In this document: positions 1 through 64,000 of the stretch, in pieces
How the letters are laid out: each line of letters begins with the position of its first letter
How positions within the stretch are numbered: the first letter of the stretch is position 1
Origin: Flavobacteriaceae bacterium PS02337
GTDB taxonomy: Bacteria; Bacteroidota; Bacteroidia; Flavobacteriales; Flavobacteriaceae
Direction of reading: 5' to 3'
NCBI GenBank assembly: GCA_029959285.1
Contig: JASCOE010000004.1
Location: forward strand, 62,001-126,000
Length of the DNA: 64,000 nt
The notes under the pieces: model-generated
The model's database searches: none
Seen by the model: the letters and a program-made list of their open reading frames with translations, nothing else
Told to the model about the DNA's origin: nothing
Position numbers and translations under genes: made by a program

Positions 1-370
1 TCGTATAATTTTGATCGATCACAAACTGCAGTAAACTTTCAATATTTTCTTTTTGAACTTTTGCAAGAAAACCTAATCTTCCTGCATTTATACCTAATAA
101 AGGAACGCCCGAATTACGAACAAAAGCCGCCGCTCTCAAAATCGTTCCGTCACCACCAATACTAATCAACATTTCAAAACTATTGTCCAAAGCTGTGTTT
201 GATGGAAAAGTTTTGTATTCTTTCTTAACAAGCTGTTTTTCATAAAGCATATTAAGAAAGTTTTCTTCAATTACCATTTCAACATTATTGGAATTGAAAA
301 ACTTGAAAATGTCTTTTATAATTGGTTCAGTACTATTTTGATAATATTGTCCGTAAATGGCTATTTTCAT
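1..370 (-). CDS. nadK: NAD kinase, N-terminal part (cut by window edge)
   Basis: Phosphorylates NAD to NADP with ATP in the cytosol. The leftward reading frame starts at an ATG at 368-370 and stays open to the window edge, giving about 123 residues. It begins MKIAIYGQYYQNS and contains the family motif ISIGGDGTILRAA, which holds the catalytic GGDG, followed by GINAGRLGFLA, both typical of NAD kinases. The C-terminal half lies outside the window. It is followed upstream on the same strand by a CBS-domain gene, a common neighbour in flavobacteria. The family call is secure; function rests on homology. Confidence 0.93.
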   Translation of the reverse strand, partial: MKIAIYGQYYQNSTEPIIKDIFKFFNSNNVEMVIEENFLNMLYEKQLVKKEYKTFPSNTALDNSFEMLISIGGDGTILRAAAFVRNSGVPLLGINAGRLGFLAKVQKENIESLLQFVIDQNYT

Positions 371-372
371 CT

Positions 373-450
373 GATGTTTAATCGATTTTTTGTTTAACTG
401 TTTAATCGTTAATTTTTTTTAGTCAAAACGATTAAACAATTAACCGATTC
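373..450. repeat. imperfect inverted repeat / terminator-like gap element
   Basis: The gap between nadK and the CBS gene is almost filled by a palindrome: GTTTAACTGTTTAATCGTT on one side and AACGATTAAACAATTAAC on the other, around a T-rich loop. It resembles the other intergenic palindromes in this window and could end the leftward CBS transcript. Confidence 0.55.
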
Positions 451-461
451 AACCAACAATA

Positions 462-1121
462 TTATATATTAAGATATTTGTCTAAATAATCTGAGCGCTC
501 TTTTAAACTATTGATGTAATTGTCTTCTTGATGCTCAGAAATAATTTCATAACTATATCTTCTATACGTTTGGATGATTTCATTTATTGATCCTAAACCA
601 ATTTTCACAGTAATCTGTACGTTTTCTGTGTCGGCTTCAGATACAAAACAACCTAAAACTTTACCATTATTACTTTCTACAATTTGAGTTACTTCGCTCA
701 TAGAATAGTCTAAAAGTCCTTTTTGAACAATAATAATAGCGCCTGGTTCTTTTAAAAATGGAGTTTCCTGAAAAAATTTCATGATGTCTTCCATTTCGTA
801 ATAACCTACATAGGCATTATTTTCATCAAGAACTGGAATTGTATTGGTGTGATTTTTTGAAAAAACTTCTAAAACGTCAAGCCAAATCATAGATTTTCTA
901 GCAAAAAAACGTTCTAAAGTATATTTGTAGTCAATTGCTTTTTTATCTGTGTCAAATGTTTCTACATCATCAGAAGAAATGCTTCCAATAAAAATTCCAT
1001 CTTCTAAAATTGGAAAATGAGAAAAATTTACATCGATAAAAAAGTCCTGAATCGATGCAATCGTTTCCTGACTATCAATCGCTCTGAAATCGTTTGTGAT
1101 ATAGTTTGTAATTTCTGTCAT
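462..1121 (-). CDS. CBS-domain protein with C-terminal ACT-like region
   Basis: Probable cytosolic sensor of adenine nucleotides; the target is unknown. Residues of about 8-120 form a pair of CBS motifs (ILEDGIFIGSISSDDV and VLDENNAYVGYYEMEDI are the two typical strand-helix ends). Residues of about 124-200 read as an ACT-like domain (GAIIIVQKGLLDYSMSEV, then NNGKVLGCFV). That order matches AcuB-like proteins. There is no membrane segment. The gene precedes nadK on the same strand with a gap of about 90 nt, and diverges from pdxJ. CBS proteins beside nadK and pdxJ are usual in Flavobacterium, but the regulatory link is inference. Confidence 0.8.
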   Translation of the reverse strand: MTEITNYITNDFRAIDSQETIASIQDFFIDVNFSHFPILEDGIFIGSISSDDVETFDTDKKAIDYKYTLERFFARKSMIWLDVLEVFSKNHTNTIPVLDENNAYVGYYEMEDIMKFFQETPFLKEPGAIIIVQKGLLDYSMSEVTQIVESNNGKVLGCFVSEADTENVQITVKIGLGSINEIIQTYRRYSYEIISEHQEDNYINSLKERSDYLDKYLNI

Positions 1122-1188
1122 AAATCAGTTGAAGATATTTAGATGCAAAATAATCAAAAAATACCGAAAACCGCTCTGTTTTACTTTG

Positions 1189-1196
1189 TATTTTTG
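1189..1196 (+). promoter_or_regulatory. -7 promoter box for pdxJ
   Basis: TATTTTTG matches the Bacteroidota TAnnTTTG element exactly and lies about 42 nt before the pdxJ start. No clear -33 box is seen. Confidence 0.55.
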
Positions 1197-1238
1197 TCGT
1201 AACAAATATAGTGTTACTAGAATTAATTATCTATTTAT

Positions 1239-1952
1239 ATGACAAAGTTAAGTGTTAATATCAATAAAATAGCAACGCTTCGTAACGCACGAGGCGGAAA
1301 TGTTCCTGATTTATTAAAAGTAGCTGCAGATATTGAGCGTTTTGGAGGGCAAGGAATTACGATTCACCCGCGTCCAGATGAGCGTCATATTCGTTATCAA
1401 GATGCACGCGATTTAAAATCTATTGTTACAACAGAATATAATATTGAAGGAAATCCGCAGCATAATTTTATTGGTTTAGTTTTAGAATGCAAACCAGATC
1501 AGGTAACGTTGGTTCCAGATGCAATCGGTGCAATTACGTCTTCTGCAGGTTGGGATACGATTAAAAATCAAGAATATTTAACTGAAGTTATTCAAGAATT
1601 TCAAAGAAACGGAATCAGAACCTCGATTTTTGTTGATCCGGTTTTAGAAATTATCGAAGGAGCAAAAAAAACCGGAACTGATAGAATTGAATTATATACA
1701 GAAGCTTTTGCACACCAATATAGTTTAGGAAATGAAAAAGGAATTGAACCTTACACTAAAGCAGCAATTTTGGCAAATGAATTAGGTTTAGGAATAAATG
1801 CTGGACACGATTTGAGTTTAGATAATATTCAATTTTTCAAACAAAATATTCCAGGATTATTAGAAGTATCGATTGGGCATGCTTTAATTGCAGAAGCACT
1901 TTATCTTGGTTTAGATAATGTCGTAAATATGTATTTAAATAAATTGAAGTAA
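1239..1952 (+). CDS. pdxJ: pyridoxine 5'-phosphate synthase
   Basis: Condenses 1-deoxyxylulose 5-phosphate with 3-amino-2-oxopropyl phosphate to make pyridoxine 5'-phosphate, the last ring-forming step of the DXP-dependent vitamin B6 pathway. The 237 residues are the full family length. N-terminal [17 protein letters not shown] and the later [18 protein letters not shown] and GINAGHDL motifs are characteristic of this TIM barrel. The ATG lies about 40 nt after a good -7 box. An alpha/beta hydrolase follows 23 nt downstream and is probably co-transcribed. Confidence 0.97.
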
Positions 1953-1975
1953 TTCTTCAAAGTAAAAATAAAAAT

Positions 1976-2740
1976 ATGCTTTACTCAAAAATAGAAGGCG
2001 AAGGAAAACCATTTATTATCATGCACGGATTTCTGGGAATGTCTGATAACTGGAAAACCTTAGCAGGACAATATGTAGAAGCTGGATTTCAGGTTCATAT
2101 TTTAGATTTAAGAAATCACGGACGCAGTTTTCATTCAGACGAATGGAGTTACGAAGCAATGGTTCAAGATGTTTATGAATATTGCCAAGCAAATAATCTG
2201 ACAAGAATTGATATGTTGGGTCATTCGATGGGCGGAAAAGTAGCGATGCTTTTTGCAACTACGCATGCTGAAATTGTCGACAAATTAATTGTGGCAGATA
2301 TTGGTCCGAGATTTTACAAACAGCATCATCAAGATATTTTAGCAGGATTAAATGCGGTTGATTTTTCGGTAAAACCAAGCCGAAATGATGTAGAAGAAAT
2401 CGTTTCGCAATATGTTTCTGATTTTGGAACGCGTCAGTTTTTGTTGAAGAATTTATATTGGAAGGAGCCAGGACAATTGGCTTTTAGATTTAATCTTGAA
2501 GTTTTCAATAATAATCTTGATGCAATTGGAAAACCTTTGGCTGAAGGTTTAGTTTTTGATAAACCAACTTTATTTATAAGAGGGGGAAATTCAGGTTATA
2601 TTCAAGATTCTGAAATTGATTCTATTCGCAAGCATTTTCCAAATTTAGAATTAGAAACCATTCCGAATGCGGGGCATTGGCTTCATGCAGAAAATCCTAA
2701 AATGTTTTTCGAAATGACAACAGAGTTTTTAAAAGCGTAG
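1976..2740 (+). CDS. alpha/beta-fold hydrolase (YbfF-like esterase)
   Basis: Cytosolic serine hydrolase of unknown substrate. It shows the oxyanion motif MHGFLGMSDNW, the nucleophile elbow GHSMGG with Ser at residue 84, and a C-terminal NAGHWLHAENP that supplies the catalytic His. The 254 residues and the spacing match the YbfF/abhydrolase-1 group. It follows pdxJ closely. Family assignment is firm; a specific substrate cannot be read from sequence. Confidence 0.88.
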   Translation: MLYSKIEGEGKPFIIMHGFLGMSDNWKTLAGQYVEAGFQVHILDLRNHGRSFHSDEWSYEAMVQDVYEYCQANNLTRIDMLGHSMGGKVAMLFATTHAEIVDKLIVADIGPRFYKQHHQDILAGLNAVDFSVKPSRNDVEEIVSQYVSDFGTRQFLLKNLYWKEPGQLAFRFNLEVFNNNLDAIGKPLAEGLVFDKPTLFIRGGNSGYIQDSEIDSIRKHFPNLELETIPNAGHWLHAENPKMFFEMTTEFLKA

Positions 2741-2794
2741 TTATTTTTGATGAAAATTTTATTACTTTTAAATAAATTTTAAACCTGAAAAACT

Positions 2795-3139
2795 ATGAAA
2801 TTATTACTTAGACTCCTTGTTACGGCTGCCTTAGTTTTGTTATTGTCAAACCTTTTAACGGGCGTTCATGTTGCTAGTTTTGGTACAGCTGTAATTGTTG
2901 CAGTAGTTTTAGGATTACTGAATATTTTTATAAAACCAATTTTAGTGCTGTTGACACTACCGGTAACAATTTTTACTTTAGGCTTGTTTCTATTGGTAAT
3001 AAACGCAATAATTATTCTTTTATGTACCAATATCGTTGGAGGCTTTGCAGTCGATTCGTTCTGGACGGCATTGATTTTTAGTGTTATTTTGTCGATTCTG
3101 CAATCTATCACTTATAAAATACTGGGAGACGATAAATAA
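2795..3139 (+). CDS. phage-holin-family (superfamily 4) small membrane protein
   Basis: A 114-residue, very hydrophobic protein with about four membrane segments (LLRLLVTAALVLLLSNLL, VIVAVVLGLLNIFIKPILVL, LTLPVTIFTLGLFLLVINAI, and a C-terminal one). The NIFIKPILVLLTLPVTIFTLG stretch is the hallmark of the YvlD/phage_holin_4_2 family, whose members are chromosomal inner-membrane proteins of unknown role rather than lysis proteins. It lies 54 nt after the hydrolase gene, so it may end the pdxJ transcript. The name should not be read as evidence of a phage. Confidence 0.85.
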   Translation: MKLLLRLLVTAALVLLLSNLLTGVHVASFGTAVIVAVVLGLLNIFIKPILVLLTLPVTIFTLGLFLLVINAIIILLCTNIVGGFAVDSFWTALIFSVILSILQSITYKILGDDK

Positions 3140-3187
3140 AACAAATTGAGCAGATTAAAACTGCTTCAAATACAATAGATTAAAAAC

Positions 3188-3218
3188 TTGGTTGGGTTGC
3201 AAAAATTTTATAATTTTG
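3188..3218 (+). promoter_or_regulatory. promoter of tig (-33 TTGG, -7 TAATTTTG)
   Basis: TTGG at 3188-3191 is followed by a 19-nt spacer and TAATTTTG, an exact TAnnTTTG box. The region also forms the inverted repeat GGGTTGCAAAA / ATTTTGCGACCC, which could be an operator. Confidence 0.7.
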
Positions 3219-3252
3219 CGACCCAATTTTATTATGTAAATTAAAGAAGAAG

Positions 3253-4575
3253 ATGGATATTAAAAGAGTAGCAATAGACGCAGTTAACGAGACAATTGTA
3301 TTGAACGTTGTTCATATGGATTATAAAGGTCAAGTAGCAAAAAGAATTAACGAAAAAATGCCTTTAGCGCAAGTAAAAGGATTTAGAAAAGGCGCTGTGC
3401 CTAAAGATCTTGTTGAAAAACAATACGGAAAAGGTATTAAACAAGAAGAGATTAAAAAAGTAGTTGATTTGGCTTTAGAGCGTTATATTCAATCTGAAAG
3501 ATTAAATCTTTTAGGAACTCCTCTTGCTAAAGTAAACGAAAACTTTGATTGGGATGCAGAAGAATTAACTTTCGAATACGAAATTGGTTTAGTGCCAAAC
3601 TTCGAAATTGATCTTGAAGCTAAAAATAATATCGTAAAATATATTGTAACTGCTGACGATAAATTAATCGACGGACAAGTTGAGCGTATCCAAAAACAAT
3701 TTGGAAAAGCAATTCCTCAAGAAGTGTCTGATGAAAATTCTGATTTAACTGGAACTTTCTCAAACGAAGCAAACGGAATCAACAATACTACTACAATTGC
3801 AGTTGGAGCTTTCAGTAAAGAAGCAGGGAAACAATTTGTAGGTAAAAAAGTTGGTGATGTTGTTGCAGTAAGCACAAAAGGTTTATTTGATGACGATCAC
3901 CAATTAATGGATTACCTAAAAGTGAGTCACGAAGGTGTTCACGGTTTAGATGTTGAAGTAAACTTTACTATTGAAGCAATCAACGGTTCTGAGCCAGCTG
4001 AATTAAATCAAGAATTATTTGACAAACTTTTTGGTGAAGGAAAAGTAGCTTCTTTAGAAGATTTAAAAGCTAAAATTAAAGAAGATGCTGAAGCACAATT
4101 CGCGCAGCAAGCTGATCAAAAATTATTATTAGATGTTCAAGATTTCTTAATCGAAAACACAAAATTTGATTTGCCAGCTGAATTCTTAAAAAAATGGTTG
4201 CAAACTGTTGGAGAGAAACAATTAACTCCAGAAGAAGCAGAAGTTGAATACGCAAGATCTGAAAAAGGTTTACGTTTCCAATTGATCGAAGGAAAAGCAA
4301 TGGCTCAAAGTAATATTCAAATTACATTTGAAGACTTAAAAGAGTTTACATCTGGAGCAATCAGACAACAAATGGCTCAATTTGGACAAACTAACCCAAC
4401 TGACGAAGAAGTTCAAGGAATCGTGGCTAGAGTTTTATCTAACCAAGAAGAAGTAAAAAGACTTTCTGAGCAAGTTGTAGCAGCTAAATTATTAGAGATC
4501 TTCAAAGAAAAAGCTAACCCAACAACTAAAGAGGTTACTTACGAAGAATTTATTGCAGCTTCTTACGGAGAATAA
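3253..4575 (+). CDS. tig: trigger factor (ribosome-associated chaperone)
   Basis: Binds near the ribosome exit tunnel and shields nascent chains. The 440 residues fit the family. The N-terminal ribosome-binding loop is visible as GFRKG (residues 43-47), inside VKGFRKGAVPKDLVEKQYG. A central PPIase-like segment (about 150-245) is followed by a long helical C-terminal substrate-binding region rich in Gln and Glu. As usual in Bacteroidota, the PPIase region is divergent, so isomerase activity is doubtful. It has its own promoter and a strong terminator, and lies upstream of clpP and clpX, the common bacterial tig-clpP-clpX order. Confidence 0.95.
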   Translation: MDIKRVAIDAVNETIVLNVVHMDYKGQVAKRINEKMPLAQVKGFRKGAVPKDLVEKQYGKGIKQEEIKKVVDLALERYIQSERLNLLGTPLAKVNENFDWDAEELTFEYEIGLVPNFEIDLEAKNNIVKYIVTADDKLIDGQVERIQKQFGKAIPQEVSDENSDLTGTFSNEANGINNTTTIAVGAFSKEAGKQFVGKKVGDVVAVSTKGLFDDDHQLMDYLKVSHEGVHGLDVEVNFTIEAINGSEPAELNQELFDKLFGEGKVASLEDLKAKIKEDAEAQFAQQADQKLLLDVQDFLIENTKFDLPAEFLKKWLQTVGEKQLTPEEAEVEYARSEKGLRFQLIEGKAMAQSNIQITFEDLKEFTSGAIRQQMAQFGQTNPTDEEVQGIVARVLSNQEEVKRLSEQVVAAKLLEIFKEKANPTTKEVTYEEFIAASYGE

Positions 4576-4599
4576 TTTCTAAAGAAACAAAGTATATTG

Positions 4600-4635
4600 G
4601 AGCGTCAGGATTTTTTTCCTGACGCTCTTTTGTTT
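4600..4635 (+). terminator. rho-independent terminator after tig
   Basis: Perfect 11-bp stem GAGCGTCAGGA / TCCTGACGCTC with a T6 loop, followed by TTTTGTTTT. Confidence 0.9.
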
Positions 4636-4662
4636 TAATTTATTTTTGATTACTTTTCAGAA

Positions 4663-4805
4663 GCTAATCCAGCTATCCGTTACAAGTTTTTTCTTCCGTT
4701 TAAGTTTTTTAAATTCTTGCAAGAGCTTCTTTCAGTCGCTTTCCAAGAATAAAAAAACTAAAAAACGGAATTCAAAAAGCTTTTCACTGCTATCTGGGCT
4801 AGAAA
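4663..4805 (-). repeat. dispersed intergenic palindromic element, copy A
   Basis: Read leftward it begins TAGCCCAGATAGCAGTGAAAA and ends GTAACGGATAGCTGG, the same ends as copies at 8.3, 13.8, 43.9 and 51.7 kb. The interior differs: a long hairpin of about 25 bp (TTCCGTTTAAGTTTTTTAAA pairing with the AACTAAAAAACGGAA side). Together with the tig terminator it accounts for most of the 327-bp gap between tig and clpP; no gene is seen here. Confidence 0.7.
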
Positions 4806-4902
4806 TAAGACAAATTGGCATCCTTTATAAAAAGGTATGAACTTTGTTTTATCCGTTTAAGTCACTTGCTGACTTTAGACTTTTCAACTTTAAACTAAAA
4901 AT

Positions 4903-5577
4903 ATGAACTACGGTAAAGAATTCAAAAAATTTGCTACAAAGCACCAAGGAGTAAACGCAATGTATTACGATAAAATCGTTGCAGCGATGAACCCAACAAA
5001 CATGACTCCATACATTATCGAAGAACGTCAGTTGAACGTTTCTCAATTAGATGTATTTTCTAGATTAATGATGGACAGAATTATCTTTTTAGGAACTGGT
5101 ATCGACGATCAAATCGCTAATATCGTTCAGGCTCAGTTATTGTTTTTAGAAAGTGCTGATGCTTCAAAAGATATTCAAATTTACTTAAACTCTCCAGGAG
5201 GAAGCGTTTACGCAGGTCTTGGAATTTATGACACAATGCAATACATCAAACCAGACGTTGCAACAATCTGTACAGGAATGGCAGCTTCTATGGGAGCAGT
5301 TTTATTATGTGCTGGAGCAGCAGGAAAACGTTCTGCATTGCCACATTCAAGAGTAATGATTCACCAGCCATCTGGAGGAGCGCAAGGTGTTGCAACAGAT
5401 ATGGAAATCAACTTACGTGAAATGTTGAAATTGAAAGATGAATTATACAACATCATTTCGCAACATTCTGGACAAACTTTTGATAAAGTGCACAAAGACA
5501 GTGAGCGTGATTACTGGATGAAAGCAGAAGAAGCAAAAGAATACGGAATGATTGATGAAGTATTAAAAAGAGGATAA
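4903..5577 (+). CDS. clpP: ATP-dependent Clp protease proteolytic subunit
   Basis: Serine protease that forms the double-heptamer chamber fed by ClpX. The catalytic Ser is S129 in GMAASMGAVLL, the His is H154 in RVMIHQPSGG, and the Asp is in SERDYW. The handle motif YLNSPGGSVYAGLGIYD is present. At 224 residues it has a somewhat long N-terminal extension (about 40 residues before the conserved core), which may include a propeptide. It lies between tig and clpX, with repeats on both sides. Confidence 0.97.
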   Translation: MNYGKEFKKFATKHQGVNAMYYDKIVAAMNPTNMTPYIIEERQLNVSQLDVFSRLMMDRIIFLGTGIDDQIANIVQAQLLFLESADASKDIQIYLNSPGGSVYAGLGIYDTMQYIKPDVATICTGMAASMGAVLLCAGAAGKRSALPHSRVMIHQPSGGAQGVATDMEINLREMLKLKDELYNIISQHSGQTFDKVHKDSERDYWMKAEEAKEYGMIDEVLKRG

Positions 5578-5724
5578 TTTTTTTAAGGTTCAAAGTTGCT
5601 AAGGGACTAAGGTTCTAAGATTAACTTGAAACTTGAAACAAATTAAACTTGAAATAAAAAATAAATATTAAGCTGCAAAGAAGTTAAGTTTTTAAGTTTT
5701 AGATTAAAAAGCTTAGAAACTTAG

Positions 5725-5732
5725 TATCTTTG
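5725..5732 (+). promoter_or_regulatory. -7 promoter box for clpX
   Basis: TATCTTTG is an exact TAnnTTTG box 24 nt before the clpX ATG. It sits inside a low-complexity AAGTTTTTAAG/CTTAGAAACTTAG stretch. It implies that clpX can be transcribed separately from clpP. Confidence 0.6.
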
Positions 5733-5755
5733 CAGCTTAGTAACTTAAATAAAGA

Positions 5756-6988
5756 ATGGCAAAAGTAGTATTAGAATGTTCGTTTTGTGGAAGAAAGAAG
5801 CCAGAAACTAATTTATTAATTGCAGGTATCAATGCCCACATTTGTGATAAGTGTATTGAGCAGGCGCACGGAATTGTTTTAGAAGAATTAAAATCTAGTG
5901 GAAGCGCAAAATTAGTTGGGGATTTAATTTTAAAGAAACCAAAAGAAATTAGGGCTTTCTTAGATCAATATGTTATTGGTCAGGACCAGACTAAAAAAGT
6001 GATGTCAGTTGCAGTTTACAATCACTACAAACGTTTAATGCAACAGCAATTAGACGACGAAGTAGAGATTGAAAAAAGTAACATCATCATGGTTGGTCAA
6101 ACCGGAACTGGAAAAACATTGGTAGCAAAAACGATTGCTAAAATGTTAGATGTTCCTTTGGCTATTGTTGATGCAACTGTATTAACAGAAGCTGGTTATG
6201 TTGGAGAAGATGTTGAAAGTATTCTAACTCGTTTGCTTCAAGCTGCAGATTATGACGTAGCCAAAGCAGAAAGAGGAATCGTATTTATTGACGAAATTGA
6301 TAAAATTGCTCGTAAAAGCGATAATCCATCAATTACGCGTGACGTTTCTGGAGAAGGAGTTCAACAAGCTTTGCTTAAATTATTAGAAGGAACAGTTGTA
6401 AACGTACCGCCAAAAGGAGGACGTAAACATCCAGACCAGAAATTTGTTGAGGTAAATACACAAAACATCTTGTTTATTGCAGGTGGTGCTTTTGATGGAG
6501 TTGAACGTATTATTTCTAAACGTTTAAACCGTCAGGCAGTTGGTTACTCAACTTCTAAGAATGTTGATAATATCGACAAAGACAATTTGTTGCAATATAT
6601 TATTCCAAAAGATATCAAAGATTTCGGATTGATTCCAGAGATTATTGGTCGTTTGCCAGTTTTAACGCACATGGATCCTTTGGATAAAGAAACACTTCGT
6701 GCCATCTTAACACAGCCTAAAAATGCATTAATAAAACAATATCAGAAATTATTTTTGATGGATGATGTTGAGTTTACTATTACAGATGAAGCTTTAGATT
6801 TTATTGTAGATAAAGCTTTAGAATACAAATTAGGTGCTCGTGGATTACGTTCTTTATGCGAAGCAATTTTAACAGATGCGATGTACGAATTGCCAACTTC
6901 AGATGATACAAGTTTGTCAATCGATAAAGAATACGCAGAACATACTTTGAGTAAAAATTTATTGAAGCGAATGGAAATTGCTTCTTAA
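5756..6988 (+). CDS. clpX: ATP-dependent Clp protease ATP-binding subunit ClpX
   Basis: AAA+ unfoldase that recognises substrates and feeds them to ClpP. The N-terminal C4 zinc-binding domain has Cys at 8, 11, 30 and 33 ([16 protein letters not shown]). Walker A is GQTGTGKT at residues 114-121, Walker B is [10 protein letters not shown], and the sensor and C-terminal small domain are present ([14 protein letters not shown]). The full length of 410 residues is normal. A hairpin terminator follows. Confidence 0.98.
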
Positions 6989-7010
6989 AGATTGAAAAAA
7001 TATATTTCTA

Positions 7011-7041
7011 AAACCTGTTCATTTTTGAGCAGGTTTTTTTA
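7011..7041 (+). terminator. terminator after clpX
   Basis: Stem AAACCTGTTC / GAGCAGGTTT (one G-T wobble) with a 6-nt loop and a following T7 run. Confidence 0.85.
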
Positions 7042-7120
7042 TGAATTACAGAAAATAATTTTAAGCGAAATAGATTACAAAAAATTAAAAAAATATCTAT
7101 ATTAGTTTAAAAATATAATT

Positions 7121-7567
7121 ATGAAAAAAATAAAATTGTTGCTGTTATTTTTAGTTATGTTTTCTACTATGTCTATTTTTAGTCAGGAAAAAACGGCTGT
7201 AATAAATGATTTTGTAAAGGCAGTTTTTGTTGAAAACAAATCGGTGCAGTTTATTGCGGAACATTATATCTATTATGAACCAATTACTGACCCTAAAGTT
7301 TCTAGTGACGAAAGAAGAAACTTTATCGAAATGCTTTTGTCGAAGTTAAGAAAGGAAAAAAGTGAAATATTCGATTCTTCTAATTTTCAAATTGTAAATT
7401 ATAATGACTTCACAGGAGATAAAGTGAAGTTTTTGCACGAACCTCAAGACACATATATTGTTATAAGCAATAATATTCCTGTCGTATATCTTTATTTAAA
7501 AGAAAATAAGATATTCTCGTTTAATTATATTTTAAAAGGAGAAGATGCGCTCTTTATAACTTACTAG
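7121..7567 (+). CDS. secreted protein of unknown function
   Basis: Not recognised. The 148-residue protein starts with a clear signal peptide (KKIKLLLLFLVMFSTMSIFS, cleavage likely before QEK), so it is probably periplasmic or exported. The mature part is mixed alpha/beta with no cysteines or repeats; the pattern of short helices followed by YIVISNNIPVVYLYL strands could suit an NTF2-like or cystatin-like fold, but this is a guess. It precedes an L,D-transpeptidase-like lipoprotein by 45 nt on the same strand. Confidence 0.65.
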   Translation: MKKIKLLLLFLVMFSTMSIFSQEKTAVINDFVKAVFVENKSVQFIAEHYIYYEPITDPKVSSDERRNFIEMLLSKLRKEKSEIFDSSNFQIVNYNDFTGDKVKFLHEPQDTYIVISNNIPVVYLYLKENKIFSFNYILKGEDALFITY

Positions 7568-7612
7568 GGAAATTTTAGAATGTCTTTTTTAATAATAAAG
7601 TTGTTTGTCTAG

Positions 7613-8245
7613 ATGAAAACGATAATTAAGAACTATTTAATTTTTGTATCACTGTTTTTTATTTTTGGATTTTATTGTAATAAAGAAAGTAAAATAGCTT
7701 CAACAGAAAATCCTCGTGTAAAAATCAACTACAATAATTATTATAAAGAAGCACAGCAATACTGCAAAAGAAACAATCTCAACTTGAATCAATTTATTTT
7801 AATTGATTTAGGATTACATTCTGGTTATAAAAGATTCTTTGTTTATGATTTTAAAAAGAAAGCGGTTTCTAAAACTTACATGGTAAGTCATGGCTGTGGC
7901 GATAATCAGTGGGGAAGAACTTCGAGTAAAGAAAAACCACAGATTAGTAACGAATTTGATTCGCATTGTTCGTCGCTAGGAAAATATGTGATTTTAGATC
8001 GCGGCGTAAGTCAGTGGGGAATAAAAGTCAATTATATTTTGCAGGGAAAAGACAAAACAAATTCTAATGCAAGAAGTCGTGCAATCGTTTTGCATTCTTG
8101 GGATGCAATTCCAAATAATGAAGTTTTTCCTGAAGGAACGCCAGAAGGTTGGGGTTGCCCAGCGGTTTCAAACGAAGCGATGAAAGAAATTGACGAATTA
8201 CTGAAAACCAACAAAAAAATGCTGATGCGGGTTATTAAATCCTAA
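7613..8245 (+). CDS. murein L,D-transpeptidase catalytic-domain lipoprotein (YkuD_2 type)
   Basis: Likely acts on peptidoglycan stem peptides or cross-links in the periplasm. The N-terminus is hydrophobic and ends in a plausible lipobox with Cys22 (FGFYC). The catalytic motif EGWGCPAVSNEAM contains Cys182, and His161 is in VLHSWD. The early VSHGCGDNQWG motif and these elements match the murein L,D-transpeptidase catalytic-domain family common in Bacteroidota. At 210 residues it is of normal size. Whether it cross-links or trims murein is not visible. Confidence 0.85.
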   Translation: MKTIIKNYLIFVSLFFIFGFYCNKESKIASTENPRVKINYNNYYKEAQQYCKRNNLNLNQFILIDLGLHSGYKRFFVYDFKKKAVSKTYMVSHGCGDNQWGRTSSKEKPQISNEFDSHCSSLGKYVILDRGVSQWGIKVNYILQGKDKTNSNARSRAIVLHSWDAIPNNEVFPEGTPEGWGCPAVSNEAMKEIDELLKTNKKMLMRVIKS

Positions 8246-8277
8246 GTTTTTGGTGTTTTGAAAATGATCTTTCTATA

Positions 8278-8345
8278 ATAGCCCTGATCGAAACGGTATC
8301 CTTTTGTGGTGGGGTTCACCACAAAAGATATAGTGTAGAGCAGGA
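8278..8345 (+). repeat. dispersed intergenic palindromic element, copy B
   Basis: Begins TAGCCCTGATCGAAACGG, carries the perfect hairpin ATCCTTTTGTGGTG / CACCACAAAAGAT, and ends in a GAGCAGGAC tail. It is the same family as the copies at 4.7, 13.8, 43.9 and 51.7 kb. It lies between two convergent genes. Confidence 0.75.
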
Positions 8346-8384
8346 CAGGAGGTCTTTTGAAAACGAAATTTCTGCTTCTGAATA

Positions 8385-9350
8385 TTATTGAACCCTAAAT
8401 TTTTCACGATATTCAATTGGTTTCATTCCAACCATTTTATAGAATACTTTTCTAAAAGCTTTTGGGTCGTTATAACCTGTTTTCTCAATAATTTCTGAAA
8501 TCGAAAGCTGTGTTTGTTCCAGGTATTTCTTTGAACTTTCAACTCTTATATTTTGCAGATATTCAATTGGCGGAATTCCTGTCACTTGTTTAAAACGGCG
8601 TGTCATGTTTCTCGCACTTGTCGGAATGTCTTTGGTAATTTCTTCTAGTTTTTCTATCGAATGATATTGGTTTTCAATTTTTTGCTGCAACATGGCAACT
8701 AAAGAATCGTTGTGTAAATGATTGGGTCTGAAAGTGCTGAAATAACTTTGTTTATAACGGTTTAAGTCAATAGAAAAGATTTTGGCAATATTTACTGCCA
8801 TTTCGTTGCCACAGAATTTTTGAACCAAAAGAATCAATAAATGAAAAGTTGAGGTCGATCCGCCGCTGGTGTATAAACTTCCATCGGCTGTTAAGGTTTC
8901 TTCTGCTTTTAATTTTACCATCGGAAATGCTTTTGTAAAAGCGCTGCAAGCGTCTACATGTGTTGTGGCTAATTTTTCGTTCAGTAAACCTGAAGCGGCA
9001 AATAAAAATGCTCCCGTACAAAAACTGGCTAATTCGGCTCCGTTTTGATGTTGTTTTTGTAACCACGGAATAAAATTTCTATTCTTTTTAATCATTTCGC
9101 TCATATTGTCAGTCGTAAAAGCTGGAATCAAAATGAGGTCTAAAACAATATCTGAAGTTTCAATTTCGTTTGAAGTATAACCAAAAATATTTCCTTGATC
9201 CGATTGTTCATTAGATTGAAAAATCATGATTTCGAATGGTTTTTCGATTCCCGAAGTCAATTTATTGGTCGTTTCGAATACTTCTAAAATAGCCGCAATA
9301 CTTAATAATTTATAGTCGTGAGGCACGATTAATCCTAATTTCTTGCTCAT
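8385..9350 (-). CDS. GlxA-family AraC-type transcription regulator
   Basis: Two-domain regulator. An N-terminal DJ-1/PfpI-like domain (about 1-190, with LIPAFTTDN and ASFCTGAFLFAASGLL, the nucleophile-elbow-like Cys) is fused to a C-terminal AraC HTH pair (about 220-320: TSARNMTRRFKQVTGIPP and KTGYNDPKAFRKVFYKMVG). The 321-residue length is typical of FtrA/GlxA regulators. It is divergent from a VOC/SRPBCC gene cluster it may control; the inducer is unknown. Confidence 0.92.
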   Translation of the reverse strand: MSKKLGLIVPHDYKLLSIAAILEVFETTNKLTSGIEKPFEIMIFQSNEQSDQGNIFGYTSNEIETSDIVLDLILIPAFTTDNMSEMIKKNRNFIPWLQKQHQNGAELASFCTGAFLFAASGLLNEKLATTHVDACSAFTKAFPMVKLKAEETLTADGSLYTSGGSTSTFHLLILLVQKFCGNEMAVNIAKIFSIDLNRYKQSYFSTFRPNHLHNDSLVAMLQQKIENQYHSIEKLEEITKDIPTSARNMTRRFKQVTGIPPIEYLQNIRVESSKKYLEQTQLSISEIIEKTGYNDPKAFRKVFYKMVGMKPIEYREKFRVQ

Positions 9351-9383
9351 GATTTTGATTGTTTTTGAAATTTCACATCAAGA

Positions 9384-9391
9384 CAAAAATA
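9384..9391 (-). promoter_or_regulatory. -7 promoter box for the GlxA-type regulator
   Basis: On the minus strand this reads TATTTTTG, an exact TAnnTTTG, about 34 nt before the ATG. The inverted repeat GACAAAAATAAGCAATTTGTC overlaps it and could be an autoregulatory site. Confidence 0.5.
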
Positions 9392-9491
9392 AGCAATTTG
9401 TCTTATATGCCCCTAAAAATGACTTTTATTGGCATTTTAAACTAATCTTAAAAAATTAAATTTGCTTTAAATAATTCGTAATTTTATAAAG

Positions 9492-9902
9492 ATGAAAACA
9501 AAAATCTTCTTAAATCTTGCCGTAAAAGATTTAAACAAGGCAGTAGCTTTTTATAATGGAATAGGTTTTTCTACCAATCCAAAATTTACAAATGAAAAGG
9601 GAGCTTGCATAGTTATTGACGAAAATATATTTGTGATGCTTTTGGTTGAAGAGTTTTATAAAACCTTTACCAATAAGCAAATTTGTGATGCTACTACAAC
9701 AAGCGAAGTTCTTATTTCGATTTCCCTAGATTCTCGTGAACAAGTAGATGAAATGATAGCGAAAGCTGTTAAGATTGGCGGAATAGATTATATTCCGGCA
9801 AAGGATTATGGATGGATGTATCAAAGAACTTTCCTTGACTTAGACGGGCATCATTGGGAAATTTTCTATATGGATGAAAGTCAGATTCCTGAGAATATGT
9901 AA
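9492..9902 (+). CDS. VOC-family (glyoxalase/bleomycin-resistance-like) protein
   Basis: Small 136-residue vicinal-oxygen-chelate fold protein. It has LNLAVKDLNKAVAFYNGIGF at the start and LDLDGHHWEIFYMDE near the end, the latter carrying the usual metal-site Glu. It is a paralogue of the VOC gene at 10885 (shared pattern: ITSEVLIS-like block, GWMYQRTF versus GWMYGCGF, DLDGH). It opens a cluster of VOC and SRPBCC genes, the next one 14 nt downstream. The substrate is unknown. Confidence 0.88.
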   Translation: MKTKIFLNLAVKDLNKAVAFYNGIGFSTNPKFTNEKGACIVIDENIFVMLLVEEFYKTFTNKQICDATTTSEVLISISLDSREQVDEMIAKAVKIGGIDYIPAKDYGWMYQRTFLDLDGHHWEIFYMDESQIPENM

Positions 9903-9916
9903 ATTAAGCTAAAGAC

Positions 9917-10321
9917 ATGATAAAAGTTCAAAACACTATAAATGCCTCAATAGAAAAAGTTTGGAAATTGTGGACATCGCCCGAACATATTATGAATTGG
10001 AATAATGCTTCTCTGGATTGGCATACTCCTTATGCCGAAAATGATTTGAAAGTAGGAAGTAAATTTAAATTTACTATGGCTCTTAAAGACGGAAGCGATA
10101 GTTTTGACTTTGAAGGTATTTATACTAAAATAGAAAAGTTTTCACTAATCGAATATAAACTTTTTGACAATAGAACCGCAAGCGTATGTTTTGAAACCGA
10201 AAATGATGCAGTAAGAATTACAGAAACATTTGAGCCAACAACATCAGAAAACGCAGATTTGGAACAACAATTTTGTTCTGCAATTATTCAAAACTTTAAA
10301 AACTACGTCGAATCATTTTAA
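9917..10321 (+). CDS. SRPBCC/AHSA1-domain protein
   Basis: A 134-residue START-like hydrophobic-ligand-binding fold. It starts IKVQNTINASIEKVWKLWT and has the AHSA1-type W-[TN]-PEHI and DWHTPYAENDLKVG motifs. It is clearly a tandem duplicate of the next gene (same length, same motifs). It follows the VOC gene by 14 nt, so the two are co-transcribed. The ligand is unknown. Confidence 0.88.
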   Translation: MIKVQNTINASIEKVWKLWTSPEHIMNWNNASLDWHTPYAENDLKVGSKFKFTMALKDGSDSFDFEGIYTKIEKFSLIEYKLFDNRTASVCFETENDAVRITETFEPTTSENADLEQQFCSAIIQNFKNYVESF

Positions 10322-10358
10322 GAAATAAATCAATTTTATAAATATAAAAACAAGAATA

Positions 10359-10763
10359 ATGATAACAATAAAAAGCACCGTAAATGCATCGTTAGATAAA
10401 GTATGGAATTTCTGGAATGCTCCAGAACATATTACAAAATGGGCTTTTGCTTCTCCAGATTGGCATACGCCAAAAGCAGAAAATGATTTAAGAGAAGGAG
10501 GGAAATTCACGACAACTATGGCGCCAAAAGATGGTAGCATGAGTTTTGATTTTGGTGGAGAATATACTTTAGTGAAAGAAAAACAAGCGATCAATTATAC
10601 AATGGGAGATGGAAGAAAAACTGAAATCACCTTTACGGAAACTCCAGAAGGAATTGAAATAATTGAAAGTTTCGATCCAGAATCGCAAAATCCAGAAGAA
10701 ATGCAGCGCGCAGGCTGGCAGGCAATTTTAGATAATTTTAAAAATTACGTTGAAGCTAATTAA
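10359..10763 (+). CDS. SRPBCC/AHSA1-domain protein (paralogue of the preceding gene)
   Basis: A 134-residue START-like protein. ITIKSTVNASLDKVWNFWN, APEHITKWAFASPDWHTPK and GGKFTTTMAPKDGSMSFDF align with the upstream copy over the whole length. It is probably part of the same transcript (37-nt gap). The C-terminal helix QAILDNFKNYVEAN matches the SAIIQNFKNYVESF of the other copy. Its function in the cluster is not known. Confidence 0.9.
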   Translation: MITIKSTVNASLDKVWNFWNAPEHITKWAFASPDWHTPKAENDLREGGKFTTTMAPKDGSMSFDFGGEYTLVKEKQAINYTMGDGRKTEITFTETPEGIEIIESFDPESQNPEEMQRAGWQAILDNFKNYVEAN

Positions 10764-10884
10764 GGTTCAAAGGCGCAAAGTGACAAAGGTTCAAAGATTA
10801 TATACTTAAAATTAACTTACATTACTTATATGGTTTAAAAAAAGAAAAAAAATAAATATCTAACCCAACAAAAAAAAACAAAAA

Positions 10885-11295
10885 ATGACAAAACAAATAT
10901 GGTTGAATCTTCCTGTAAAGGATGTGGCTAAAGCGAAAGATTTTTTCTGGAAAATAGGTTTTTCGTTTAATGAACAGCATGATACGCCAAGTTCGACGTG
11001 CATGGTTGTAGGTGAAGGACATTTTGTAGTAATGCTTTTTGAAGAAATGCTTTTTTCAAGTTTTTCACAAAATGGTCTTACAGATACGAAATCTAGCTCT
11101 GAGGTTTTGATTTCGATCGATGCAGAAAACAGAGAAGAAGTAGACGAATTAGCTAAAAAAGTGGAAGAAGCCGGCGGAACTGTTTTTGCTCCTCCAGCTG
11201 AAAGCCAAGGTTGGATGTACGGCTGTGGTTTTGCCGATTTGGACGGTCATCGTTGGAATGTTTTATTTATGGACTTTAGTAAATTACCAAGTTAA
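10885..11295 (+). CDS. VOC-family protein (paralogue of the gene at 9492)
   Basis: A 136-residue VOC fold. LNLPVKDVAKAKDFFWKIGF at the N-terminus, SSTCMVVGEGHFVVMLFEE in the middle, and a GWMYGCGFADLDGHRWNVL end with the metal-ligand region. Same length and motif order as the VOC gene at 9492, so the cluster arose by duplication of a VOC-SRPBCC pair. The next gene starts one nucleotide after its stop codon, indicating translational coupling. Confidence 0.9.
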   Translation: MTKQIWLNLPVKDVAKAKDFFWKIGFSFNEQHDTPSSTCMVVGEGHFVVMLFEEMLFSSFSQNGLTDTKSSSEVLISIDAENREEVDELAKKVEEAGGTVFAPPAESQGWMYGCGFADLDGHRWNVLFMDFSKLPS

Positions 11296-11296
11296 G

Positions 11297-11737
11297 ATGG
11301 AAAAATTAGTATTTAATATAGATATAAAAGCTTCTAAAGAAAAAATCTGGAAGGTTTTATGGGATGACGTAACATACAGAAAATGGACAAGCGTTTTTGC
11401 TGAAGGAAGTTACGCCGTATCGAATTGGAACGAAGGCGATAAAATTTATTTTTTAGGGCCAGGCGGAGCAGAAGGAATGAATAGTCTTATTGAAACTAAA
11501 ATTCCGAACGAATATATGGCTTTTAAGCACATTGGCGAAATTAAAGATTCTAAAGAAGTACCTCCAAATGAGGAAACTGAAAAATGGAGCGGTTCAATGG
11601 AAACCTACAAATTAACTCAAAAAGACGGCGTTGTAAATCTTCATACAGAAGTAGATGTAATCGAAAAACACATTGATTATTTTAAAGATGCTTTTCCGAA
11701 AGGACTGGAAATAATAAAAGAATTGTCTGAAGAATAG
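11297..11737 (+). CDS. SRPBCC-domain protein
   Basis: A 146-residue START-like protein. I start it at the ATG directly after the upstream stop codon (KLVFNIDIKASKEKIWKVLW); a longer reading from 11186 would overlap the VOC gene out of frame and its first 37 codons look like a shadow. Family hallmarks: KIWKVLWDDVTYRKWTSVF, and the C-terminal YFKDAFPKGLEIIKELSEE helix. It belongs to the SRPBCC (polyketide-cyclase/AHSA1) superfamily; the ligand is unknown. Confidence 0.85.
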   Translation: MEKLVFNIDIKASKEKIWKVLWDDVTYRKWTSVFAEGSYAVSNWNEGDKIYFLGPGGAEGMNSLIETKIPNEYMAFKHIGEIKDSKEVPPNEETEKWSGSMETYKLTQKDGVVNLHTEVDVIEKHIDYFKDAFPKGLEIIKELSEE

Positions 11738-11819
11738 AAAAATAGAAGCAAGAAGCAAGATTTTTAGATAATTTGAAAAGACATTAACAATTTACAATTA
11801 ACAACTAACAATTAAAAAA

Positions 11820-12260
11820 ATGGCAGCAATTAATCCTTATTTAATGTTTAACGGAACTTGCGAAGAAGCATTCTTGTTTTACAAATCAGTTTTTGGTGGA
11901 GATTTTCCGTACATAGGAAAATATAAAGATGCGCCAGCAGAAGAAGGGGAAGTACTTTCAGAAGAAGCGCTGAACCGAGTTATGCACGTTTCACTTCCAA
12001 TTGGAAATACTATTTTAATGGGAAGCGACAGCCATCCAAGATATGGCGATGTAGGTTTTGGAGATAATTTCTCGATTTCTATCAATACAGAAAGCACAGA
12101 AGAAGCAGACCGAATTTTTAACGGACTCTCAGCTGGAGGAAAAGTAGAAATGCCAATGAACAAAACTTTCTGGGGCGCTTACTTCGGAATGTTTAAAGAT
12201 AAGTTTGGCGTAAATTGGATGGTTAATTTTGATGAGAATCCGCCATCTGGAGAGTTTTAA
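11820..12260 (+). CDS. PhnB-like VOC-family protein
   Basis: A 146-residue protein of the PhnB/3-demethylubiquinone-methyltransferase-like VOC subgroup, starting INPYLMFNGTCEEAFLFYKS and ending FGMFKDKFGVNWMVNFDE. It is distinct from the two other VOC genes upstream but ends the same array. The annotation 3-demethylubiquinone methyltransferase often given to this family is not supported; it has no methyltransferase motif. Confidence 0.88.
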   Translation: MAAINPYLMFNGTCEEAFLFYKSVFGGDFPYIGKYKDAPAEEGEVLSEEALNRVMHVSLPIGNTILMGSDSHPRYGDVGFGDNFSISINTESTEEADRIFNGLSAGGKVEMPMNKTFWGAYFGMFKDKFGVNWMVNFDENPPSGEF

Positions 12261-12304
12261 AGTTATGTTATTTTAATAGTAGAACATAATTGTTAAATTA
12301 CTTT

Positions 12305-12335
12305 AAAAAGCACATGAAAATGTGCTTTTTCATTT
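12305..12335 (+). terminator. terminator after the VOC/SRPBCC array
   Basis: Perfect stem AAAAAGCACA / TGTGCTTTTT with a 6-nt loop. It lies inside the longest open reading of serB, which argues for the later serB start. Confidence 0.8.
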
Positions 12336-12412
12336 CAAAAAAACAAGGATTATTCTTTTTTATCAACAATAGATTGTCGATTTTTGTCGCTTCAAAAATC
12401 AAGAAAGATAAA

Positions 12413-13642
12413 ATGGCAGCAGAAGATAAAGAGATAATTTTATTAAAAGTTTCTGGACACGATAAAATTGGAGTTACAGCAGGTTTAACAGCTGTTTTGG
12501 CAGCTTACGACGCTAATATTTTAGATATTGGTCAAGCCGATATTCACGATACACTTTCTTTAGGAATTTTGTTCGAAATCGCTGCAGGATCTTCTTCTGC
12601 ACCAGTTTTAAAAGACTTACTGTTTAAGGCTTACGAATTGGAAATCAAAGTAAAATTTATTCCGATTTCTATCGAAGACTACGAAACATGGGTAAAATCA
12701 CAATCTAAACAACGTTACATTATCAACATTTTGGGTGAAAAATTGGCAGCGTCTCAATTGTCTGCAGTTACCCAAATTATGTCAGATCAAAACCTAAATA
12801 TCGATTCTATTATCCGATTAACGGGAAGAACTTCTGTTGTCGAAAAAGAAGAATATCCGCGTTCTTGTATTCAATTGTCTGTAACGGGCGAAATTGTAAA
12901 CAAGATTATCATGACGGCAAGTTTTATGGAAATTTCCAGAACGCTGAATGTCGATATTTCTTTTCAAGAAGATAATATTTACAGAAGAAATCGCCGTCTG
13001 GTTTGCTTCGATATGGATTCAACTTTAATCCAAACCGAAGTTATAGACGAATTGGCAGAATTAAATGGAGTAGGCGATCAAGTTCGCGCTATTACAGAAT
13101 CTGCTATGAACGGTGAAATTGACTTCAACGAAAGTTTCAAAAAACGTATGGCTTTGTTAGAAGGTCTTAGCGAAGAAGTTTTACAAAATGTTGCCATCAA
13201 TTTACCAATCACACAAGGCGCACATCGTTTAATGAAAGCCTTAAAATACTACGGTTATAAAACCGCAATTCTTTCTGGAGGATTTACTTATTTTGGAGAA
13301 TATCTTCAAAAAGAATTAGGAATCGATTACGTTCACGCCAATAAATTAGAGATAAAAGACGGAAAACTAACGGGTAAATATATTGGTGATATTGTAGACG
13401 GTCAGAAAAAAGCCGAATACTTAAAAGCAATTGCCGAAAAAGAAGGCATTCACATTAACCAAACTATTGCAGTTGGAGACGGTGCAAACGATTTGCCAAT
13501 GCTAAATTTAGCTGGTCTTGGAATCGCTTTTCACGCAAAGCCAAAAGTAAAAGAAAGCGCTTCAACTTCGATCTCAAGTTTAGGACTTGATGGTGTTTTA
13601 TACCTTTTAGGTTACCACGATAGGTATATTGATATGATGTAA
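12413..13642 (+). CDS. serB: phosphoserine phosphatase with N-terminal ACT domains
   Basis: Last step of serine synthesis, hydrolysing phosphoserine. I choose the ATG at 12413 (MAAEDKEIILLKVSGHDKIG, 409 residues): the 41 extra upstream codons would run through a terminator hairpin. Two ACT-like domains (about 1-180) precede the HAD phosphatase domain, with motif I FDMDSTLIQTE (catalytic Asp pair), motif II SGGFTYFGE and motif III/IV GDGANDLPML. The length and order fit the ACT-SerB type. A terminator follows. Confidence 0.95.
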   Translation: MAAEDKEIILLKVSGHDKIGVTAGLTAVLAAYDANILDIGQADIHDTLSLGILFEIAAGSSSAPVLKDLLFKAYELEIKVKFIPISIEDYETWVKSQSKQRYIINILGEKLAASQLSAVTQIMSDQNLNIDSIIRLTGRTSVVEKEEYPRSCIQLSVTGEIVNKIIMTASFMEISRTLNVDISFQEDNIYRRNRRLVCFDMDSTLIQTEVIDELAELNGVGDQVRAITESAMNGEIDFNESFKKRMALLEGLSEEVLQNVAINLPITQGAHRLMKALKYYGYKTAILSGGFTYFGEYLQKELGIDYVHANKLEIKDGKLTGKYIGDIVDGQKKAEYLKAIAEKEGIHINQTIAVGDGANDLPMLNLAGLGIAFHAKPKVKESASTSISSLGLDGVLYLLGYHDRYIDMM

Positions 13643-13650
13643 TACAATTG

Positions 13651-13712
13651 TCACCCTGAGCGAAGTCGAAGGGCTCAAGACAATTTTGTCATTTCGACGA
13701 AGGAGAAATCTC
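13651..13712. repeat. short intergenic repeat of the CCCTGAGCGAAGTCGAAGGG type
   Basis: Contains TCACCCTGAGCGAAGTCGAA and, nearby, ATTTCGACGAAGGAGAAATC. These are short palindromic elements widespread in Bacteroidota intergenic DNA; a related GTCATTCTGAGGAACGAAG copy occurs at 44.0 kb. Confidence 0.5.
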
Positions 13713-13742
13713 CACAAAAAACTCGACAATCAAAATAAAAAC

Positions 13743-13783
13743 AAAAACCTCAGTCTTATTAAAAGAGCTGAGGTTTTTTATTT
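13743..13783 (+). terminator. terminator after serB
   Basis: Stem AAAAACCTCAG / CTGAGGTTTTT with a 14-nt loop, followed by TTTATTTG. Confidence 0.85.
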
Positions 13784-13876
13784 GGGCATGTCCCTCCGGG
13801 TCGGGCTATCCGTTCCAATCTTTTGTGCCGAACCCCGGCACAAAAGGATTTCCACTTCTATCCCTCATGCGGGCTT
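13784..13876 (-). repeat. dispersed intergenic palindromic element, copy C
   Basis: Read leftward it holds GATAGAAGTGGAAATCC, the hairpin CCTTTTGTGCCGG / CGGCACAAAAG, and GAACGGATAGCCCGACCC. Same family as copies A, B, D and E. A 78-codon open frame across it is not a gene. Confidence 0.8.
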
Positions 13877-13908
13877 AGTGGAATTAGCGGTTTTTAAGTT
13901 TGTAAGAA

Positions 13909-14424
13909 CTACTTGCTTGTAAATTTTTGTGATCTTTCTGGAATTACGATATTATTATCAAGTCCTAAAATTTGGTTATTTTTACTATTGTCTTTATCAA
14001 CTTTAAAAGTAAAAAACCAGGATTTTCCATTATTGAATGAAACTAAAGCTAAACCTGATGTAATGAAGGTTTTTTTAGAACTGTCTTCTAGTTCTAAAAT
14101 AAATGGAATTGAACATTGTAGTTCTGTATTGTATTTGATTATTTCTGAGTTTTCGCCAAAGATTATATTTGAGATTTTTGCACCTTTCGATTCTAAAAAG
14201 TTATTTAATTCTGTCATTAAATATACTAAATCTTGTTTTGTGCTTAGATGTTCAATTAATTTTGGAGACCCAAAATCTGAAAGAGACTCAAAATTTTTTG
14301 CTAAAAATAACTCTCTATATAGATTTATTGTTTTAGGAATATTTGTAGAAAAATCGGTTGTGTTTTTTTGAGCATTTATTGCAAATGAAAGAAGTAAAAA
14401 GAGTAAAATTATATTATTTTTCAT
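13909..14424 (-). CDS. secreted protein of unknown function
   Basis: Not recognised. A 171-residue protein with a strong signal peptide (MKNNIILLFLLLSFAINAQ, cleavage after INA or AQ). The mature part resembles a small alpha/beta domain, such as an NTF2/cystatin-type fold (helix INLYRELFLAKNFESLSDF, then strands near the C-terminus). No cysteine motif. It is the last gene of a leftward three-gene group with an 80-residue membrane protein and an NTF2-fold immunity-like lipoprotein. Function unknown; a role in the same unit is inference. Confidence 0.65.
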   Translation of the reverse strand: MKNNIILLFLLLSFAINAQKNTTDFSTNIPKTINLYRELFLAKNFESLSDFGSPKLIEHLSTKQDLVYLMTELNNFLESKGAKISNIIFGENSEIIKYNTELQCSIPFILELEDSSKKTFITSGLALVSFNNGKSWFFTFKVDKDNSKNNQILGLDNNIVIPERSQKFTSK

Positions 14425-14453
14425 CTGATATTTTTATAATAAAAGCCTAATAT

Positions 14454-14696
14454 TTATTTTCTCGATTCTAATTCTTTCTTAATCTCTTTTAAATTACTCA
14501 AATTCAAAAAAAGAATTGGAAGCAAAGCAATCGGAACAACATTCATCGCGCTAAAACCTTTCATAAAAACAATGAAAATATTAAGGGCAAACAACATAAA
14601 TAATACGACAGCAAAAATAGTATTCACCGTTTTCAATGTCTTCTGATTTTTAATCAGCTCTTCAGTAGTCATATCGCTGAATTTGGTATCCTTCAT
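14454..14696 (-). CDS. small two-helix membrane protein
   Basis: An 80-residue protein of unknown function. An acidic N-terminal stretch (MKDTKFSDMTTEELIKNQK) leads into two membrane segments (TIFAVVLFMLFALNIFIVFM and VVPIALLPILFLNL), ending in a charged helix KEIKKELESRK. The type is common in Bacteroidota without an assigned role. It sits between a secreted protein and an NTF2-fold lipoprotein on the same strand. Confidence 0.65.
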   Translation of the reverse strand: MKDTKFSDMTTEELIKNQKTLKTVNTIFAVVLFMLFALNIFIVFMKGFSAMNVVPIALLPILFLNLSNLKEIKKELESRK

Positions 14697-14729
14697 TTTG
14701 TATAATTTTTATTTAAGAAAATTAAATAG

Positions 14730-15131
14730 TTATTTGGAATGACTGATTTTTAAAACTTTTGCATTCCTTGCATCAATTATAATTAGAAATGTTCCGCCCT
14801 GTTCTCCCCACATTAACGTTCCGTTAATAACATAATGATTGTAAATTAGATTTACTTCATAAGGTTTTTGATGAGTAATTTCATCTTCTCCATAAATATT
14901 AAAAAGAATAGGCTCTGCGATTTTGACTGCAGTTTGGTTATCCTTAATAAGTATTTTTTTGTTATCAACAAAATTGTCCCGACTTGGTTCTTCTAAAGCA
15001 TGTTTTAATTCAAATTCTGCCTGATCACTTCCAAACTTTGAATGAGAGCAGCAACTGAAAATAAGTATTAAAATTAGAGCAATGAAGATTTTAATCTCAA
15101 TTTCTCTTTTAGATAAAAATTTCTTGATCAA
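14730..15131 (-). CDS. NTF2-fold immunity-type lipoprotein
   Basis: A 133-residue protein. Its N-terminal hydrophobic segment ends in FSCC, a plausible lipobox. The C-terminal 80 residues match the NTF2-fold immunity pattern (TAVKIAEPILFNIYGEDEI, then QKPYEVNLIYNHYVINGTL, and GGTFLIIIDARNAKVLKI). Such domains usually neutralise contact-dependent or polymorphic toxins, but no toxin gene is visible next to it. Alternatively it could be a solitary envelope protein of the YbbC type. The domain call is moderately sure; an immunity role is inference. Confidence 0.6.
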   Translation of the reverse strand: MIKKFLSKREIEIKIFIALILILIFSCCSHSKFGSDQAEFELKHALEEPSRDNFVDNKKILIKDNQTAVKIAEPILFNIYGEDEITHQKPYEVNLIYNHYVINGTLMWGEQGGTFLIIIDARNAKVLKISHSK

Positions 15132-15146
15132 AACACTAGATATAAA

Positions 15147-16658
15147 TTAACACATTTCCTTCAATTGCTCCAAATAATCTCTCTGATTCGAAAGCCTCGG
15201 AATCTTATGTTGTCCGCCTAATTTGTCTCTTTCTTTCAGCCAATCATAAAAAAGGTTTTCTCTGGCAACATTAATCACCAAAGGATTTAAAGTCATATTG
15301 TTATAGCGTTTCGCTTCGTAATCAGAATTTAAAGTTTGCAAAGTTTCATCGAGAACTTTTTGGAAAAGTCCAACATCAGCAGGTTTTTTCTTGAATTCGA
15401 TCATCCATTCGTGTGCGCCTTTTTCTTTGTCTTGCATAAAAATAGGAGCAACCGTATAATCGATAACTTCCGTTTCTGTTACTTGACACGCTTTTGCAAT
15501 TGCCTGATCGGTATTTTCAACCATTAATTCTTCACCAAAAACATTAATATGATGTTTGGTTCTTCCCGTAACTCGAATTCGATACGGATTTAAAGAAGTA
15601 AATCGAACCGTATCGCCAATTAAATAACGCCATAAACCAGAATTGGTTGTAATAACAATAGCGTAATTTTTGTTTAATTCAACATCTGCTAAACGAACTA
15701 CTTTTTGGTTTGGCGTTGCAAAAGTATCCATCGGAATAAATTCGTAGAAAATTCCGTAATCCAGCATCAGCAATAAATCGCTCGAATTATTCAAATCCTG
15801 AATGGCGAAGAAACCTTCAGAAGCATTATAGATTTCGTAATATTTAAAATCTTTACTTGGTAAAATTTTCTTGTATTGTTCTTTGTACGGAGAAAAACTT
15901 ACACCTCCGTGAAAATAAACTTCAAGATTCGGCCAAATTTCCAATAAACTCTGTTTGCCTGTATTTTCTAAAACTTTATTCATTAAAACCAGCATCCAAG
16001 AAGGAACTCCAGCAAAACTGGTTACGTTTTCATTTTTAGTTTCATTGATAATCGCGGCCATTTTAGTTTCCCATTCGCTCATTAACGAAGTTTTACTGCT
16101 CGGCGTACTGCTAAATTCGGCCCAAATAGGCATATTTTCAATTAAAATTGCTGATAAATCTCCGAAGAAAGTATTGTTGTTTTCATAAATCTGAGAACTT
16201 CCGCCCAAGCGAAGGCTTTTTCCTAAAAACAATTCAGAATCTTCATTATTATTCAAATAAAGACATAACAAATCTTTGCTTCCTTTATAATGACAATCTT
16301 CTAAAGCTTCGTTACTTACCGGAATAAATTTACTTTTAGCGTTTGTAGTTCCGCTCGATTTTGCAAACCATTTAATTGGTGTTTCCCAAAAAACGTTTTG
16401 CTCGCCTAAACGCGTGCGTTCTATAAGCGGTTGTAATTCTTCGTAAGTTGAAATTGGAACTCTCTCTGTAAATGTTTGATAAGAATTGATACTCGAAAAT
16501 TCATATTGTTTTCCAATAACTGTATTTTCTGATGCCGTCAATAAGTTATGCAATAATTCTTCTTGAACTTCATTTGGGTATTTTAAAAAAAGTTCTATTT
16601 GATGAATTCTTTGTTTAAGAACCCAAGATGCAAACGAATTGATTATAGATAAAGGCAT
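15147..16658 (-). CDS. GH3-type acyl-adenylating enzyme-like protein
   Basis: A 503-residue member of the GH3 (auxin-responsive promoter) family in the adenylate-forming superfamily. Seen motifs: the phosphate-binding SSGTTNAKSKFIPVSN, the YNASEGFFAIQDL motif and GLWRYLIGDTVRFTSL, then the C-terminal domain RVTGRTKHHINVFGEELM. Plant members join amino acids to acyl acids; bacterial ones have no settled substrate, although some lie in aryl-polyene or lipid clusters. It stands alone here, 16 nt downstream of the NTF2 gene on the leftward strand. Confidence 0.88.
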   Translation of the reverse strand: MPLSIINSFASWVLKQRIHQIELFLKYPNEVQEELLHNLLTASENTVIGKQYEFSSINSYQTFTERVPISTYEELQPLIERTRLGEQNVFWETPIKWFAKSSGTTNAKSKFIPVSNEALEDCHYKGSKDLLCLYLNNNEDSELFLGKSLRLGGSSQIYENNNTFFGDLSAILIENMPIWAEFSSTPSSKTSLMSEWETKMAAIINETKNENVTSFAGVPSWMLVLMNKVLENTGKQSLLEIWPNLEVYFHGGVSFSPYKEQYKKILPSKDFKYYEIYNASEGFFAIQDLNNSSDLLLMLDYGIFYEFIPMDTFATPNQKVVRLADVELNKNYAIVITTNSGLWRYLIGDTVRFTSLNPYRIRVTGRTKHHINVFGEELMVENTDQAIAKACQVTETEVIDYTVAPIFMQDKEKGAHEWMIEFKKKPADVGLFQKVLDETLQTLNSDYEAKRYNNMTLNPLVINVARENLFYDWLKERDKLGGQHKIPRLSNQRDYLEQLKEMC

Positions 16659-16900
16659 GAATTTGGTTTTTAGTTAACTGATTTTAGGTTTTAAATCTCA
16701 CAATTCATGTAAAAACTAAAAACTTAAAATTTGAATATCGATAGACAAATAGTAACTTTGTCTTCATATCAAAAATAATGTTTTTTTGTAAAAAACCATC
16801 CGATTTGAAGTAAAGATTCTACCTAATAAGTCGAATTTTAACACAAAAAATTTTAATTCTTTTGATAAGTCTAAATCAGCAATAATAAATAAAAATACGA

Positions 16901-17695
16901 ATGCAATATCAAGGTGTACTGACAAAAATGCAAACTGAACTAGGAGCTCCAATTCAATATTATTTGGTTTTTGAAGATAGTTTTCTCAACGTCAATCAAT
17001 TATTAAATAAAGAAATTGAAATTAACTTTGTCGGTTTTCAGTGTTTGAATTGCGGTAAAAAGAAAAAAATATATCGACAAGGTTTTTGTTATGATTGTTT
17101 TTATTCTAGTCCAGCTGTTGGAGATTGGATTATGCGACCAGAATTGAGTACGGCGCACTTAGGAATTGCAGATAGAGATTTAGACTACGAATCTAAAGTA
17201 CAGCTTCAGCCGCATATTGTATATTTAGCTGTTGCATCTGAAATAAAAGTTGGTGTAACACGCAAAACGCAAGTTCCAACCCGTTGGATAGATCAAGGCG
17301 CTTCTCAAGCTATTGCTATTGTTGAGGTTCCAAATCGTTATTTGGCAGGAATTACAGAGGTAGCTCTAAAAGATCATTACACAGATAAAACCAATTGGAG
17401 AAAAATGCTTCAAAATGCTGTAGAAACGTTCGATTTAATTGCCGAAAAAGCTAAAGTAGAAAGTTTAATTCCGGCAGAAGTAAAAGATTATTTTTATGCT
17501 CAAAAAGATGATTTGTACGATTTACAATATCCAGTTTTAACTTATCCGGCGAAAGTAAATAGTTTAAACTTGGATAAAACGCCTTCTTTTACAGGAAAAT
17601 TAACTGGAATAAAAGGGCAATATTTATTATTCGAAAACGGAACGGTTTTTAATATTCGAGGTTCAGAAGGATATGTTGTAACAATAAACGTCTAG
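16901..17695 (+). CDS. DUF2797 protein with N-terminal zinc ribbon
   Basis: A 264-residue conserved protein of unknown function. The CLNCGKKKKIYRQGFCYDCF segment supplies two CxxC pairs and suggests a zinc ribbon (about residues 49-69). The following block, HIVYLAVASEIKVGVTRKTQ, then RWIDQGASQA, has the Y...KVG.T....R layout reminiscent of GIY-YIG folds. That resemblance is my inference and not an established assignment. No membrane or export signal. It starts a transcript on the opposite strand to the GH3 gene. Confidence 0.75.
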   Translation: MQYQGVLTKMQTELGAPIQYYLVFEDSFLNVNQLLNKEIEINFVGFQCLNCGKKKKIYRQGFCYDCFYSSPAVGDWIMRPELSTAHLGIADRDLDYESKVQLQPHIVYLAVASEIKVGVTRKTQVPTRWIDQGASQAIAIVEVPNRYLAGITEVALKDHYTDKTNWRKMLQNAVETFDLIAEKAKVESLIPAEVKDYFYAQKDDLYDLQYPVLTYPAKVNSLNLDKTPSFTGKLTGIKGQYLLFENGTVFNIRGSEGYVVTINV

Positions 17696-17943
17696 TGTAA
17701 TCAACTCTTCGTCTATTATTTTGCGGAAACCGTCTAGTAATTGTTAATGAAATCATAATTTTTGTATTTTTAATCCGTTTTCAGGATTAAATGATGTGAA
17801 TTTTGATAGATTTCTTTACAATTTTGTAATGTTCGCTTATTCAAAGAATTTAATTTTAGAAAATAATTAATGTAGTTTTGAAATAGTTCTATACCAAACT
17901 ATTACAATAAAAAACACTATTTAATCCTAAAATTATTTAATGA

Positions 17944-18990
17944 ATGAGTAACTTAAAAAAAGTTAACATTGTCAGGCGAAGCCTTATGCGTACTTTAACT
18001 AAGAATATTGGCAGCGCCAATAATAGTAAGGGCGAAAGGATAGATACGTCAAAAATTAAAAAAGTATTAATCTGCAGACCAAACGGCAGACTTGGTAATT
18101 TGCTTTTAATTACCCCGCTTATTCAAGAAGTTACTGCTACTTTTCCCAATTGTAAAATTGATGTATTTGTAAAAGGAACTCTTGCTCCAATTGTTTTTGA
18201 AAAATACGATAATGTAGACAAGATTATTCATCTTCCAAAAAAGCCTTTTAAAGAATTGGTAAAATACTTTAAGGTTTGGACATTAATTAGAAAACAAAAA
18301 TATGACGTTGCGATAAATGTCGATCAAAATTCTTCATCAGGAAGACTTGGCGTAAAGTTTTCGACTGCTAAATATAAATTTTTTGGAAATCTTCCCGAAG
18401 GTGTCACTCTTGAACACAAAGATTACGATCATATTGCAAAATACCCAGTTTACAATTTTAGACATTATTTAAGCGAAGTTGGTATTGAAGATAAAAATGA
18501 ACCAATTGCACTTTTAGATTTAAAATTATCAGAAGCAGAAATTGCAAACGGAAAACAAATTTTAGATAAAATTATTGACCCAAGCAAAAGATCAATTGCT
18601 ATTTTTACTTACGCGACAGGAGAAAAATGTTACAAACCGACTTGGTGGGCAGAATTCTATTCTGCTTTGAAAAATGAATTTCCAGACGAAAATATTTTTG
18701 AAGTATTACCAGTAGAAAATGTATCACAAATTGATTTTCAAGCACCTTCTTTTTACAGTAAAGATGTTCGCGAAATTGGTTCTGTTTTAGCAAACGTAGC
18801 TGTTTTTGTAGGCGCAGACAGTGGAATTATGCATTTATCTAGTGCTTCAAAAGCTCCAACAGCAGGTTTATTTTCGGTTTCAAATCTAAAAAAATATGAA
18901 CCTTACGGAAATGGAAGTGTAGGTTTAGATACCAATGTTTTAGGAATTCCAGATTTTATAAAAGCCATAAAAGAAATTCTAAAAAAGTAG
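17944..18990 (+). CDS. glycosyltransferase family 9 protein (heptosyltransferase-like)
   Basis: A 348-residue GT-B enzyme of the LPS heptosyltransferase family. N-terminal KVLICRPNGRLGNLLLITPL is the first Rossmann strand and loop; C-terminal GADSGIMHLSSASKAPTAGLF is the nucleotide-sugar site. It probably adds a sugar to the LPS core or another glycan at the inner membrane. No other core-sugar genes are adjacent, so the acceptor is unknown. A good terminator follows. Confidence 0.88.
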   Translation: MSNLKKVNIVRRSLMRTLTKNIGSANNSKGERIDTSKIKKVLICRPNGRLGNLLLITPLIQEVTATFPNCKIDVFVKGTLAPIVFEKYDNVDKIIHLPKKPFKELVKYFKVWTLIRKQKYDVAINVDQNSSSGRLGVKFSTAKYKFFGNLPEGVTLEHKDYDHIAKYPVYNFRHYLSEVGIEDKNEPIALLDLKLSEAEIANGKQILDKIIDPSKRSIAIFTYATGEKCYKPTWWAEFYSALKNEFPDENIFEVLPVENVSQIDFQAPSFYSKDVREIGSVLANVAVFVGADSGIMHLSSASKAPTAGLFSVSNLKKYEPYGNGSVGLDTNVLGIPDFIKAIKEILKK

Positions 18991-19011
18991 AGTTCAAAAT
19001 AAACAAAAAAG

Positions 19012-19052
19012 AAAATCCTGTTCAAGAGAAATCAAGAACAGGATTTTTTTAT
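19012..19052 (+). terminator. terminator after the glycosyltransferase
   Basis: Stem AAAATCCTGTTC / GAACAGGATTTT with a 12-nt loop and a T-run. Confidence 0.9.
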
Positions 19053-19117
19053 TTAGCTAATTAAAGTTAGCTAAAAAAGTTTAGTAACTTAGAACTTTAG
19101 CGTCTTAGTATCTTAGG

Positions 19118-21724
19118 TTACGGATTCTTTTTCTTAAAAAGACCATTCAATAAATCGTTTGCTTTTTTAGTAACTTCTTGTGTTTTTTGCTCTTTTTCTG
19201 TTTTTGCAGCTTGCGTTGTATCTTTCGCTTTTGTGTTTTTATTGATTAAATCAGTAAGCGCCGCGGTTCCTTTTTGAGTCAGTTTTTCTTTCTGCTGATT
19301 AACCAATTGAGTCGTTAAACTGCTTACAGCTGTTTTCATATCTGTACTTACTTTAGGATTTGAGAAGTTTCCAGTCAAAGTTGCATTAATCGGAATGTTA
19401 TCCAATTTAGCAGCATCGGCAGGAGATAATTTAGCAATTAAATTATTCGCTTCAGTTCCTAAATATTTAGCCGGAACATCAAATTTTAAGTTGTAATTCA
19501 TCGTTTGGTCAAAACCATGAGTTCCGCCAACAGTTACTTTAATGTCTGGGTATTTAATGTCAAAAGGTTTGATGTTTACTTTTCCATTATCAAAAGTCAA
19601 AGCGGCTTTAATATCATTTAAATTCACTTTATTTAAATCAACAAATTTTACATTTGAACTTAAAGCTTTAAGTAAAGTTGAATTTTGAGAGTTTACAGTT
19701 GTAGAAAGTAATTGCCCAATTAAATCTCCAGAAATTGATTTTAAATCTGGTGTTAATTCTTTAGCATCCAAATTTCCATTCAATTTAATAGTTGAGTTCA
19801 ATTTCCCGTTTATGATTCCAGCAATTGGAGCGATTTTTTTCATCATATCCAATTGTGTAAAAGTTTGTGCAATATCAACTTGGTTGAAACCTAAATTCAT
19901 ATCAAATGTTGGCACTTTTTCTTTGGTAGAAACAGCTCCGTTAAGACCAATTGATCCTCCAAAAATATTAGTTTTAAAGTTTTCTAAAGTTGCTTTTTCG
20001 TCTTTAACAAGCAATCTTCCAGAAACATCTTTTAATTTTAAATTGTCGTATAAAACCGTTGTCGCTTTTGCATTAATTGTACAATTTAAGAAAGCTGGAA
20101 TTTTCATTGCTTCTGCTGGTTTTGCCGCAGTTTTGGTTTCTGCTTTTGCAGGTTCTCCAGCAGTCATAAAATCATCAACCGCCAATTGATTTGAACTCAT
20201 ATTGAAGTTTCCTTTCAGTTCTTGTTTTTTAAACATAAAACCATAGAAATTCTCCAAAACTCCATTTATTGCGATATCACTTTTTCCAGTTGTAGCATTA
20301 AACTGTTTCAAGTTAATAGTGCTCGGATTGAATTCAACCAAAGCCGTACTAATGTTCATTGATTTATTGTTTTCGTCAGTATATTTAAATCCTGACAAAC
20401 TCATTGTACCCGCATTTTTGATGTTTTGATATTGACTTTTTTCTACAGAAGCCATATCAAAATTGGTAGTAACATCTGCTTTTAAAATACCTGCCAAAGG
20501 TTTATCCATTTTAATTGGATATGCTTTTGAAAGATTCGCCAAGTTGATTGTTCCTTTTAAAGCCGCATCTACAATTGGATTTACAGTTATGTTTTTAATA
20601 TTCGCTTTAGCGTTAAAAACATCTTGATCGATTCTAAAAGACAGCTTATCTAAATTCACGTAAGTGTCATTTAAAATTCCAGTTTCGTTGATGATTTTAG
20701 TATCAATTACAATATTCTGAACCGATTTTGGAAGGTTCGGATATTGGAAAGAAGCATTGTTTGAGGCAATTTCTACGTTAAATTTAGGAACTGTAGTTTC
20801 TGTCAATTCGCCTTTAGCAAAACCTTTTACGGTAAAATCTCCAGTAGTTTTTACACCATTTAAACTTGAAGAATAAGCAGAAGGAATTAAACCTAAGAAA
20901 TTGGTAAACGATGAAGTTGGCGTTTTAAATTTCAAATCGTAAATCTGCGCTTTTTCTGCCATTTGAATAAATCCGTCAAATTCTAAAGGCAATTGGTTGA
21001 TTAAAGCTTTATTTTCTTTAAAAGTATATTTGCTTTTATCCAAATCAATTCCTAAAACTGCGTCTAAAGTCAATTTTACATTTTTCATGTAATTCATTTT
21101 ATCCATGTCTAATGAAACTTTCGCAGTAGTTTTTGTATTCAAATCTAGTTTTGAATTGGTAAAATCGCCAGTTCCTTCGTGGTTTAAACTGTCAATTACC
21201 ATTTTAATTTTAGAACCTTGATCGATATATCTGAAAGTGAAATTCTCAATTTTATAGTTTTGAATTTTTAAAGAAAGCGGTTTGCTTGCTCCATCATCTT
21301 TCTTGCCATCTTTTTTGTCTTTTAACGCAATATCGAAGTTTCCGACACCATCTTTATTAAAAATAATGTTTACTAATCCGTTTGTAGAACTAATTCCTTG
21401 AATGTTTAGAGGTTCTTCTTTTCCTTTGAAAAGTTCTTTAACACTCATTTTCAAATTCAATTCGCCAAGCGAAACTAAAGTTTCGCCTTCAAAAGGAGCT
21501 TTGTTTATAATAACCAGTTTTTCGATCCCAACTGTTGCATTTGGGAAATTTTTAAACAAACTTAAATCAGCATCTGCAAAACTTACTTTAGCATCAACGC
21601 TTTCGTTAATAGCCTCTACAATTTTGGCTTTGATCTGATCTTTAAATAAAAAAGGTAAGGCAAATAATGCGACAACAAATACCACAATAACGATGGCACT
21701 TATTTTTAAAACTTTCTTTAGCAT
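19118..21724 (-). CDS. AsmA-family protein
   Basis: An 868-residue AsmA-like/DUF748-class protein. It has an N-terminal membrane anchor (residues 5-27, IVVFVVALFALPFLF) followed by long beta-repeat segments with recurring phrases (INLKQFNATTGKSDIAINGV, the LNGNLDAKELTPDLKSISG motif near the C-terminus). AsmA proteins are inner-membrane, periplasm-facing bridge-like proteins thought to influence lipid or outer-membrane homeostasis. The C-terminal tail is Lys/Ala-rich and low-complexity. It has its own promoter and no operon partner. Confidence 0.88.
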   Translation of the reverse strand: MLKKVLKISAIVIVVFVVALFALPFLFKDQIKAKIVEAINESVDAKVSFADADLSLFKNFPNATVGIEKLVIINKAPFEGETLVSLGELNLKMSVKELFKGKEEPLNIQGISSTNGLVNIIFNKDGVGNFDIALKDKKDGKKDDGASKPLSLKIQNYKIENFTFRYIDQGSKIKMVIDSLNHEGTGDFTNSKLDLNTKTTAKVSLDMDKMNYMKNVKLTLDAVLGIDLDKSKYTFKENKALINQLPLEFDGFIQMAEKAQIYDLKFKTPTSSFTNFLGLIPSAYSSSLNGVKTTGDFTVKGFAKGELTETTVPKFNVEIASNNASFQYPNLPKSVQNIVIDTKIINETGILNDTYVNLDKLSFRIDQDVFNAKANIKNITVNPIVDAALKGTINLANLSKAYPIKMDKPLAGILKADVTTNFDMASVEKSQYQNIKNAGTMSLSGFKYTDENNKSMNISTALVEFNPSTINLKQFNATTGKSDIAINGVLENFYGFMFKKQELKGNFNMSSNQLAVDDFMTAGEPAKAETKTAAKPAEAMKIPAFLNCTINAKATTVLYDNLKLKDVSGRLLVKDEKATLENFKTNIFGGSIGLNGAVSTKEKVPTFDMNLGFNQVDIAQTFTQLDMMKKIAPIAGIINGKLNSTIKLNGNLDAKELTPDLKSISGDLIGQLLSTTVNSQNSTLLKALSSNVKFVDLNKVNLNDIKAALTFDNGKVNIKPFDIKYPDIKVTVGGTHGFDQTMNYNLKFDVPAKYLGTEANNLIAKLSPADAAKLDNIPINATLTGNFSNPKVSTDMKTAVSSLTTQLVNQQKEKLTQKGTAALTDLINKNTKAKDTTQAAKTEKEQKTQEVTKKANDLLNGLFKKKNP

Positions 21725-21761
21725 ATAATTAGATTTGAGGGTTTCTTAAAAATCGACCTTG

Positions 21762-21769
21762 CAAAAATA
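21762..21769 (-). promoter_or_regulatory. -7 promoter box for the AsmA-like gene
   Basis: Reads TATTTTTG on the minus strand, an exact TAnnTTTG box, about 38 nt before the ATG. Confidence 0.5.
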
Positions 21770-21837
21770 GTTTTTTTTACAAGAGTTTGAAGATAAAGTT
21801 TTCTTAAAAATGTAAGAATAATACTTATTTTGTTAAA

Positions 21838-21876
21838 TAAAAAAATCCGCTTGAAATAGTTTCAAACGGATTTTAC
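21838..21876 (-). terminator. terminator after the alpha/beta hydrolase (leftward)
   Basis: On the minus strand, AAAATCCGTTTGAAA pairs with TTTCAAGCGGATTTT and is followed by a T-run. Confidence 0.85.
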
Positions 21877-21892
21877 AGCTTATTTATTTCAT

Positions 21893-22840
21893 TTATTTCT
21901 GAATAAATGAAACAATCTTCTCGATAAGTTTTTCTGAGAGCGGAAGTGTTTCGTTATTATAACTTGCCATGTTTGCATTTTGATCGCCATCGATTATTTT
22001 CATCATATGGTTCATCTTGTCAATAATTACCATTTCTGCAGTTTTATTAGCTTTAGATAAATTTTCTGCATCTTTAACAGCAATTTGTAAATCATTATTT
22101 CCTTGTAAAATCAAAATCGGAATCGTGAGTTTGCTTATTTCTTTCTGCGGATTGTATTTGAACCAAGAGATTAAATAAGGTTGAATGCTTGGTCTGAAAA
22201 GCGCATTTAGCATCGGATCTACTTTTTTTACTTGAAATCCGTTTTTCAAACTGTCAATAATCGGAAAAGTCATGTCTTCTAACGGTTTCATTGATTTTGC
22301 AGCAATCTGTGTTTTTATAATTTGATCTGCTGGTTCGCCTGCGCCTGCAATCGAAATAAATTTGTCAGCTTTTGCGCTGGCCGTCATTCCGATTAATGAA
22401 CCTTCGCTATGACCAATTATAATGACTTTCGAAAAACGTTTGTCTTGTTTTAAATAATTAATCCAGCTTTTTGCGTCTTGAATATAGTTTTCAAAAACCA
22501 AACTGCTTTCAGATCCTCCTGCAGGTTTACTTTCACCAATGCCTCTTTTATCATATCTCAATGATGCAATTCCGTTTTTGGCTAATTCTTCTGCCAGCAT
22601 TTTTAACGAATTGTTTTTCATCATCGGGTTATTTCCGTTTCTGTCCGTTGGGCCAGAACCAGCAATAATTAATGCAACTGGAATTTTCTTGGTTAAATCT
22701 GGCGTTGTCAATGTGCCAAATATTTGGTCATTGTTGATTTTAAGTACCGCTGGAGCTTCCTTAAAAGTAATGTCTTTTTTGGTTTGAGCATTTAAAACGC
22801 TCAAACACAAAACCGTTAAAAAAAGAATTATTTTGTTCAT
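21893..22840 (-). CDS. exported alpha/beta hydrolase
   Basis: A 315-residue hydrolase with a signal peptide (IILFLTVLCLSVLNAQ). The nucleophile motif is VIIGHSEGSLIGM (Ser). PVALIIAGSGPTDRNGNN is the oxyanion loop, and late residues near NKMNHMMK supply the probable His. The motif GSGPTDRNG is typical of the exported serine hydrolases next to sppA in Bacteroidota. It starts 12 nt downstream of sppA on the same strand, so the two are likely one operon. Substrate unknown. Confidence 0.85.
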   Translation of the reverse strand: MNKIILFLTVLCLSVLNAQTKKDITFKEAPAVLKINNDQIFGTLTTPDLTKKIPVALIIAGSGPTDRNGNNPMMKNNSLKMLAEELAKNGIASLRYDKRGIGESKPAGGSESSLVFENYIQDAKSWINYLKQDKRFSKVIIIGHSEGSLIGMTASAKADKFISIAGAGEPADQIIKTQIAAKSMKPLEDMTFPIIDSLKNGFQVKKVDPMLNALFRPSIQPYLISWFKYNPQKEISKLTIPILILQGNNDLQIAVKDAENLSKANKTAEMVIIDKMNHMMKIIDGDQNANMASYNNETLPLSEKLIEKIVSFIQK

Positions 22841-22852
22841 CTCTTAATCCAA

Positions 22853-24610
22853 TTAATAAATGTTGATTCCGTATGGCATTATAGCTTGAATACCTTTTTG
22901 TTTCTGAAGTTTTTTAACCTGTTCGATAAGTAGGTAGTTTTCTTCTCCAATTTCTTCTTTTAAGAAAGCTTCTTTAGATTTTGCAAAAGGCAAACCTGAA
23001 AGCAAATCGTTAAAAGTCTTTTCGTATTCAGGATAATTTTGCGTGTTGTATGTTTTTATTTTAGCAATTCTGGCAGCTTCAGCAATAGCATCATTCAAAC
23101 CTCCAATTTTGTCTACTAATCCTAATTTTAAAGCTTCTGTTCCAGACCAAACTCTTCCTTGTGCAATAGCGTCAACTTGATCGAAAGTCATTTTCCTTCC
23201 TTCAGCAACGTGCGTGACAAAAGTGTTGTAAATTTTTTCAACTCCTTCTAAAGTAAAAGCTTTGAATTTTTCATCAATAGGTAAAAACGGACTGTAATTT
23301 GCAGCATTTTCATGAGTTTTAACCTGCTCAGAATTGATTCCTAATTTATTAGCAAGCGGACTGAAATTTGGTAATATTCCAAAAACTCCGATAGATCCTG
23401 TAATAGTATTGTTTTCTGCAAATATTTTATTCGCGTTGCAAGCAATATAATAACCGCCAGAAGCTGCGTAATTACCCATAGAAACTACTACAGGTTTTAC
23501 TTTTTTAGTAATTTCAATTTCTCTCCAGATTAAATCAGAAGTTAAGGCGCTTCCGCCTGGACTATCAATTCTAAGCACAATTGCTTTAACATCGTCATTT
23601 CTTCTTGCTTCTTGCAAAGAACGACGCATCGAACCTTCTCCGATTGTATTTACATCACCTTCACCGCTTCCAATTTCGCCTTGAGCGTAAATAATAGCAA
23701 TTTGATCACTCGAAGTATTGGCTAAAGCTGTAGTCACATTATTTTGTGTGTAATCTGAGATCGATATTTTATTGTATTTTTCATCTTCTTTTACTTTCAA
23801 CGCTTTTCTAATGGCATTGTGGTAAACATCTTCATAAGCAACAATATCAACTAATCCTTGTTGTTTTGCCATTTCTGGAGTTCTCGCCAAAAGTCCGTTG
23901 GCAATTTCGTTTAATTTTGGTAACGGAATATTTCTGCTTTTAGAGATGTCAGATGAAACAGTTGACCAAATAGAGTTTAAAAGTGCTGTCATTTGTTCTC
24001 TATTGGCATCACTCATTTTGTTTTCTAAGAAAGGTTCAACGGCACTTTTGTATTTTCCGTGACGAATCACTTCCATGTGAATGCCCGATTTATCTTGAAA
24101 ATCTTTAAAAAACATTACTTCAGACGAAAGTCCTTTAAAGTCTAAATCTCCCGCCGGATTCAAATAAATAGTATTGGCAACAGAGTTTAAATAATATTCT
24201 TTTTGTGTATAGGTATTCGCGTAAGCCCAAACAAATTTTCCTGATTTTTTGAAGCTTTCTAGAGCATTTCTCAAATCTTTATATTGTGCAAGACCAAGAG
24301 AAGATTCATCATTTAGAATAGAAATTCCTTTAATGTTGTCATCTGTTTTTGCGGCTTCAATTGCATTGATGACATCTGTTAAACCTATATCTTTTTTGTC
24401 TGAGAAGACGCTTACCCAAGGATCTTTATATTTCCCTGCGTAATCGTCTTTTATTTCTTTTAAATTCAATTCGATCACCGAATCAGATTTAACAGAAACC
24501 GTATCGTCACTGCCAAAAAGAGCGCCGATAAAAATTACTCCAAAAAAGAAGAGCATCATAAATACAAAAAGACCAATTATTGTGGCAAGTACATTTCCTA
24601 AAAACTTCAT
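22853..24610 (-). CDS. sppA: signal peptide peptidase SppA (67K type)
   Basis: A membrane-bound serine protease that degrades signal peptides in the inner membrane. The 585-residue double-length form has an N-terminal transmembrane segment (GNVLATIIGLFVFMMLFFFG), a first domain holding the catalytic Lys (HGKYKSAVEP), and a second domain with the Ser nucleophile in YAASGGYYIACNA. Also visible: RIDSPGGSALTSD. It precedes a hydrolase gene on the same strand. The probable -7 box lies about 90 nt upstream. Confidence 0.95.
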   Translation of the reverse strand: MKFLGNVLATIIGLFVFMMLFFFGVIFIGALFGSDDTVSVKSDSVIELNLKEIKDDYAGKYKDPWVSVFSDKKDIGLTDVINAIEAAKTDDNIKGISILNDESSLGLAQYKDLRNALESFKKSGKFVWAYANTYTQKEYYLNSVANTIYLNPAGDLDFKGLSSEVMFFKDFQDKSGIHMEVIRHGKYKSAVEPFLENKMSDANREQMTALLNSIWSTVSSDISKSRNIPLPKLNEIANGLLARTPEMAKQQGLVDIVAYEDVYHNAIRKALKVKEDEKYNKISISDYTQNNVTTALANTSSDQIAIIYAQGEIGSGEGDVNTIGEGSMRRSLQEARRNDDVKAIVLRIDSPGGSALTSDLIWREIEITKKVKPVVVSMGNYAASGGYYIACNANKIFAENNTITGSIGVFGILPNFSPLANKLGINSEQVKTHENAANYSPFLPIDEKFKAFTLEGVEKIYNTFVTHVAEGRKMTFDQVDAIAQGRVWSGTEALKLGLVDKIGGLNDAIAEAARIAKIKTYNTQNYPEYEKTFNDLLSGLPFAKSKEAFLKEEIGEENYLLIEQVKKLQKQKGIQAIMPYGINIY

Positions 24611-24699
24611 GTTTATATTTTTTTAATAAGTAGCTAAAAAGAGCAAAATGTTACAAATTAGACTTCTAAAAATTATGATTAAATCCAGACGTCGTTTCA

Positions 24700-24707
24700 C
24701 AAATATA
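24700..24707 (-). promoter_or_regulatory. candidate -7 promoter box for sppA
   Basis: TATATTTG on the minus strand (TAnnTTTG), about 90 nt before the start codon, implying a long leader. Confidence 0.4.
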
Positions 24708-24748
24708 TTGGTTAATTCTAAAATAGTTTTAGTTAATTTGCAATAATT

Positions 24749-25891
24749 ATGAAATTACAGCATCAAGTCGTTTTATCGATAGGCAGCAACCAAGGCAGCA
24801 GACTAGAAAACATTCAAAATTGTATTGATTTAATCCATCAAAAAGTTGGGACTGTTATCAAGGTTTCAAAACTTTATGAAACTCCTGCGTGGGGTTTTGA
24901 AAGTGATGCTTTTTATAATTGTGCACTTCTTTTATACACCAATTCTTCTGCGCAAAAGATTCTGAATCAGATTTTAAAAGTTGAAAAAGAACTGGGACGA
25001 ATCCGTTCGAATCAAGAAGGATATCAATCTAGAATTATAGATGTTGATTTGATTGTTTTTGATGATGAAATTATCGATTCAGAAAAACTTCAGGTGCCGC
25101 ATCCTTTAATGCAGAATAGAAATTTTGTTTTACTGCCCATTCAGGATTTGAAATTAACTTGGAAACATCCAATTTTACAAAAAACAATTTCTGAGTTAAT
25201 TGTCAATTCACCCGATGAAAGTGTTTGTACAATTGTTCAGGATTTGAAAAGTCCGCTTGACGAAATTCCTTTAAATCAATTTAATTATGTTGCTTTTGAA
25301 GGAAATATTGGTGCAGGAAAAACAACTTTAGTCCATAAAATTGCTGAAGATTTTAATGGAAAAACGGTTTTAGAAAGATTTGCTGATAATCCGTTTTTAC
25401 CTAAATTTTACAAAGATCAAAATAGATTTGCTTTTCCTTTAGAAATGTCTTTTTTGGCCGATCGTTACCAGCAATTGTCAGATGATTTGGCGCAATTTGA
25501 TTTGTTTAAAGATTTTATTGTAGCCGATTATCATATTTTTAAATCACTGATTTTTGCTAAAATTACGTTGCAGGAAGATGAATATCGTTTGTACAGAAAT
25601 TTATTCGATATCATTTACAAAGAAATGCCAAAACCAGATTTGTATATTTATTTGTATCAAAATACAGAACGTCTTTTGCAGAATATCAAAAAACGCGGAC
25701 GTACTTACGAACAGAATATCGAAGCTTCTTATTTAGAAAAAATCAATAATGGGTATTTAGAATATATAAAATCTCAAACCGATTTGAATGTTTTAATCAT
25801 TGATGTTTCGGATCGTGATTTTGTAAAAAAACACGAAGACTATACTTTTATTTTAAGCGAAATCCAGAAGAAGCTGCAATTAATTAGATAA
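24749..25891 (+). CDS. folK: HPPK (FolK) - deoxynucleoside kinase fusion
   Basis: A two-domain 380-residue protein. Residues of about 1-160 are 6-hydroxymethyl-7,8-dihydropterin pyrophosphokinase (SIGSNQGSRLENIQ, then YQSRIIDVDLIVFDDE and VPHPLMQNRNFVL, the HPPK signature). Residues of about 178-380 are a deoxynucleoside kinase-like domain with P-loop EGNIGAGKTTL (185-193) and later KRGRTYEQNI. The two catalyse separate reactions: the folate precursor step and dNMP salvage. Such fusions are known in Bacteroidota; both domains look complete here. Confidence 0.93.
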   Translation: MKLQHQVVLSIGSNQGSRLENIQNCIDLIHQKVGTVIKVSKLYETPAWGFESDAFYNCALLLYTNSSAQKILNQILKVEKELGRIRSNQEGYQSRIIDVDLIVFDDEIIDSEKLQVPHPLMQNRNFVLLPIQDLKLTWKHPILQKTISELIVNSPDESVCTIVQDLKSPLDEIPLNQFNYVAFEGNIGAGKTTLVHKIAEDFNGKTVLERFADNPFLPKFYKDQNRFAFPLEMSFLADRYQQLSDDLAQFDLFKDFIVADYHIFKSLIFAKITLQEDEYRLYRNLFDIIYKEMPKPDLYIYLYQNTERLLQNIKKRGRTYEQNIEASYLEKINNGYLEYIKSQTDLNVLIIDVSDRDFVKKHEDYTFILSEIQKKLQLIR

Positions 25892-25976
25892 TTAGAAAAT
25901 GAGTCAATTAGACAATTATTTCTGCATTTTTTGGAATTATCTAATTATCAAATTGCCACATTTTCTAAATTAAAAA

Positions 25977-28946
25977 TTATCTCTTCAAGGTAAAATGACC
26001 TCTTAAAATCGGCATTGTGTCATCTATTTTTAAAGCATACCAATAATCTGAAGAAGGTAGCTGAACTTGATTTGCAGTGCCATCCCAACTCATTTTTGAT
26101 TTGCTTAATAGCGCAACCAGTTTTCCGTATCGATCGAAAATGGTTACTTGTGCTTGTGGATAATTTTCCATTCCTGTAACTTCCCAAACATCATTGTAAG
26201 TATCATTGTTAGGCGTGAAGAAAGGAGGGAAAACCAACACTACAAATTGTTTTGTATGTTCACCGCAACCGCTTTTTTCTCTTACGTATGCAGTTTGTAA
26301 TCCTCCAGGGACATCATAAAAAATATTCGAATCCTGATAGCTAATGCCATCTACTGAATATTCAAAATAGTCTTCGGCTTTAACAGGATAAATAATAGCT
26401 CTAGTTCCTTCAACATCTACACGATCAATTTGCGGAATTTTATGTTCTTCAACGACAATAGTTTTTCTGTTGCTACAGCTTTCAGGAGCAGGAGTGGTAA
26501 CATCTACAGTATAAGTTCCGCCAAAATTAGCAACAATGGTTTGCGTAGTTGCTCCATTAGACCAAAGATAATTCATTCCGGAAATTCCAGCATCTAATGT
26601 TATAGTTTCGAATTGACATAAAGTTAACGCTTCATCAGTAACAACGGGCGGTGTGTAAATTATAATATTTACTGCAACTCGATTGGCATTAATACATCCG
26701 TTATTTGAAGCCTCTGCATAATAAGTTGTGTTTGATGAAATAGTAGGAGTTGTAAAACTTGTTCCTGTAAAAATGCTTATTCCTCCAGTTGATGTTGTAA
26801 ACCAATTTATTAGTCCAATATTGGATGAAGCTTCAACAGTTACAGTTCCTGCCCCACATCGAGAAACTGTTGTATTGGTTGCAGTCGGATTATTTGGAGT
26901 TTGATTTATGGTTGCAACAACAGATTTACGATTTGATTCGCAACCTGCATCAACATAATAAGTTGTCGTGGTGTTTATTGTTGGAGTCGTGTAAGTAGCT
27001 CCAGTTCCTAATAAATTTCCTCCCGTTGCGGCGTCATACCAGCTAATTGTAGCTCCAGTAGTTGCTGTCGCGCTAAGAGTAAAACTTCCAGAATCACAAA
27101 CTGGATTTGGATTTGCAGCGGGCGTTGCAATTGGTATTGTAATTTTTGTACTGACTGCAATTTTTATTGGGGCTTCTCCAGGCATTCCTCCAAACTCAAC
27201 AACATATCCTTTTGGCTGGTAATTACCGGAAGAATCACCTGTGTTTGAGAGGTCGTTCCACGAACCTCTAATTCCAACTCCAGGTTGTGTAATATGAGCA
27301 TAATCTTCATCGCCTTGCTGATTTGGTTCTCCGGTGTTCCAAAACGCAAAATTAGGAGTTGAGCCATTTGCATTTCCATTCCAAAAAATAGTTCCTGCTT
27401 CAGGACCTGTAACCCATTTCCAAACACCTTCAGTTTCGGCATCACTTCCGCCAATCCATCCAGTTCCTGAGGCTTGTTCTCCAACTAATTTTGCTTCATC
27501 TGCTGATAAAATTGTAGCTAAGTATCCTTTAAGTCCATAATAGGTAAGGCTTTCTGCTTCTGTTTTTGCAGTTGTCCATCTAATGCCAACCGTTGGGATA
27601 TACATATAGAAGTGCCCTGTAGAAGCTAAATAATTTGCTTTTCCAATTGTTATTGAAAAAGTTTTTACGCCAGATATTGTTGTAGACGGATTTGAAAACA
27701 CAATGTCTTTTATAATCGATTCTAAATCAGAGTATAAAATATCGCTTCCGTCTGATTTTATAATTGTCAGTTTTCCAGCAATAGCATCCCATTGTGTTGC
27801 GATTGTTGGATATGCGGTTGGATTTGAAAGTATAAGTTGATCTCCACTAGAATAACCAGAAGAAATTTGAACATAACCAGCTGGTGTTCCTGTTTCATTT
27901 GGATCGTGACTAATTGAAAATGTTTCTACAATTTTTATTTCAGAACCTGGACAATACATTTGGTCACCTGTCGCGTTTAATTCTGGCATGCTGTAAATGA
28001 CTTTGCTGCAATCGTTAGAATAAAAAGCGGTTCCATCTTTATAAGTTGACCAATTCGTCATAGAGTAAATCTCATTATCGACATCGATACAAGTAAGATT
28101 TGCATTAAATTTAAAATCACCAAAAAGAAGAGAAGTGTTTTTTCCGTTTTTTAGATTCAATTTAGTAAGCTGATTATGAGCAAAAAATAAACGTACAAGT
28201 GCAGGATTTTTAGAAAAATCTAATGCCGTTATTTGATTTTCGTTACCATAAAAATTAATCAAAGCTGGATTGTTAGAAGTATCCAAGCTTGTTAATTTGT
28301 TATTGTTAAATTCTAAATTATTTAAAACGGTACTTGAACTAATATTAAGATTGGTTATTAGATTGTTAGTGCAATTTAAGTGATTTAAAACAGCACATGT
28401 AGAAGTATTAAGATTTACAATTTGATTGTCATTGCATTGTAAAAATTCAAGTAATGTATTTGCAGATAAATCTAAATTCGTTAACTGATTTTCATTGCAT
28501 AAAAGCTTCGTAAGGGCAATATTCGTAGAAAGATCTAAAGCAGTTATTTTACTTTTTTGACAATCAAGTTCTTTTAAAGCTATATTTTTTGAAGTATCTA
28601 AATTGGAAATAAATGTATTACCGCAACTTAGATTTTCGAGAGCAATATTTTTAGTAATATCTAAAGTAAATAAAGGATTTTGAAGACAATACAATTGTTT
28701 TAGAGAAATAAAATCTTGAATACCAGTTAGGTTTGTGCATCCTCTATTTGAAATGTTTAAGCTGAGTACTCCTGCTACATTTGCTGTCAAAACTTGTCCG
28801 TCGATTACACCAGAATCAATTCCAAAGTCAATTAACGCTTGTTCGAAATTTGGGTCTGGAATTGCAGTATATTGTGCAAATCCAATAGAACTTGAAAGCA
28901 GTAAAATAAATAAAGCTGATATTTTTAAGAAACGGAGGTTTTTCAT
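25977..28946 (-). CDS. T9SS type B-sorted surface protein with leucine-rich repeats and C-type lectin domain
   Basis: A 989-residue exported protein. A signal peptide (residues 1-25, ending IGFAQ) is followed by leucine-rich repeats of about 21 residues with the LTNLDLSANTLLEFLQCNDN pattern (about 50-300), then a C-type lectin-like domain (about 455-600, with TYYGLKGYLATILSADEAK and GWIGGSDAETEGVWKWVTG), several Ig/PKD-like modules rich in Thr and Tyr, and a C-terminal type B sorting domain (TPNNDTYNDVWEVTG, then VTIFDRYGKLVA). Probable adhesin or glycan-binding protein delivered by the type IX system; its ligand is unknown. Confidence 0.9.
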   Translation of the reverse strand: MKNLRFLKISALFILLLSSSIGFAQYTAIPDPNFEQALIDFGIDSGVIDGQVLTANVAGVLSLNISNRGCTNLTGIQDFISLKQLYCLQNPLFTLDITKNIALENLSCGNTFISNLDTSKNIALKELDCQKSKITALDLSTNIALTKLLCNENQLTNLDLSANTLLEFLQCNDNQIVNLNTSTCAVLNHLNCTNNLITNLNISSSTVLNNLEFNNNKLTSLDTSNNPALINFYGNENQITALDFSKNPALVRLFFAHNQLTKLNLKNGKNTSLLFGDFKFNANLTCIDVDNEIYSMTNWSTYKDGTAFYSNDCSKVIYSMPELNATGDQMYCPGSEIKIVETFSISHDPNETGTPAGYVQISSGYSSGDQLILSNPTAYPTIATQWDAIAGKLTIIKSDGSDILYSDLESIIKDIVFSNPSTTISGVKTFSITIGKANYLASTGHFYMYIPTVGIRWTTAKTEAESLTYYGLKGYLATILSADEAKLVGEQASGTGWIGGSDAETEGVWKWVTGPEAGTIFWNGNANGSTPNFAFWNTGEPNQQGDEDYAHITQPGVGIRGSWNDLSNTGDSSGNYQPKGYVVEFGGMPGEAPIKIAVSTKITIPIATPAANPNPVCDSGSFTLSATATTGATISWYDAATGGNLLGTGATYTTPTINTTTTYYVDAGCESNRKSVVATINQTPNNPTATNTTVSRCGAGTVTVEASSNIGLINWFTTSTGGISIFTGTSFTTPTISSNTTYYAEASNNGCINANRVAVNIIIYTPPVVTDEALTLCQFETITLDAGISGMNYLWSNGATTQTIVANFGGTYTVDVTTPAPESCSNRKTIVVEEHKIPQIDRVDVEGTRAIIYPVKAEDYFEYSVDGISYQDSNIFYDVPGGLQTAYVREKSGCGEHTKQFVVLVFPPFFTPNNDTYNDVWEVTGMENYPQAQVTIFDRYGKLVALLSKSKMSWDGTANQVQLPSSDYWYALKIDDTMPILRGHFTLKR

Positions 28947-29052
28947 TTCATAAAAGTATCAATTTTATAATAATAAAAAAATATTTTTACATTTCTAACA
29001 TTTTAATGTTAAAAAATATTTTATAATCACTATTTTTTGGCAGAAAAAAGCT

Positions 29053-29595
29053 TTAATTCTTATTTGGCCAATTCATTTTTTGAAATAAATCCCAAACTAC
29101 AATTCCAGCGCTTACAGAAATATTAAGAGAATGCTTGGTTCCAAGTTGCGGAATTTCAATACATGCATCGCAAATGGCAACAGCTTCCTGAGAAACGCCA
29201 TAAACTTCATTTCCAAAAACTAAAGCATATTTTTGATCTTTTTTAATTTCGAAATCTTGTAGAAAAATAGAACTTTCAACTTGTTCAATCGCCATTGTTA
29301 GAACATTTTCTTTTTTCAAGTTTTCGATAACTTCCAAAACATTTTCGTGATGTTCCCACGTTACAGTTTCGGTTGCACCAAGAGCAGTTTTATGAATTTC
29401 TTTATTGGGCGGAGTTGCAGTAATTCCGCATAAAATTATTTTTTCAATCAGAAAAGCATCAGCAGTTCTAAAAACAGAACCAATATTATGAAGACTTCTA
29501 ATATCATCTAAAACTAATATTAAAGGTGTTTTTTCAGATTTCTTAAAATCTTCAATGGATTTACGGTCCAGTTCGCTGTTTTCGAGTTTTCTCAT
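29053..29595 (-). CDS. TrmH/SpoU-family RNA 2'-O-methyltransferase
   Basis: A 180-residue SPOUT methyltransferase. The three SpoU motifs are visible: NIGSVFRTADAF (motif 1), LVFGNEVYGVSQEA (motif 2) and LGTKHSLNISVSAGIVVWDL (motif 3). It probably 2'-O-methylates tRNA or rRNA with S-adenosylmethionine; the target nucleotide is unknown. It follows the DUF1573 gene leftward, separated by that gene's terminator. Confidence 0.93.
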   Translation of the reverse strand: MRKLENSELDRKSIEDFKKSEKTPLILVLDDIRSLHNIGSVFRTADAFLIEKIILCGITATPPNKEIHKTALGATETVTWEHHENVLEVIENLKKENVLTMAIEQVESSIFLQDFEIKKDQKYALVFGNEVYGVSQEAVAICDACIEIPQLGTKHSLNISVSAGIVVWDLFQKMNWPNKN

Positions 29596-29617
29596 TGTGT
29601 TTAAATTCTAGTCATAA

Positions 29618-29647
29618 AAAAAGCTTCCAAAGATAAGGAAGCTTTTT
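29618..29647 (-). terminator. terminator after DUF1573 gene (leftward)
   Basis: Perfect stem AAAAAGCTTCC / GGAAGCTTTTT on a short loop. The T-rich flank suits the leftward transcript. Confidence 0.85.
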
Positions 29648-29672
29648 CGATTTATTTTAAATGTTTTTCAGA

Positions 29673-30104
29673 TTAGCTTTTTACTGGATCTGGTAAAACA
29701 GTACCTTTAATAGTAAGGATTTTTGTAGGTTGTCCTTCAGCGTTAGAAGTTACAGTTACAGTTTTTGTAAAAGCACCAACTCTGTCAGTAGCATATTTTA
29801 CACCAATAACACCTTTAGCTCCTGGAGCGATTGGCTCTTTTGGAGTTGTTGGAACTGTGCATCCGCAAGATCCTTGAGTATTAGTAATGATTAATGGTTT
29901 AGTTCCGTTGTTTACAAAAACGAATTCACGTTTTCCATCAGCATTGTGAGCGATAGTTCCGTAATCAATAGTTTCAGTTTCGAAAGCCATTCCTGCTCCT
30001 TCGATTTTAGCAACTTTAGCAGCTTTTGCTTTTTTAGTTGTTTGCGCGTTTGTAGCTGTAATACCAGCAACAGCTAACATTGCGAATAAGATTATTTTTT
30101 TCAT
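29673..30104 (-). CDS. DUF1573 periplasmic protein
   Basis: A 143-residue exported protein of a Bacteroidota-abundant family. A signal peptide (residues 1-20, VAGITATNAQ) leads to an Ig-like domain with the family motif NNGTKPLIITNTQGSCGCTVPTTPKEPIAPG, where two Cys lie in SCGCT. That motif defines DUF1573. It is probably an exported protein with a beta-sandwich fold (the ASPM/SPD-2/Hydin class). Its role is not established. Confidence 0.92.
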   Translation of the reverse strand: MKKIILFAMLAVAGITATNAQTTKKAKAAKVAKIEGAGMAFETETIDYGTIAHNADGKREFVFVNNGTKPLIITNTQGSCGCTVPTTPKEPIAPGAKGVIGVKYATDRVGAFTKTVTVTSNAEGQPTKILTIKGTVLPDPVKS

Positions 30105-30130
30105 CTTTAAGGGTCTTTTTTAATGATAAA

Positions 30131-30138
30131 CAAAGCTA
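30131..30138 (-). promoter_or_regulatory. -7 promoter box for the DUF1573 gene
   Basis: TAGCTTTG on the minus strand, an exact TAnnTTTG, about 27 nt before the start. Confidence 0.5.
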
Positions 30139-30259
30139 TATAAAAATCTTAAACCACAACCTAAAAATATCTTAAAATATTTTAATTTTTGAAGCTTTTC
30201 ATATACCGCCAAAAAATCATAAATTCGCTGTCTTAATTTTTCATTTAAAACATAATAAT

Positions 30260-32866
30260 TTGGCAACTAAAGAGAAAGTGGTGAAGGAAACACCTTTAAT
30301 GAAACAGTACAATGAAATCAAGGCTAAATATCCTGATGCATGTCTACTTTTCAGAGTTGGAGATTTTTATGAAACCTTTGGAGAAGATGCCATTAGAGCT
30401 TCTAAAATTTTAGGGATAACGCTAACTAAAAGAGGGGCGGGGTCTGATACTGAAACCGCTTTGGCTGGGTTTCCGCATCATTCTGTAAATACTTATTTGC
30501 CAAAATTGGTAAAAGCGGGACTTCGTGTAGCGATCTGCGATCAGCTGGAAGATCCAAAAATGACAAAAACAATCGTAAAAAGAGGTGTAACCGAGCTTGT
30601 AACTCCTGGAGTTTCTTTAAATGATGAAGTTTTACATTCAAAATCAAATAACTTTTTAGCATCTGTTTATTTTGCTAATAAAAATATCGGAATTTCTTTT
30701 TTAGATGTTTCAACAGGAGAGTTTTTAACGGCTCAAGGAAATGCAGAATACATCGATAAATTATTGCAGAATTTTAACCCGAGTGAAGTATTAGTTCCTA
30801 AAAATAATAAAGGTGATTTTAAAAATGCTTTCGGAGAAGATTTTCACAGTTTTTATTTAGAAGATTGGATTTACAAAGAAGATTATGCTTTAGAAACCTT
30901 AACGAAACATTTTCAAACCGTTTCTTTAAAAGGATTTGGAGTTGAAGAGTTAAAAGAAGGAATTATTGCTTCTGGTGCGATTTTGTATTATTTATCAGAA
31001 ACACAACATAATCGCGTGCAGCATATTACGGCAATTCAGCGTATTGCAGAAGATGCTTATGTTTGGATGGATCGTTTTACGATTAGAAACCTAGAATTAT
31101 ATCACAGTTATAATCCGAATGCAGTTACGCTTTTGGATGTTATCGATAAAACACTTTCTCCGATGGGAGGACGTTTATTGAAGCGTTGGCTGGCTCTCCC
31201 TTTAAAAGATGCAAATAAAATAAAAGGACGTCATGAAGTTGTGGCGTATTTAAAATCAAATCCTGAAATTCTGCATAATATTCAATATCAGATTAAGCAG
31301 ATTTCAGATTTAGAGCGTTTGATTTCTAAAATTGCTGCAGGTAAAGTATCGCCGCGTGAAATTGTTTATTTGAAAGAATCTCTAGATGCCATTATTCCAA
31401 TTAAAACACTTGCGCTCGAAAGTCCGCAAGAAGCTGTAAAAGTAATCGGAGACAGTTTGCATGCTTGCGATTTGCTTCGCGAAAAAATCAAAACAACTCT
31501 AAATCAAGATGCGCCTGTTGCGATTTCAAAAGGAAATGCAATTGCAAAAGGAATTAGCGAAGAATTGGACGAATTAAGAGCAATTTCGACTTCTGGAAAA
31601 GAATTTTTAGAAGGAATAGAAAAAAGAGAATCAGAAAGAACTGGAATTTCTTCATTAAAAATTTCATTTAATAATGTTTTCGGATATTATATTGAAGTTA
31701 GAAATACACATAAAGATAAAGTTCCAGAAGAGTGGATTCGTAAGCAAACTTTGGTAAATGCAGAGCGTTATATTACAGAAGAATTAAAAGAATACGAAAC
31801 CAAAATTTTAGGTGCTGAAGAAAAGATTTATAAAATTGAATCGGAGCTTTTTGAGCAGTTAGTCGCTTGGATTTCAACTTATATTAAGCCAGTTCAGATG
31901 AATGCGTATTTGGTTGCGCAATTAGATTGTTTGTGTTCGTTTACTCAAATGGCTGTCGAAAATCAATACGTTCAGCCAGAAATTGATGAAACATTCGAAT
32001 TAGATATTAAAAATGGAAGGCATCCCGTAATTGAAAAACAATTGCCTGTTGGGACGCCTTATATTGCCAATGATGTTTTCTTAGACAGAGAAACCCAGCA
32101 GATTATTATGATTACCGGACCAAACATGTCGGGTAAATCTGCTATTTTAAGACAAACCGCTTTAATTGTGCTTTTGGCTCAAATGGGAAGTTTTGTTCCT
32201 GCTGATAGTGTTAGAATGGGAATTGTAGATAAGATTTTTACCAGAGTTGGTGCTTCGGATAATATTTCGATGGGAGAATCTACTTTTATGGTCGAAATGA
32301 ATGAAACGGCTTCTATTTTGAATAATATCTCAGACAGAAGTTTGGTATTGTTGGATGAAATTGGAAGAGGAACTAGTACATATGATGGAATTTCAATTGC
32401 TTGGGCGATTGCTGAATTTTTGCATGAACATCCTTCAAAAGCAAAAACGCTTTTTGCAACGCATTATCACGAATTAAACGAAATGACAGAATCATTACCG
32501 AGAATTCAAAATTTTAATGTTGCAGTAAAAGAATTAAAAGACACTGTTTTATTCGTTAGAAAACTGGTAAAAGGAGGAAGCGCACATAGTTTTGGAATTC
32601 ATGTAGCTAAAATGGCGGGAATGCCTCAGCTTGTTATTTCGAAAGCACAAAAGCTTTTAAAGAAATTAGAAAAAAATCATTCAAGTGACGCATTAAATGG
32701 AGTAAAAGCGGCTAGTGATGAAATGCAGATGAGTTTCTTTAATTTGGATGATCCTTTATTAGAAGAAATAAAAGAAGAAATTTTAAGTCTAGATATTAAT
32801 GCGATCACGCCTGTTGAAGCATTAATGAAATTGAATGAGATCAAAAGAATGCTCGTTAAGAAATAA
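30260..32866 (+). CDS. mutS: DNA mismatch repair protein MutS
   Basis: Recognises mismatches and starts mismatch repair with MutL. The 868-residue frame opens with TTG (reads [17 protein letters not shown]); no in-frame ATG precedes it. The N-terminal mismatch-binding domain shows [14 protein letters not shown] (the Phe-x-Glu motif). The ATPase domain has Walker A GPNMSGKS at residues 620-627, then [10 protein letters not shown] and [15 protein letters not shown]. The length is normal. The start codon is unusual but matches what relatives show. Confidence 0.97.
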
Positions 32867-32943
32867 AATCTAAAAATTTTCAATTTTAAAGTTTAGGTTA
32901 TCAGAATGTTATAAAATAAGTGGATTTTTTTTTCGAAAAACGC

Positions 32944-32973
32944 TTGTGTAATTGAATAAATGTCCTAAATTTG
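32944..32973 (+). promoter_or_regulatory. promoter of the tRNA-Gly/tRNA-Leu unit
   Basis: TTGT at 32944-32947 and the -7 box TAAATTTG at 32966-32973, 18 nt apart, about 55 nt before tRNA-Gly. Confidence 0.7.
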
Positions 32974-33027
32974 CACTCGCAATACGAAACAAATCAAGTG
33001 TTGCGAGTTCTTATTAAGATTTGAAAC

Positions 33028-33100
33028 GCGAAAATAGCTCAGTTGGTAGAGCGCGACCTTGCCAAGGTCGAGGTCGCGGGTTCGAGCCCCGTTTTTCGCT
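33028..33100 (+). tRNA. tRNA-Gly (GCC)
   Basis: A 73-nt cloverleaf. Acceptor GCGAAAA / TTTTCGC with discriminator T; anticodon stem CGACC / GGTCG around the loop TTGCCAA, giving anticodon GCC at 33061-33063; T arm with GTTCGAG. The CCA end is not encoded. It is followed 14 nt later by tRNA-Leu. Confidence 0.96.
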
Positions 33101-33114
33101 CAAAACCATATAAT

Positions 33115-33200
33115 GCTCGGATGGTGAAATTGGTAGACACGCTGGACTTAAAATCCAGTGAACAGCAATGTTCGTGCGGGTTCAAGTCCCGCTCTGAGTA
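33115..33200 (+). tRNA. tRNA-Leu (UAA)
   Basis: An 86-nt class II tRNA. Acceptor GCTCGGA / TCTGAGT with discriminator A; anticodon stem CTGGA / TCCAG around CTTAAAA, giving anticodon TAA at 33149-33151; long variable arm; T loop GTTCAAGTC. Confidence 0.95.
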
Positions 33201-33202
33201 CT

Positions 33203-33235
33203 AAAGCCTCTTCTTTTGAAGAGGCTTTTTTTATT
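33203..33235 (+). terminator. terminator after the tRNA pair
   Basis: Perfect stem AAAGCCTCTTC / GAAGAGGCTTT with a T4 loop and a T-run. Confidence 0.92.
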
Positions 33236-33327
33236 ATGTAAACTTTTAAAAGATGCTGAGATTCTAAGGTCCTGAGAATTTAAAATCGATAATCTGAAAT
33301 CAACAATCTAAAATCTAAAATTTATAA

Positions 33328-33708
33328 ATGGGTGCTTTTGTAATTAGCAAGCGGTTTAATGATGAGTATAAGTTTACATTTACTTCGCGTAGAGGGAAAG
33401 TTATTTTTACGAGTTTAAGTTATGAGTTGAGATTTGAGTGCGAGGAGGATATTGAGAAGTTTAAGAAAAATATTGAACTTGCGAGATTTTTAAAATTTAA
33501 AGGTTCTGGAGGAAAGTATTTTTTTAAATTGATGTTGGGTGAAGTTCACTTTGCTACAAGTCGAAAATATAGTACTGAATTGCTTTTGCAAAAAGGAATA
33601 AAAGAGATTGTGACTTATTCTTCTAAATCGGAGATTTTGGATTTTTCATCGAGTGAATCTATTTTTGGAGATGAAGAGGAAGAAAATGAAGATGAGGCTG
33701 CGGAATAA
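33328..33708 (+). CDS. DUF1508/YegP-like protein
   Basis: A 126-residue protein of the YegP superfamily. Two related short beta-units appear, GAFVISKRFNDEYKFTFTSR (with RGKVIFTSLSYE) and GGKYFFKLMLGEVHFATSRK, matching the duplicated DUF1508 fold. The C-terminus is very acidic (GDEEEENEDEAAE). Function unknown. It is a single-gene transcript ending at a strong hairpin. Confidence 0.75.
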   Translation: MGAFVISKRFNDEYKFTFTSRRGKVIFTSLSYELRFECEEDIEKFKKNIELARFLKFKGSGGKYFFKLMLGEVHFATSRKYSTELLLQKGIKEIVTYSSKSEILDFSSSESIFGDEEEENEDEAAE

Positions 33709-33710
33709 AA

Positions 33711-33744
33711 AAAAAGCGTTTACAATTTGTAAACGCTTTTTTTT
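33711..33744 (+). terminator. terminator after the DUF1508 gene
   Basis: AAAAGCGTTTACAA / TTGTAAACGCTTTT palindrome followed by TTTTATTT. Confidence 0.9.
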
Positions 33745-33781
33745 ATTTGAAGTTGATTAATTTTAAAATTAATCATAAAAA

Positions 33782-33806
33782 AAAACCATCTCTAAGATGG
33801 TTTTAA
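33782..33806 (-). terminator. terminator after the 71-residue lipoprotein gene (leftward)
   Basis: AAAACCATC / GATGGTTTT stem with a T-run in the leftward direction. Confidence 0.8.
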
Positions 33807-33829
33807 AATCGTTAGAACTTAGGTTCTAA

Positions 33830-34045
33830 TTATTTTTTTACTTCTTCTACTTTAGCAGCAGCTGAATCAACTTTAGCAGCAGCAGAATCAACAGTTGCAG
33901 CAGCTGAATCAACAGTTGCAGCAGCTGAATCAACAGTAACAGCAGTAGAATCTACAGCAGCTTCTGAAGCAGCAGCGTCAGCTTTTTTACAAGATACAAC
34001 AGTTAAAACAGCAACAACAGCTAAACTTAAAAATACTTTTTTCAT
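33830..34045 (-). CDS. small lipoprotein with Ala-rich seven-residue repeats
   Basis: A 71-residue exported protein. A signal peptide ends in a lipobox with Cys19 (LTVVSCKK). The rest is built of near-identical seven-residue units (VDSAAAT / VDSAAAK, about five in a row), encoded by a 21-bp tandem repeat. This makes a probable amphipathic helix or flexible spacer in the envelope, similar in plan to small Lpp-like lipoproteins. Its function is unknown. It has an exact -7 box and a terminator, so it is probably well expressed. Confidence 0.75.
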   Translation of the reverse strand: MKKVFLSLAVVAVLTVVSCKKADAAASEAAVDSTAVTVDSAAATVDSAAATVDSAAAKVDSAAAKVEEVKK

Positions 34046-34082
34046 CTTACTTTATTATAAAAGGTTAATTATTAATTCGTGG

Positions 34083-34090
34083 CAAAGATA
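34083..34090 (-). promoter_or_regulatory. -7 promoter box for the small lipoprotein gene
   Basis: TATCTTTG on the minus strand, an exact TAnnTTTG, about 38 nt before the ATG. Confidence 0.6.
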
Positions 34091-34398
34091 TAAATTTTTT
34101 AATATGTAAAATATTTTTTCACTTTTTTTTTAAAATATTTTCCTTACTCACGAATATGTTATTTATCAAACAATATGCCAAAATAGTAAAAATAAATTAT
34201 ATTACAGTATGTTTTGTCTAATTTATTTTTTGTTGAAAATTCTATCGGTGTTTTGGCTCTTTTAATTAAGTTTGTTGAGGTTTGTTTTGTTTTTTAAGAA
34301 TTATTTCAATTCGTTAGAAGGGCTTAAAATATATTTTTTAGTTTAATTTTTATAAGAAAACTCCATTTAGAGAATTAAAATAATATGTTTTAAACCAT
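34091..34398. other. gene-free AT-rich stretch
   Basis: Very AT-rich DNA between the lipoprotein promoter and the 3' end of waaA. I see no gene, RNA, or clear terminator hairpin in it. Confidence 0.5.
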
Positions 34399-35628
34399 TT
34401 AAGAAACGATTTTCATAATAGTTTCTGTAGCGCCTTTGTTGTTTTGAATGAATGAACTGTTGATTTTGCTCTTTTCTTCAAAGAAAATAGGGTCAGATAA
34501 AAGCTTATTGAATATGTTTTTAAGTTCTTCGCTATTAGAAATAACGTTGCATCCTTTTAATTCTACAAGCGAAACGGCTTCTGCGAAATTAGAATAATTA
34601 GGTCCAATTACAATCGGAATTCCAAAAGTGGCTGGTTCTAAAATATTGTGTATTCCAGGATTTCCAAATCCGCCGCCTACATATGCAATCGTTGCGTAGC
34701 TGTAAATTTTGGTTAGCAAGCCAACTGTATCGATTATTAAAACATTATATTCTGATAAATCTTTGTTTTCTTTTTCAGAATATAATATGGTAGATTTTGT
34801 AATTTGTGATTTAAGATTTGCAATTTGCTCTGCTTTAATATTGTGTGGAGCGATAATAAATTTTACATTTTCTGAAGCTTGATTAATATACTCTGTAAGA
34901 ATTACTTCGTCTTTAGGCCAAGAACTTCCTATAACAATAACAGGCTGATTGTTTTTGAAATTTTCGATAAAATCTAATGAATTGTCGCGTTCTAAAATGG
35001 CGTTAACGCGATCAAATCTCGTATCGCCAGAAACAATGACATTATCAAAACCAAGACTTTCTACTTTTTGTTTGGATTTTTCGTTTTGAAGAAAGAAATA
35101 AGTAAACGCTTTTAGTGCTTTTCTGTAAAACCCGCCATACCATTTAAAAAACATTTGATTGTCTCTAAAGATTCCCGAAATTAAATAAGTTGGAATTTGG
35201 TTTGTTTCTAACTCTTTAAGGTAATTCAACCAAAACTCATATTTAATAAAAAAGGCAAATTCAGGATGAACAAGTTTAATGAATTTTTTTGCATTTGCTT
35301 TTGTGTCTAGCGGAAGGTAAAGCGTTAGATCTGCAACGGTATTATTTTTACGCACTTCGTATCCTGAAGGAGAAAAAAAGGTTACAATTATTTTATGTAA
35401 AGGATATTTTTCTTTGATTTTTTCTATAACGGGAAGACCTTGTTCATATTCTCCCAAAGAAGCGGCATGAAACCAAATAGTCTTGTCTTCTGCTTTGATT
35501 TTTTCTTTTAAAGTTGAAAATACATTTTTTCGGCCTTCAATAAAAAGCTTAATTTTCGGACTAAATAATGCTATGATTCTTAAGAAAAATCCTGCGATGT
35601 ATATGGCTAAATTGTATAAAAAAAGCAT
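34399..35628 (-). CDS. waaA: 3-deoxy-D-manno-octulosonic acid (Kdo) transferase
   Basis: Adds Kdo to lipid A at the inner membrane. The 409 residues include an N-terminal membrane anchor (FLYNLAIYIAGFFLRIIALF), then AASLGEYEQGLPVI in the N-terminal GT-B domain (family Glu motif), and the C-terminal AYVGGGFGNPGIHNILEPAT, GIPIVIGPNYSNF motifs of GT30 enzymes. It diverges from a DegT-type aminotransferase, so this part of the window is enriched in envelope sugar functions. Confidence 0.94.
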   Translation of the reverse strand: MLFLYNLAIYIAGFFLRIIALFSPKIKLFIEGRKNVFSTLKEKIKAEDKTIWFHAASLGEYEQGLPVIEKIKEKYPLHKIIVTFFSPSGYEVRKNNTVADLTLYLPLDTKANAKKFIKLVHPEFAFFIKYEFWLNYLKELETNQIPTYLISGIFRDNQMFFKWYGGFYRKALKAFTYFFLQNEKSKQKVESLGFDNVIVSGDTRFDRVNAILERDNSLDFIENFKNNQPVIVIGSSWPKDEVILTEYINQASENVKFIIAPHNIKAEQIANLKSQITKSTILYSEKENKDLSEYNVLIIDTVGLLTKIYSYATIAYVGGGFGNPGIHNILEPATFGIPIVIGPNYSNFAEAVSLVELKGCNVISNSEELKNIFNKLLSDPIFFEEKSKINSSFIQNNKGATETIMKIVS

Positions 35629-35763
35629 GTAATTTTTTTTGCAGCTAAATTACATTTCTTTCGACTATTTTCATTGGTTTGAAGCTATTAATAACTATTT
35701 TTGTTCCTCCATTTAGAGATTTCTGTCCGAAAACGGTGTCTTTAATTTTAAATAAATTCAAAA

Positions 35764-36894
35764 ATGAAAAAAATACAAATGGTTGACTTAAAAAGTCAAT
35801 ACGAAAAAATAAAATCTACTGTAGACGCTTCAATTCAGGAAGTTCTTGATACTAATACTTATATTAACGGACCTTTAGTGCACCAATTTCAAAAGAATTT
35901 GGAGGATTATTTAGGTGCAAAACACGTTATTCCATGTGCGAATGGAACTGACGCTCTGCAAATCGCAATGATGGGGTTAGATCTTAAACCTGGAGACGAA
36001 GTTATTACTGCCGATTTTACATTTGCAGCTACAGTTGAGGTTATTGCTTTATTGCAATTAACTCCAGTTTTGGTAGATGTAGATTTGCATAATATGAATA
36101 TCGATATTGATGCTCTTAAAAAAGCAATTACGCCAAAAACAAAAGCGATTGTTCCTGTTCATTTATTTGGACGCGCTGCGAATATGGATGCTATTATGGA
36201 AATTGCTGCACAATATAATTTGTATGTAATTGAAGATAATGCGCAGGCAATTGGAGCAGATTATATTTCTAAATCTGGATCAAAATCTAAAGTTGGAACA
36301 ATTGGTCATGTTGCGGCAACTTCTTTTTTCCCATCTAAAAACTTAGGCTGTTACGGAGATGGTGGAGCAATTTTTACAAATGATGATAAATTGGCACACG
36401 TTATCCGTGGAATCGTAAATCACGGAATGTACGAGCGTTACCATCACGATGTTGTGGGAGTAAATTCGCGTTTAGATAGTATTCAAGCGGGAGTTTTAAA
36501 TGCAAAACTGCCTCTTTTAAATGAATATAATGCGGCTCGTCGTTTAGCGGCAACAAAATACAATGCAGCTTTTGCTGGAAACAAACATATTATTACGCCA
36601 GAATTTGATGCAAACGAAAATGATCACGTTTTTCATCAATATGTATTAAGAATTATCGATGCGGACAGAAATGCTTTAATGCAACATTTATTAGATAAAG
36701 GAATTCCTTGCGCAATTTATTACCCAATTCCGTTGCATTCGCAAAAAGCGTATTTAGATCCTCGTTATAAAGAAGAGCAATTTCCTGTAACCAATCAATT
36801 AGTACAAGAAGTAATTGCGTTGCCAATGCATACAGAACTTGATGACGAGCAGATTAAATATATTACTGACAGCGTAATTGAATTTTTGAAATAA
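35764..36894 (+). CDS. DegT/DnrJ/EryC1/StrS-family sugar aminotransferase
   Basis: A 376-residue PLP enzyme that transaminates keto-sugar nucleotides, probably for O-antigen or other glycan. Active-site Lys is in TSFFPSKNLGCYGDGG; EDNAQAIGADY gives the PLP-binding Asp, and NSRLDSIQAGVL closes the family. The exact sugar cannot be read. A galE-like epimerase lies 44 nt downstream on the same strand, so the two form an operon. Confidence 0.92.
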   Translation: MKKIQMVDLKSQYEKIKSTVDASIQEVLDTNTYINGPLVHQFQKNLEDYLGAKHVIPCANGTDALQIAMMGLDLKPGDEVITADFTFAATVEVIALLQLTPVLVDVDLHNMNIDIDALKKAITPKTKAIVPVHLFGRAANMDAIMEIAAQYNLYVIEDNAQAIGADYISKSGSKSKVGTIGHVAATSFFPSKNLGCYGDGGAIFTNDDKLAHVIRGIVNHGMYERYHHDVVGVNSRLDSIQAGVLNAKLPLLNEYNAARRLAATKYNAAFAGNKHIITPEFDANENDHVFHQYVLRIIDADRNALMQHLLDKGIPCAIYYPIPLHSQKAYLDPRYKEEQFPVTNQLVQEVIALPMHTELDDEQIKYITDSVIEFLK

Positions 36895-36938
36895 TAAAAG
36901 TTTATTAGCCGAAAAACAACCACAAACAAACCCACAAA

Positions 36939-37955
36939 ATGAAAGTATTAGTAACAGGAGGATTAGGATTTATTGGTTCTCACACCGTAGTCGAATTGCA
37001 AAATGAAGGCTTTGAAGTTGTGATAATTGATAATCTTTCAAACTCTTCAGAAGATGTTTTAAAAGGAATTACAGCTATTACAGGAAAAACACCTTTATTC
37101 GAAAAAATTGATTTAAGAGAAAAAAGTGCCGTTCAGGATTTCTTTAAAAAGCATAATGATGTTACTGGAGTTATTCATTTTGCGGCTTCAAAAGCAGTAG
37201 GCGAAAGTGTTGAACAACCGTTGTTGTACTATGAAAACAACATTAGCAGTTTAGTTTATCTTTTACAAGAATTGCAGCAAAAACCTGAAGCAAGTTTTAT
37301 TTTTAGTTCTTCTTGTACGGTTTACGGTCAAGCCGAAAAAATGCCAATTACAGAAGATGCGCCAGTTCAAACAGCGATGTCTCCTTATGGAAATACAAAG
37401 CAAATTGGAGAAGAAATTATTACAGATACTGCTAAAGTGACAAATATCAGCGCGATTTTATTGCGTTATTTTAATCCAGTTGGAGCTCACGAATCGGTAG
37501 AAATTGGAGAATTGCCTTTAGGAGTTCCTCAAAATTTAGTCCCGTTTATTACACAAACGGGAGTAGGATTGCGTCAGGAATTATCTGTTTTCGGAAATGA
37601 TTATCCAACGCCAGACGGAACTGCTGTTCGCGATTACATTCACGTGGTTGATTTGGCAAAAGCACACGTAATTGCTTTACAACGTTTATTCAATAAAAAG
37701 AATTTAGCGAAAGTTGAAACATTCAATTTAGGAACAGGTACAGGAAGCTCGGTTCTTGAAGTCATTCATAGTTTTGAAAAAGTAAGCGATAAAAAATTGG
37801 CATACGTCATTAAGCCACGTCGTGAAGGTGATATTACAGAAGCTTATGCAAACACAGATAAGGCAAATAATGTCTTAGGTTGGAAGGCTGGACTAAGCTT
37901 AGATGAAGCTATGGCAAGTGCTTGGAAATGGGAACAAAAAGTGAGGAATAAGTAA
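36939..37955 (+). CDS. galE: UDP-glucose 4-epimerase
   Basis: A 338-residue extended short-chain dehydrogenase that interconverts UDP-glucose and UDP-galactose. NAD site TGGLGFIGSHTVVELQ at the N-terminus; catalytic YGNTK in SPYGNTKQIGEE (Y-x3-K); family motifs RYFNPVGAHES and GDGTAVRDYIHVVDLA-type DGTAVRDYIHVVDL. It follows a sugar aminotransferase and supplies envelope sugars. It ends at a good hairpin. Confidence 0.95.
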   Translation: MKVLVTGGLGFIGSHTVVELQNEGFEVVIIDNLSNSSEDVLKGITAITGKTPLFEKIDLREKSAVQDFFKKHNDVTGVIHFAASKAVGESVEQPLLYYENNISSLVYLLQELQQKPEASFIFSSSCTVYGQAEKMPITEDAPVQTAMSPYGNTKQIGEEIITDTAKVTNISAILLRYFNPVGAHESVEIGELPLGVPQNLVPFITQTGVGLRQELSVFGNDYPTPDGTAVRDYIHVVDLAKAHVIALQRLFNKKNLAKVETFNLGTGTGSSVLEVIHSFEKVSDKKLAYVIKPRREGDITEAYANTDKANNVLGWKAGLSLDEAMASAWKWEQKVRNK

Positions 37956-37983
37956 TTTTTTAAATAAAATTATAAATTTTTAA

Positions 37984-38024
37984 AGTCCCAGATTATAGCA
38001 ATATAATTTGGGATTTTTTTTTAA
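37984..38024 (+). terminator. terminator after galE
   Basis: Stem AGTCCCAGATTATA pairs with TATAATTTGGGATT (minor bulge); T8-rich tail. Confidence 0.85.
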
Positions 38025-38035
38025 AGGATATTTTT

Positions 38036-38941
38036 ATGAAACAAAATCTAGATTATAAATTAATTTTTGCTCTTGCTGCAGTTGGAATTATTTGGGGAAC
38101 AACTTTTTTAGGCATTCGTGTTGCGGTCGAAACTATTCCGCCTTGGTTTGTAACTTCAATTCGTCAGGGATTGGCGGGATTAATTATGATGACCATTTTA
38201 TTGTTCAAAAAAGAATTAAAATGGATTGGATGGAAAAATTTTAAACAACAGCTTATTGCTTCGGTTTTAATGCTTGTAATCGCAAATGGTTTTACTACAA
38301 TTGCAGAACAAGATGTAACGAGCGGATTAGCATCGGTTATAAATGCCTTGACTCCAATTCTTATTTTCTTGGGCAGTATTATGTTCGGATTGCAGAAAAT
38401 GAGTTTGAGAAGATTTATAGGTGTCATTATTGGATTTTCTGGTGTAGTTTTTATTTTTAAAGATGGACTTGTATCTTTTTTAGATGCCAATTACAGAACA
38501 GGAATGATGTTTATGGGATTTGCAATTCTGGCTTGGTCGGCAGGAACAATTTATACCAAAACGCATGCTAATAAATCGAAAAATATAACCCTCAATTTGT
38601 TTTACCAGTTTACAATTGCATCTTGCATTCAGCTGGTTTTAGCTTCTATATTTTCGCCGAATCCAGATTTTAACTCTTGGAGTTCAAAAAGTATTTTTGC
38701 TGCTTTGTATTTATCGGTTTTTGGTTCTGTGACTGCTTTTTTCTGCTATAATTATGCTCTGAAACATGTTACAGCAGTTCAAGTTTCTATTTTATCTTAT
38801 GTAAATACAATTATTGCTGTTTTCTTGGGCTGGTTGCTATTAGATGAAATCATTACAATCGATTTTATTATTGCCACAGCGCTTATTATTCTTGGAGTTT
38901 TTATTGTTAATTATAAGAAGAAGGAAAAGAAAGCTGTATAA
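38036..38941 (+). CDS. DMT-family (EamA) transporter
   Basis: A 301-residue inner-membrane protein with about ten membrane segments in two EamA repeats (LAAVGIIWGTTFLGIRVAV and later MGFAILAWSAGTIYTKTHAN). The motif GTTFLGIRVAVETIPPWFV is typical. Drug/metabolite exporters of this group have varied substrates; none is identifiable. It stands alone, with a Lys-rich cytosolic tail. Confidence 0.9.
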   Translation: MKQNLDYKLIFALAAVGIIWGTTFLGIRVAVETIPPWFVTSIRQGLAGLIMMTILLFKKELKWIGWKNFKQQLIASVLMLVIANGFTTIAEQDVTSGLASVINALTPILIFLGSIMFGLQKMSLRRFIGVIIGFSGVVFIFKDGLVSFLDANYRTGMMFMGFAILAWSAGTIYTKTHANKSKNITLNLFYQFTIASCIQLVLASIFSPNPDFNSWSSKSIFAALYLSVFGSVTAFFCYNYALKHVTAVQVSILSYVNTIIAVFLGWLLLDEIITIDFIIATALIILGVFIVNYKKKEKKAV

Positions 38942-38993
38942 GTTTTGATTCATTTTATTTTGTAAATTTGTAAGAATTAAAAATGTAAGAATA

Positions 38994-39272
38994 ATGGATT
39001 CCGATAAAGAAAATAAAAAGAACAAAGTTGAAGAGCCAAGAGTTGAATACGAAGTTCAAAAACCGAAATTCAAAGGAATCGATCCTGAAACTTTTGATTT
39101 TGATGCTGAGTTTGAAAAAGGATTTAATCTAGAAGAAGCAAAAGTAGAATCCAAAAGAAGAATTAGAGAATGGTGGCCAGATAATTTTGATGCTGAATTT
39201 GCTAACGGATTTACGCCAGAAGAATTTAAAGCTGAAATGTCTAAAAGAATAAAAGCTTATCCTTGGAAATGA
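38994..39272 (+). CDS. small charged protein with internal duplication
   Basis: A 92-residue, highly charged, soluble protein of unknown function. The segments FDAEFEKGFNLEEAKVESKR and FDAEFANGFTPEEFKAEMSK are two copies of the same helical unit. No signal peptide or cysteines. It lies between a transporter and fabD, with a strong terminator on its own strand, so it is probably expressed alone. Confidence 0.65.
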   Translation: MDSDKENKKNKVEEPRVEYEVQKPKFKGIDPETFDFDAEFEKGFNLEEAKVESKRRIREWWPDNFDAEFANGFTPEEFKAEMSKRIKAYPWK

Positions 39273-39280
39273 TATAAAAC

Positions 39281-39318
39281 AAAATCCTCATAAACATAAG
39301 TCTATGAGGATTTTTTAT
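39281..39318 (+). terminator. terminator between the 92-residue gene and fabD
   Basis: Stem AAAATCCTCATA / TATGAGGATTTT with a 10-nt loop and T-rich flanks on both sides; it may be bidirectional. Confidence 0.85.
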
Positions 39319-39362
39319 ACAGCTAATAACTGAAAACTGTAACTGCGACTGACCACTAAAAA

Positions 39363-40235
39363 TTAAGCATTTGCAGTAACCGCTTCTTTGTCAATTTTAT
39401 TAATCAAACCAGCTAATACTTTTCCAGGACCAACTTCAGTAAACAAAGTAGCGCCATCAGCGATCATTTGCTGTACAGACTGCGTCCATTTTACAGGAGC
39501 TGTTAACTGAATGATTAAGTTCTTTTTAATTTCGTTTGCATCAGAAACCGCATTTGCAGTAACGTTTTGGTAAACTGGACAGCTTGGAGTAGAGAAAGTA
39601 GTTGCTTCAATTGCAGCAGCTAATTCTTCTCTTGCAGGTTCCATCATTGGTGAGTGAAATGCTCCACCAACAGGTAAAATTAAAGCACGTTTTGCTCCGG
39701 CAGCTTTCATCGCTTCACAAGCTTTTTCAACAGCAGTAGTTTCTCCAGAAATTACTAATTGTCCAGGACAGTTGTAATTTGCTGCAACTACAACACCATC
39801 AATAGAAGCACAAACTTCTTCCACAACATTATCAGCTAAACCTAAAACAGCAGCCATTGTTGATGGAGTGATTTCGCAAGCTTTTTGCATAGCTAAAGCA
39901 CGCTGAGAGACCAATTTAAGTCCATCTTCAAAAGATAAAGTTCCGTTTGCAACCAAAGCAGAAAATTCTCCTAAAGAATGTCCTGCAACCATTTCTGGTT
40001 TAAAATCTTCTAAAGTTTTAGCTAAAATAACCGAATGTAAAAATACAGCTGGCTGAGTAACTTTAGTTTCTTTTAGTTCTTCGGCAGTACCTTCAAACAT
40101 AATATCTGTAATTCTAAAACCTAAAATTTCATTGGCTTTTTCGAATAATTCTTTGGCTAAAGCCGAATTTTCATAAAGGTCTTTACCCATTCCTGTAAAT
40201 TGTGCGCCTTGACCTGGAAATACGTATGCTTTCAT
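39363..40235 (-). CDS. fabD: malonyl-CoA:ACP transacylase
   Basis: Loads malonate onto acyl carrier protein for fatty-acid synthesis. Starts YVFPGQGAQFTGMGKDLYE; nucleophile Ser in AGHSLGEFSAL; late FTEVGPGKVLAGLI. The 290 residues are normal. No other fab gene is adjacent. A candidate promoter lies about 60 nt upstream. Confidence 0.95.
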   Translation of the reverse strand: MKAYVFPGQGAQFTGMGKDLYENSALAKELFEKANEILGFRITDIMFEGTAEELKETKVTQPAVFLHSVILAKTLEDFKPEMVAGHSLGEFSALVANGTLSFEDGLKLVSQRALAMQKACEITPSTMAAVLGLADNVVEEVCASIDGVVVAANYNCPGQLVISGETTAVEKACEAMKAAGAKRALILPVGGAFHSPMMEPAREELAAAIEATTFSTPSCPVYQNVTANAVSDANEIKKNLIIQLTAPVKWTQSVQQMIADGATLFTEVGPGKVLAGLINKIDKEAVTANA

Positions 40236-40291
40236 TTGTCTAATTTAATTTTTACTTTTTTTAAAATTGAAAATTAGTTTCAATTGGAAGG

Positions 40292-40299
40292 CAAAAGTA
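40292..40299 (-). promoter_or_regulatory. -7 promoter box for fabD
   Basis: TACTTTTG on the minus strand (TAnnTTTG), about 57 nt before the fabD start. Confidence 0.5.
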
Positions 40300-40307
40300 C
40301 TATTTTT

Positions 40308-40670
40308 TTATTTCGTATAATCCTTAAACATATAAATCCATGCTAATCTCGAAAATCTGAGATTAAAAGGAGTGAGTAAAGTAATGACGACCGCAATAAT
40401 TGGAATAATTCTTAAATCGAAATTTTTTTCAAAGAAAAACTGTGCAATACAATACGTTGCAATTCCCTGAGCGACTGTTAATCCGTAGTTTACATACATG
40501 GCGCCAAAGAAATAACCCGGTTCTTTTTGAAATTTATAATGACAATGACTGCAATATTCATTCATTTTTGGAAAACTAAAATTCAGAAAAATGTTTTTGT
40601 CTGTAAAGACCTTTCCTTTATGACAAATCGGACATTCGTTGCTTAAAATATGAGTTAATGAATTTGACAT
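40308..40670 (-). CDS. DUF983 membrane protein with zinc ribbon
   Basis: A 120-residue protein with an N-terminal pair of Cys motifs (ECPICHKGKVF and EYCSHCHYKF), making a small zinc-binding domain, followed by two membrane segments (YGLTVAQGIATYCIAQFF, IIPIIAVVITLLTPFN). This is the DUF983 layout common in Bacteroidota and alpha-proteobacteria; function unknown. An exact -7 box precedes it. Confidence 0.9.
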   Translation of the reverse strand: MSNSLTHILSNECPICHKGKVFTDKNIFLNFSFPKMNEYCSHCHYKFQKEPGYFFGAMYVNYGLTVAQGIATYCIAQFFFEKNFDLRIIPIIAVVITLLTPFNLRFSRLAWIYMFKDYTK

Positions 40671-40693
40671 GACTTTGATATTTTTTATTTATA

Positions 40694-40701
40694 CAAAGGT
40701 A
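40694..40701 (-). promoter_or_regulatory. -7 promoter box for the DUF983 gene
   Basis: TACCTTTG on the minus strand, an exact TAnnTTTG, 23 nt before the ATG. Confidence 0.55.
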
Positions 40702-40765
40702 ATTTAGAACGGTATAAAAGTCTTTTTTATATCTTCGCTTATTATAGCACAAAAAAGACATTTTT

Positions 40766-41629
40766 ATGAAAAGATATCCAATTTACAGTGTTCAGAATTT
40801 TAGCTGTAATGACATTCATCGCGATTTTTATGTCAATACTTTTACAGAACATTTAAAAAACCACAGTTTTGTTGAAGAACCACATCGGCATGATTCTTAT
40901 TTAATGGTTTTTTTTACAAAAGGTTCAGGTTTACACGAAGTCGATTTTGATCAATTTGAAATCAAAAGAGGAAGTCTTTTTGTGTTGCAGCCTGGACAAA
41001 TGCATCATTGGAATTTATCTGAAGACATTGAGGGTTTTGTAATTATCTTTTCTCAGGAATTGTATAATTTGTATTTCGGACAGAAAAATATAAACGATTA
41101 TAATTTTTATCATTCCATTCATAACCGACCAGAAATGGTTTTTGAAGAAATTGAAATTTCAAAAATTCAGCCTTATTTTGATTTATTGATTCAGGAAAAT
41201 ATTCAAAACAACAAATATCAATTAGATAAATTATTGAATTTATTGGATTGTATTCATATTGAAGTGTCACGAAAATATAGTGAAACCTATTCGCATCAAA
41301 CGCATTCATACAATATCAAAATCAATAAGTTTGAATCGCTTTTGGAGGAATATTTCAAAACAGAAAAATTACCATCTTTCTACGCAGAAAAACTGAATAT
41401 TACTTTGAAACATTTAAACAGAATCTGCAATGAAATTCTCCAAAAAACCGCTACAGAAGTTATCACAGACCGCGTAATCCTAGAAATAAAAAGAATGTTG
41501 ATGGACAAACAGTTAGCCGTAAACGAAGTTGCCTATAAAGTAGGTTACGAAGATTATTCGTATTTCTCCCGATTTTTCAAAAAACAAACAGGATTATCGC
41601 CAACAGAATTTAGAAATACAGTGCGATGA
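40766..41629 (+). CDS. AraC-family transcription regulator (cupin type)
   Basis: A 287-residue regulator. An N-terminal cupin-like ligand domain (about 1-150, with EEPHRHDSYLMVFF and LQPGQMHHWNLSEDI) is followed by a C-terminal AraC HTH pair (about 190-287; KVGYEDYSYFSRFFKKQTG is the second HTH). It stands divergent from DUF983. Target and inducer unknown. It is not shown to control the YceI or pirin genes nearby. Confidence 0.93.
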   Translation: MKRYPIYSVQNFSCNDIHRDFYVNTFTEHLKNHSFVEEPHRHDSYLMVFFTKGSGLHEVDFDQFEIKRGSLFVLQPGQMHHWNLSEDIEGFVIIFSQELYNLYFGQKNINDYNFYHSIHNRPEMVFEEIEISKIQPYFDLLIQENIQNNKYQLDKLLNLLDCIHIEVSRKYSETYSHQTHSYNIKINKFESLLEEYFKTEKLPSFYAEKLNITLKHLNRICNEILQKTATEVITDRVILEIKRMLMDKQLAVNEVAYKVGYEDYSYFSRFFKKQTGLSPTEFRNTVR

Positions 41630-41638
41630 TTTTTGTTT

Positions 41639-41699
41639 GCCACGAATTCACGAATTATTTTTTCAGACTTTGCATATAGAAAATTCGTGAATTCGTGGC
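41639..41699. repeat. 18-bp inverted repeat
   Basis: Perfect arms GCCACGAATTCACGAATT and AATTCGTGAATTCGTGGC, with a loop of about 25 nt. It lies in the gap between convergent AraC and YceI genes. The same GCCACGAATT type of arm is common between Flavobacterium genes and may end both transcripts. Confidence 0.7.
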
Positions 41700-41773
41700 T
41701 AATAAAAAAAACTGCATTCCCGAGAAAAGGTGCAGGCTTTTTAACAACCAAATTAAAACCTATTTTTAAAGTA

Positions 41774-42307
41774 TTAAGCTTGTTTTACAAATTGTAATTC
41801 AATGTTTAATTTTACTTCTTCTCCAACCAAAACTCCTCCAGTTTCAAGAGCAGAATTCCAGTTTAATCCCCAATCTTTACGATTGATTTTTCCTTCAATG
41901 CTTAAGCCTACTTTTGTATTTCCCCAAGGATCAGTCAAGATTCCACTATATTCTACAGGAAAAGTTACACTTTTAGAAACATCTTTAATGCTTAAATCAC
42001 CAGTAATTTCATAGCTTCCTTCATTGATTTTTTTGAAAGAAGAAGCTTTGAAAGTTAATTTTGGATGATTCTCAGCATCAAAAAAATCTCCGCTTCTTAA
42101 ATGTCCATCTCTGTCTGCGTTTGCAGTATCTACGGAAGCAATATCAGCAGAAAATTCGATTGCAGCATTTTCGAAGTTATCTCCGTCTGTAGTTATTGTA
42201 GCATCGTAAGTTCCAAATTTTCCTGAAACATTTGTAAACATCATGTGTTTAACTTTAAAACCAATTTCTGAGTGAGTTGGGTCAATTGACCATTTTGTAG
42301 TTGCCAT
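41774..42307 (-). CDS. YceI-family protein
   Basis: A 177-residue lipocalin-like beta-barrel protein that binds polyisoprenoid or other lipid ligands. It starts KWSIDPTHSEIGFKVKHMMF, with GHLRSGDFFDAENHPKLTF and INRKDWGLNWN as family hallmarks. No signal peptide is seen, so this copy is cytosolic. Its promoter shares a palindromic operator with the pirin gene at 43 kb, suggesting co-regulation, perhaps in a stress response. Confidence 0.92.
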   Translation of the reverse strand: MATTKWSIDPTHSEIGFKVKHMMFTNVSGKFGTYDATITTDGDNFENAAIEFSADIASVDTANADRDGHLRSGDFFDAENHPKLTFKASSFKKINEGSYEITGDLSIKDVSKSVTFPVEYSGILTDPWGNTKVGLSIEGKINRKDWGLNWNSALETGGVLVGEEVKLNIELQFVKQA

Positions 42308-42351
42308 AATTTTATTTTTTTAAATAATTAATTTATTTCATTTTGATAGGA

Positions 42352-42398
42352 CAAAGTTACGGTGACAGTTGTCCTCGAGCACTTAACCTAGATTAAGA
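42352..42398 (-). promoter_or_regulatory. YceI promoter with CTTAAYCTAGRTTAAG operator
   Basis: The -7 box reads TAACTTTG (42352-42359). Nineteen nt upstream is GCACTTAACCTAGATTAAG (42379-42397), a near-perfect palindrome that occupies the -33 region. The pirin promoter has the same motif at the same 19-nt spacing. Confidence 0.7.
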
Positions 42399-42419
42399 AA
42401 TAAAAAATGTGATGTTTCA

Positions 42420-42598
42420 TGCCACAGATTACACAGATTGAAAGGATTAAAAAAGATTGCCACGACCCGAGCCATAGCGAACAGGCGAAGCAATTACACG
42501 AATTTCCGCAAATTTTAATTCAATTTATTTCGTGGAAATTCGTGTAATTCGCGGCGAATAAAAAATCCCTTTAATCCTTTTAATCTGTGGCAAAAAAA
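42420..42598. repeat. nested inverted repeat
   Basis: The outer arms GCCACAGATTACACAGATT / AATCTGTGGC with GGATTAAAA / TTTAATCC, and the inner arms AATTACACGAATTTCCGC / GTGGAAATTCGTGTAATT, form a large cruciform-like structure. An interior GAGCCATAGCGAACAGGCG stretch resembles part of element D at 43.9 kb. Confidence 0.7.
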
Positions 42599-42612
42599 CT
42601 AATGCGTAAAGC

Positions 42613-42843
42613 TTAGCTTTTATTATTCATATAAAAAGTCAACGCTCCCGAAGGACACTTATTAACAGTCGTAATTATTTTCTCAGTTGTAGATTGCTCA
42701 GGAGTAATCCACGGTTTTTCTTTTGGACGAAAAACATCTGGATTATTTTTGACACAATTAGCCGAGTGAATGCATTTTCCAGATTGCCATACAATTGTTA
42801 CTTCGCCGTTTGTATATTCTTTAGTGAGGTTATTTGGATTCAT
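42613..42843 (-). CDS. divergent 4Fe-4S mono-cluster (Fer4_19) protein
   Basis: A 76-residue small protein. The motif SGKCIHSANCVKNNPDVF supplies two Cys; the rest of the cluster site is at VNKCPSGALTF (CPSGAL). This is the Fer4_19 pattern of small ferredoxin-like or CDGSH-adjacent proteins, usually with oxidoreductase or stress partners. It lies between YceI and pirin on the same strand. Confidence 0.85.
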   Translation of the reverse strand: MNPNNLTKEYTNGEVTIVWQSGKCIHSANCVKNNPDVFRPKEKPWITPEQSTTEKIITTVNKCPSGALTFYMNNKS

Positions 42844-42937
42844 GGTTTAAAATTTTAAGGATTAGTTTAATTTTAAAGTCAGACCAATTTTTTTACTTAT
42901 AAAGTTAATCTTTCTTTTTTGAAATGGGATAAAAAAA

Positions 42938-42977
42938 GAAACGATAACAATCTGATAAACAGATTTATTATCGTTTC
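42938..42977 (-). terminator. terminator after pirin (leftward)
   Basis: Two-part hairpin: GAAACGATAA / TTATCGTTTC with an inner AATCTG / CAGATT, and a T-run in the leftward direction. Confidence 0.85.
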
Positions 42978-43011
42978 GGCATACAGGTATTAATTGTTTT
43001 TTGTTTTCGAA

Positions 43012-43728
43012 TTAATAATTCATCGGAACATCCATTAATAAAATTTCAGCGTCAGTATTTGCTTTAATATTTAAAATGTCTGTACCTGAAATTCCAACAG
43101 CATCACGGCTGTTTAATTCCTGACCGTTTATAGTTACATTTCCTTTTAAGACGAAAGCGTAAACTCCGTTTCCTTCTTTTTTGATTTTGTATTCAGTAGT
43201 AAATCCAGTATCGAAATTTCCCATATTAAACCAAGCGTCTTGGTGAATCCAAACCCCTTCGTCATCTGCATTTGGAGATAAAATCTGAGATAATTTATTG
43301 TGTCTGTCGGCAACATCCAAAGTAATTTGTTGGTAACGCGGCGCAACATTTCTTTTATTTGGAAACAACCAGATTTGCAACAATTTAGTCTGCTGATCTG
43401 CATTCGGGTTAAATTCACTGTGTTGAACACCAGTTCCAGCGCTCATCACCTGAATATCTCCATTTTTGATGATTTCAGTATTTCCCATGCTATCTTTATG
43501 CGCCAAATCTCCTTCAAGCGGAATCGTAATAATTTCCATGTTATCGTGCGGATGTGTTCCAAAACCCATTCCGGCAGCAATTGTATCGTCATTCAGAACT
43601 CGAAGTGCACCAAACTGAATTCTGTCTGGATTGTACCAGCTTGCAAAACTAAAGCTGTGATAAGCGTTCAACCATCCGTGATTTGCGTTTCCTCTTGTGT
43701 CTGCTTTATGTAATACTATATTTTCCAT
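43012..43728 (-). CDS. pirin-family protein
   Basis: A 238-residue bicupin. The ATG at 43726-43728 (ENIVLHKADTRGNANHGWLN) is chosen because the -7 box of the promoter lies 30-37 nt upstream of it, inside a longer reading frame. Metal-binding residues: FGTHPHDNMEIITIPLEG and GTGVQHSEFN. Related proteins act as quercetinase-like dioxygenases or redox sensors; the activity here is unknown. Its operator matches that of YceI. Confidence 0.92.
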   Translation of the reverse strand: MENIVLHKADTRGNANHGWLNAYHSFSFASWYNPDRIQFGALRVLNDDTIAAGMGFGTHPHDNMEIITIPLEGDLAHKDSMGNTEIIKNGDIQVMSAGTGVQHSEFNPNADQQTKLLQIWLFPNKRNVAPRYQQITLDVADRHNKLSQILSPNADDEGVWIHQDAWFNMGNFDTGFTTEYKIKKEGNGVYAFVLKGNVTINGQELNSRDAVGISGTDILNIKANTDAEILLMDVPMNY

Positions 43729-43757
43729 GATTTTGTCTTTTATTAATTTTGATAGTA

Positions 43758-43803
43758 CAAAGATACGATCGAGGTAAAGGAAAAGCACTTAATCTAGGTT
43801 AAG
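43758..43803 (-). promoter_or_regulatory. pirin promoter with CTTAAYCTAGRTTAAG operator
   Basis: The -7 box reads TATCTTTG (43758-43765). Nineteen nt upstream is GCACTTAATCTAGGTTAAG (43785-43803), the same near-palindrome as in the YceI promoter at identical spacing. Confidence 0.7.
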
Positions 43804-43867
43804 AAAAGATTCTAAGCTGAGAAGTTAAGTTTTTTCTGGAGCAGAAATTTTAGCTTTCAAAACACCC

Positions 43868-43969
43868 TTAGTCCCGCTATCCGTTTCACACGAGCGATAG
43901 CGAACTGACGAAGTAATCTTTTGTGCCGAACCCCGTCACAAAAGGATTTTCACTTCTATCGGGGCTAAA
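43868..43969 (-). repeat. dispersed intergenic palindromic element, copy D
   Basis: Read leftward: GCCCCGATAGAAGTGAAAAT, hairpin CCTTTTGTGACGG / CGGCACAAAAG, then GAAACGGATAGCGGGAC. It has an extra CGCTATCGCTCG insert compared with copy C. It fills much of the 372-bp gap between the pirin start and the next gene; the rest holds a short GTCATTCTGAGGAACGAAG repeat (about 44021-44050) and no gene. Confidence 0.8.
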
Positions 43970-44100
43970 CGAGAAGTTTTTGTTTTCAGAAGAAGTTATT
44001 AAGCAAACGAACCATACAGTTTGTCATTCTGAGGAACGAAGAATCTTCGCAAGTAGCTCGGCAAAGATTGGTATTATGTTGAAGTCAGTTAAAGTCTGAA

Positions 44101-44460
44101 TCATTTAATCCTAATCAATTTTCCTTTTCCAACCACTTCATCAAGATAATTAGCAGATGAACTTTGCTTATCATGCATGTAAAATGGAATAGTATCTTTT
44201 GTGATTTGGTCTTTTGAAATACTTATAATTAAATCGGCATTTATAAAATTTTCTAATACTATTTTATTACCATAAGAAACTTTTCCTTTTGGCATATACT
44301 TATTATCAAAAACAAAAATACTATCGTTAAAAGTTATTCTATCCTTTTGGATATAAAGATTGTTGTCTTCTATCAAATAATTGTAACGACCAGAAAGTTT
44401 CTCTGTTTTCTGGCTGAAGTTAATAGAAAGTAATGTGATAAATAATGCAAAATATTTCAT
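44101..44460 (-). CDS. secreted protein of unknown function
   Basis: Not recognised. A 119-residue protein with a short signal peptide (MKYFALFITLLSINFSQ). The mature part is a run of beta strands (YNYLIEDNNLYIQKDRITF, NKYMPKGKVSYGNKIVLEN), without cysteines. It lies 6 nt downstream of the XRE regulator on the same strand, so it is probably co-transcribed with it. A link to acetate metabolism would be a guess. Confidence 0.55.
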   Translation of the reverse strand: MKYFALFITLLSINFSQKTEKLSGRYNYLIEDNNLYIQKDRITFNDSIFVFDNKYMPKGKVSYGNKIVLENFINADLIISISKDQITKDTIPFYMHDKQSSSANYLDEVVGKGKLIRIK

Positions 44461-44466
44461 GATATT

Positions 44467-45948
44467 CTAACTGTATTGATTCATAAACTGCTGCACAACA
44501 GCATCTGTATTCTCATGATGTTTTTTCTTTTCTAAAACAATCGGCGGCGCAGCTCTTTCTAAGCAATCTTTAACGGCGCAAGTTTCGCAAGTTACGCCAA
44601 CAATTCTTTTTACTAAAGGTTTTCCTTCAATGAATTTGAATTTCTTTTTCATTGTCGGATTAATTAAAATTCCAACAGAAATGCTTCTAATAGTATCATG
44701 TAAAAAAGGATCTTTTGTGGCCGACGAAAAAACTAAATATTCGTTTCCGCTATTGGCGTAACTCGAAATCTGAGCATCAAAAAAATGAGATTTATTTTGT
44801 TTGATCGCTTCGTCAATCGTTTTAACCGAAACCCATCTTCTGCAATAATGTTCGTTGGTTTCGTTTGCGTGAGGTTCTTGTTGGTGCGTAATATGTAATT
44901 CTTTATTTATCTGATAAAAATCAGAACCAATTTTATGAGATAATCTTAGAAAGAAAAGGTTTTTGAGTTGAAAATCTTTTGGTAATAAATTGGTTAATCG
45001 CTGATAAAAAGATTCAGGCGAAACCTCAAAACTTTCAATTAATTGAACAAATTCTTCCGGTTTCGGATTTTCATTTTCTAAAAATAAATTGATTTTATCA
45101 ACCACTAATTTTCTCGGCAATAATAAAGCGCCAGCAAAATAAGAAGCATAAAAATTATGCAAAACCTGATCGAAATTTTCAAACTTAATCCAGCTGAAAG
45201 TCAACAAACGATCAGAAATTTTTAAGTAATTATAAGCAATTTCTTTTGCTAAAATAAAAGCTTTTTGCGGAGCATCAAGTTCTGTAGAAAGCAATAAAGT
45301 TCTGCTTTTCGGAACATAAATCGAACGTAAATCTCCCAATGCTTCCTGATCTGTAAAAGCAATTTCTTTTATAGTGTATTCGTATTCTTCTTTTAGAATA
45401 TCTTCTAATTCTTCAATGCTGATTTTGGAATCCAGATTAATCTGAAATGACTTCGAAAATGCAATTACTTTCTCTTCTAAATCTTCAAAGTAATTACTGT
45501 GCGCTTCTTGATACGAACGTAAAGCGGCTAAAAAGAAACTTTCACGGCTAAGGTTGTAATGCTGCGCAATTTCGATAATCGTACTAATAAATGCATTGAC
45601 TTTTGCAGGAGCATTAGCAATAATATCAACTAAATCAGCTTCCTGAATCCCGAAAAGTTCCAGCGGAATCTCTTTTAAAATACCTGATTTTAAGATTTCG
45701 CCAATCGGAGCGAGATTGTTATCGAGTTTTAAAGATACCATTTGATCGTAAGTCACATCCAAATGTTCGCAGAGAAGCAAAATTTTATCTGTTTTTGGAT
45801 ATTTTTTTCCCTTTTCAATCTCGTTTAAATACGATTTTGAAAGATTTGTCAATTTGGCTAAGCCAAAAAGTGACAGATTTTTTTGCGTTCTGACTTGCTT
45901 CAATTTTAGTCCGAAGATCAGCTTTATATAGTCTTTTTCGATATCCAT
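44467..45948 (-). CDS. RamB/ScfR-type XRE regulator of acetate or glyoxylate metabolism
   Basis: A 493-residue regulator. N-terminal HTH (about 8-62; LKQVRTQKNLSLFGLAKLTN and SKSYLNEIEKGKKYPKTD), a middle ImmA/IrrE-like segment, and a C-terminal short-chain fatty-acyl regulator region ending in CETCAVKDCLERAAPP (Cys cluster). This is the layout of RamB, which controls aceA and aceB in corynebacteria. Here it diverges from aceB and aceA, so local control of the glyoxylate shunt is likely (inference from family and position). Confidence 0.85.
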   Translation of the reverse strand: MDIEKDYIKLIFGLKLKQVRTQKNLSLFGLAKLTNLSKSYLNEIEKGKKYPKTDKILLLCEHLDVTYDQMVSLKLDNNLAPIGEILKSGILKEIPLELFGIQEADLVDIIANAPAKVNAFISTIIEIAQHYNLSRESFFLAALRSYQEAHSNYFEDLEEKVIAFSKSFQINLDSKISIEELEDILKEEYEYTIKEIAFTDQEALGDLRSIYVPKSRTLLLSTELDAPQKAFILAKEIAYNYLKISDRLLTFSWIKFENFDQVLHNFYASYFAGALLLPRKLVVDKINLFLENENPKPEEFVQLIESFEVSPESFYQRLTNLLPKDFQLKNLFFLRLSHKIGSDFYQINKELHITHQQEPHANETNEHYCRRWVSVKTIDEAIKQNKSHFFDAQISSYANSGNEYLVFSSATKDPFLHDTIRSISVGILINPTMKKKFKFIEGKPLVKRIVGVTCETCAVKDCLERAAPPIVLEKKKHHENTDAVVQQFMNQYS

Positions 45949-45952
45949 GAAC

Positions 45953-45960
45953 CAAATATA
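45953..45960 (-). promoter_or_regulatory. -7 promoter box abutting the RamB-like start codon
   Basis: TATATTTG on the minus strand ends only 4 nt before the ATG, so transcription would start at or within the first codon, giving a leaderless or near-leaderless mRNA. Confidence 0.5.
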
Positions 45961-46002
45961 GTTATTCTAAAAATAATCGCCAAAAAATTATTTTTAATAT
46001 TT

Positions 46003-46046
46003 AGCGAACGTTCGCTTGTTTTGTAAAAAACTTTTTTATAATATTG
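46003..46046 (+). promoter_or_regulatory. aceB promoter region with 14-bp palindromic operator
   Basis: AGCGAACGTTCGCT at 46003-46016 is a perfect palindrome. It abuts the candidate aceB -33 TTG (46016-46018) and lies 20 nt before TAATATTG (46039-46046), a -7 box with one mismatch. This is a likely binding site for the divergent RamB-like regulator (inference). Confidence 0.6.
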
Positions 46047-46156
46047 TCATGTAGAAATTATTAAAAATCAAAACGTTACGATTTTAATATTCCGAAATGA
46101 ATAGAAGATAGATAAACGACGAGATTTTTTTCTAATAAAAAAATAAAACCACAGCT

Positions 46157-47758
46157 ATGAAAAACCAATTAGAAATTACCGAAACGGCAATGGAATTTTT
46201 AGCCGAAAAGAAGCTTCGTTATCCAAAAATCTGGACAGAAGAAGCCATTGTTTTTATAACCGAATTGCATAGAAAATTCGAACCACAGCGAAAACTATTG
46301 CTTTTGCAGAGAGAACAAAAACAAGTCACTTTTGATCAGGGAATCATGCCGGTTTTTATTCCTGAAACCAAAAGTGTCAGAGAAGGTAATTGGACAGCTG
46401 GTGAAATTCCGAAAGATTTATTAGATCGTAGAGTGGAGATTACCGGGCCAGTTGATCGCAAAATGATAATCAACGCTTTGAATTCGGGAGCAAAAACCTT
46501 CATGGCCGATTTTGAAGACAGTACTTCGCCAACTTGGCAAAATTTGATGGACGGGCAAGTAAATCTAATCGATGCAGTAAACAAAACAATCACGTATACG
46601 GATTTGGTGAAGCAAAAGTCCTATCATTTAAATGAAAAAATTGCAACGCTGATTGTGCGTCCGAGAGGTTTGCATTTGCCGGAAAAGCATCTTTTAATTG
46701 AAGGAAATGAAGTTTCGGGTTCTTTGGTAGATTTTGGATTGTACGTTTTTCATAATCATAAACGACTTTTAGAAAATAATTCTGGACCGTATTTCTACAT
46801 TCCGAAACTGGAACATTATCTAGAAGCGCGCTGGTGGAACAATGTAATTGATTTCACAGAAGATTATCTAAAACTAAAACGCGGAACTATAAAAGTGACG
46901 GTTTTAATTGAAACCATTACGGCAAGTTTTCAGTTGGATGAAATCATTTATGAGTTGAAAGAACATATCGTTGGCTTGAACTGCGGACGCTGGGATTATA
47001 TTTTCTCTTATATCAAAAAGTTTAGAAAAAATCCAAAATTCATTGTTCCAGATCGCGATCAGGTGAATATGACTTCGCCTTTTATGAATGCGTATTCGAA
47101 TTTGGTAATTCAAAGATGTCATAAAAGAGGAATTCATGCAATTGGCGGAATGGCAGCACAGATTCCGATTCGAAATAATGAAGAAGCTAATGCAGTCGCT
47201 TTCGCGAAAGTAAAAACCGATAAAGAACGCGAAGTTAAAAACGGTCATGACGGAACTTGGGTGGCGCATCCAGATTTGGTTTCGCTGGCAAAAGAGATTT
47301 TTGATAAAGGAATGCCAACTCCAAATCAGATTCATATAAAAAGAGAACATCGAAAAATTACTGAAGCTGATCTAATTGAACCACCAATTGGAATCATCAC
47401 TGAAAATGGTGTTCGAAAAAATATCAATGTTGGCGTTTTATATCTGGCTTCATGGTTGAACGGGCAAGGAGCAGCGGCATTGCATAATTTAATGGAAGAC
47501 GCCGCAACGGCCGAAATTTCGAGATCGCAATTGTGGCAATGGCTTCAGAATAAAGTGTTTTTGGATAACGGTCGAAAATTAGATTTGGCTTATTATCACG
47601 AATTGGCTTTAGATGAATTCAGAAAAATCAAAGAGGAATTTGGCGAAGAAAATCACGAAAAACAACAATTTCCATTGGCTGAAAAAGTCTTGGAAAGATT
47701 AGTAGTTAATCCTGATTTTGTTGATTTCTTGACTATTCCGTGTTACAAATATTTATAA
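46157..47758 (+). CDS. aceB: malate synthase A
   Basis: Condenses glyoxylate and acetyl-CoA to malate, the second step of the glyoxylate shunt. The 533 residues are normal. The family signature GLNCGRWDYIFSYIKKF is present, as are DFEDSTSPTWQNLMDGQ and IGGMAAQIPIRNN. Isocitrate lyase follows 225 nt downstream; the gap holds an inverted repeat. The RamB-like regulator is divergent upstream. Confidence 0.96.
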   Translation: MKNQLEITETAMEFLAEKKLRYPKIWTEEAIVFITELHRKFEPQRKLLLLQREQKQVTFDQGIMPVFIPETKSVREGNWTAGEIPKDLLDRRVEITGPVDRKMIINALNSGAKTFMADFEDSTSPTWQNLMDGQVNLIDAVNKTITYTDLVKQKSYHLNEKIATLIVRPRGLHLPEKHLLIEGNEVSGSLVDFGLYVFHNHKRLLENNSGPYFYIPKLEHYLEARWWNNVIDFTEDYLKLKRGTIKVTVLIETITASFQLDEIIYELKEHIVGLNCGRWDYIFSYIKKFRKNPKFIVPDRDQVNMTSPFMNAYSNLVIQRCHKRGIHAIGGMAAQIPIRNNEEANAVAFAKVKTDKEREVKNGHDGTWVAHPDLVSLAKEIFDKGMPTPNQIHIKREHRKITEADLIEPPIGIITENGVRKNINVGVLYLASWLNGQGAAALHNLMEDAATAEISRSQLWQWLQNKVFLDNGRKLDLAYYHELALDEFRKIKEEFGEENHEKQQFPLAEKVLERLVVNPDFVDFLTIPCYKYL

Positions 47759-47764
47759 CGTTGA

Positions 47765-47915
47765 ATTTTTCAACACATAGAAACATAGATTTTAATGTGA
47801 GTAAAAAGAGATTAAAAAAAATCTAGATTTTCGCACATAGCTATGTTTGTTTAAACAAATGAAATGCCTTTAACCACAAAGAAAAACTATGTCTCTATGT
47901 GTTAAAAAAAATGTC
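47765..47915. repeat. inverted repeat between aceB and aceA
   Basis: AACACATAGAAACATAGATTTT on the left pairs imperfectly with AACTATGTCTCTATGTGTT on the right. It may attenuate or stabilise the aceB-aceA transcript. Confidence 0.55.
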
Positions 47916-47982
47916 CGGTTAAACTGAAAACTAGAAACTGCGACTGAAAACTTTACTTACTAACCACTTTAACTTACTATTT

Positions 47983-49263
47983 ATGAAAACAACAGAAGAC
48001 AGAATTCAGGAATTGATTAACGATTGGATAACGAACCCAAGATGGAAAGGTGTTGAACGTCCTTACACTGCGAGTGAAGTAGTAACGCTTCAAGGTTCTT
48101 ATAAAATTGAGCATTCTATTGCGAAAATAGGTGCAGAGAAATTATGGAGAAAGTTAAAAAGTCAGGATTATGTAGCTGGTTTGGGAGCGTTGACTGGAAA
48201 TCAGGCGATTCAAGAAGTCGATGCAGGTTTAGAAGCGATTTATTTAAGCGGATGGCAGGTTGCTGCTGATGCAAATCTGGCGGGAGAAATGTATCCAGAT
48301 CAATCGCTTTATCCGGTAAACAGCGTTCCGATAGTGGTAAAAAAGATCAACAACGCTTTATTGCGTGCCGATCAAATTCAGACTGTAAATAAAATTGAAG
48401 ATAAAAAAGATTATTTGGTTCCAATTGTGGCGGATGCCGAAGCGGGTTTTGGGGGAAACCTGAATGCTTTCGAATTAATGAAATCGATGATTGAAGCCGG
48501 AGCTTCTGGAGTTCATTTTGAAGATCAGTTAAGTTCTGCTAAAAAGTGTGGGCACTTGGGCGGAAAGGTTTTGGTTCCGACTCAGGAAGCAATCAATAAA
48601 CTAATTGCAGCGCGTTTAGCGTCTGATGTTATGGGCGTTTCAACTTTGATTGTTGCCCGAACAGATGCTGATGCAGCTAATTTATTGACAAGCGACGCAG
48701 ATTCAAGAGATAGAAAATTTTTAACCGGAGAAAAAACGGCTGAAGGTTTCTTTTATGTAAAAAATGGAATTGAGCAGGGAATTGCAAGAGGTTTGAGCTA
48801 TGCGCCTTACGCCGATTTAATTTGGATGGAAACCAGTAATCCAGATTTAGAATTTGCAAGAAAATTTGCAACGGCTATGAAAAAAGAATTCCCAGATAAA
48901 ATGCTGGCTTACAATTGTTCTCCATCTTTTAATTGGGCAGCGAAATTATCAGTTGCCGAAATGGAAACGTTTAGAGAAGATTTGGCAGAAATGGGATATA
49001 AATTCCAGTTCATTACTTTGGCAGGATTCCATGCTTTGAATACAAGTATGTTTGAATTATCAAGAGCTTACAAAGAACGTGGAATGGCAGGTTATTCTGA
49101 ATTGCAAGAACGAGAATTTGCTTTACAGAAAAACGGATTCAGAGCAGTAAAACACCAAGCTTTTGTGGGTACTTCTTATTTTGATGCAGTTCAAAATACG
49201 GTAATGTTAGGGAAATCAGCAATAACAGCGATGGAGCATTCTACGGAGGTTGAACAATTTTAA
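47983..49263 (+). CDS. aceA: isocitrate lyase
   Basis: Cleaves isocitrate to glyoxylate and succinate in the glyoxylate shunt. The catalytic motif KKCGHLGGK is present, along with [19 protein letters not shown] and [13 protein letters not shown]. The 426 residues are normal. It follows aceB, separated by a repeat. A low-complexity inverted repeat follows. Confidence 0.97.
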
Positions 49264-49267
49264 TTCT

Positions 49268-49403
49268 TTTCTTTTAACCATTAAGATATTAAGAAAATTA
49301 AGTTTTTGCCTTAATGAAGCTAATTAAGTTTCTGCTCTTAACTTCCTTAAAAATAAGAAAGATTAAGTCTAGCTTAATGAATCTTAATATCTTAATGGTT
49401 TAA
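49268..49403. repeat. low-complexity inverted repeat after aceA
   Basis: TTAACCATTAAGATATTAAG pairs with CTTAATATCTTAATGGTTTAA across about 100 nt. It separates the convergent aceA and Crp/Fnr genes. Confidence 0.55.
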
Positions 49404-49404
49404 T

Positions 49405-49980
49405 TTATTTTTTTAAAAGTCGCGCTTTCATTTTGCTGAAGAATTCAGGCGTTACGCCAATGAAAGAAGCGATTTGTTTTTGAGGAACTTTATGAACTAA
49501 TGTTCCGTATTTTTTAGTAAATTTTTCAAAGCGTTCTTCGGCAGGTAAACTCAAATTGTCCATTAATCTTTGTTGATTAGCTACTAATGAATTTTCAATT
49601 AAAATTCTGAAAAAGCGCTCCAGTTTTGGAATCTCAAGATATAATTTTTCTTGATTTTCTTTGGATAAAGAAACTACTTCTGCATCTTCCAGAACTTCAA
49701 TAAAAAGCTGTCCAGGTTTTTCTGAAAAATAGCTGTACATATCACTTATCCACCAGCCTTCGCAGGCAAAAGATAAAACATGTTCAACAATATTATCGTT
49801 GATATTGAAACTTCTTAAAATTCCTGAATTTACAAAATAGGAATGTTTACAAACTTCACCAGCATTTAATAAAAGTGTTTTGGCTTTATAAGTGTTGGTT
49901 TCTAATTTAGATAAAAAAAGCGCCTGTTCCTCTGGAGTCAGAGAAACGTGTTTGGCAATATTTTCGAGAATTAATGCCAT
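49405..49980 (-). CDS. Crp/Fnr-family transcription regulator
   Basis: A 191-residue regulator. A cyclic-nucleotide-binding-like jelly roll (AKTLLLNAGEVCKHSYFVNS) is followed by a divergent C-terminal HTH (KQIASFIGVTPEFFSKMKAR). No FNR-type N-terminal cysteine cluster. The start codon overlaps the stop of the upstream gene by one base (TAATG), so it is translated from the same message as purT and the DUF6370 gene. Its target and effector are unknown. Confidence 0.9.
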   Translation of the reverse strand: MALILENIAKHVSLTPEEQALFLSKLETNTYKAKTLLLNAGEVCKHSYFVNSGILRSFNINDNIVEHVLSFACEGWWISDMYSYFSEKPGQLFIEVLEDAEVVSLSKENQEKLYLEIPKLERFFRILIENSLVANQQRLMDNLSLPAEERFEKFTKKYGTLVHKVPQKQIASFIGVTPEFFSKMKARLLKK

Positions 49981-50300
49981 TATTTTTTATCGTCTATTAA
50001 AGTAAATGAAGTTGCTTTGAATCTGTTTCCTTTGATTTCCCCGGTAACTAAGGCTTTACTAATTGCATTGCAGAAACCTTTTTCAGCATGAGCATCTCCA
50101 TGATCGTGAATTGTAGTTCCGTCAACGAAATAGCTTTTGCCATCGATGCGAACAGCTAAATCACAACTTTTACCTTTCATTCCAAATTGGCATTCTCCGC
50201 ATGAAGCTTCTACGATGGTTGGTTTGTCAAATTTCTTTTTGCTTTGAGCCTGTACAGCGATTCCAATAAAAAGGAATGTTGCTAATAATATATTTTTCAT
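49980..50300 (-). CDS. DUF6370 exported protein
   Basis: A 106-residue exported protein of a Bacteroidota family of unknown role. Signal peptide (residues 1-18, LLATFLFIGIAVQAQ). Conserved features: VEASCGECQFGMKGKSCDLA with three Cys, VDGTTIHDHGDAHAEKGFC with His residues and a fourth Cys. This looks like a small metal-binding site (inference). It lies 2 nt after purT and overlaps the next regulator by one base. Confidence 0.85.
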   Translation of the reverse strand: MKNILLATFLFIGIAVQAQSKKKFDKPTIVEASCGECQFGMKGKSCDLAVRIDGKSYFVDGTTIHDHGDAHAEKGFCNAISKALVTGEIKGNRFKATSFTLIDDKK

Positions 50301-50302
50301 GG

Positions 50303-51463
50303 TTAAGAATTTACGATTATTAATTTTGCCGTTTCTTTGGCGCGTTCTGTTACTTCGTTAATTGGAGTTGAAAGTGAATCGTGACTTAAAACAACTCCCA
50401 TTCTTCGGTAAGGTCTTGAAGTTGGTTTTCCGAAAATTCTGAAATCGGTTTTGGGTAAAGCCGCTACTTTTTCGATTCCAGTAAATGTTGGGTTTGTAGA
50501 ATCTTCTGATGCTAAAATTACAGCACTAGCTCCGGCTTTTTCTAAAGTAATTTCGAATATTGGAAGACTTAAAATTGCTCGTAAATGCAATTCAAATTCG
50601 TTGAAATTCTGTGTTCCGGCCAAAGTTACCATTCCGGTATCATGCGGACGCGGTGAAAGTTCAGAGAAATAAACGCCTTCTTTAGTCAGGAAAAACTCAA
50701 CACCAAAAAGTCCGGCACCCCCAAGGGCTTCGGTAATTTTTTCTGCCATATCCTGCGCTTCGTATAAATCTTTTTCTGAAACTAAAGCTGGTTGCCAACT
50801 TTCCTGATAATCACCTCTTTCCTGTCTGTGGCCAATTGGAGCACAAAACAAAGTCGGGTTATTATTTTGAGTAATCGTTAAAAGTGTAATTTCTGAATCA
50901 AAATCAACAAATGCTTCTACAATAACTTCGATTACATCACCACGAGAACCTGCAACGGCATATTGCCATGCTTTTTCGATATCACTTTCTATTTTGATTG
51001 TCGATTGCCCTTTTCCTGAAGAAGACATTAAAGGTTTTACTACGCATGGAATTCCAACTTCCTGAACGGCTTTTTGCAGTTCTTCTGCTGAGGTTGCATA
51101 TTGATATTTTGCCGTTTTTAAACCTAATTCTTTCGAAGCTAAATCACGGATTGCTTTACGATTCATGGTAAAGTTTGCCGCTTTCGCTGAAGGAACAACA
51201 GTAATTCCTTGTTTTTCGTAATCGTAAAAACGTTCGGTGCGAATGGCTTCTATTTCAGGAACTATAAAGTCTGGTTTGTGTTTGGCTACGATTCGGTCAA
51301 GTGTTTCGCCGTCGAGCATATTGATGACTTCAAAACCGTGAGCAACTTGCATGGCTGGAGCATTTTCGTAACTATCAACTGCAATTATGGTTTGTCCGAT
51401 TCGTTGTGCGGCAATGACAAATTCTTTGCCTAATTCGCCTGAACCTAGGAGTAATATTTTCAT
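50303..51463 (-). CDS. purT: formate-dependent phosphoribosylglycinamide formyltransferase
   Basis: ATP-grasp enzyme that formylates GAR in purine synthesis using formate. The start at 51463 ([23 protein letters not shown]) is chosen because the 19 longer codons before it lack conservation. Hallmarks: [34 protein letters not shown] (ATP site) and [15 protein letters not shown]. It is the first gene of an operon with a DUF6370 gene and a Crp/Fnr regulator. Confidence 0.95.
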
Positions 51464-51689
51464 TTTGGAGTATTGTATTGTTTGAGTAGTAAAAGTAGGG
51501 AAAAATGTTTTTAACCGCAAAGTTCTATTGGTTTGTGTTAATGTAGAGGCGCACTGCAGTGCGTCTTCGCTATTTATATTTTAACGCAAAATTCGCAAAG
51601 GATTTCGCAAAGAACGGGAAGTTTTATCATAGAAATCGAAATAACAAGATTGTGAAAACTGTAATTCTAAAAGTTCTTTTGAAGACGAT

Positions 51690-51769
51690 TTGCGTGAGGG
51701 ATAGAAGTGGAAAGCCCACAGCCTGACGAAGGAAGTGCGAGGACTTGTAGCGGATAGCCCGACCCGGAG
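51690..51769 (+). repeat. dispersed intergenic palindromic element, copy E
   Basis: Carries GGATAGAAGTGGAAAGCCC and GTAGCGGATAGCCCGACCC ends like copies A-D, with a different interior (CTGACGAAGGAAGTGCGAGG) in place of the CCTTTTGTG hairpin. Confidence 0.8.
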
Positions 51770-52138
51770 TATAGGGGGTAAAACAAAAAGTATAAAACCA
51801 CTCAAACCAAAAAAGGTCGAAAAAACCCAGTAAAATCAAGACTTCAACCCTAAAAAAGTCCGAATAGCAACTCAAAACGAAAAGTATTTTTACTACCATT
51901 GGGTATAATTCGACTACCATTTTTTAAACAGTTTAAATGCTTATTGATTAACGGAGTACCATCCTATCAATAAATATACTCATAAAAGCGATTAAAGCCC
52001 TGTAAAATTAAACAATTACAACAAATCAGTAGTTACTGTACAAGCTTTAAAAAGCCTTTAAAAACCATTTAAAGGAGGTTTAATTATTGTTACTAATGGA
52101 AAAGGAAGAAAACTAAAAATAACTTACTTTTTAATTTT

Positions 52139-52174
52139 GGGGTTAGTGTTGGGGTTAGTGTTGGGGTTAGTTTT
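52139..52174 (+). repeat. three-unit G-rich 12-bp tandem repeat
   Basis: GGGGTTAGTGTT twice and GGGGTTAGTTTT once, in tandem. The three GGGG tracts could form part of a G-quadruplex. It lies in the gene-free interval near the presumed prophage left end. Confidence 0.8.
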
Positions 52175-52559
52175 TATTAAAAAAAACAGTCATTGAAACA
52201 CGGGTTAATCTTAAAAACTTAATGTTAAAGTATAAAAAAACCGCTATACACATAGGGATAATACCAAATTTAAAGCACGTATTATTGTGTTAACTACTTG
52301 AATATAAATGTTTTATTTTGGTTATTCTTACAATAGAGCCTTATAAGCCAGATTTAGGACATTTTTTTATTGATTTTTTAATACGAACTATAAGCAGAAT
52401 GCATAAGAGTTTATTAATTTAAAAATACCCCTACTTACGGTAATGATCGCTTTCAGGGTTATTTAAAACTTCTAACTTGGTTCGTATAGCGAAATGATTA
52501 ATGAGATCAGTGCTATTTCACTTTCAACTGGCTAAAATATTGACCGTCATAAAAATTAG

Positions 52560-52611
52560 GTTTTGAAATTTAGAAAAGCATTTTTTAGAGTGCTTTTCCA
52601 TATTTCAAAAC
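52560..52611. terminator. long hairpin downstream of the leftmost accessory gene
   Basis: GTTTTGAAATTTAGAAAAGCA pairs with TGCTTTTCCATATTTCAAAAC (two mismatches) on a 10-nt loop. It probably ends the leftward accessory transcript; the following T-run is weak. Confidence 0.65.
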
Positions 52612-52686
52612 TACAATGCAATTTTAATTTAACTATGAATGGCAATAAACATTTTTAATCTATAACGGCGTATTGAAAACTAGATG

Positions 52687-53526
52687 CTAGTATTCACCTT
52701 TTGCTATCAAATTATAGATATTTAGTTTTAAATCTGTCTTACAGTTATCATAAGTTTTTAAAGATGGTTCTGCTTCTGCCAGATAAGGTTCTGCGTTAAT
52801 CCATTTTCTAAATATTTCAGGCTTACAATTATCATGAATCAATCCATCCAAGAACATTTTCCTGTATATGAAACTATAATCAGCTAATTTACTTTTGCTG
52901 TCTTTAAAAATAGCGTGTAGCTTCCTAAAAATGATATATGCATCTAAATTCATAAATATTTCAGGATGTGGATTTTCAGTTATTGTATCTGCCGGAACGT
53001 TTTTGTTCAATTCTTGACCCGGTTTTAAAAAATGTATTTTTTCATTATTTATTGAAACATCAATATTATAGCGTCCAAGATTAATTTTAAATTGTGCTAA
53101 CTCTTTTTTTAAAGTGGACAATGTAATTGTTTTAGAACTTGCATCCTCTTCTAATTTTCTCTTAACATTTTTAGCTACCCACTCCTTTTCATATTCATCT
53201 GAAAAACCATTCATTTTTCTAAAGGATTCTATTCTGTCTTTTTCCTTTGTTCTTATTTGATTTTCAAATTCTTTTTCAGATAAATCTTTCTTGTTTTCTA
53301 TTGCAATTAAACAATTAAAAATGCAAACAATTCCTTCTTTTAGAAATGCTACCTCATTTAAATTAAAATCTTGCTCAACTTTCTGTAAGTAAAGTTGATT
53401 ATAAGTAAACTGATCAGAAATATATGGACAGGAAAGACCTAATTTATTTAATCTATTTAATGTAATTTTTCTATGAGTAAATAATCGCATTAAATTTATT
53501 TCGCTTTTTGAAGGGTAATAATCCAT
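52687..53526 (-). CDS. prophage accessory protein of unknown function
   Basis: Not recognised. The ATG at 53526 gives 279 residues (DYYPSKSEINLMRLFTHRK); a GTG eight codons earlier is possible but falls inside the 18-bp repeat. The protein is soluble and charged, with no signal. The C-terminal part (KLADYSFIYRKMFLDGLIHD, then ADYSF-like Y/F-rich helix) is faintly like RteC-type proteins of Bacteroidota mobile elements; this is a weak resemblance. It is the gene closest to the presumed left phage end and ends at a long hairpin. Confidence 0.6.
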   Translation of the reverse strand: MDYYPSKSEINLMRLFTHRKITLNRLNKLGLSCPYISDQFTYNQLYLQKVEQDFNLNEVAFLKEGIVCIFNCLIAIENKKDLSEKEFENQIRTKEKDRIESFRKMNGFSDEYEKEWVAKNVKRKLEEDASSKTITLSTLKKELAQFKINLGRYNIDVSINNEKIHFLKPGQELNKNVPADTITENPHPEIFMNLDAYIIFRKLHAIFKDSKSKLADYSFIYRKMFLDGLIHDNCKPEIFRKWINAEPYLAEAEPSLKTYDNCKTDLKLNIYNLIAKGEY

Positions 53527-53538
53527 ATTAAGATAGGT

Positions 53539-53556
53539 AAGTATACCCACTTTACA
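53539..53556. repeat. 18-bp inverted repeat, left copy
   Basis: AAGTATACCCACTTTACA here; its exact reverse complement is at 54528-54545. The two copies bracket the two small membrane-protein genes. Confidence 0.85.
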
Positions 53557-53583
53557 CTAGATTTTCTAGTTTTTTGATGGGTG

Positions 53584-53979
53584 TTATTTGTTTAAAAAGA
53601 TTAACTGATTTCTTAACTCAATTAAAGCATTACTTTGTGTTTCAATCATTTTAAGTAATGTAGCAATATTACTTTTAGTATAAGTTTGATTTTTTAACTC
53701 GTTATAAAGTTTATCTGATAAACTTTTGTCAAATTCATCTTTAGCTATATGAAGAAAATCCTGAAAAGTAATATTAGGATACATTTCTTTATTAGCACCA
53801 TCTTTTTCATCAATATATTTCTGAATTAAAGACTGTACTTCTAAGGATAATGTTTGTGTAGATTTATAAACGGCTAAAAGATTGTTTTTCTCCTCACTAA
53901 CATCAGGCTTAGAATTAAAAGTCTTATGATATGTTAACCAAGCTATAAGTAGACCTGCTATACCTATAAAGACTTCCAT
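53584..53979 (-). CDS. small membrane-anchored protein (accessory cassette)
   Basis: Not recognised. A 131-residue protein with one N-terminal membrane segment (EVFIGIAGLLIAWLTYHKTF) and a cytosolic or periplasmic helical tail likely to be coiled (SEEKNNLLAVYKSTQTLSLE, NIATLLKMIETQSNALIELR). It follows the gene at 54018 by 38 nt on the same strand; both lie between the inverted 18-bp repeats. One-membrane plus helical-tail proteins are common in phage exclusion systems, but no known family is identified. Confidence 0.7.
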   Translation of the reverse strand: MEVFIGIAGLLIAWLTYHKTFNSKPDVSEEKNNLLAVYKSTQTLSLEVQSLIQKYIDEKDGANKEMYPNITFQDFLHIAKDEFDKSLSDKLYNELKNQTYTKSNIATLLKMIETQSNALIELRNQLIFLNK

Positions 53980-54017
53980 AATTTGAATTTTTAAGTTTCT
54001 AGTTTTGTTGGAGCTTT

Positions 54018-54458
54018 TTATTTATAAATTGCTAAATAGTATAAGAAACTCAATGTAACTAAGAATGTAGTTAAAATTGAAAAGAAGGATAGAAGATTAG
54101 TAACACTAATTTTTTTGCCGTGTTTAGTTATTAAATCGAAAGGCTGACTGCAAATAGAAGCTTCGAATCTACTTTTCTCCATTAGTCTGTAATTTATGTA
54201 AATCAAAAACCACAAATTAACAACAGGAATAAGTATTGTCCATCTTGAAACATTTTGTTGTAATTGTGCTAAAGCAAAAAATGCGCCGATTAAAAGATTA
54301 TTGTAATTAGATAAGTTGTCATGGATTCGATCAAAATATTTTAAGATGCCCCTAACTACTTCTTCTTCAGTTCTTTTCCAACGCGCGTCTCTTTCTTCCG
54401 CTTCTTTCTCACTTTGTTCTAAATCTCTTTTTATTTTTTCAATATCAATATCTCCCAT
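54018..54458 (-). CDS. three-helix membrane protein (accessory cassette)
   Basis: Not recognised. A 146-residue protein. A charged N-terminal helix of about 50 residues (KRDLEQSEKEAEERDARWKR) leads to three membrane segments (about 54-68, 73-90 and 121-144; TILIPVVNLWFLIYINYRL is the second). It is the first gene of a two-gene leftward unit with its own promoter, inside the 18-bp inverted repeats. The arrangement suggests a superinfection exclusion or other lysogenic-conversion pair; this is inference. Confidence 0.7.
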   Translation of the reverse strand: MGDIDIEKIKRDLEQSEKEAEERDARWKRTEEEVVRGILKYFDRIHDNLSNYNNLLIGAFFALAQLQQNVSRWTILIPVVNLWFLIYINYRLMEKSRFEASICSQPFDLITKHGKKISVTNLLSFFSILTTFLVTLSFLYYLAIYK

Positions 54459-54475
54459 ATCCCTTATTATTTTCT

Positions 54476-54483
54476 CAAATGTA
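54476..54483 (-). promoter_or_regulatory. -7 promoter box for the accessory membrane-protein pair
   Basis: TACATTTG on the minus strand, an exact TAnnTTTG, about 18 nt before the start. The cassette can be expressed from the prophage by itself. Confidence 0.5.
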
Positions 54484-54527
54484 CTAAAATAAAAAATCTC
54501 TAATTATCTCAGTTTATACTTTTTTGT

Positions 54528-54545
54528 TGTAAAGTGGGTATACTT
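54528..54545. repeat. 18-bp inverted repeat, right copy
   Basis: TGTAAAGTGGGTATACTT, the exact reverse complement of the left copy at 53539-53556. It also holds an imperfect GTAAAG...CTTTTAC dyad. Confidence 0.85.
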
Positions 54546-54678
54546 TTACCTTAAGATAATTTGAATTAGATTATTGAAATTAATTATGCATAACTCAAAA
54601 AAACAGTCTTTTATTAAGGACCGTTGATGTTTTGTTGTTTTTAAAAATGGTATTCAGTTGTTTTTTGGTTCACATAAT

Positions 54679-55452
54679 CTATTGTGGAGCTTCTTCTTTA
54701 TTTTGTAACATGTCATTATAAAACTTTTCTGCCTCCTCTCGTGTTGCTCTAATATTTTTTTCTTTTAATAATTCATGCAACATTGTGATTTTTCTTTGTC
54801 TTTCATTTTCAATAACATCATCGATAAAAAGACCATCTAAAACCCACTTTTTGAATAACTCATAAAACCCCTCATAAGCTGCTTTTCCTTGCTCCATACT
54901 AGATATAAGTAAGGCGTTTAATTTATCCAGATTTACATCTAACTTTTTAAATTTTGCTGTATCACCTTCTATCTGTCTTGTAGGCTCTATAATAGTAAGG
55001 TTTTGTAAAATAAGTCCATAAGTACCTTTGATGTCTGATTTTTTAAATTCGGTAAGCCATTTTGTAATATCATTTGCCAATGGATTACAAAGTTTTTGGC
55101 ACATATCACGTAAATCTTCTATTTTTTTTATATGATATTCTACATCCGGGTAATGTTTTTGATAAGCCTCAACAATCCTAAATATAGGATGATTGTTTGA
55201 AACTTTATAATCATTCTCTTGAGTTAGATATAATTTTGAGTAGTCATTGGTGTATGATTGTTTATCTTCAAAATAGTCACTTGGCAATTTAAAAGTTTCA
55301 GTTAGTCTTTCAATCAGCTGTTTTGATGGCTCAGTTTTTCCTGATTCTAACTGTGCAACATAACTACGCCCAACGCCTATTTTTTCCGCAAATTCAGTCT
55401 GTGTTAACTTTTCAGACTGCCTAACAGCCTTAATTTTATCTTGTAAAAGCAT
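54679..55452 (-). CDS. XRE-family phage repressor
   Basis: A 257-residue repressor. N-terminal HTH (residues of about 17-53; TQTEFAEKIGVGRSYVAQLE then SGKTEPSKQLIERL). The C-terminal part is helical without the S24 peptidase motif of LexA/CI-type repressors, so it is not self-cleaving in the classic way. It is leftward and divergent from the early operon and overlaps the operator region at 55469-55539, so it is the likely immunity repressor. Confidence 0.88.
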   Translation of the reverse strand: MLLQDKIKAVRQSEKLTQTEFAEKIGVGRSYVAQLESGKTEPSKQLIERLTETFKLPSDYFEDKQSYTNDYSKLYLTQENDYKVSNNHPIFRIVEAYQKHYPDVEYHIKKIEDLRDMCQKLCNPLANDITKWLTEFKKSDIKGTYGLILQNLTIIEPTRQIEGDTAKFKKLDVNLDKLNALLISSMEQGKAAYEGFYELFKKWVLDGLFIDDVIENERQRKITMLHELLKEKNIRATREEAEKFYNDMLQNKEEAPQ

Positions 55453-55468
55453 ATTTTTAATAAAATTA

Positions 55469-55499
55469 TTTGTTTATGAACAAAGTTTATATACATTTG
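55469..55499 (+). promoter_or_regulatory. early rightward promoter (-33 TTTG, -7 TACATTTG)
   Basis: TTTG at 55469-55472 and TACATTTG at 55492-55499 with a 19-nt spacer, a perfect Bacteroidota promoter. It lies between the repressor and the Ner/Cro-like gene. Confidence 0.85.
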
Positions 55500-55539
55500 T
55501 ACACAAGTAAGTAATGTTTTTGTACTAATAAAATACAAA
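55469..55539. promoter_or_regulatory. operator cluster for the immunity switch
   Basis: Three dyads: TTTGTT-TATG-AACAAA (55469-55484), TTGT-AC-ACAA (55497-55506) and TTTGTA-n9-TACAAA (55519-55539). The first covers the -33 box and the second touches the -7 box. Such spacing is what a repressor/Ner pair would need. Confidence 0.7.
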
Positions 55540-55544
55540 TATAT

Positions 55545-55742
55545 ATGAAAGATAATCAAAATGTAAAAGAAATAGAGGAAAAATTACCAAGAGGAGCAAA
55601 AAAAGTAATATCAGAAAATACAGGATTATCATATAACACTGTATGTAGCTTCTTCAAGAATAAAAAAACTTCCATTCAAACAGATAGAAAAATTAAAATT
55701 GAGATAAAAAAAATTATTATCGAATACGAAACTGCTATCTAA
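55545..55742 (+). CDS. small Ner/Cro-like DNA-binding protein
   Basis: A 65-residue basic protein. The core GAKKVISENTGLSYNTVCSF and following FFKNKK read as a helix-turn-helix. It is the first gene of the rightward early operon, just after the operators, the position of ner in Mu. It probably shuts off repressor or early transcription after infection; this is inference from position and fold. Confidence 0.75.
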   Translation: MKDNQNVKEIEEKLPRGAKKVISENTGLSYNTVCSFFKNKKTSIQTDRKIKIEIKKIIIEYETAI

Positions 55743-55771
55743 TGTTCATAAACTAATGTACAGTATAGATT

Positions 55772-56416
55772 ATGAAATCAACAACTTACAAAATTGAAAG
55801 TAGAATTATGAAAGAACTAATTAAAATCACTGAAAAAAACGGTAATCGTGCCGTAAGCATGAAAGAATTATACAATTTTTTAGAAGTTGGTGAAAACTGG
55901 ACAGATTGGACAAATCGAATGCTTAGTTATGGATTTAATAAAAATACTGATTATCAGGCGGTTTCGGTTTTCAGAACTCATTCTAACGGTATTGGTGGTA
56001 CAAATACTAAAGACTATGCCTTGACTATTGACACCGCCAAAGAAATCGCAATGATACAGCGAACGCCGATAGGCAAAGAAGCAAGACAGTATTTTATAGC
56101 AATGGAAAAAGAGGCGCTTAATAAGATGATTAACACCCATTATTTGCAACGTATTGACAAAAACAATTTATGTGTAAAGCGTTTGGAGTTAATCAATGAA
56201 ATTAGAAACTACCTGCGTTGGGGAGATATACACAAAGTAGGGCTAGAATTAAAAATACATTCAAGCCATGTAAAAAAAGTTATAGCAGGGCATTTTAATA
56301 CTAAAAGTACCGACAGAATTTTGAAGGCTTTGTATAATAGAGCAATAGCCAATAAAGAAACGGTTTTGTTTAGCTATCAACAAATGATTGACACCTTAAA
56401 AAAAACTAACCTTTAA
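55772..56416 (+). CDS. phage antirepressor (AntA/AntB type)
   Basis: A 214-residue protein with an N-terminal ANT domain (about 24-110: MKELYNFLEVGENWTDWTNR, YALTIDTAKEIAMIQRTP, IGKEARQYFIAMEKEAL), the usual AntA/AntB antirepressor signature. The C-terminal part is helical and unassigned. It starts 29 nt after the Ner-like gene. It may bind or displace the repressor to promote lytic growth; the target is inferred. Confidence 0.9.
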   Translation: MKSTTYKIESRIMKELIKITEKNGNRAVSMKELYNFLEVGENWTDWTNRMLSYGFNKNTDYQAVSVFRTHSNGIGGTNTKDYALTIDTAKEIAMIQRTPIGKEARQYFIAMEKEALNKMINTHYLQRIDKNNLCVKRLELINEIRNYLRWGDIHKVGLELKIHSSHVKKVIAGHFNTKSTDRILKALYNRAIANKETVLFSYQQMIDTLKKTNL

Positions 56417-56427
56417 ATTAATACACC

Positions 56428-56571
56428 ATGAAAAATTTATTTGTAAAGCAAACAGTTCACTATGTAAGTGATGATCATAAAAGTATGTTGACAGTATCCA
56501 CGTTAAAATTGTTCGGTATTCCTGTTTTTAAAAAAAATAAAAAGCAATCAATAACGGTGAACTTGTTTTAA
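56428..56571 (+). CDS. short early phage protein
   Basis: A 47-residue basic protein of unknown function (starts MKNLFVKQTVHYVSDDHKSM). The start follows the antirepressor by 11 nt, with a usable TTAATACACC spacing. No known motif. A leftward-facing hairpin lies just downstream. Confidence 0.45.
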   Translation: MKNLFVKQTVHYVSDDHKSMLTVSTLKLFGIPVFKKNKKQSITVNLF

Positions 56572-56578
56572 CCCCAAA

Positions 56579-56606
56579 AAAAAGCTGCTTTTGACAGAAG
56601 CAGCTT
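56579..56606 (-). terminator. leftward-facing terminator hairpin in the early operon
   Basis: AAGCTGCTT / AAGCAGCTT stem. The A8 on its left means the T-run is downstream only when read leftward, so it would stop antisense transcription coming from the right. Confidence 0.6.
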
Positions 56607-56658
56607 TGTAAATCCTTGATTTAAACCTAATCGGTAAATAACATTGAAAAGCAAAAGT

Positions 56659-57111
56659 ATGAAAAATAATAGAGATAATAAAAAAAATGAAAAAACAGAT
56701 GTTTTAAACATTAATAAAGTGTCTGATTTTAATCTCCAAAACACTGGTAAAGAATTTAGTTTTAAGATATCGGCTATTGCAGAAGTGGAGTATGATAATG
56801 GAACGACTGGTGAGTTAATGACCTTTTTTAATAAAGATATAGGTTTTGAAGAGATTACGTCCGGTATAATTGAAGGATTAAAAAGACAGCATAATGTTTC
56901 AGCAGTTAAGATAACTATTTGCAATATCATTAATGGTGTTTTAAAACCGTGGGCTCATTATCAAAAAGAGATATTTGATTATGAGGAAAAAATGAAAGCT
57001 ACAGATGGCGGGTATTTTTACTATTTAAAACATATAAGAAAGATGTCTGGTGATAACTGGATGAATGATAATGGTATTAATTACAATCATACTTCTGATT
57101 ATGCAAATTAA
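56659..57111 (+). CDS. early phage protein, paralogue of the 61069 protein
   Basis: A 150-residue protein. The ATG at 56659 is preferred to an upstream TTG at 56644. Residues of about 35-105 share a block with the 89-residue protein at 61069: EVEYDNGTTGELMTFFNK..GFEEITSGIIEGLKRQ versus DVDFSNGKKSSIVTLFNS..SFEEIKIGVDTGLNRQ-like pattern. The fold is unknown. It overlaps the transposase gene start by a few bases at its end. Confidence 0.75.
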   Translation: MKNNRDNKKNEKTDVLNINKVSDFNLQNTGKEFSFKISAIAEVEYDNGTTGELMTFFNKDIGFEEITSGIIEGLKRQHNVSAVKITICNIINGVLKPWAHYQKEIFDYEEKMKATDGGYFYYLKHIRKMSGDNWMNDNGINYNHTSDYAN

Positions 57112-57121
57112 TACTAAAAGC

Positions 57122-59068
57122 ATGTTTGAGTATCAGCAAAATACTATCTGCGTCGCAGGGGCTTGGCTTTATTCTGAAGGAATAATGACTGAGGCAAACT
57201 ACAAATATTTATGTTCGAACGGAAAAATGAAAAAAGTAACCATAGGTGGCAATGGTCGTAAAGCAATGGTAGCTTATGAATCCATTCCTGACCGTTTTAA
57301 AAAGATAATTCGTGAAAAGGGTATTGATCCTTACGAATCTGTAAAAAATATTGTTTTTGGGGATTATATGGATTGGGATTATAAAGCCGAGCAATATTTT
57401 AGAGATTATCTTTTAGATAATGGTTTGCATTTACCAGAGGAAAAACAAAAAGAATATACCCATCAGTCTGTTGTGTTTAATGCTGTTAAGCACATTGCAA
57501 CAAATGTGATAATTCAAAAGCGTTTTGGAGGCAAAAAACAAATGTGGGAAAGGATGCTTGAGGCAATTAGCAATTTACCTGAAACGTGGATGCATACCCG
57601 TTATAAGAACGTTGTTTCATTTAAACGTGCTATTCAAAAATATGAACAGGACGGTTATGCATCTATCGTTTCGGGTAAATGGTTAAACTCAAACCCTTCC
57701 AAAATCGTTGACGATGTAGCCGATTTTATCCTTTCACAATATTGCCTTCCGGTTAAGTACACGATAACTGAAGTTCTGAAAATTTATGAATCTGTTCGCG
57801 AAGCAAAAGGATGGAAAACTTTATCAGAGAGAGCAATTGGCGCATGGCTTGACAAAACAGAACAAAAACGAATATGGATGCTCGCAAGAGACGGCAAGGA
57901 CGAATATATGAAACACTTTGGACACACAGTTACAAGAAAAAGAACAGAATGGTTTCCTAATGCATGGTGGGCGATTGACGGTACTAAACTCGATTTAGTT
58001 CACTTCGCCAATAACAAACAAAAGATGGCGGCTGAATTAAAAATAAACGTTGTTTTTGACGTGTACAGCGAAAAAATAATTGGTTGGGATATTGCTTACT
58101 CAGAAAACCATGCATCACATTTTAGAGCTATCAAAATGGCTGTTAATGAATCAGGTTGCCGTCCGTTTTTATTCACTTATGATAAACAATCCGGTCACAC
58201 CTCTAATCGTATGCAAGATTTGTACGATAAACTTCCGGCAAAAGGTGGCGCACATTATAGCCATAAAGTAGGCAGAAAGTCAAGCCCGGCAGAACAAATT
58301 TTTAATAGGTTACAACAGCAGGTTATTTCTAAAATGTGGTTCTCGGACAAACAAGGTATTAAAGTAAGAACTGCGACCAATAAGCCTAACACCGACTTTA
58401 TTGTTGAGTATAAAAATGCATTGCCAACAGTTGACGAATTCAATAAAATATTCTCAGCATTAGTAAACAAATGGAATGCAGGAAAACAGGAAGATTGGGA
58501 ATATAGCCGAATTGAAATGTATAAGCAAGAAACTGAACACCGCGAAGAAATTAACATCATGGATCAGCTTTCAATGTTTTGGATAGACGAAACGAAAGTT
58601 AAAAAATACTACGCTCATGGAATGCCTCTTACTGTTGAAGGTAAAGATTATCTCTACGAAGTCTATGACGGAACAAATAATGTTGATTTGAATTTCAGAC
58701 AAAAATATGTTGGTGAAAGTTTGATTGTTCGATATGACCCTGAGCGACTGGATGAATTTGTAGGATTGTATCAATTGACACCTTCAGGAGAAAAAAGATT
58801 TATAGCCTATGCACAATCAAAACGTATGCATGAATCAATACCGGTATTAATGAAAGATAATTCAAAAGCTTTATTACTTCAAGATGTTTCCGTTCGAGAT
58901 CAGGAGTTAAAGCGAGACCAGGAAACATACGAAAGGTTAATACAGCGTACAGGTATTGACAGAGAAAGCCTAATAGAAGAACAGGAATTGATGGTTAAGT
59001 TTCAGGGACATTTACCAAAAGAAGAGCAAATGGCAACTGATTCAAACGGTTTTTATTCCAGATTTTAA
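57122..59068 (+). CDS. Mu-type DDE transposase
   Basis: Catalyses phage transposition. The start at 57122 (FEYQQNTICVAGAWLYSEGI, 648 residues) overlaps the upstream gene least; ATG at 57101 is a possible alternative. An N-terminal DNA-binding region precedes the rve-like core with Asp286 (WWAIDGTKLDL), Asp354 (FTYDKQSGH) and Glu391 (SSPAEQIFNRL), giving D-67-D-36-E. The C-terminal part resembles the Mu transposase C-terminal domain. It is the only transposase in the window. Confidence 0.92.
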   Translation: MFEYQQNTICVAGAWLYSEGIMTEANYKYLCSNGKMKKVTIGGNGRKAMVAYESIPDRFKKIIREKGIDPYESVKNIVFGDYMDWDYKAEQYFRDYLLDNGLHLPEEKQKEYTHQSVVFNAVKHIATNVIIQKRFGGKKQMWERMLEAISNLPETWMHTRYKNVVSFKRAIQKYEQDGYASIVSGKWLNSNPSKIVDDVADFILSQYCLPVKYTITEVLKIYESVREAKGWKTLSERAIGAWLDKTEQKRIWMLARDGKDEYMKHFGHTVTRKRTEWFPNAWWAIDGTKLDLVHFANNKQKMAAELKINVVFDVYSEKIIGWDIAYSENHASHFRAIKMAVNESGCRPFLFTYDKQSGHTSNRMQDLYDKLPAKGGAHYSHKVGRKSSPAEQIFNRLQQQVISKMWFSDKQGIKVRTATNKPNTDFIVEYKNALPTVDEFNKIFSALVNKWNAGKQEDWEYSRIEMYKQETEHREEINIMDQLSMFWIDETKVKKYYAHGMPLTVEGKDYLYEVYDGTNNVDLNFRQKYVGESLIVRYDPERLDEFVGLYQLTPSGEKRFIAYAQSKRMHESIPVLMKDNSKALLLQDVSVRDQELKRDQETYERLIQRTGIDRESLIEEQELMVKFQGHLPKEEQMATDSNGFYSRF

Positions 59069-59111
59069 AACCCTTTAAATAATGTTTAAACCCTTATTAA
59101 ACCTATAAAAA

Positions 59112-59957
59112 ATGACGCACCAAGACAAAATACAAACCGTAGAAGCATTAGAAAAGTTTATTGTTCAAAAAGGTTCGCAAAATAAAGTTGCTGCCGGAAT
59201 GACTTCGGTATCCGCTGCTATATTATCACAAATGAGAAACCATAATTGGGAATCAATTAGTGATGAAATGTGGAGAAAAGTTGCAAAGTATGTAGGTGTA
59301 ACATCTAATGGATGGAATTACGCTGAAACACGAAACTCTAAAGATTTGTTACAGTTTTTTAATGACAGTCAGCAATTTTCTTTAGTTCTGGCCATTACCG
59401 GAAAAGCAGGAGCAGGTAAATCTGAAAGTGCCAAAAAATACGAGGCTGAAAATAAAAACGCCTTTTTATTGTCCTGTAATGAATATTGGGACAAACGTTG
59501 GTTTCTAAGAGAGCTATTGGGTAAAATGGGCAAAGATCATGCAGGGTTAACATTACCAGAAATGATGCAAAAAGCAGTACTACTTCTTAAATCATTAGAG
59601 AATCCAATCATAATATTGGATGAGGCTGACAAATTAGCGGATAATGTTTTACTATTTTTTATAACCCTATATAATGCACTTGAAAACCATTGCGGAATTG
59701 TGTTAATGGCTACTCACTTTCTTGAAAAAAGAATTAGACGTGGTGTAGCGACTGAAAAAAGAGGTTATAGAGAAATTTACAGTCGTGTAGGGCTTCGATT
59801 TATTGAACTTGAAAATACCAGTTACAGCGATGTTGAAAAAATATGTACCGTAAACGGGATTGACGACACCGCAATAATTAGAACCATTTCAAAAGATTGT
59901 GACGGTGATGTGAGACGTGTTCGAAGATTAATTTTTTCAAATAAAAGAGCATCCTGA
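59112..59957 (+). CDS. MuB-like AAA ATPase (transposition target selection)
   Basis: A 281-residue protein. An N-terminal helix-turn-helix-like segment (NKVAAGMTSVSAAILSQMRN) is followed by an AAA domain with Walker A GKAGAGKS (97-104), Walker B IIILDEAD (166-173) and a VLMATHFLEK sensor. It directly follows the transposase, as MuB follows MuA, and would load target DNA for the transposase. The next gene starts at the same base as its stop codon ends. Confidence 0.9.
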   Translation: MTHQDKIQTVEALEKFIVQKGSQNKVAAGMTSVSAAILSQMRNHNWESISDEMWRKVAKYVGVTSNGWNYAETRNSKDLLQFFNDSQQFSLVLAITGKAGAGKSESAKKYEAENKNAFLLSCNEYWDKRWFLRELLGKMGKDHAGLTLPEMMQKAVLLLKSLENPIIILDEADKLADNVLLFFITLYNALENHCGIVLMATHFLEKRIRRGVATEKRGYREIYSRVGLRFIELENTSYSDVEKICTVNGIDDTAIIRTISKDCDGDVRRVRRLIFSNKRAS

Positions 59958-60400
59958 TGGAATTTAGAAACCATCCAATAATTGAGGGACTTCGAATAAA
60001 CGAAGACGGAACGGAGATTTATTACAATAAAGATTTACTAAGACCTTTTGAAAACGATAAAAAAAGAGAAAATCCAACCTTAAAAGTGAATTTCTTAAGT
60101 AAAGCACATTCGGTTACAAAATTAGTTTGTGAGGCATGGAACGGAATGAGCGAGCATTCAGCACAACGGGCAAGTAAAATAAATCTAACAGCCGGTAATC
60201 ACTATTCAAATTTAGAATGGAAAGAAGGAGCTACTAATGGTGTTGGCAATTTTAAGCAGAAAATTAAAAATTCAGAAATAGATAATATTCTGGAATTAAT
60301 GGAAACAAATAAAAAATCAGTCAACGCCATAGCCGGTGTGTATGGAGTAAACACTTCAACAATTTACAGAATCAAAGAGAGATATGGTAAAAAAAATTAA
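59957..60400 (+). CDS. HNH/NUMOD-like early phage protein with C-terminal HTH
   Basis: A 147-residue protein. N-terminal IIEGLRINEDGTEIYYN and LVCEAWNGMSEHSAQRASKI, then HYSNLEWKEGATNG, resemble the NUMOD/HNH accessory layout of phage endonucleases, but a complete catalytic H-N-H is not visible. The C-terminus (KSVNAIAGVYGVNTSTIYRIKE) is a helix-turn-helix. It is coupled to the MuB-like gene. The assignment is tentative. Confidence 0.6.
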   Translation: MEFRNHPIIEGLRINEDGTEIYYNKDLLRPFENDKKRENPTLKVNFLSKAHSVTKLVCEAWNGMSEHSAQRASKINLTAGNHYSNLEWKEGATNGVGNFKQKIKNSEIDNILELMETNKKSVNAIAGVYGVNTSTIYRIKERYGKKN

Positions 60401-61022
60401 TAGAGCCTACTCAGTATCAAACGTTCTTTCAAAAAAATTCAATCCTTTAAAATTTACAGCAGAATGGGAAAGCACATTAGGAACTCCCGACAAAGCATTT
60501 TCATCAATCATTTTTGGTGGTTCCGGTGAAGGTAAAACTGAATTTGCAATAAAATTCGCAAAGTACCTGACCAATTTTGGCAAAGTTGCTTATGATTCTT
60601 TAGGGCAAGGATTATCTGCTACAATACAAAATGCACTTGTTAGAAATCACATGGATACTTGTGGAAACTCTTTTATCCTACTTGATCGTGAGCCATTTGA
60701 TGAATTAATTATCAGAATGAGCAAACCAAAATCGCCGGATTTCCTATTTATTGATTCAGTTCAATATACCAGGATAAACAAAGCACAGTATTACCAATTA
60801 AAGGAACTGATGCTAAAGAAAGGAAAGGGCATTATTTGGATTTCGCAAGCTAAAGGAAAAGAGCCGAAAGGCGCATTAGCTGATGATATAAGATATGATG
60901 TTGATTTGAAATTATGGGTTGAGGGATTTAAGTTATTCCCTGATGGAAGGTTAAACGGAGGCGGCAAAACATTTGTCATTTTTCCGGAGAGAGCAGCAAA
61001 GTATTGGAAAGAAATTATTTAG
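60384..61022 (+). CDS. RecA-like P-loop ATPase (second early ATPase)
   Basis: A 212-residue protein with Walker A GGSGEGKT (45-52) and Walker B FLFIDSVQ (120-127), and a following YYQLKELMLKKGKGIIWIS strand. The order is that of RecA/RadA-type NTPases or of small phage helicase loaders. It overlaps the preceding gene by 17 nt. Its role in transposition or replication is not known; it is separate from the MuB-like ATPase. Confidence 0.75.
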   Translation: MVKKINRAYSVSNVLSKKFNPLKFTAEWESTLGTPDKAFSSIIFGGSGEGKTEFAIKFAKYLTNFGKVAYDSLGQGLSATIQNALVRNHMDTCGNSFILLDREPFDELIIRMSKPKSPDFLFIDSVQYTRINKAQYYQLKELMLKKGKGIIWISQAKGKEPKGALADDIRYDVDLKLWVEGFKLFPDGRLNGGGKTFVIFPERAAKYWKEII

Positions 61023-61068
61023 TACCATAAGACAACAACAGCAATAAAATATAAAAACACTTCAACAG

Positions 61069-61338
61069 ATGGAAAATAAACTACAAAATATTAACGAAGA
61101 ATCAGTTTCAAAAATGAAAGCATCCCATGCTTTAGTTACAAATGTTGATTTTTCAAATGGAAAAAAGAGTTCCATTGTTACGCTTTTTAATTCTTCCGAT
61201 TTCTCATTTGAAGAAATTAAAATTGGTGTTGACACTGGTTTGAATCGCCAAAATTGGCTAGGTATTACGAATTATAAATCAGTACTGTACAGATTTATTG
61301 ATGGAAAAATAAAAAGTATTGTTGAATTCAAAAAATAA
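61069..61338 (+). CDS. early phage protein, paralogue of the 56659 protein
   Basis: An 89-residue protein. NVDFSNGKKSSIVTLFNSSD then FSFEEIKIGVDTGLNRQNW match a block in the 150-residue protein upstream of the transposase. It lies downstream of the second ATPase, so this module appears on both sides of the transposition genes. Function unknown. Confidence 0.7.
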   Translation: MENKLQNINEESVSKMKASHALVTNVDFSNGKKSSIVTLFNSSDFSFEEIKIGVDTGLNRQNWLGITNYKSVLYRFIDGKIKSIVEFKK

Positions 61339-61381
61339 ATAAAAAAACTGTTTACTAACTATTTAAAAACTATTTAAAGCT

Positions 61382-61720
61382 ATGAAAACACAACCTATCA
61401 CAGAGTTTAATAAAGATGAATTAATGAATGTCTCAAAATTTATACAGTTTAGTGAATATAGCTCAGCGCCAGTTGTAAAGCATGCAACTTTTCAAGACTT
61501 TGCATGTATTGGTAATACAATAAATTGCATTTTAAGTGCTATCGAAATAATTGGATTTACCGGAAATAAAGAAGATTTAGCAATATGTGGCGGATTGGCA
61601 GAAATAGCAAAAAAGCTATTGCCTTCTGAAGAACTGGAATTTTTAGATAAGCTTTTAGTTGAAAAGGAATTTTTAGGTGAAAAAAGATTATTTACTCCAC
61701 TTCAAAACCTAAAGCAATGA
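61382..61720 (+). CDS. early phage protein of unknown function
   Basis: Not recognised. A 112-residue soluble, largely helical protein (TGNKEDLAICGGLAEIAKKL, ELEFLDKLLVEKEFL). Its stop overlaps a short 21-codon reading (61717-61782) that ends just after the next gene starts. It is part of the early operon. Confidence 0.65.
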   Translation: MKTQPITEFNKDELMNVSKFIQFSEYSSAPVVKHATFQDFACIGNTINCILSAIEIIGFTGNKEDLAICGGLAEIAKKLLPSEELEFLDKLLVEKEFLGEKRLFTPLQNLKQ

Positions 61721-61782
61721 GAACAATTGACATACGATTTTTCATTGAGATAATAATTTTAAACAGTTTATTATGGGATTAA
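61717..61782 (+). CDS. possible 21-residue overlapping ORF
   Basis: ATGA overlap with the preceding stop and overlap with the next gene's start (61773), giving the hydrophobic peptide RTIDIRFFIEIIILNSLLWD. It may serve only to couple translation. Weak evidence. Confidence 0.25.
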   Translation: MRTIDIRFFIEIIILNSLLWD

Positions 61783-61982
61783 ATAAAAAACACTTGCACC
61801 TTAAAAAAGTTTTGGAACTGTATCATAAAGGAGTTCCGAAAAATAAAATAGCCAAGGAAGTTGGAACAACTGAAAAGACTATTGCTAAATGGATAAAAAA
61901 TTCCACAACGACAGATAAAAGTCTTGAAGAAAGGGTTTTGGAAATAGAAAACTTTATTGAAATTATTAAAAAAGCGCTATAA
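61773..61982 (+). CDS. small helix-turn-helix protein
   Basis: A 69-residue protein. LHLKKVLELYHKGVPKNKIA then KEVGTTEKTIAKWIKN is a classic homeodomain-like HTH, the type seen in small phage and transposase-associated regulators. C-terminal SLEERVLEIENFIEIIKKAL is a coiled helix that may dimerise. Likely a late-gene activator or regulator of the early-to-late switch; this is inference from position. Confidence 0.8.
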   Translation: MGLNKKHLHLKKVLELYHKGVPKNKIAKEVGTTEKTIAKWIKNSTTTDKSLEERVLEIENFIEIIKKAL

Positions 61983-62052
61983 AAAATATAATCTTAATAA
62001 GCCCATTAGTTATAGTAAATTTTAGTATTTAATCAAATCCAAAAGTTAAAAT

Positions 62053-62337
62053 ATGTTAGTACAAGAAAGTAGAATTAATCAGTTAAACAGCATTTTGCAG
62101 TACTGCTCACAGAAAAGAAGAATTTTTACCAAAGGCGAACGCATCTGCATCAATCAAGAACGGGGTTATTTATTGAATTTAAATACTCCTAATCCTGTTA
62201 TAATTAAAGTCTTTGAATACTCTGAGATTTTAGATTATAAAATAAATGCCACGTTAAGAGAAATAAAACAATCAAACTGGAAGCCATTCGAAGAAATAGA
62301 TATAAACTGGCTAACCGATAACTATAAATCCAAATAA
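62053..62337 (+). CDS. early phage protein of unknown function
   Basis: Not recognised. A 94-residue soluble protein with one central strand-rich segment (RGYLLNLNTPNPVIIKVFEY). It lies 70 nt after the HTH gene and 18 nt before the next gene, and looks co-transcribed. Confidence 0.6.
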   Translation: MLVQESRINQLNSILQYCSQKRRIFTKGERICINQERGYLLNLNTPNPVIIKVFEYSEILDYKINATLREIKQSNWKPFEEIDINWLTDNYKSK

Positions 62338-62355
62338 AAATTAAATTAATTAAAA

Positions 62356-62688
62356 ATGAAAAAAAATTCAATTAAGAAGACAGAAGACATAGAAGCAATG
62401 CTGTTTAATTTTAGCGATATGATGCTTGAAACTTTTAGTATGAATCAGGAAGAGTTTAAGGCATTGACAGTTCAGAAGGTTTTGGAAATGCTTCCTCGTA
62501 AAGGTGTAGAAACAAATCTCGCAGCAACATCTGATTTTTGGGAACGTGTTCAAAGCAATATGGAACTATATAAACTTAGAGTTTCAGAAGAAATAGAAAA
62601 ACACCAAGAAATGACAACACATACCTTATCGATGAATGAAAAAATCGATTATTTCTTTGAATATTTAGAAAAAAACACTGATAAATAA
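62356..62688 (+). CDS. early phage protein of unknown function
   Basis: Not recognised. A 110-residue largely helical protein (EAMLFNFSDMMLETFSMNQE and MNEKIDYFFEYLEKNTDK). It could oligomerise. No catalytic motif. Confidence 0.6.
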   Translation: MKKNSIKKTEDIEAMLFNFSDMMLETFSMNQEEFKALTVQKVLEMLPRKGVETNLAATSDFWERVQSNMELYKLRVSEEIEKHQEMTTHTLSMNEKIDYFFEYLEKNTDK

Positions 62689-62716
62689 AATAACACTAAC
62701 AATTAATAATTAAAAT

Positions 62717-63322
62717 ATGGCATTTGAAAAACAATTGATTAAGAGAAATGAGGGAAAAATCAACAGTGAAATATCTCAGTTAAACTATGTAAAAGACTAT
62801 TTTCAAAAATACGTCGATAAATTGAATTCACTAGGTCTTACAGTAGTAGATGATGATTTAGAAATTTTATTTAATAGTCCAAAGGCTTATGTAACCGAAA
62901 AACTAACAGAGGGACAGTCTATACAGTTTGGATCAATTAAAATTGACAAAGAAAAAATATTTGATTTGATAGAAAAGCCCGACGGAGTTATCACTTTAAT
63001 TCAGGATATCGAAAAGGATTTAGTAGATCGTTCAATTTTAGAATCTTGTATATGGAAAGCTAACCAATTTATTGTTAATAATAAATTGGTTGTCCTAAAG
63101 CCAGATGTATTGGAATTTATCCAAAATAATAACTCATGGTTTATTAACAATGAAAATCAAAAACAAGGTTTTGAAAAGTTAAAAAAGATAGCTGATCTTT
63201 TAAATGAAATTAATCAATTGGATGGTAAAAAAATAAACAATCAAACAGAAATAGATGATTTATTCCTCATATCGGATAAGGTATATGATGTTAAGCCGGA
63301 AACTGTATTTATGTTCAGTTAA
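62717..63322 (+). CDS. phage protein of unknown function (end of early operon)
   Basis: Not recognised. A 201-residue soluble helical protein (GKINSEISQLNYVKDYFQKY, then FEKLKKIADLLNEINQLDGK). It is the last gene before a strong terminator, closing the early region. Possible coiled-coil scaffold; no motif for an enzyme. Confidence 0.65.
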   Translation: MAFEKQLIKRNEGKINSEISQLNYVKDYFQKYVDKLNSLGLTVVDDDLEILFNSPKAYVTEKLTEGQSIQFGSIKIDKEKIFDLIEKPDGVITLIQDIEKDLVDRSILESCIWKANQFIVNNKLVVLKPDVLEFIQNNNSWFINNENQKQGFEKLKKIADLLNEINQLDGKKINNQTEIDDLFLISDKVYDVKPETVFMFS

Positions 63323-63338
63323 CTAAATCTAACCTGAC

Positions 63339-63365
63339 AACCGCCTTAATGGCGGTTTTCTTTAA
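63339..63365 (+). terminator. terminator at the end of the early operon
   Basis: AACCGCC / GGCGGTT stem with a TTAAT loop followed by TTCTTT. It separates early genes from the tail gene. Confidence 0.8.
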
Positions 63366-63377
63366 AATTATAAGTTT

Positions 63378-64000
63378 ATGTATAGTATGTGTCATAGAGT
63401 AACACTTTCAAGAGATGGTATGCCCTTGGAGCTTTTTAAGGGTACAAACAACGGGGAGTTGTTGGCTGTTTACGGTGTAAACATCATATCCAGTACGGTT
63501 AATTTAGTAGATACAGCTGTACTTACTATGCCTGAAACAATTATGAATAAGGTTATCGATTACAGACGTATAATGCAGGTCGGAGATTACATAAAAATTG
63601 AACTTGGCTACGATGAAGATTACAGAACTGAATTTGAGGGGTATATTGATAGAATGACAGTAGAAGATTCAAATATGAAAGTTTTCTGTATTGACGCTAT
63701 TTATTTATTTAAAAAAGATGTAAAAAGCATACAATTAAAGCCTACAACTATTAAGCAGATTGCGCAATATTTGGTCGATCAAATTGACTCAAGCTACAAA
63801 GTTGTTTGCGACTTTGATGTAACATACGAAAAGTTTGTAATTCATCAAGCAACTGGTTTTGATGTATTGAAGAAAATTGCTGAAGAAACAAAGGCAAATA
63901 TTTATTTTAGGACTGAAAGCAAAGAACTTCATATTCATCCTGCATTTGTGGAAAAAGGCGGTGATGTGGTTTATTCTATGCAGAAAAATATAGAAAGTTC
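63378..64000 (+). CDS. phage tail protein of the late-control-D / gpP class, N-terminal part (runs off window)
   Basis: Open from an ATG at 63378 to the window edge (about 207 residues). Starts MYSMCHRVTLSRDG, with DYIKIELGYDEDYRTEFEGY and AQYLVDQIDSSYKVVCDFDV, matching the N-terminal domains of gpP/late-control-D baseplate hub proteins (Mu gp44-like). It marks the start of the morphogenesis region. The C-terminus is outside the window. Confidence 0.8.
   Translation, partial: MYSMCHRVTLSRDGMPLELFKGTNNGELLAVYGVNIISSTVNLVDTAVLTMPETIMNKVIDYRRIMQVGDYIKIELGYDEDYRTEFEGYIDRMTVEDSNMKVFCIDAIYLFKKDVKSIQLKPTTIKQIAQYLVDQIDSSYKVVCDFDVTYEKFVIHQATGFDVLKKIAEETKANIYFRTESKELHIHPAFVEKGGDVVYSMQKNIES

Follow-up and report, generated by a model that had tools for sequence, protein, structure and literature searches.

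A probable IS1595-derived mobile insertion cassette with two predicted membrane-protein genes in a Mu-like region of a Flavobacteriaceae bacterium

Introduction

The IS1595 family of insertion sequences (IS) is reportedly the subject of a paper by Siguier from 2009. Mobile insertion cassettes (MICs) are already known as a kind of element (PMC3913671 and PMC3129680, in the parts of both sources that were available to us), with MIC231 of Bacillus cereus and mic-qnrD of the Proteeae as described examples (PMC3913671), and IS that carry passenger genes have been termed 'transporter ISs' in the available part of PMC3129680. As far as the corresponding part of PMC3913671 describes them, MICs possess two terminal inverted repeats, a cargo that replaces the transposase and a target duplication, while the transposase is expected to be supplied in trans.

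The locus presented here lies in a 64,000-nucleotide stretch of DNA from Flavobacteriaceae bacterium PS02337, hereafter the window, whose numbering is used throughout. It has the same architecture, namely terminal inverted repeats of an IS family, other genes in place of the transposase and a target-site duplication. The duplication of mic-qnrD measures 2 bp according to the available part of PMC3913671, in contrast to 8 bp next to IS1595-type ends in our cassette, which further differs from MIC231 and mic-qnrD in that its cargo consists of two unclassified, predicted membrane proteins and that it sits in a Mu-like prophage region. It resembles ISApl4 of the IS1595 family, as portrayed in the part of PMC12561309 at hand, in having ends that begin with GG and A/T-rich 8-bp duplications; unlike IS of that family, it has cargo genes and lacks a transposase of its own, whereas its autonomous relatives encode an IS1595 transposase. 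Three full-length relatives, here called C11, G060 and G345, hold extra ORFs between their ends and are in this respect similar to the 'transporter ISs' of the accessible part of PMC3129680, from which the cassette differs as a transposase-less derivative. Our literature search found no report of such a cassette in Flavobacterium, the two proteins having no names to search by.

Results

A first-pass annotation of the window, made by reading the letters, had drawn attention to an exact 18-bp inverted repeat around two leftward genes, and both parts of this description were borne out. The motif TGTAAAGTGGGTATACTT occurs at 53539-53556 on the minus strand and at 54528-54545 on the plus strand, these being its only sites in the window when up to 3 mismatches are allowed (chance mean 0.07; two sites in 0 of 100 shuffles), and the genes, of 131 and 146 aa, are present as ORFs. 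Absent from that annotation was an exact 8-bp direct repeat, TTAAGATA, immediately outside both ends, which represents a target-site duplication. The 18-bp repeats are the core of longer transposon ends, whose terminal inverted repeats begin with GGTA, and since the 8-bp repeat lies directly outside these extended ends, the element comprises 1,015 bp from 53536 to 54550. The features of the locus are as follows.

52687..53526, minus strand: 279-aa ORF (ATG at 53526), no known family
53528..53535, no strand: left target-site duplication TTAAGATA, exact match to 54551-54558
53536..54550, no strand: whole cassette, 1,015 bp, very probably a non-autonomous IS1595-type element (ends and 8-bp duplication; flush left 444 bp; transposase ORF absent)
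53536..53556, plus strand: left terminal inverted repeat GGTAAGTATACCCACTTTACA, found unchanged at both ends of the G345 transposon and with 1 mismatch at both C11 ends
53584..53979, minus strand: 131-aa cargo gene, an ORF with a predicted N-terminal (membrane) helix and helical body, no known family
54018..54458, minus strand: 146-aa cargo gene, an ORF with three long predicted helices and a conserved KxFDRIHD, no known family
54476..54483, minus strand: TACATTTG box (CAAATGTA on the plus strand), found by reading, possible promoter -7 element
54528..54550, minus strand: right terminal inverted repeat, the 21 bp of the left repeat plus a 2-nt insertion near the tip
54551..54558, no strand: right target-site duplication TTAAGATA, exact copy of 53528..53535
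54679..55452, minus strand: phage-type HTH repressor, across the insertion from the 279-aa ORF

The TACATTTG box corresponds to the promoter-like box of the first-pass annotation, and we take such a box to be a possible Bacteroidota promoter -7 element. A scan for GG[TC]AA/TT[AG]CC ends accompanied by an exact 8-bp duplication found a single such pair in the window, that of the cassette. Its ends match ungapped at 13 of 24 bases, a value this low because of the 2-nt insertion in the right end; among 200 dinucleotide shuffles, 33 pairs had 5-bp ends and an 8-bp duplication, none of which also reached 13/24, a threshold chosen post hoc with the cassette pair already known. The ORF list and a profile search gave no transposase ORF inside 53536..54550, and no recombinase ORF is listed between the repeats. 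The cassette thus has the GG-starting ends and the A/T-rich 8-bp duplication of IS1595 elements, whereas an IS1595 transposase is missing from the cassette itself and encoded by the C11 element with near-identical ends; without a transposase of its own, it is therefore classed as an IS1595 derivative and not as an IS.

The C11 element, located in the same genome (C11:342049-346333), is a 4,285-bp transposon whose two ends each show 1 mismatch in 21 bp to the left end of the cassette and which has its own 8-bp duplication, AAAAATAT. Its 335-aa transposase matches DDE_Tnp_IS1595 (PF12762, E 1.1e-38) and the NCBIfam model transpos_IS1595 (NF033547, 189 bits with a cut-off of 75). IS66 had been our first idea for the element and was replaced by IS1595 after the transposase search. 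Contigs C3 and C10 each terminate in one end of a second copy of the C11 element; 127 of 127 and 108 of 108 bases are identical, and the flanks are reverse-complementary across 8 bp. Other end matches in this genome at 3 mismatches did not rise above the background given by the reversed-pattern control (2 forward, 5 reverse), and around the one further IS1595-type transposase, at C55, no such ends were found. Of the cassette itself, a single copy was detected in its genome. A DNA search of 300 genomes, scored on two candidates per genome, gave some match in 43, all of them partial or short except in its own genome, and no complete copy among the other 299.

A link to a full transposon came from another genome of the same genus, G345, in which a 7,366-bp element (L090:1993-9358) has the 21 bp of the cassette at both tips, an 8-bp duplication, TAAAATAA, and an IS1595-type transposase gene with 83% DNA identity to that of C11. 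Its end gene, which reads into the end, encodes a 134-aa homologue 69% identical to the 131-aa protein, and the first 444 bases of the cassette can be aligned, flush with the end, to bases 7366-6925 of the element (75% DNA identity over 456 columns, E 3e-48). Given that a 131-aa gene in the G185 chromosome, outside any recognised element, has equally similar DNA (75%), the connection between cassette and transposon rests on the flush end and not on the gene. The G060 element, with neither cargo gene, has 30 of 30 terminal bases in common with the left end of the cassette. The DNA common to the cassette and the three full-length elements consists of the ends and the 131-aa end gene, and no transposase remnant was detected in the cassette. 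In two autonomous IS1595 transposons the end genes (L009:1111-1482 and L091:6075-6440), of 121-123 aa, were noticed to be similar, the one in L009 having a weak Trypco2 match (E 0.0033) under the cut-off.

More generally, 300 genomes of the genus contained 33 transposase matches at E <= 1e-40, distributed over 25 of them. Twenty of the 33 loci were examined, without a control, and in 12 the transposase was flanked by GG-starting ends (at least 15 of 20 bases) and by an exact 8-bp duplication; neither cargo gene occurred at any of the 20 within the stretches examined. The compared elements span 2,129 to 8,553 bp and carry other ORFs, and 17 duplications, including those of the window and of L045 (see below), have a G+C content of 9.6%. 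The 21-bp end was found with up to 2 mismatches in 13 of 399 genus genomes, as opposed to 3 for a reversed control pattern, so some lone end matches are due to chance; among the stretches examined, paired ends outside the window's genome were seen in G345 and G060 only. In 12 stretches around lone end matches or a second transposase of the own genome, paired ends with a duplication were confined to L090 and L091 and absent from the other 10. Scanning 43 loci around homologues of the 146-aa and 131-aa proteins (602,803 bases) revealed one clear end pair, in L045, with none in the reversed-sequence control, as well as one doubtful 11.9-kb pair in L182. A convincing end pair was absent from L048, where an IS1595-like transposase accompanies homologues of both cargo genes. 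Large IS1595 transposons with long cargo were also observed (L211:2512-11064 and L204:8634-14608), containing by eye Cas2-like, Panacea-like and peptidase-like ORFs.

The first-pass annotation had placed the gene pair in a prophage, and Mu-like genes indeed surround it, profile searches having recovered a repressor, an AntA-type antirepressor, a transposase and a MuB-like ATPase. The extent of this region is restricted, however, as host synteny ends at 51525 in comparison with G006 and at 51467 with G015 and G008; it is found again from 66439, 66396 and 66396 onwards, respectively. With these limits at ~51.47-66.40 kb, the Mu-like region is at most ~14.9 kb long. Complete transposable phages are typically larger than ~14.9 kb; this is too short for one, and we regard it as a shortened prophage region in which a full structural module would hardly fit. 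Within it, the leftward genes follow one another in the order repressor, 146 aa, 131 aa, 279 aa, and the ATG of the 279-aa ORF lies only one base away from the target duplication, so that the insertion displaced the upstream region of this ORF.

A comparison with related phages, as the first-pass annotation had suggested, showed neither cassette gene in 14 related IMG/VR phage loci, which also lacked the 279-aa gene and the repressor. Nearly all of them start no more than ~2.2 kb from the transposase gene or inside it, and only L054, which reaches 8 kb upstream, covers the spot of the cassette. A search of viral contigs for an empty site, with the repressor and the 279-aa gene as probes, gave none and one partial repressor match, and the 279-aa gene had weak partial matches only, besides its own, in 150 genus genomes; since the flanking genes are without close relatives, an empty site was not demonstrable.

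Neither cargo protein could be assigned to a known family, in agreement with the first-pass annotation: both lacked matches at the curated cut-offs of Pfam and NCBIfam and below E 0.05 in PHROGs, and a Foldseek comparison of the 146-aa model with the PDB had no hit at E <= 0.001 (best E 0.78). Their description as single-span and three-span membrane proteins seems roughly right, as the AlphaFold model of the 146-aa protein shows three long helices (pLDDT 85.4) and that of the 131-aa protein an N-terminal helix with a helical body (pLDDT 74.5, from only four sequences). Relatives of the 146-aa protein were found at 22 genome-contig loci, and an alignment of the window's protein with 21 of these contains 12 invariant columns, 7 of them in KxFDRIHD. 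The 131-aa family (E <= 0.001) occurs in 25 of 300 genus genomes and the 146-aa family (E < 1e-16) in 9, a count that leaves out 7 weaker genomes; 6 genomes have both families, compared to 0.75 expected, or 5 compared to 0.64 without the window's genome (Fisher P 1e-4, ignoring relatedness). In 4 of these 6 genomes the two genes are unlinked. They are neighbours in the window, in L032 (with a truncated 131-aa gene), in L046 and, 2.2 kb apart, in L048, and one chromosomal hotspot hosts both by eye (L034, L181, L183, L184, L032). Both proteins were absent from the phage (50,697 records) and plasmid collections, and the 131-aa family from viral contigs. A 146-aa homologue was seen at L115:7965-8390, in a Sphingobacterium prophage contig among genes that look structural by eye.

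The suggestion that the pair might act in exclusion or defence gained modest support and is still a guess. The proteins themselves match no described anti-phage defence protein family: PADLOC at E 0.01 gave no hit for the 146-aa protein, and for the 131-aa protein nothing beyond a partial MTase_II match (E 0.0018). In Pedobacter nanyangensis, a 3,987-bp transposase-less element (L045:2287-6273), whose ends match at 23 of 24 bases and are flanked by the duplication AAAAACCA, contains a 146-aa homologue and AbiLi/PDC-M38-like genes, with an AbiLi-like ATPase (E 1.3e-61) and a DUF3226 protein. We judge these ends to be of IS1595 type from their likeness to other ends; no transposase with ends identical to those of L045 was found. 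The same element includes an ORF that is Cas2/SinR-like by eye. At L046, a RES-domain gene adjoins the two genes on one side; the protein encoded on the other side has a Cap4-nuclease match just above its cut-off (27.4 bits with a cut-off of 26.2), a STAND match below the cut-off and a PADLOC match of only E 0.0093. At L053 a 146-aa homologue directly precedes a type I restriction gene. Two observations speak against a defence role. Among 46 neighbour ORFs selected from the 22 loci, 119 PADLOC families matched at 1e-10, each of the 25 families listed matching one ORF; among these are type I restriction subunits, AbiLi/PDC-M38A and mad5. Many homologues, moreover, stand isolated among genes that look ordinary by eye.

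Discussion

These data argue strongly that the segment is a transposase-less, IS1595-derived mobile insertion cassette that arrived by transposition, a reading of which we are highly confident. Against it stand the lack of a demonstrable empty site, the 2-nt insertion in the right end, the single copy and the absence of both cargo genes from the 20 transposase loci examined. What had appeared as an odd inverted repeat can now be read as the mark of an insertion for which the same cell encodes a candidate mover, and the cassette illustrates that prophage regions are able to gain genes by transposition. Of the phrase 'insertable or invertible accessory cassette', the first half is upheld by the transposon ends, the 8-bp duplication and the homology to the end of an IS1595 transposon. 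The second half would mean that site-specific recombination at the 18-bp repeats, which are exact, turns the segment round; a dedicated recombinase is nevertheless missing from the ORFs between them, and the repeats form part of transposon ends flanked by a target duplication, which leaves inversion scarcely credible. The annotation had also considered that the motif might recur as an ordinary phage operator. One site does lie just upstream of the 279-aa gene and near the repressor, yet the window holds no further site at up to 3 mismatches and unlinked IS1595 transposons with 8-bp duplications end in this motif, so we give an operator pair of the phage repressor hardly any credence. Slightly better placed, and still very unlikely, is the view that the pair are lysogenic-conversion genes of the phage itself: the repressor adjoins and one homologue resides among structural-looking genes of the Sphingobacterium prophage, whereas the pair is enclosed by transposon ends, has 0 matches in the phage records and is absent from L054, the sole related locus reaching that far upstream.

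A more serious competitor accepts the anatomy of the preferred reading and changes the history. A full IS1595 transposon would have integrated at this site and then shed its transposase along with most of its cargo, the 1-kb unit never having moved as such. The single copy, the 2-nt insertion in the right end and the existence in G345 of a full transposon with a 131-aa end gene are all consistent with such decay in place. Against it speak the lack of any transposase fragment, the restriction of the DNA common with the three full-length elements to the ends and the 131-aa gene, and the existence of L045 as a second transposase-less element with a 146-aa homologue. We consider this history rather unlikely, its probability overlapping with that of the cassette reading, and think it fairly likely that the cassette moved as a 1-kb unit through a transposase made elsewhere, by the C11 element or a close relative.

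For a cassette that moved in this manner, a transposase from the C11 element or a close relative would recognise both ends in trans, and the cassette would then insert between the repressor and the 279-aa gene, at an A/T-rich site of the Mu-like region. The inserted cargo genes would join the leftward row, possibly expressed from their own TACATTTG box, and might provide the host with a membrane-based trait. The 2-nt insertion in the right end could block mobility at present.

As for the cargo, defence or exclusion is our leading guess, on modest evidence, given the many isolated homologues and the 20 transposase loci with neither gene. That the pair confers a membrane-based accessory trait on the host, such as phage exclusion or abortive infection, is a tentative guess. 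A broader and more doubtful proposition is that IS1595 cargo transposons and transposase-less cassettes are widespread in Flavobacterium and Pedobacter and move small modules with membrane and defence functions back and forth between chromosomes and prophages, with the 131-aa/146-aa pair as a new two-gene membrane defence system spread in this way. If the proteins prove protective, IS1595-type cassettes might serve as a simple guide to more small defence modules in Bacteroidota, because their ends and 8-bp duplication can be detected from sequence alone.

At the left margin of the Mu-like region, an additional G015 match of 104 bp, reaching to 51769, falls within a multi-copy repeat. This intergenic sequence of ~100 bp (51669-51770) has many partial copies, 72-97% identical, in its own and other genomes of the genus and is perhaps a repeat family or a small element.
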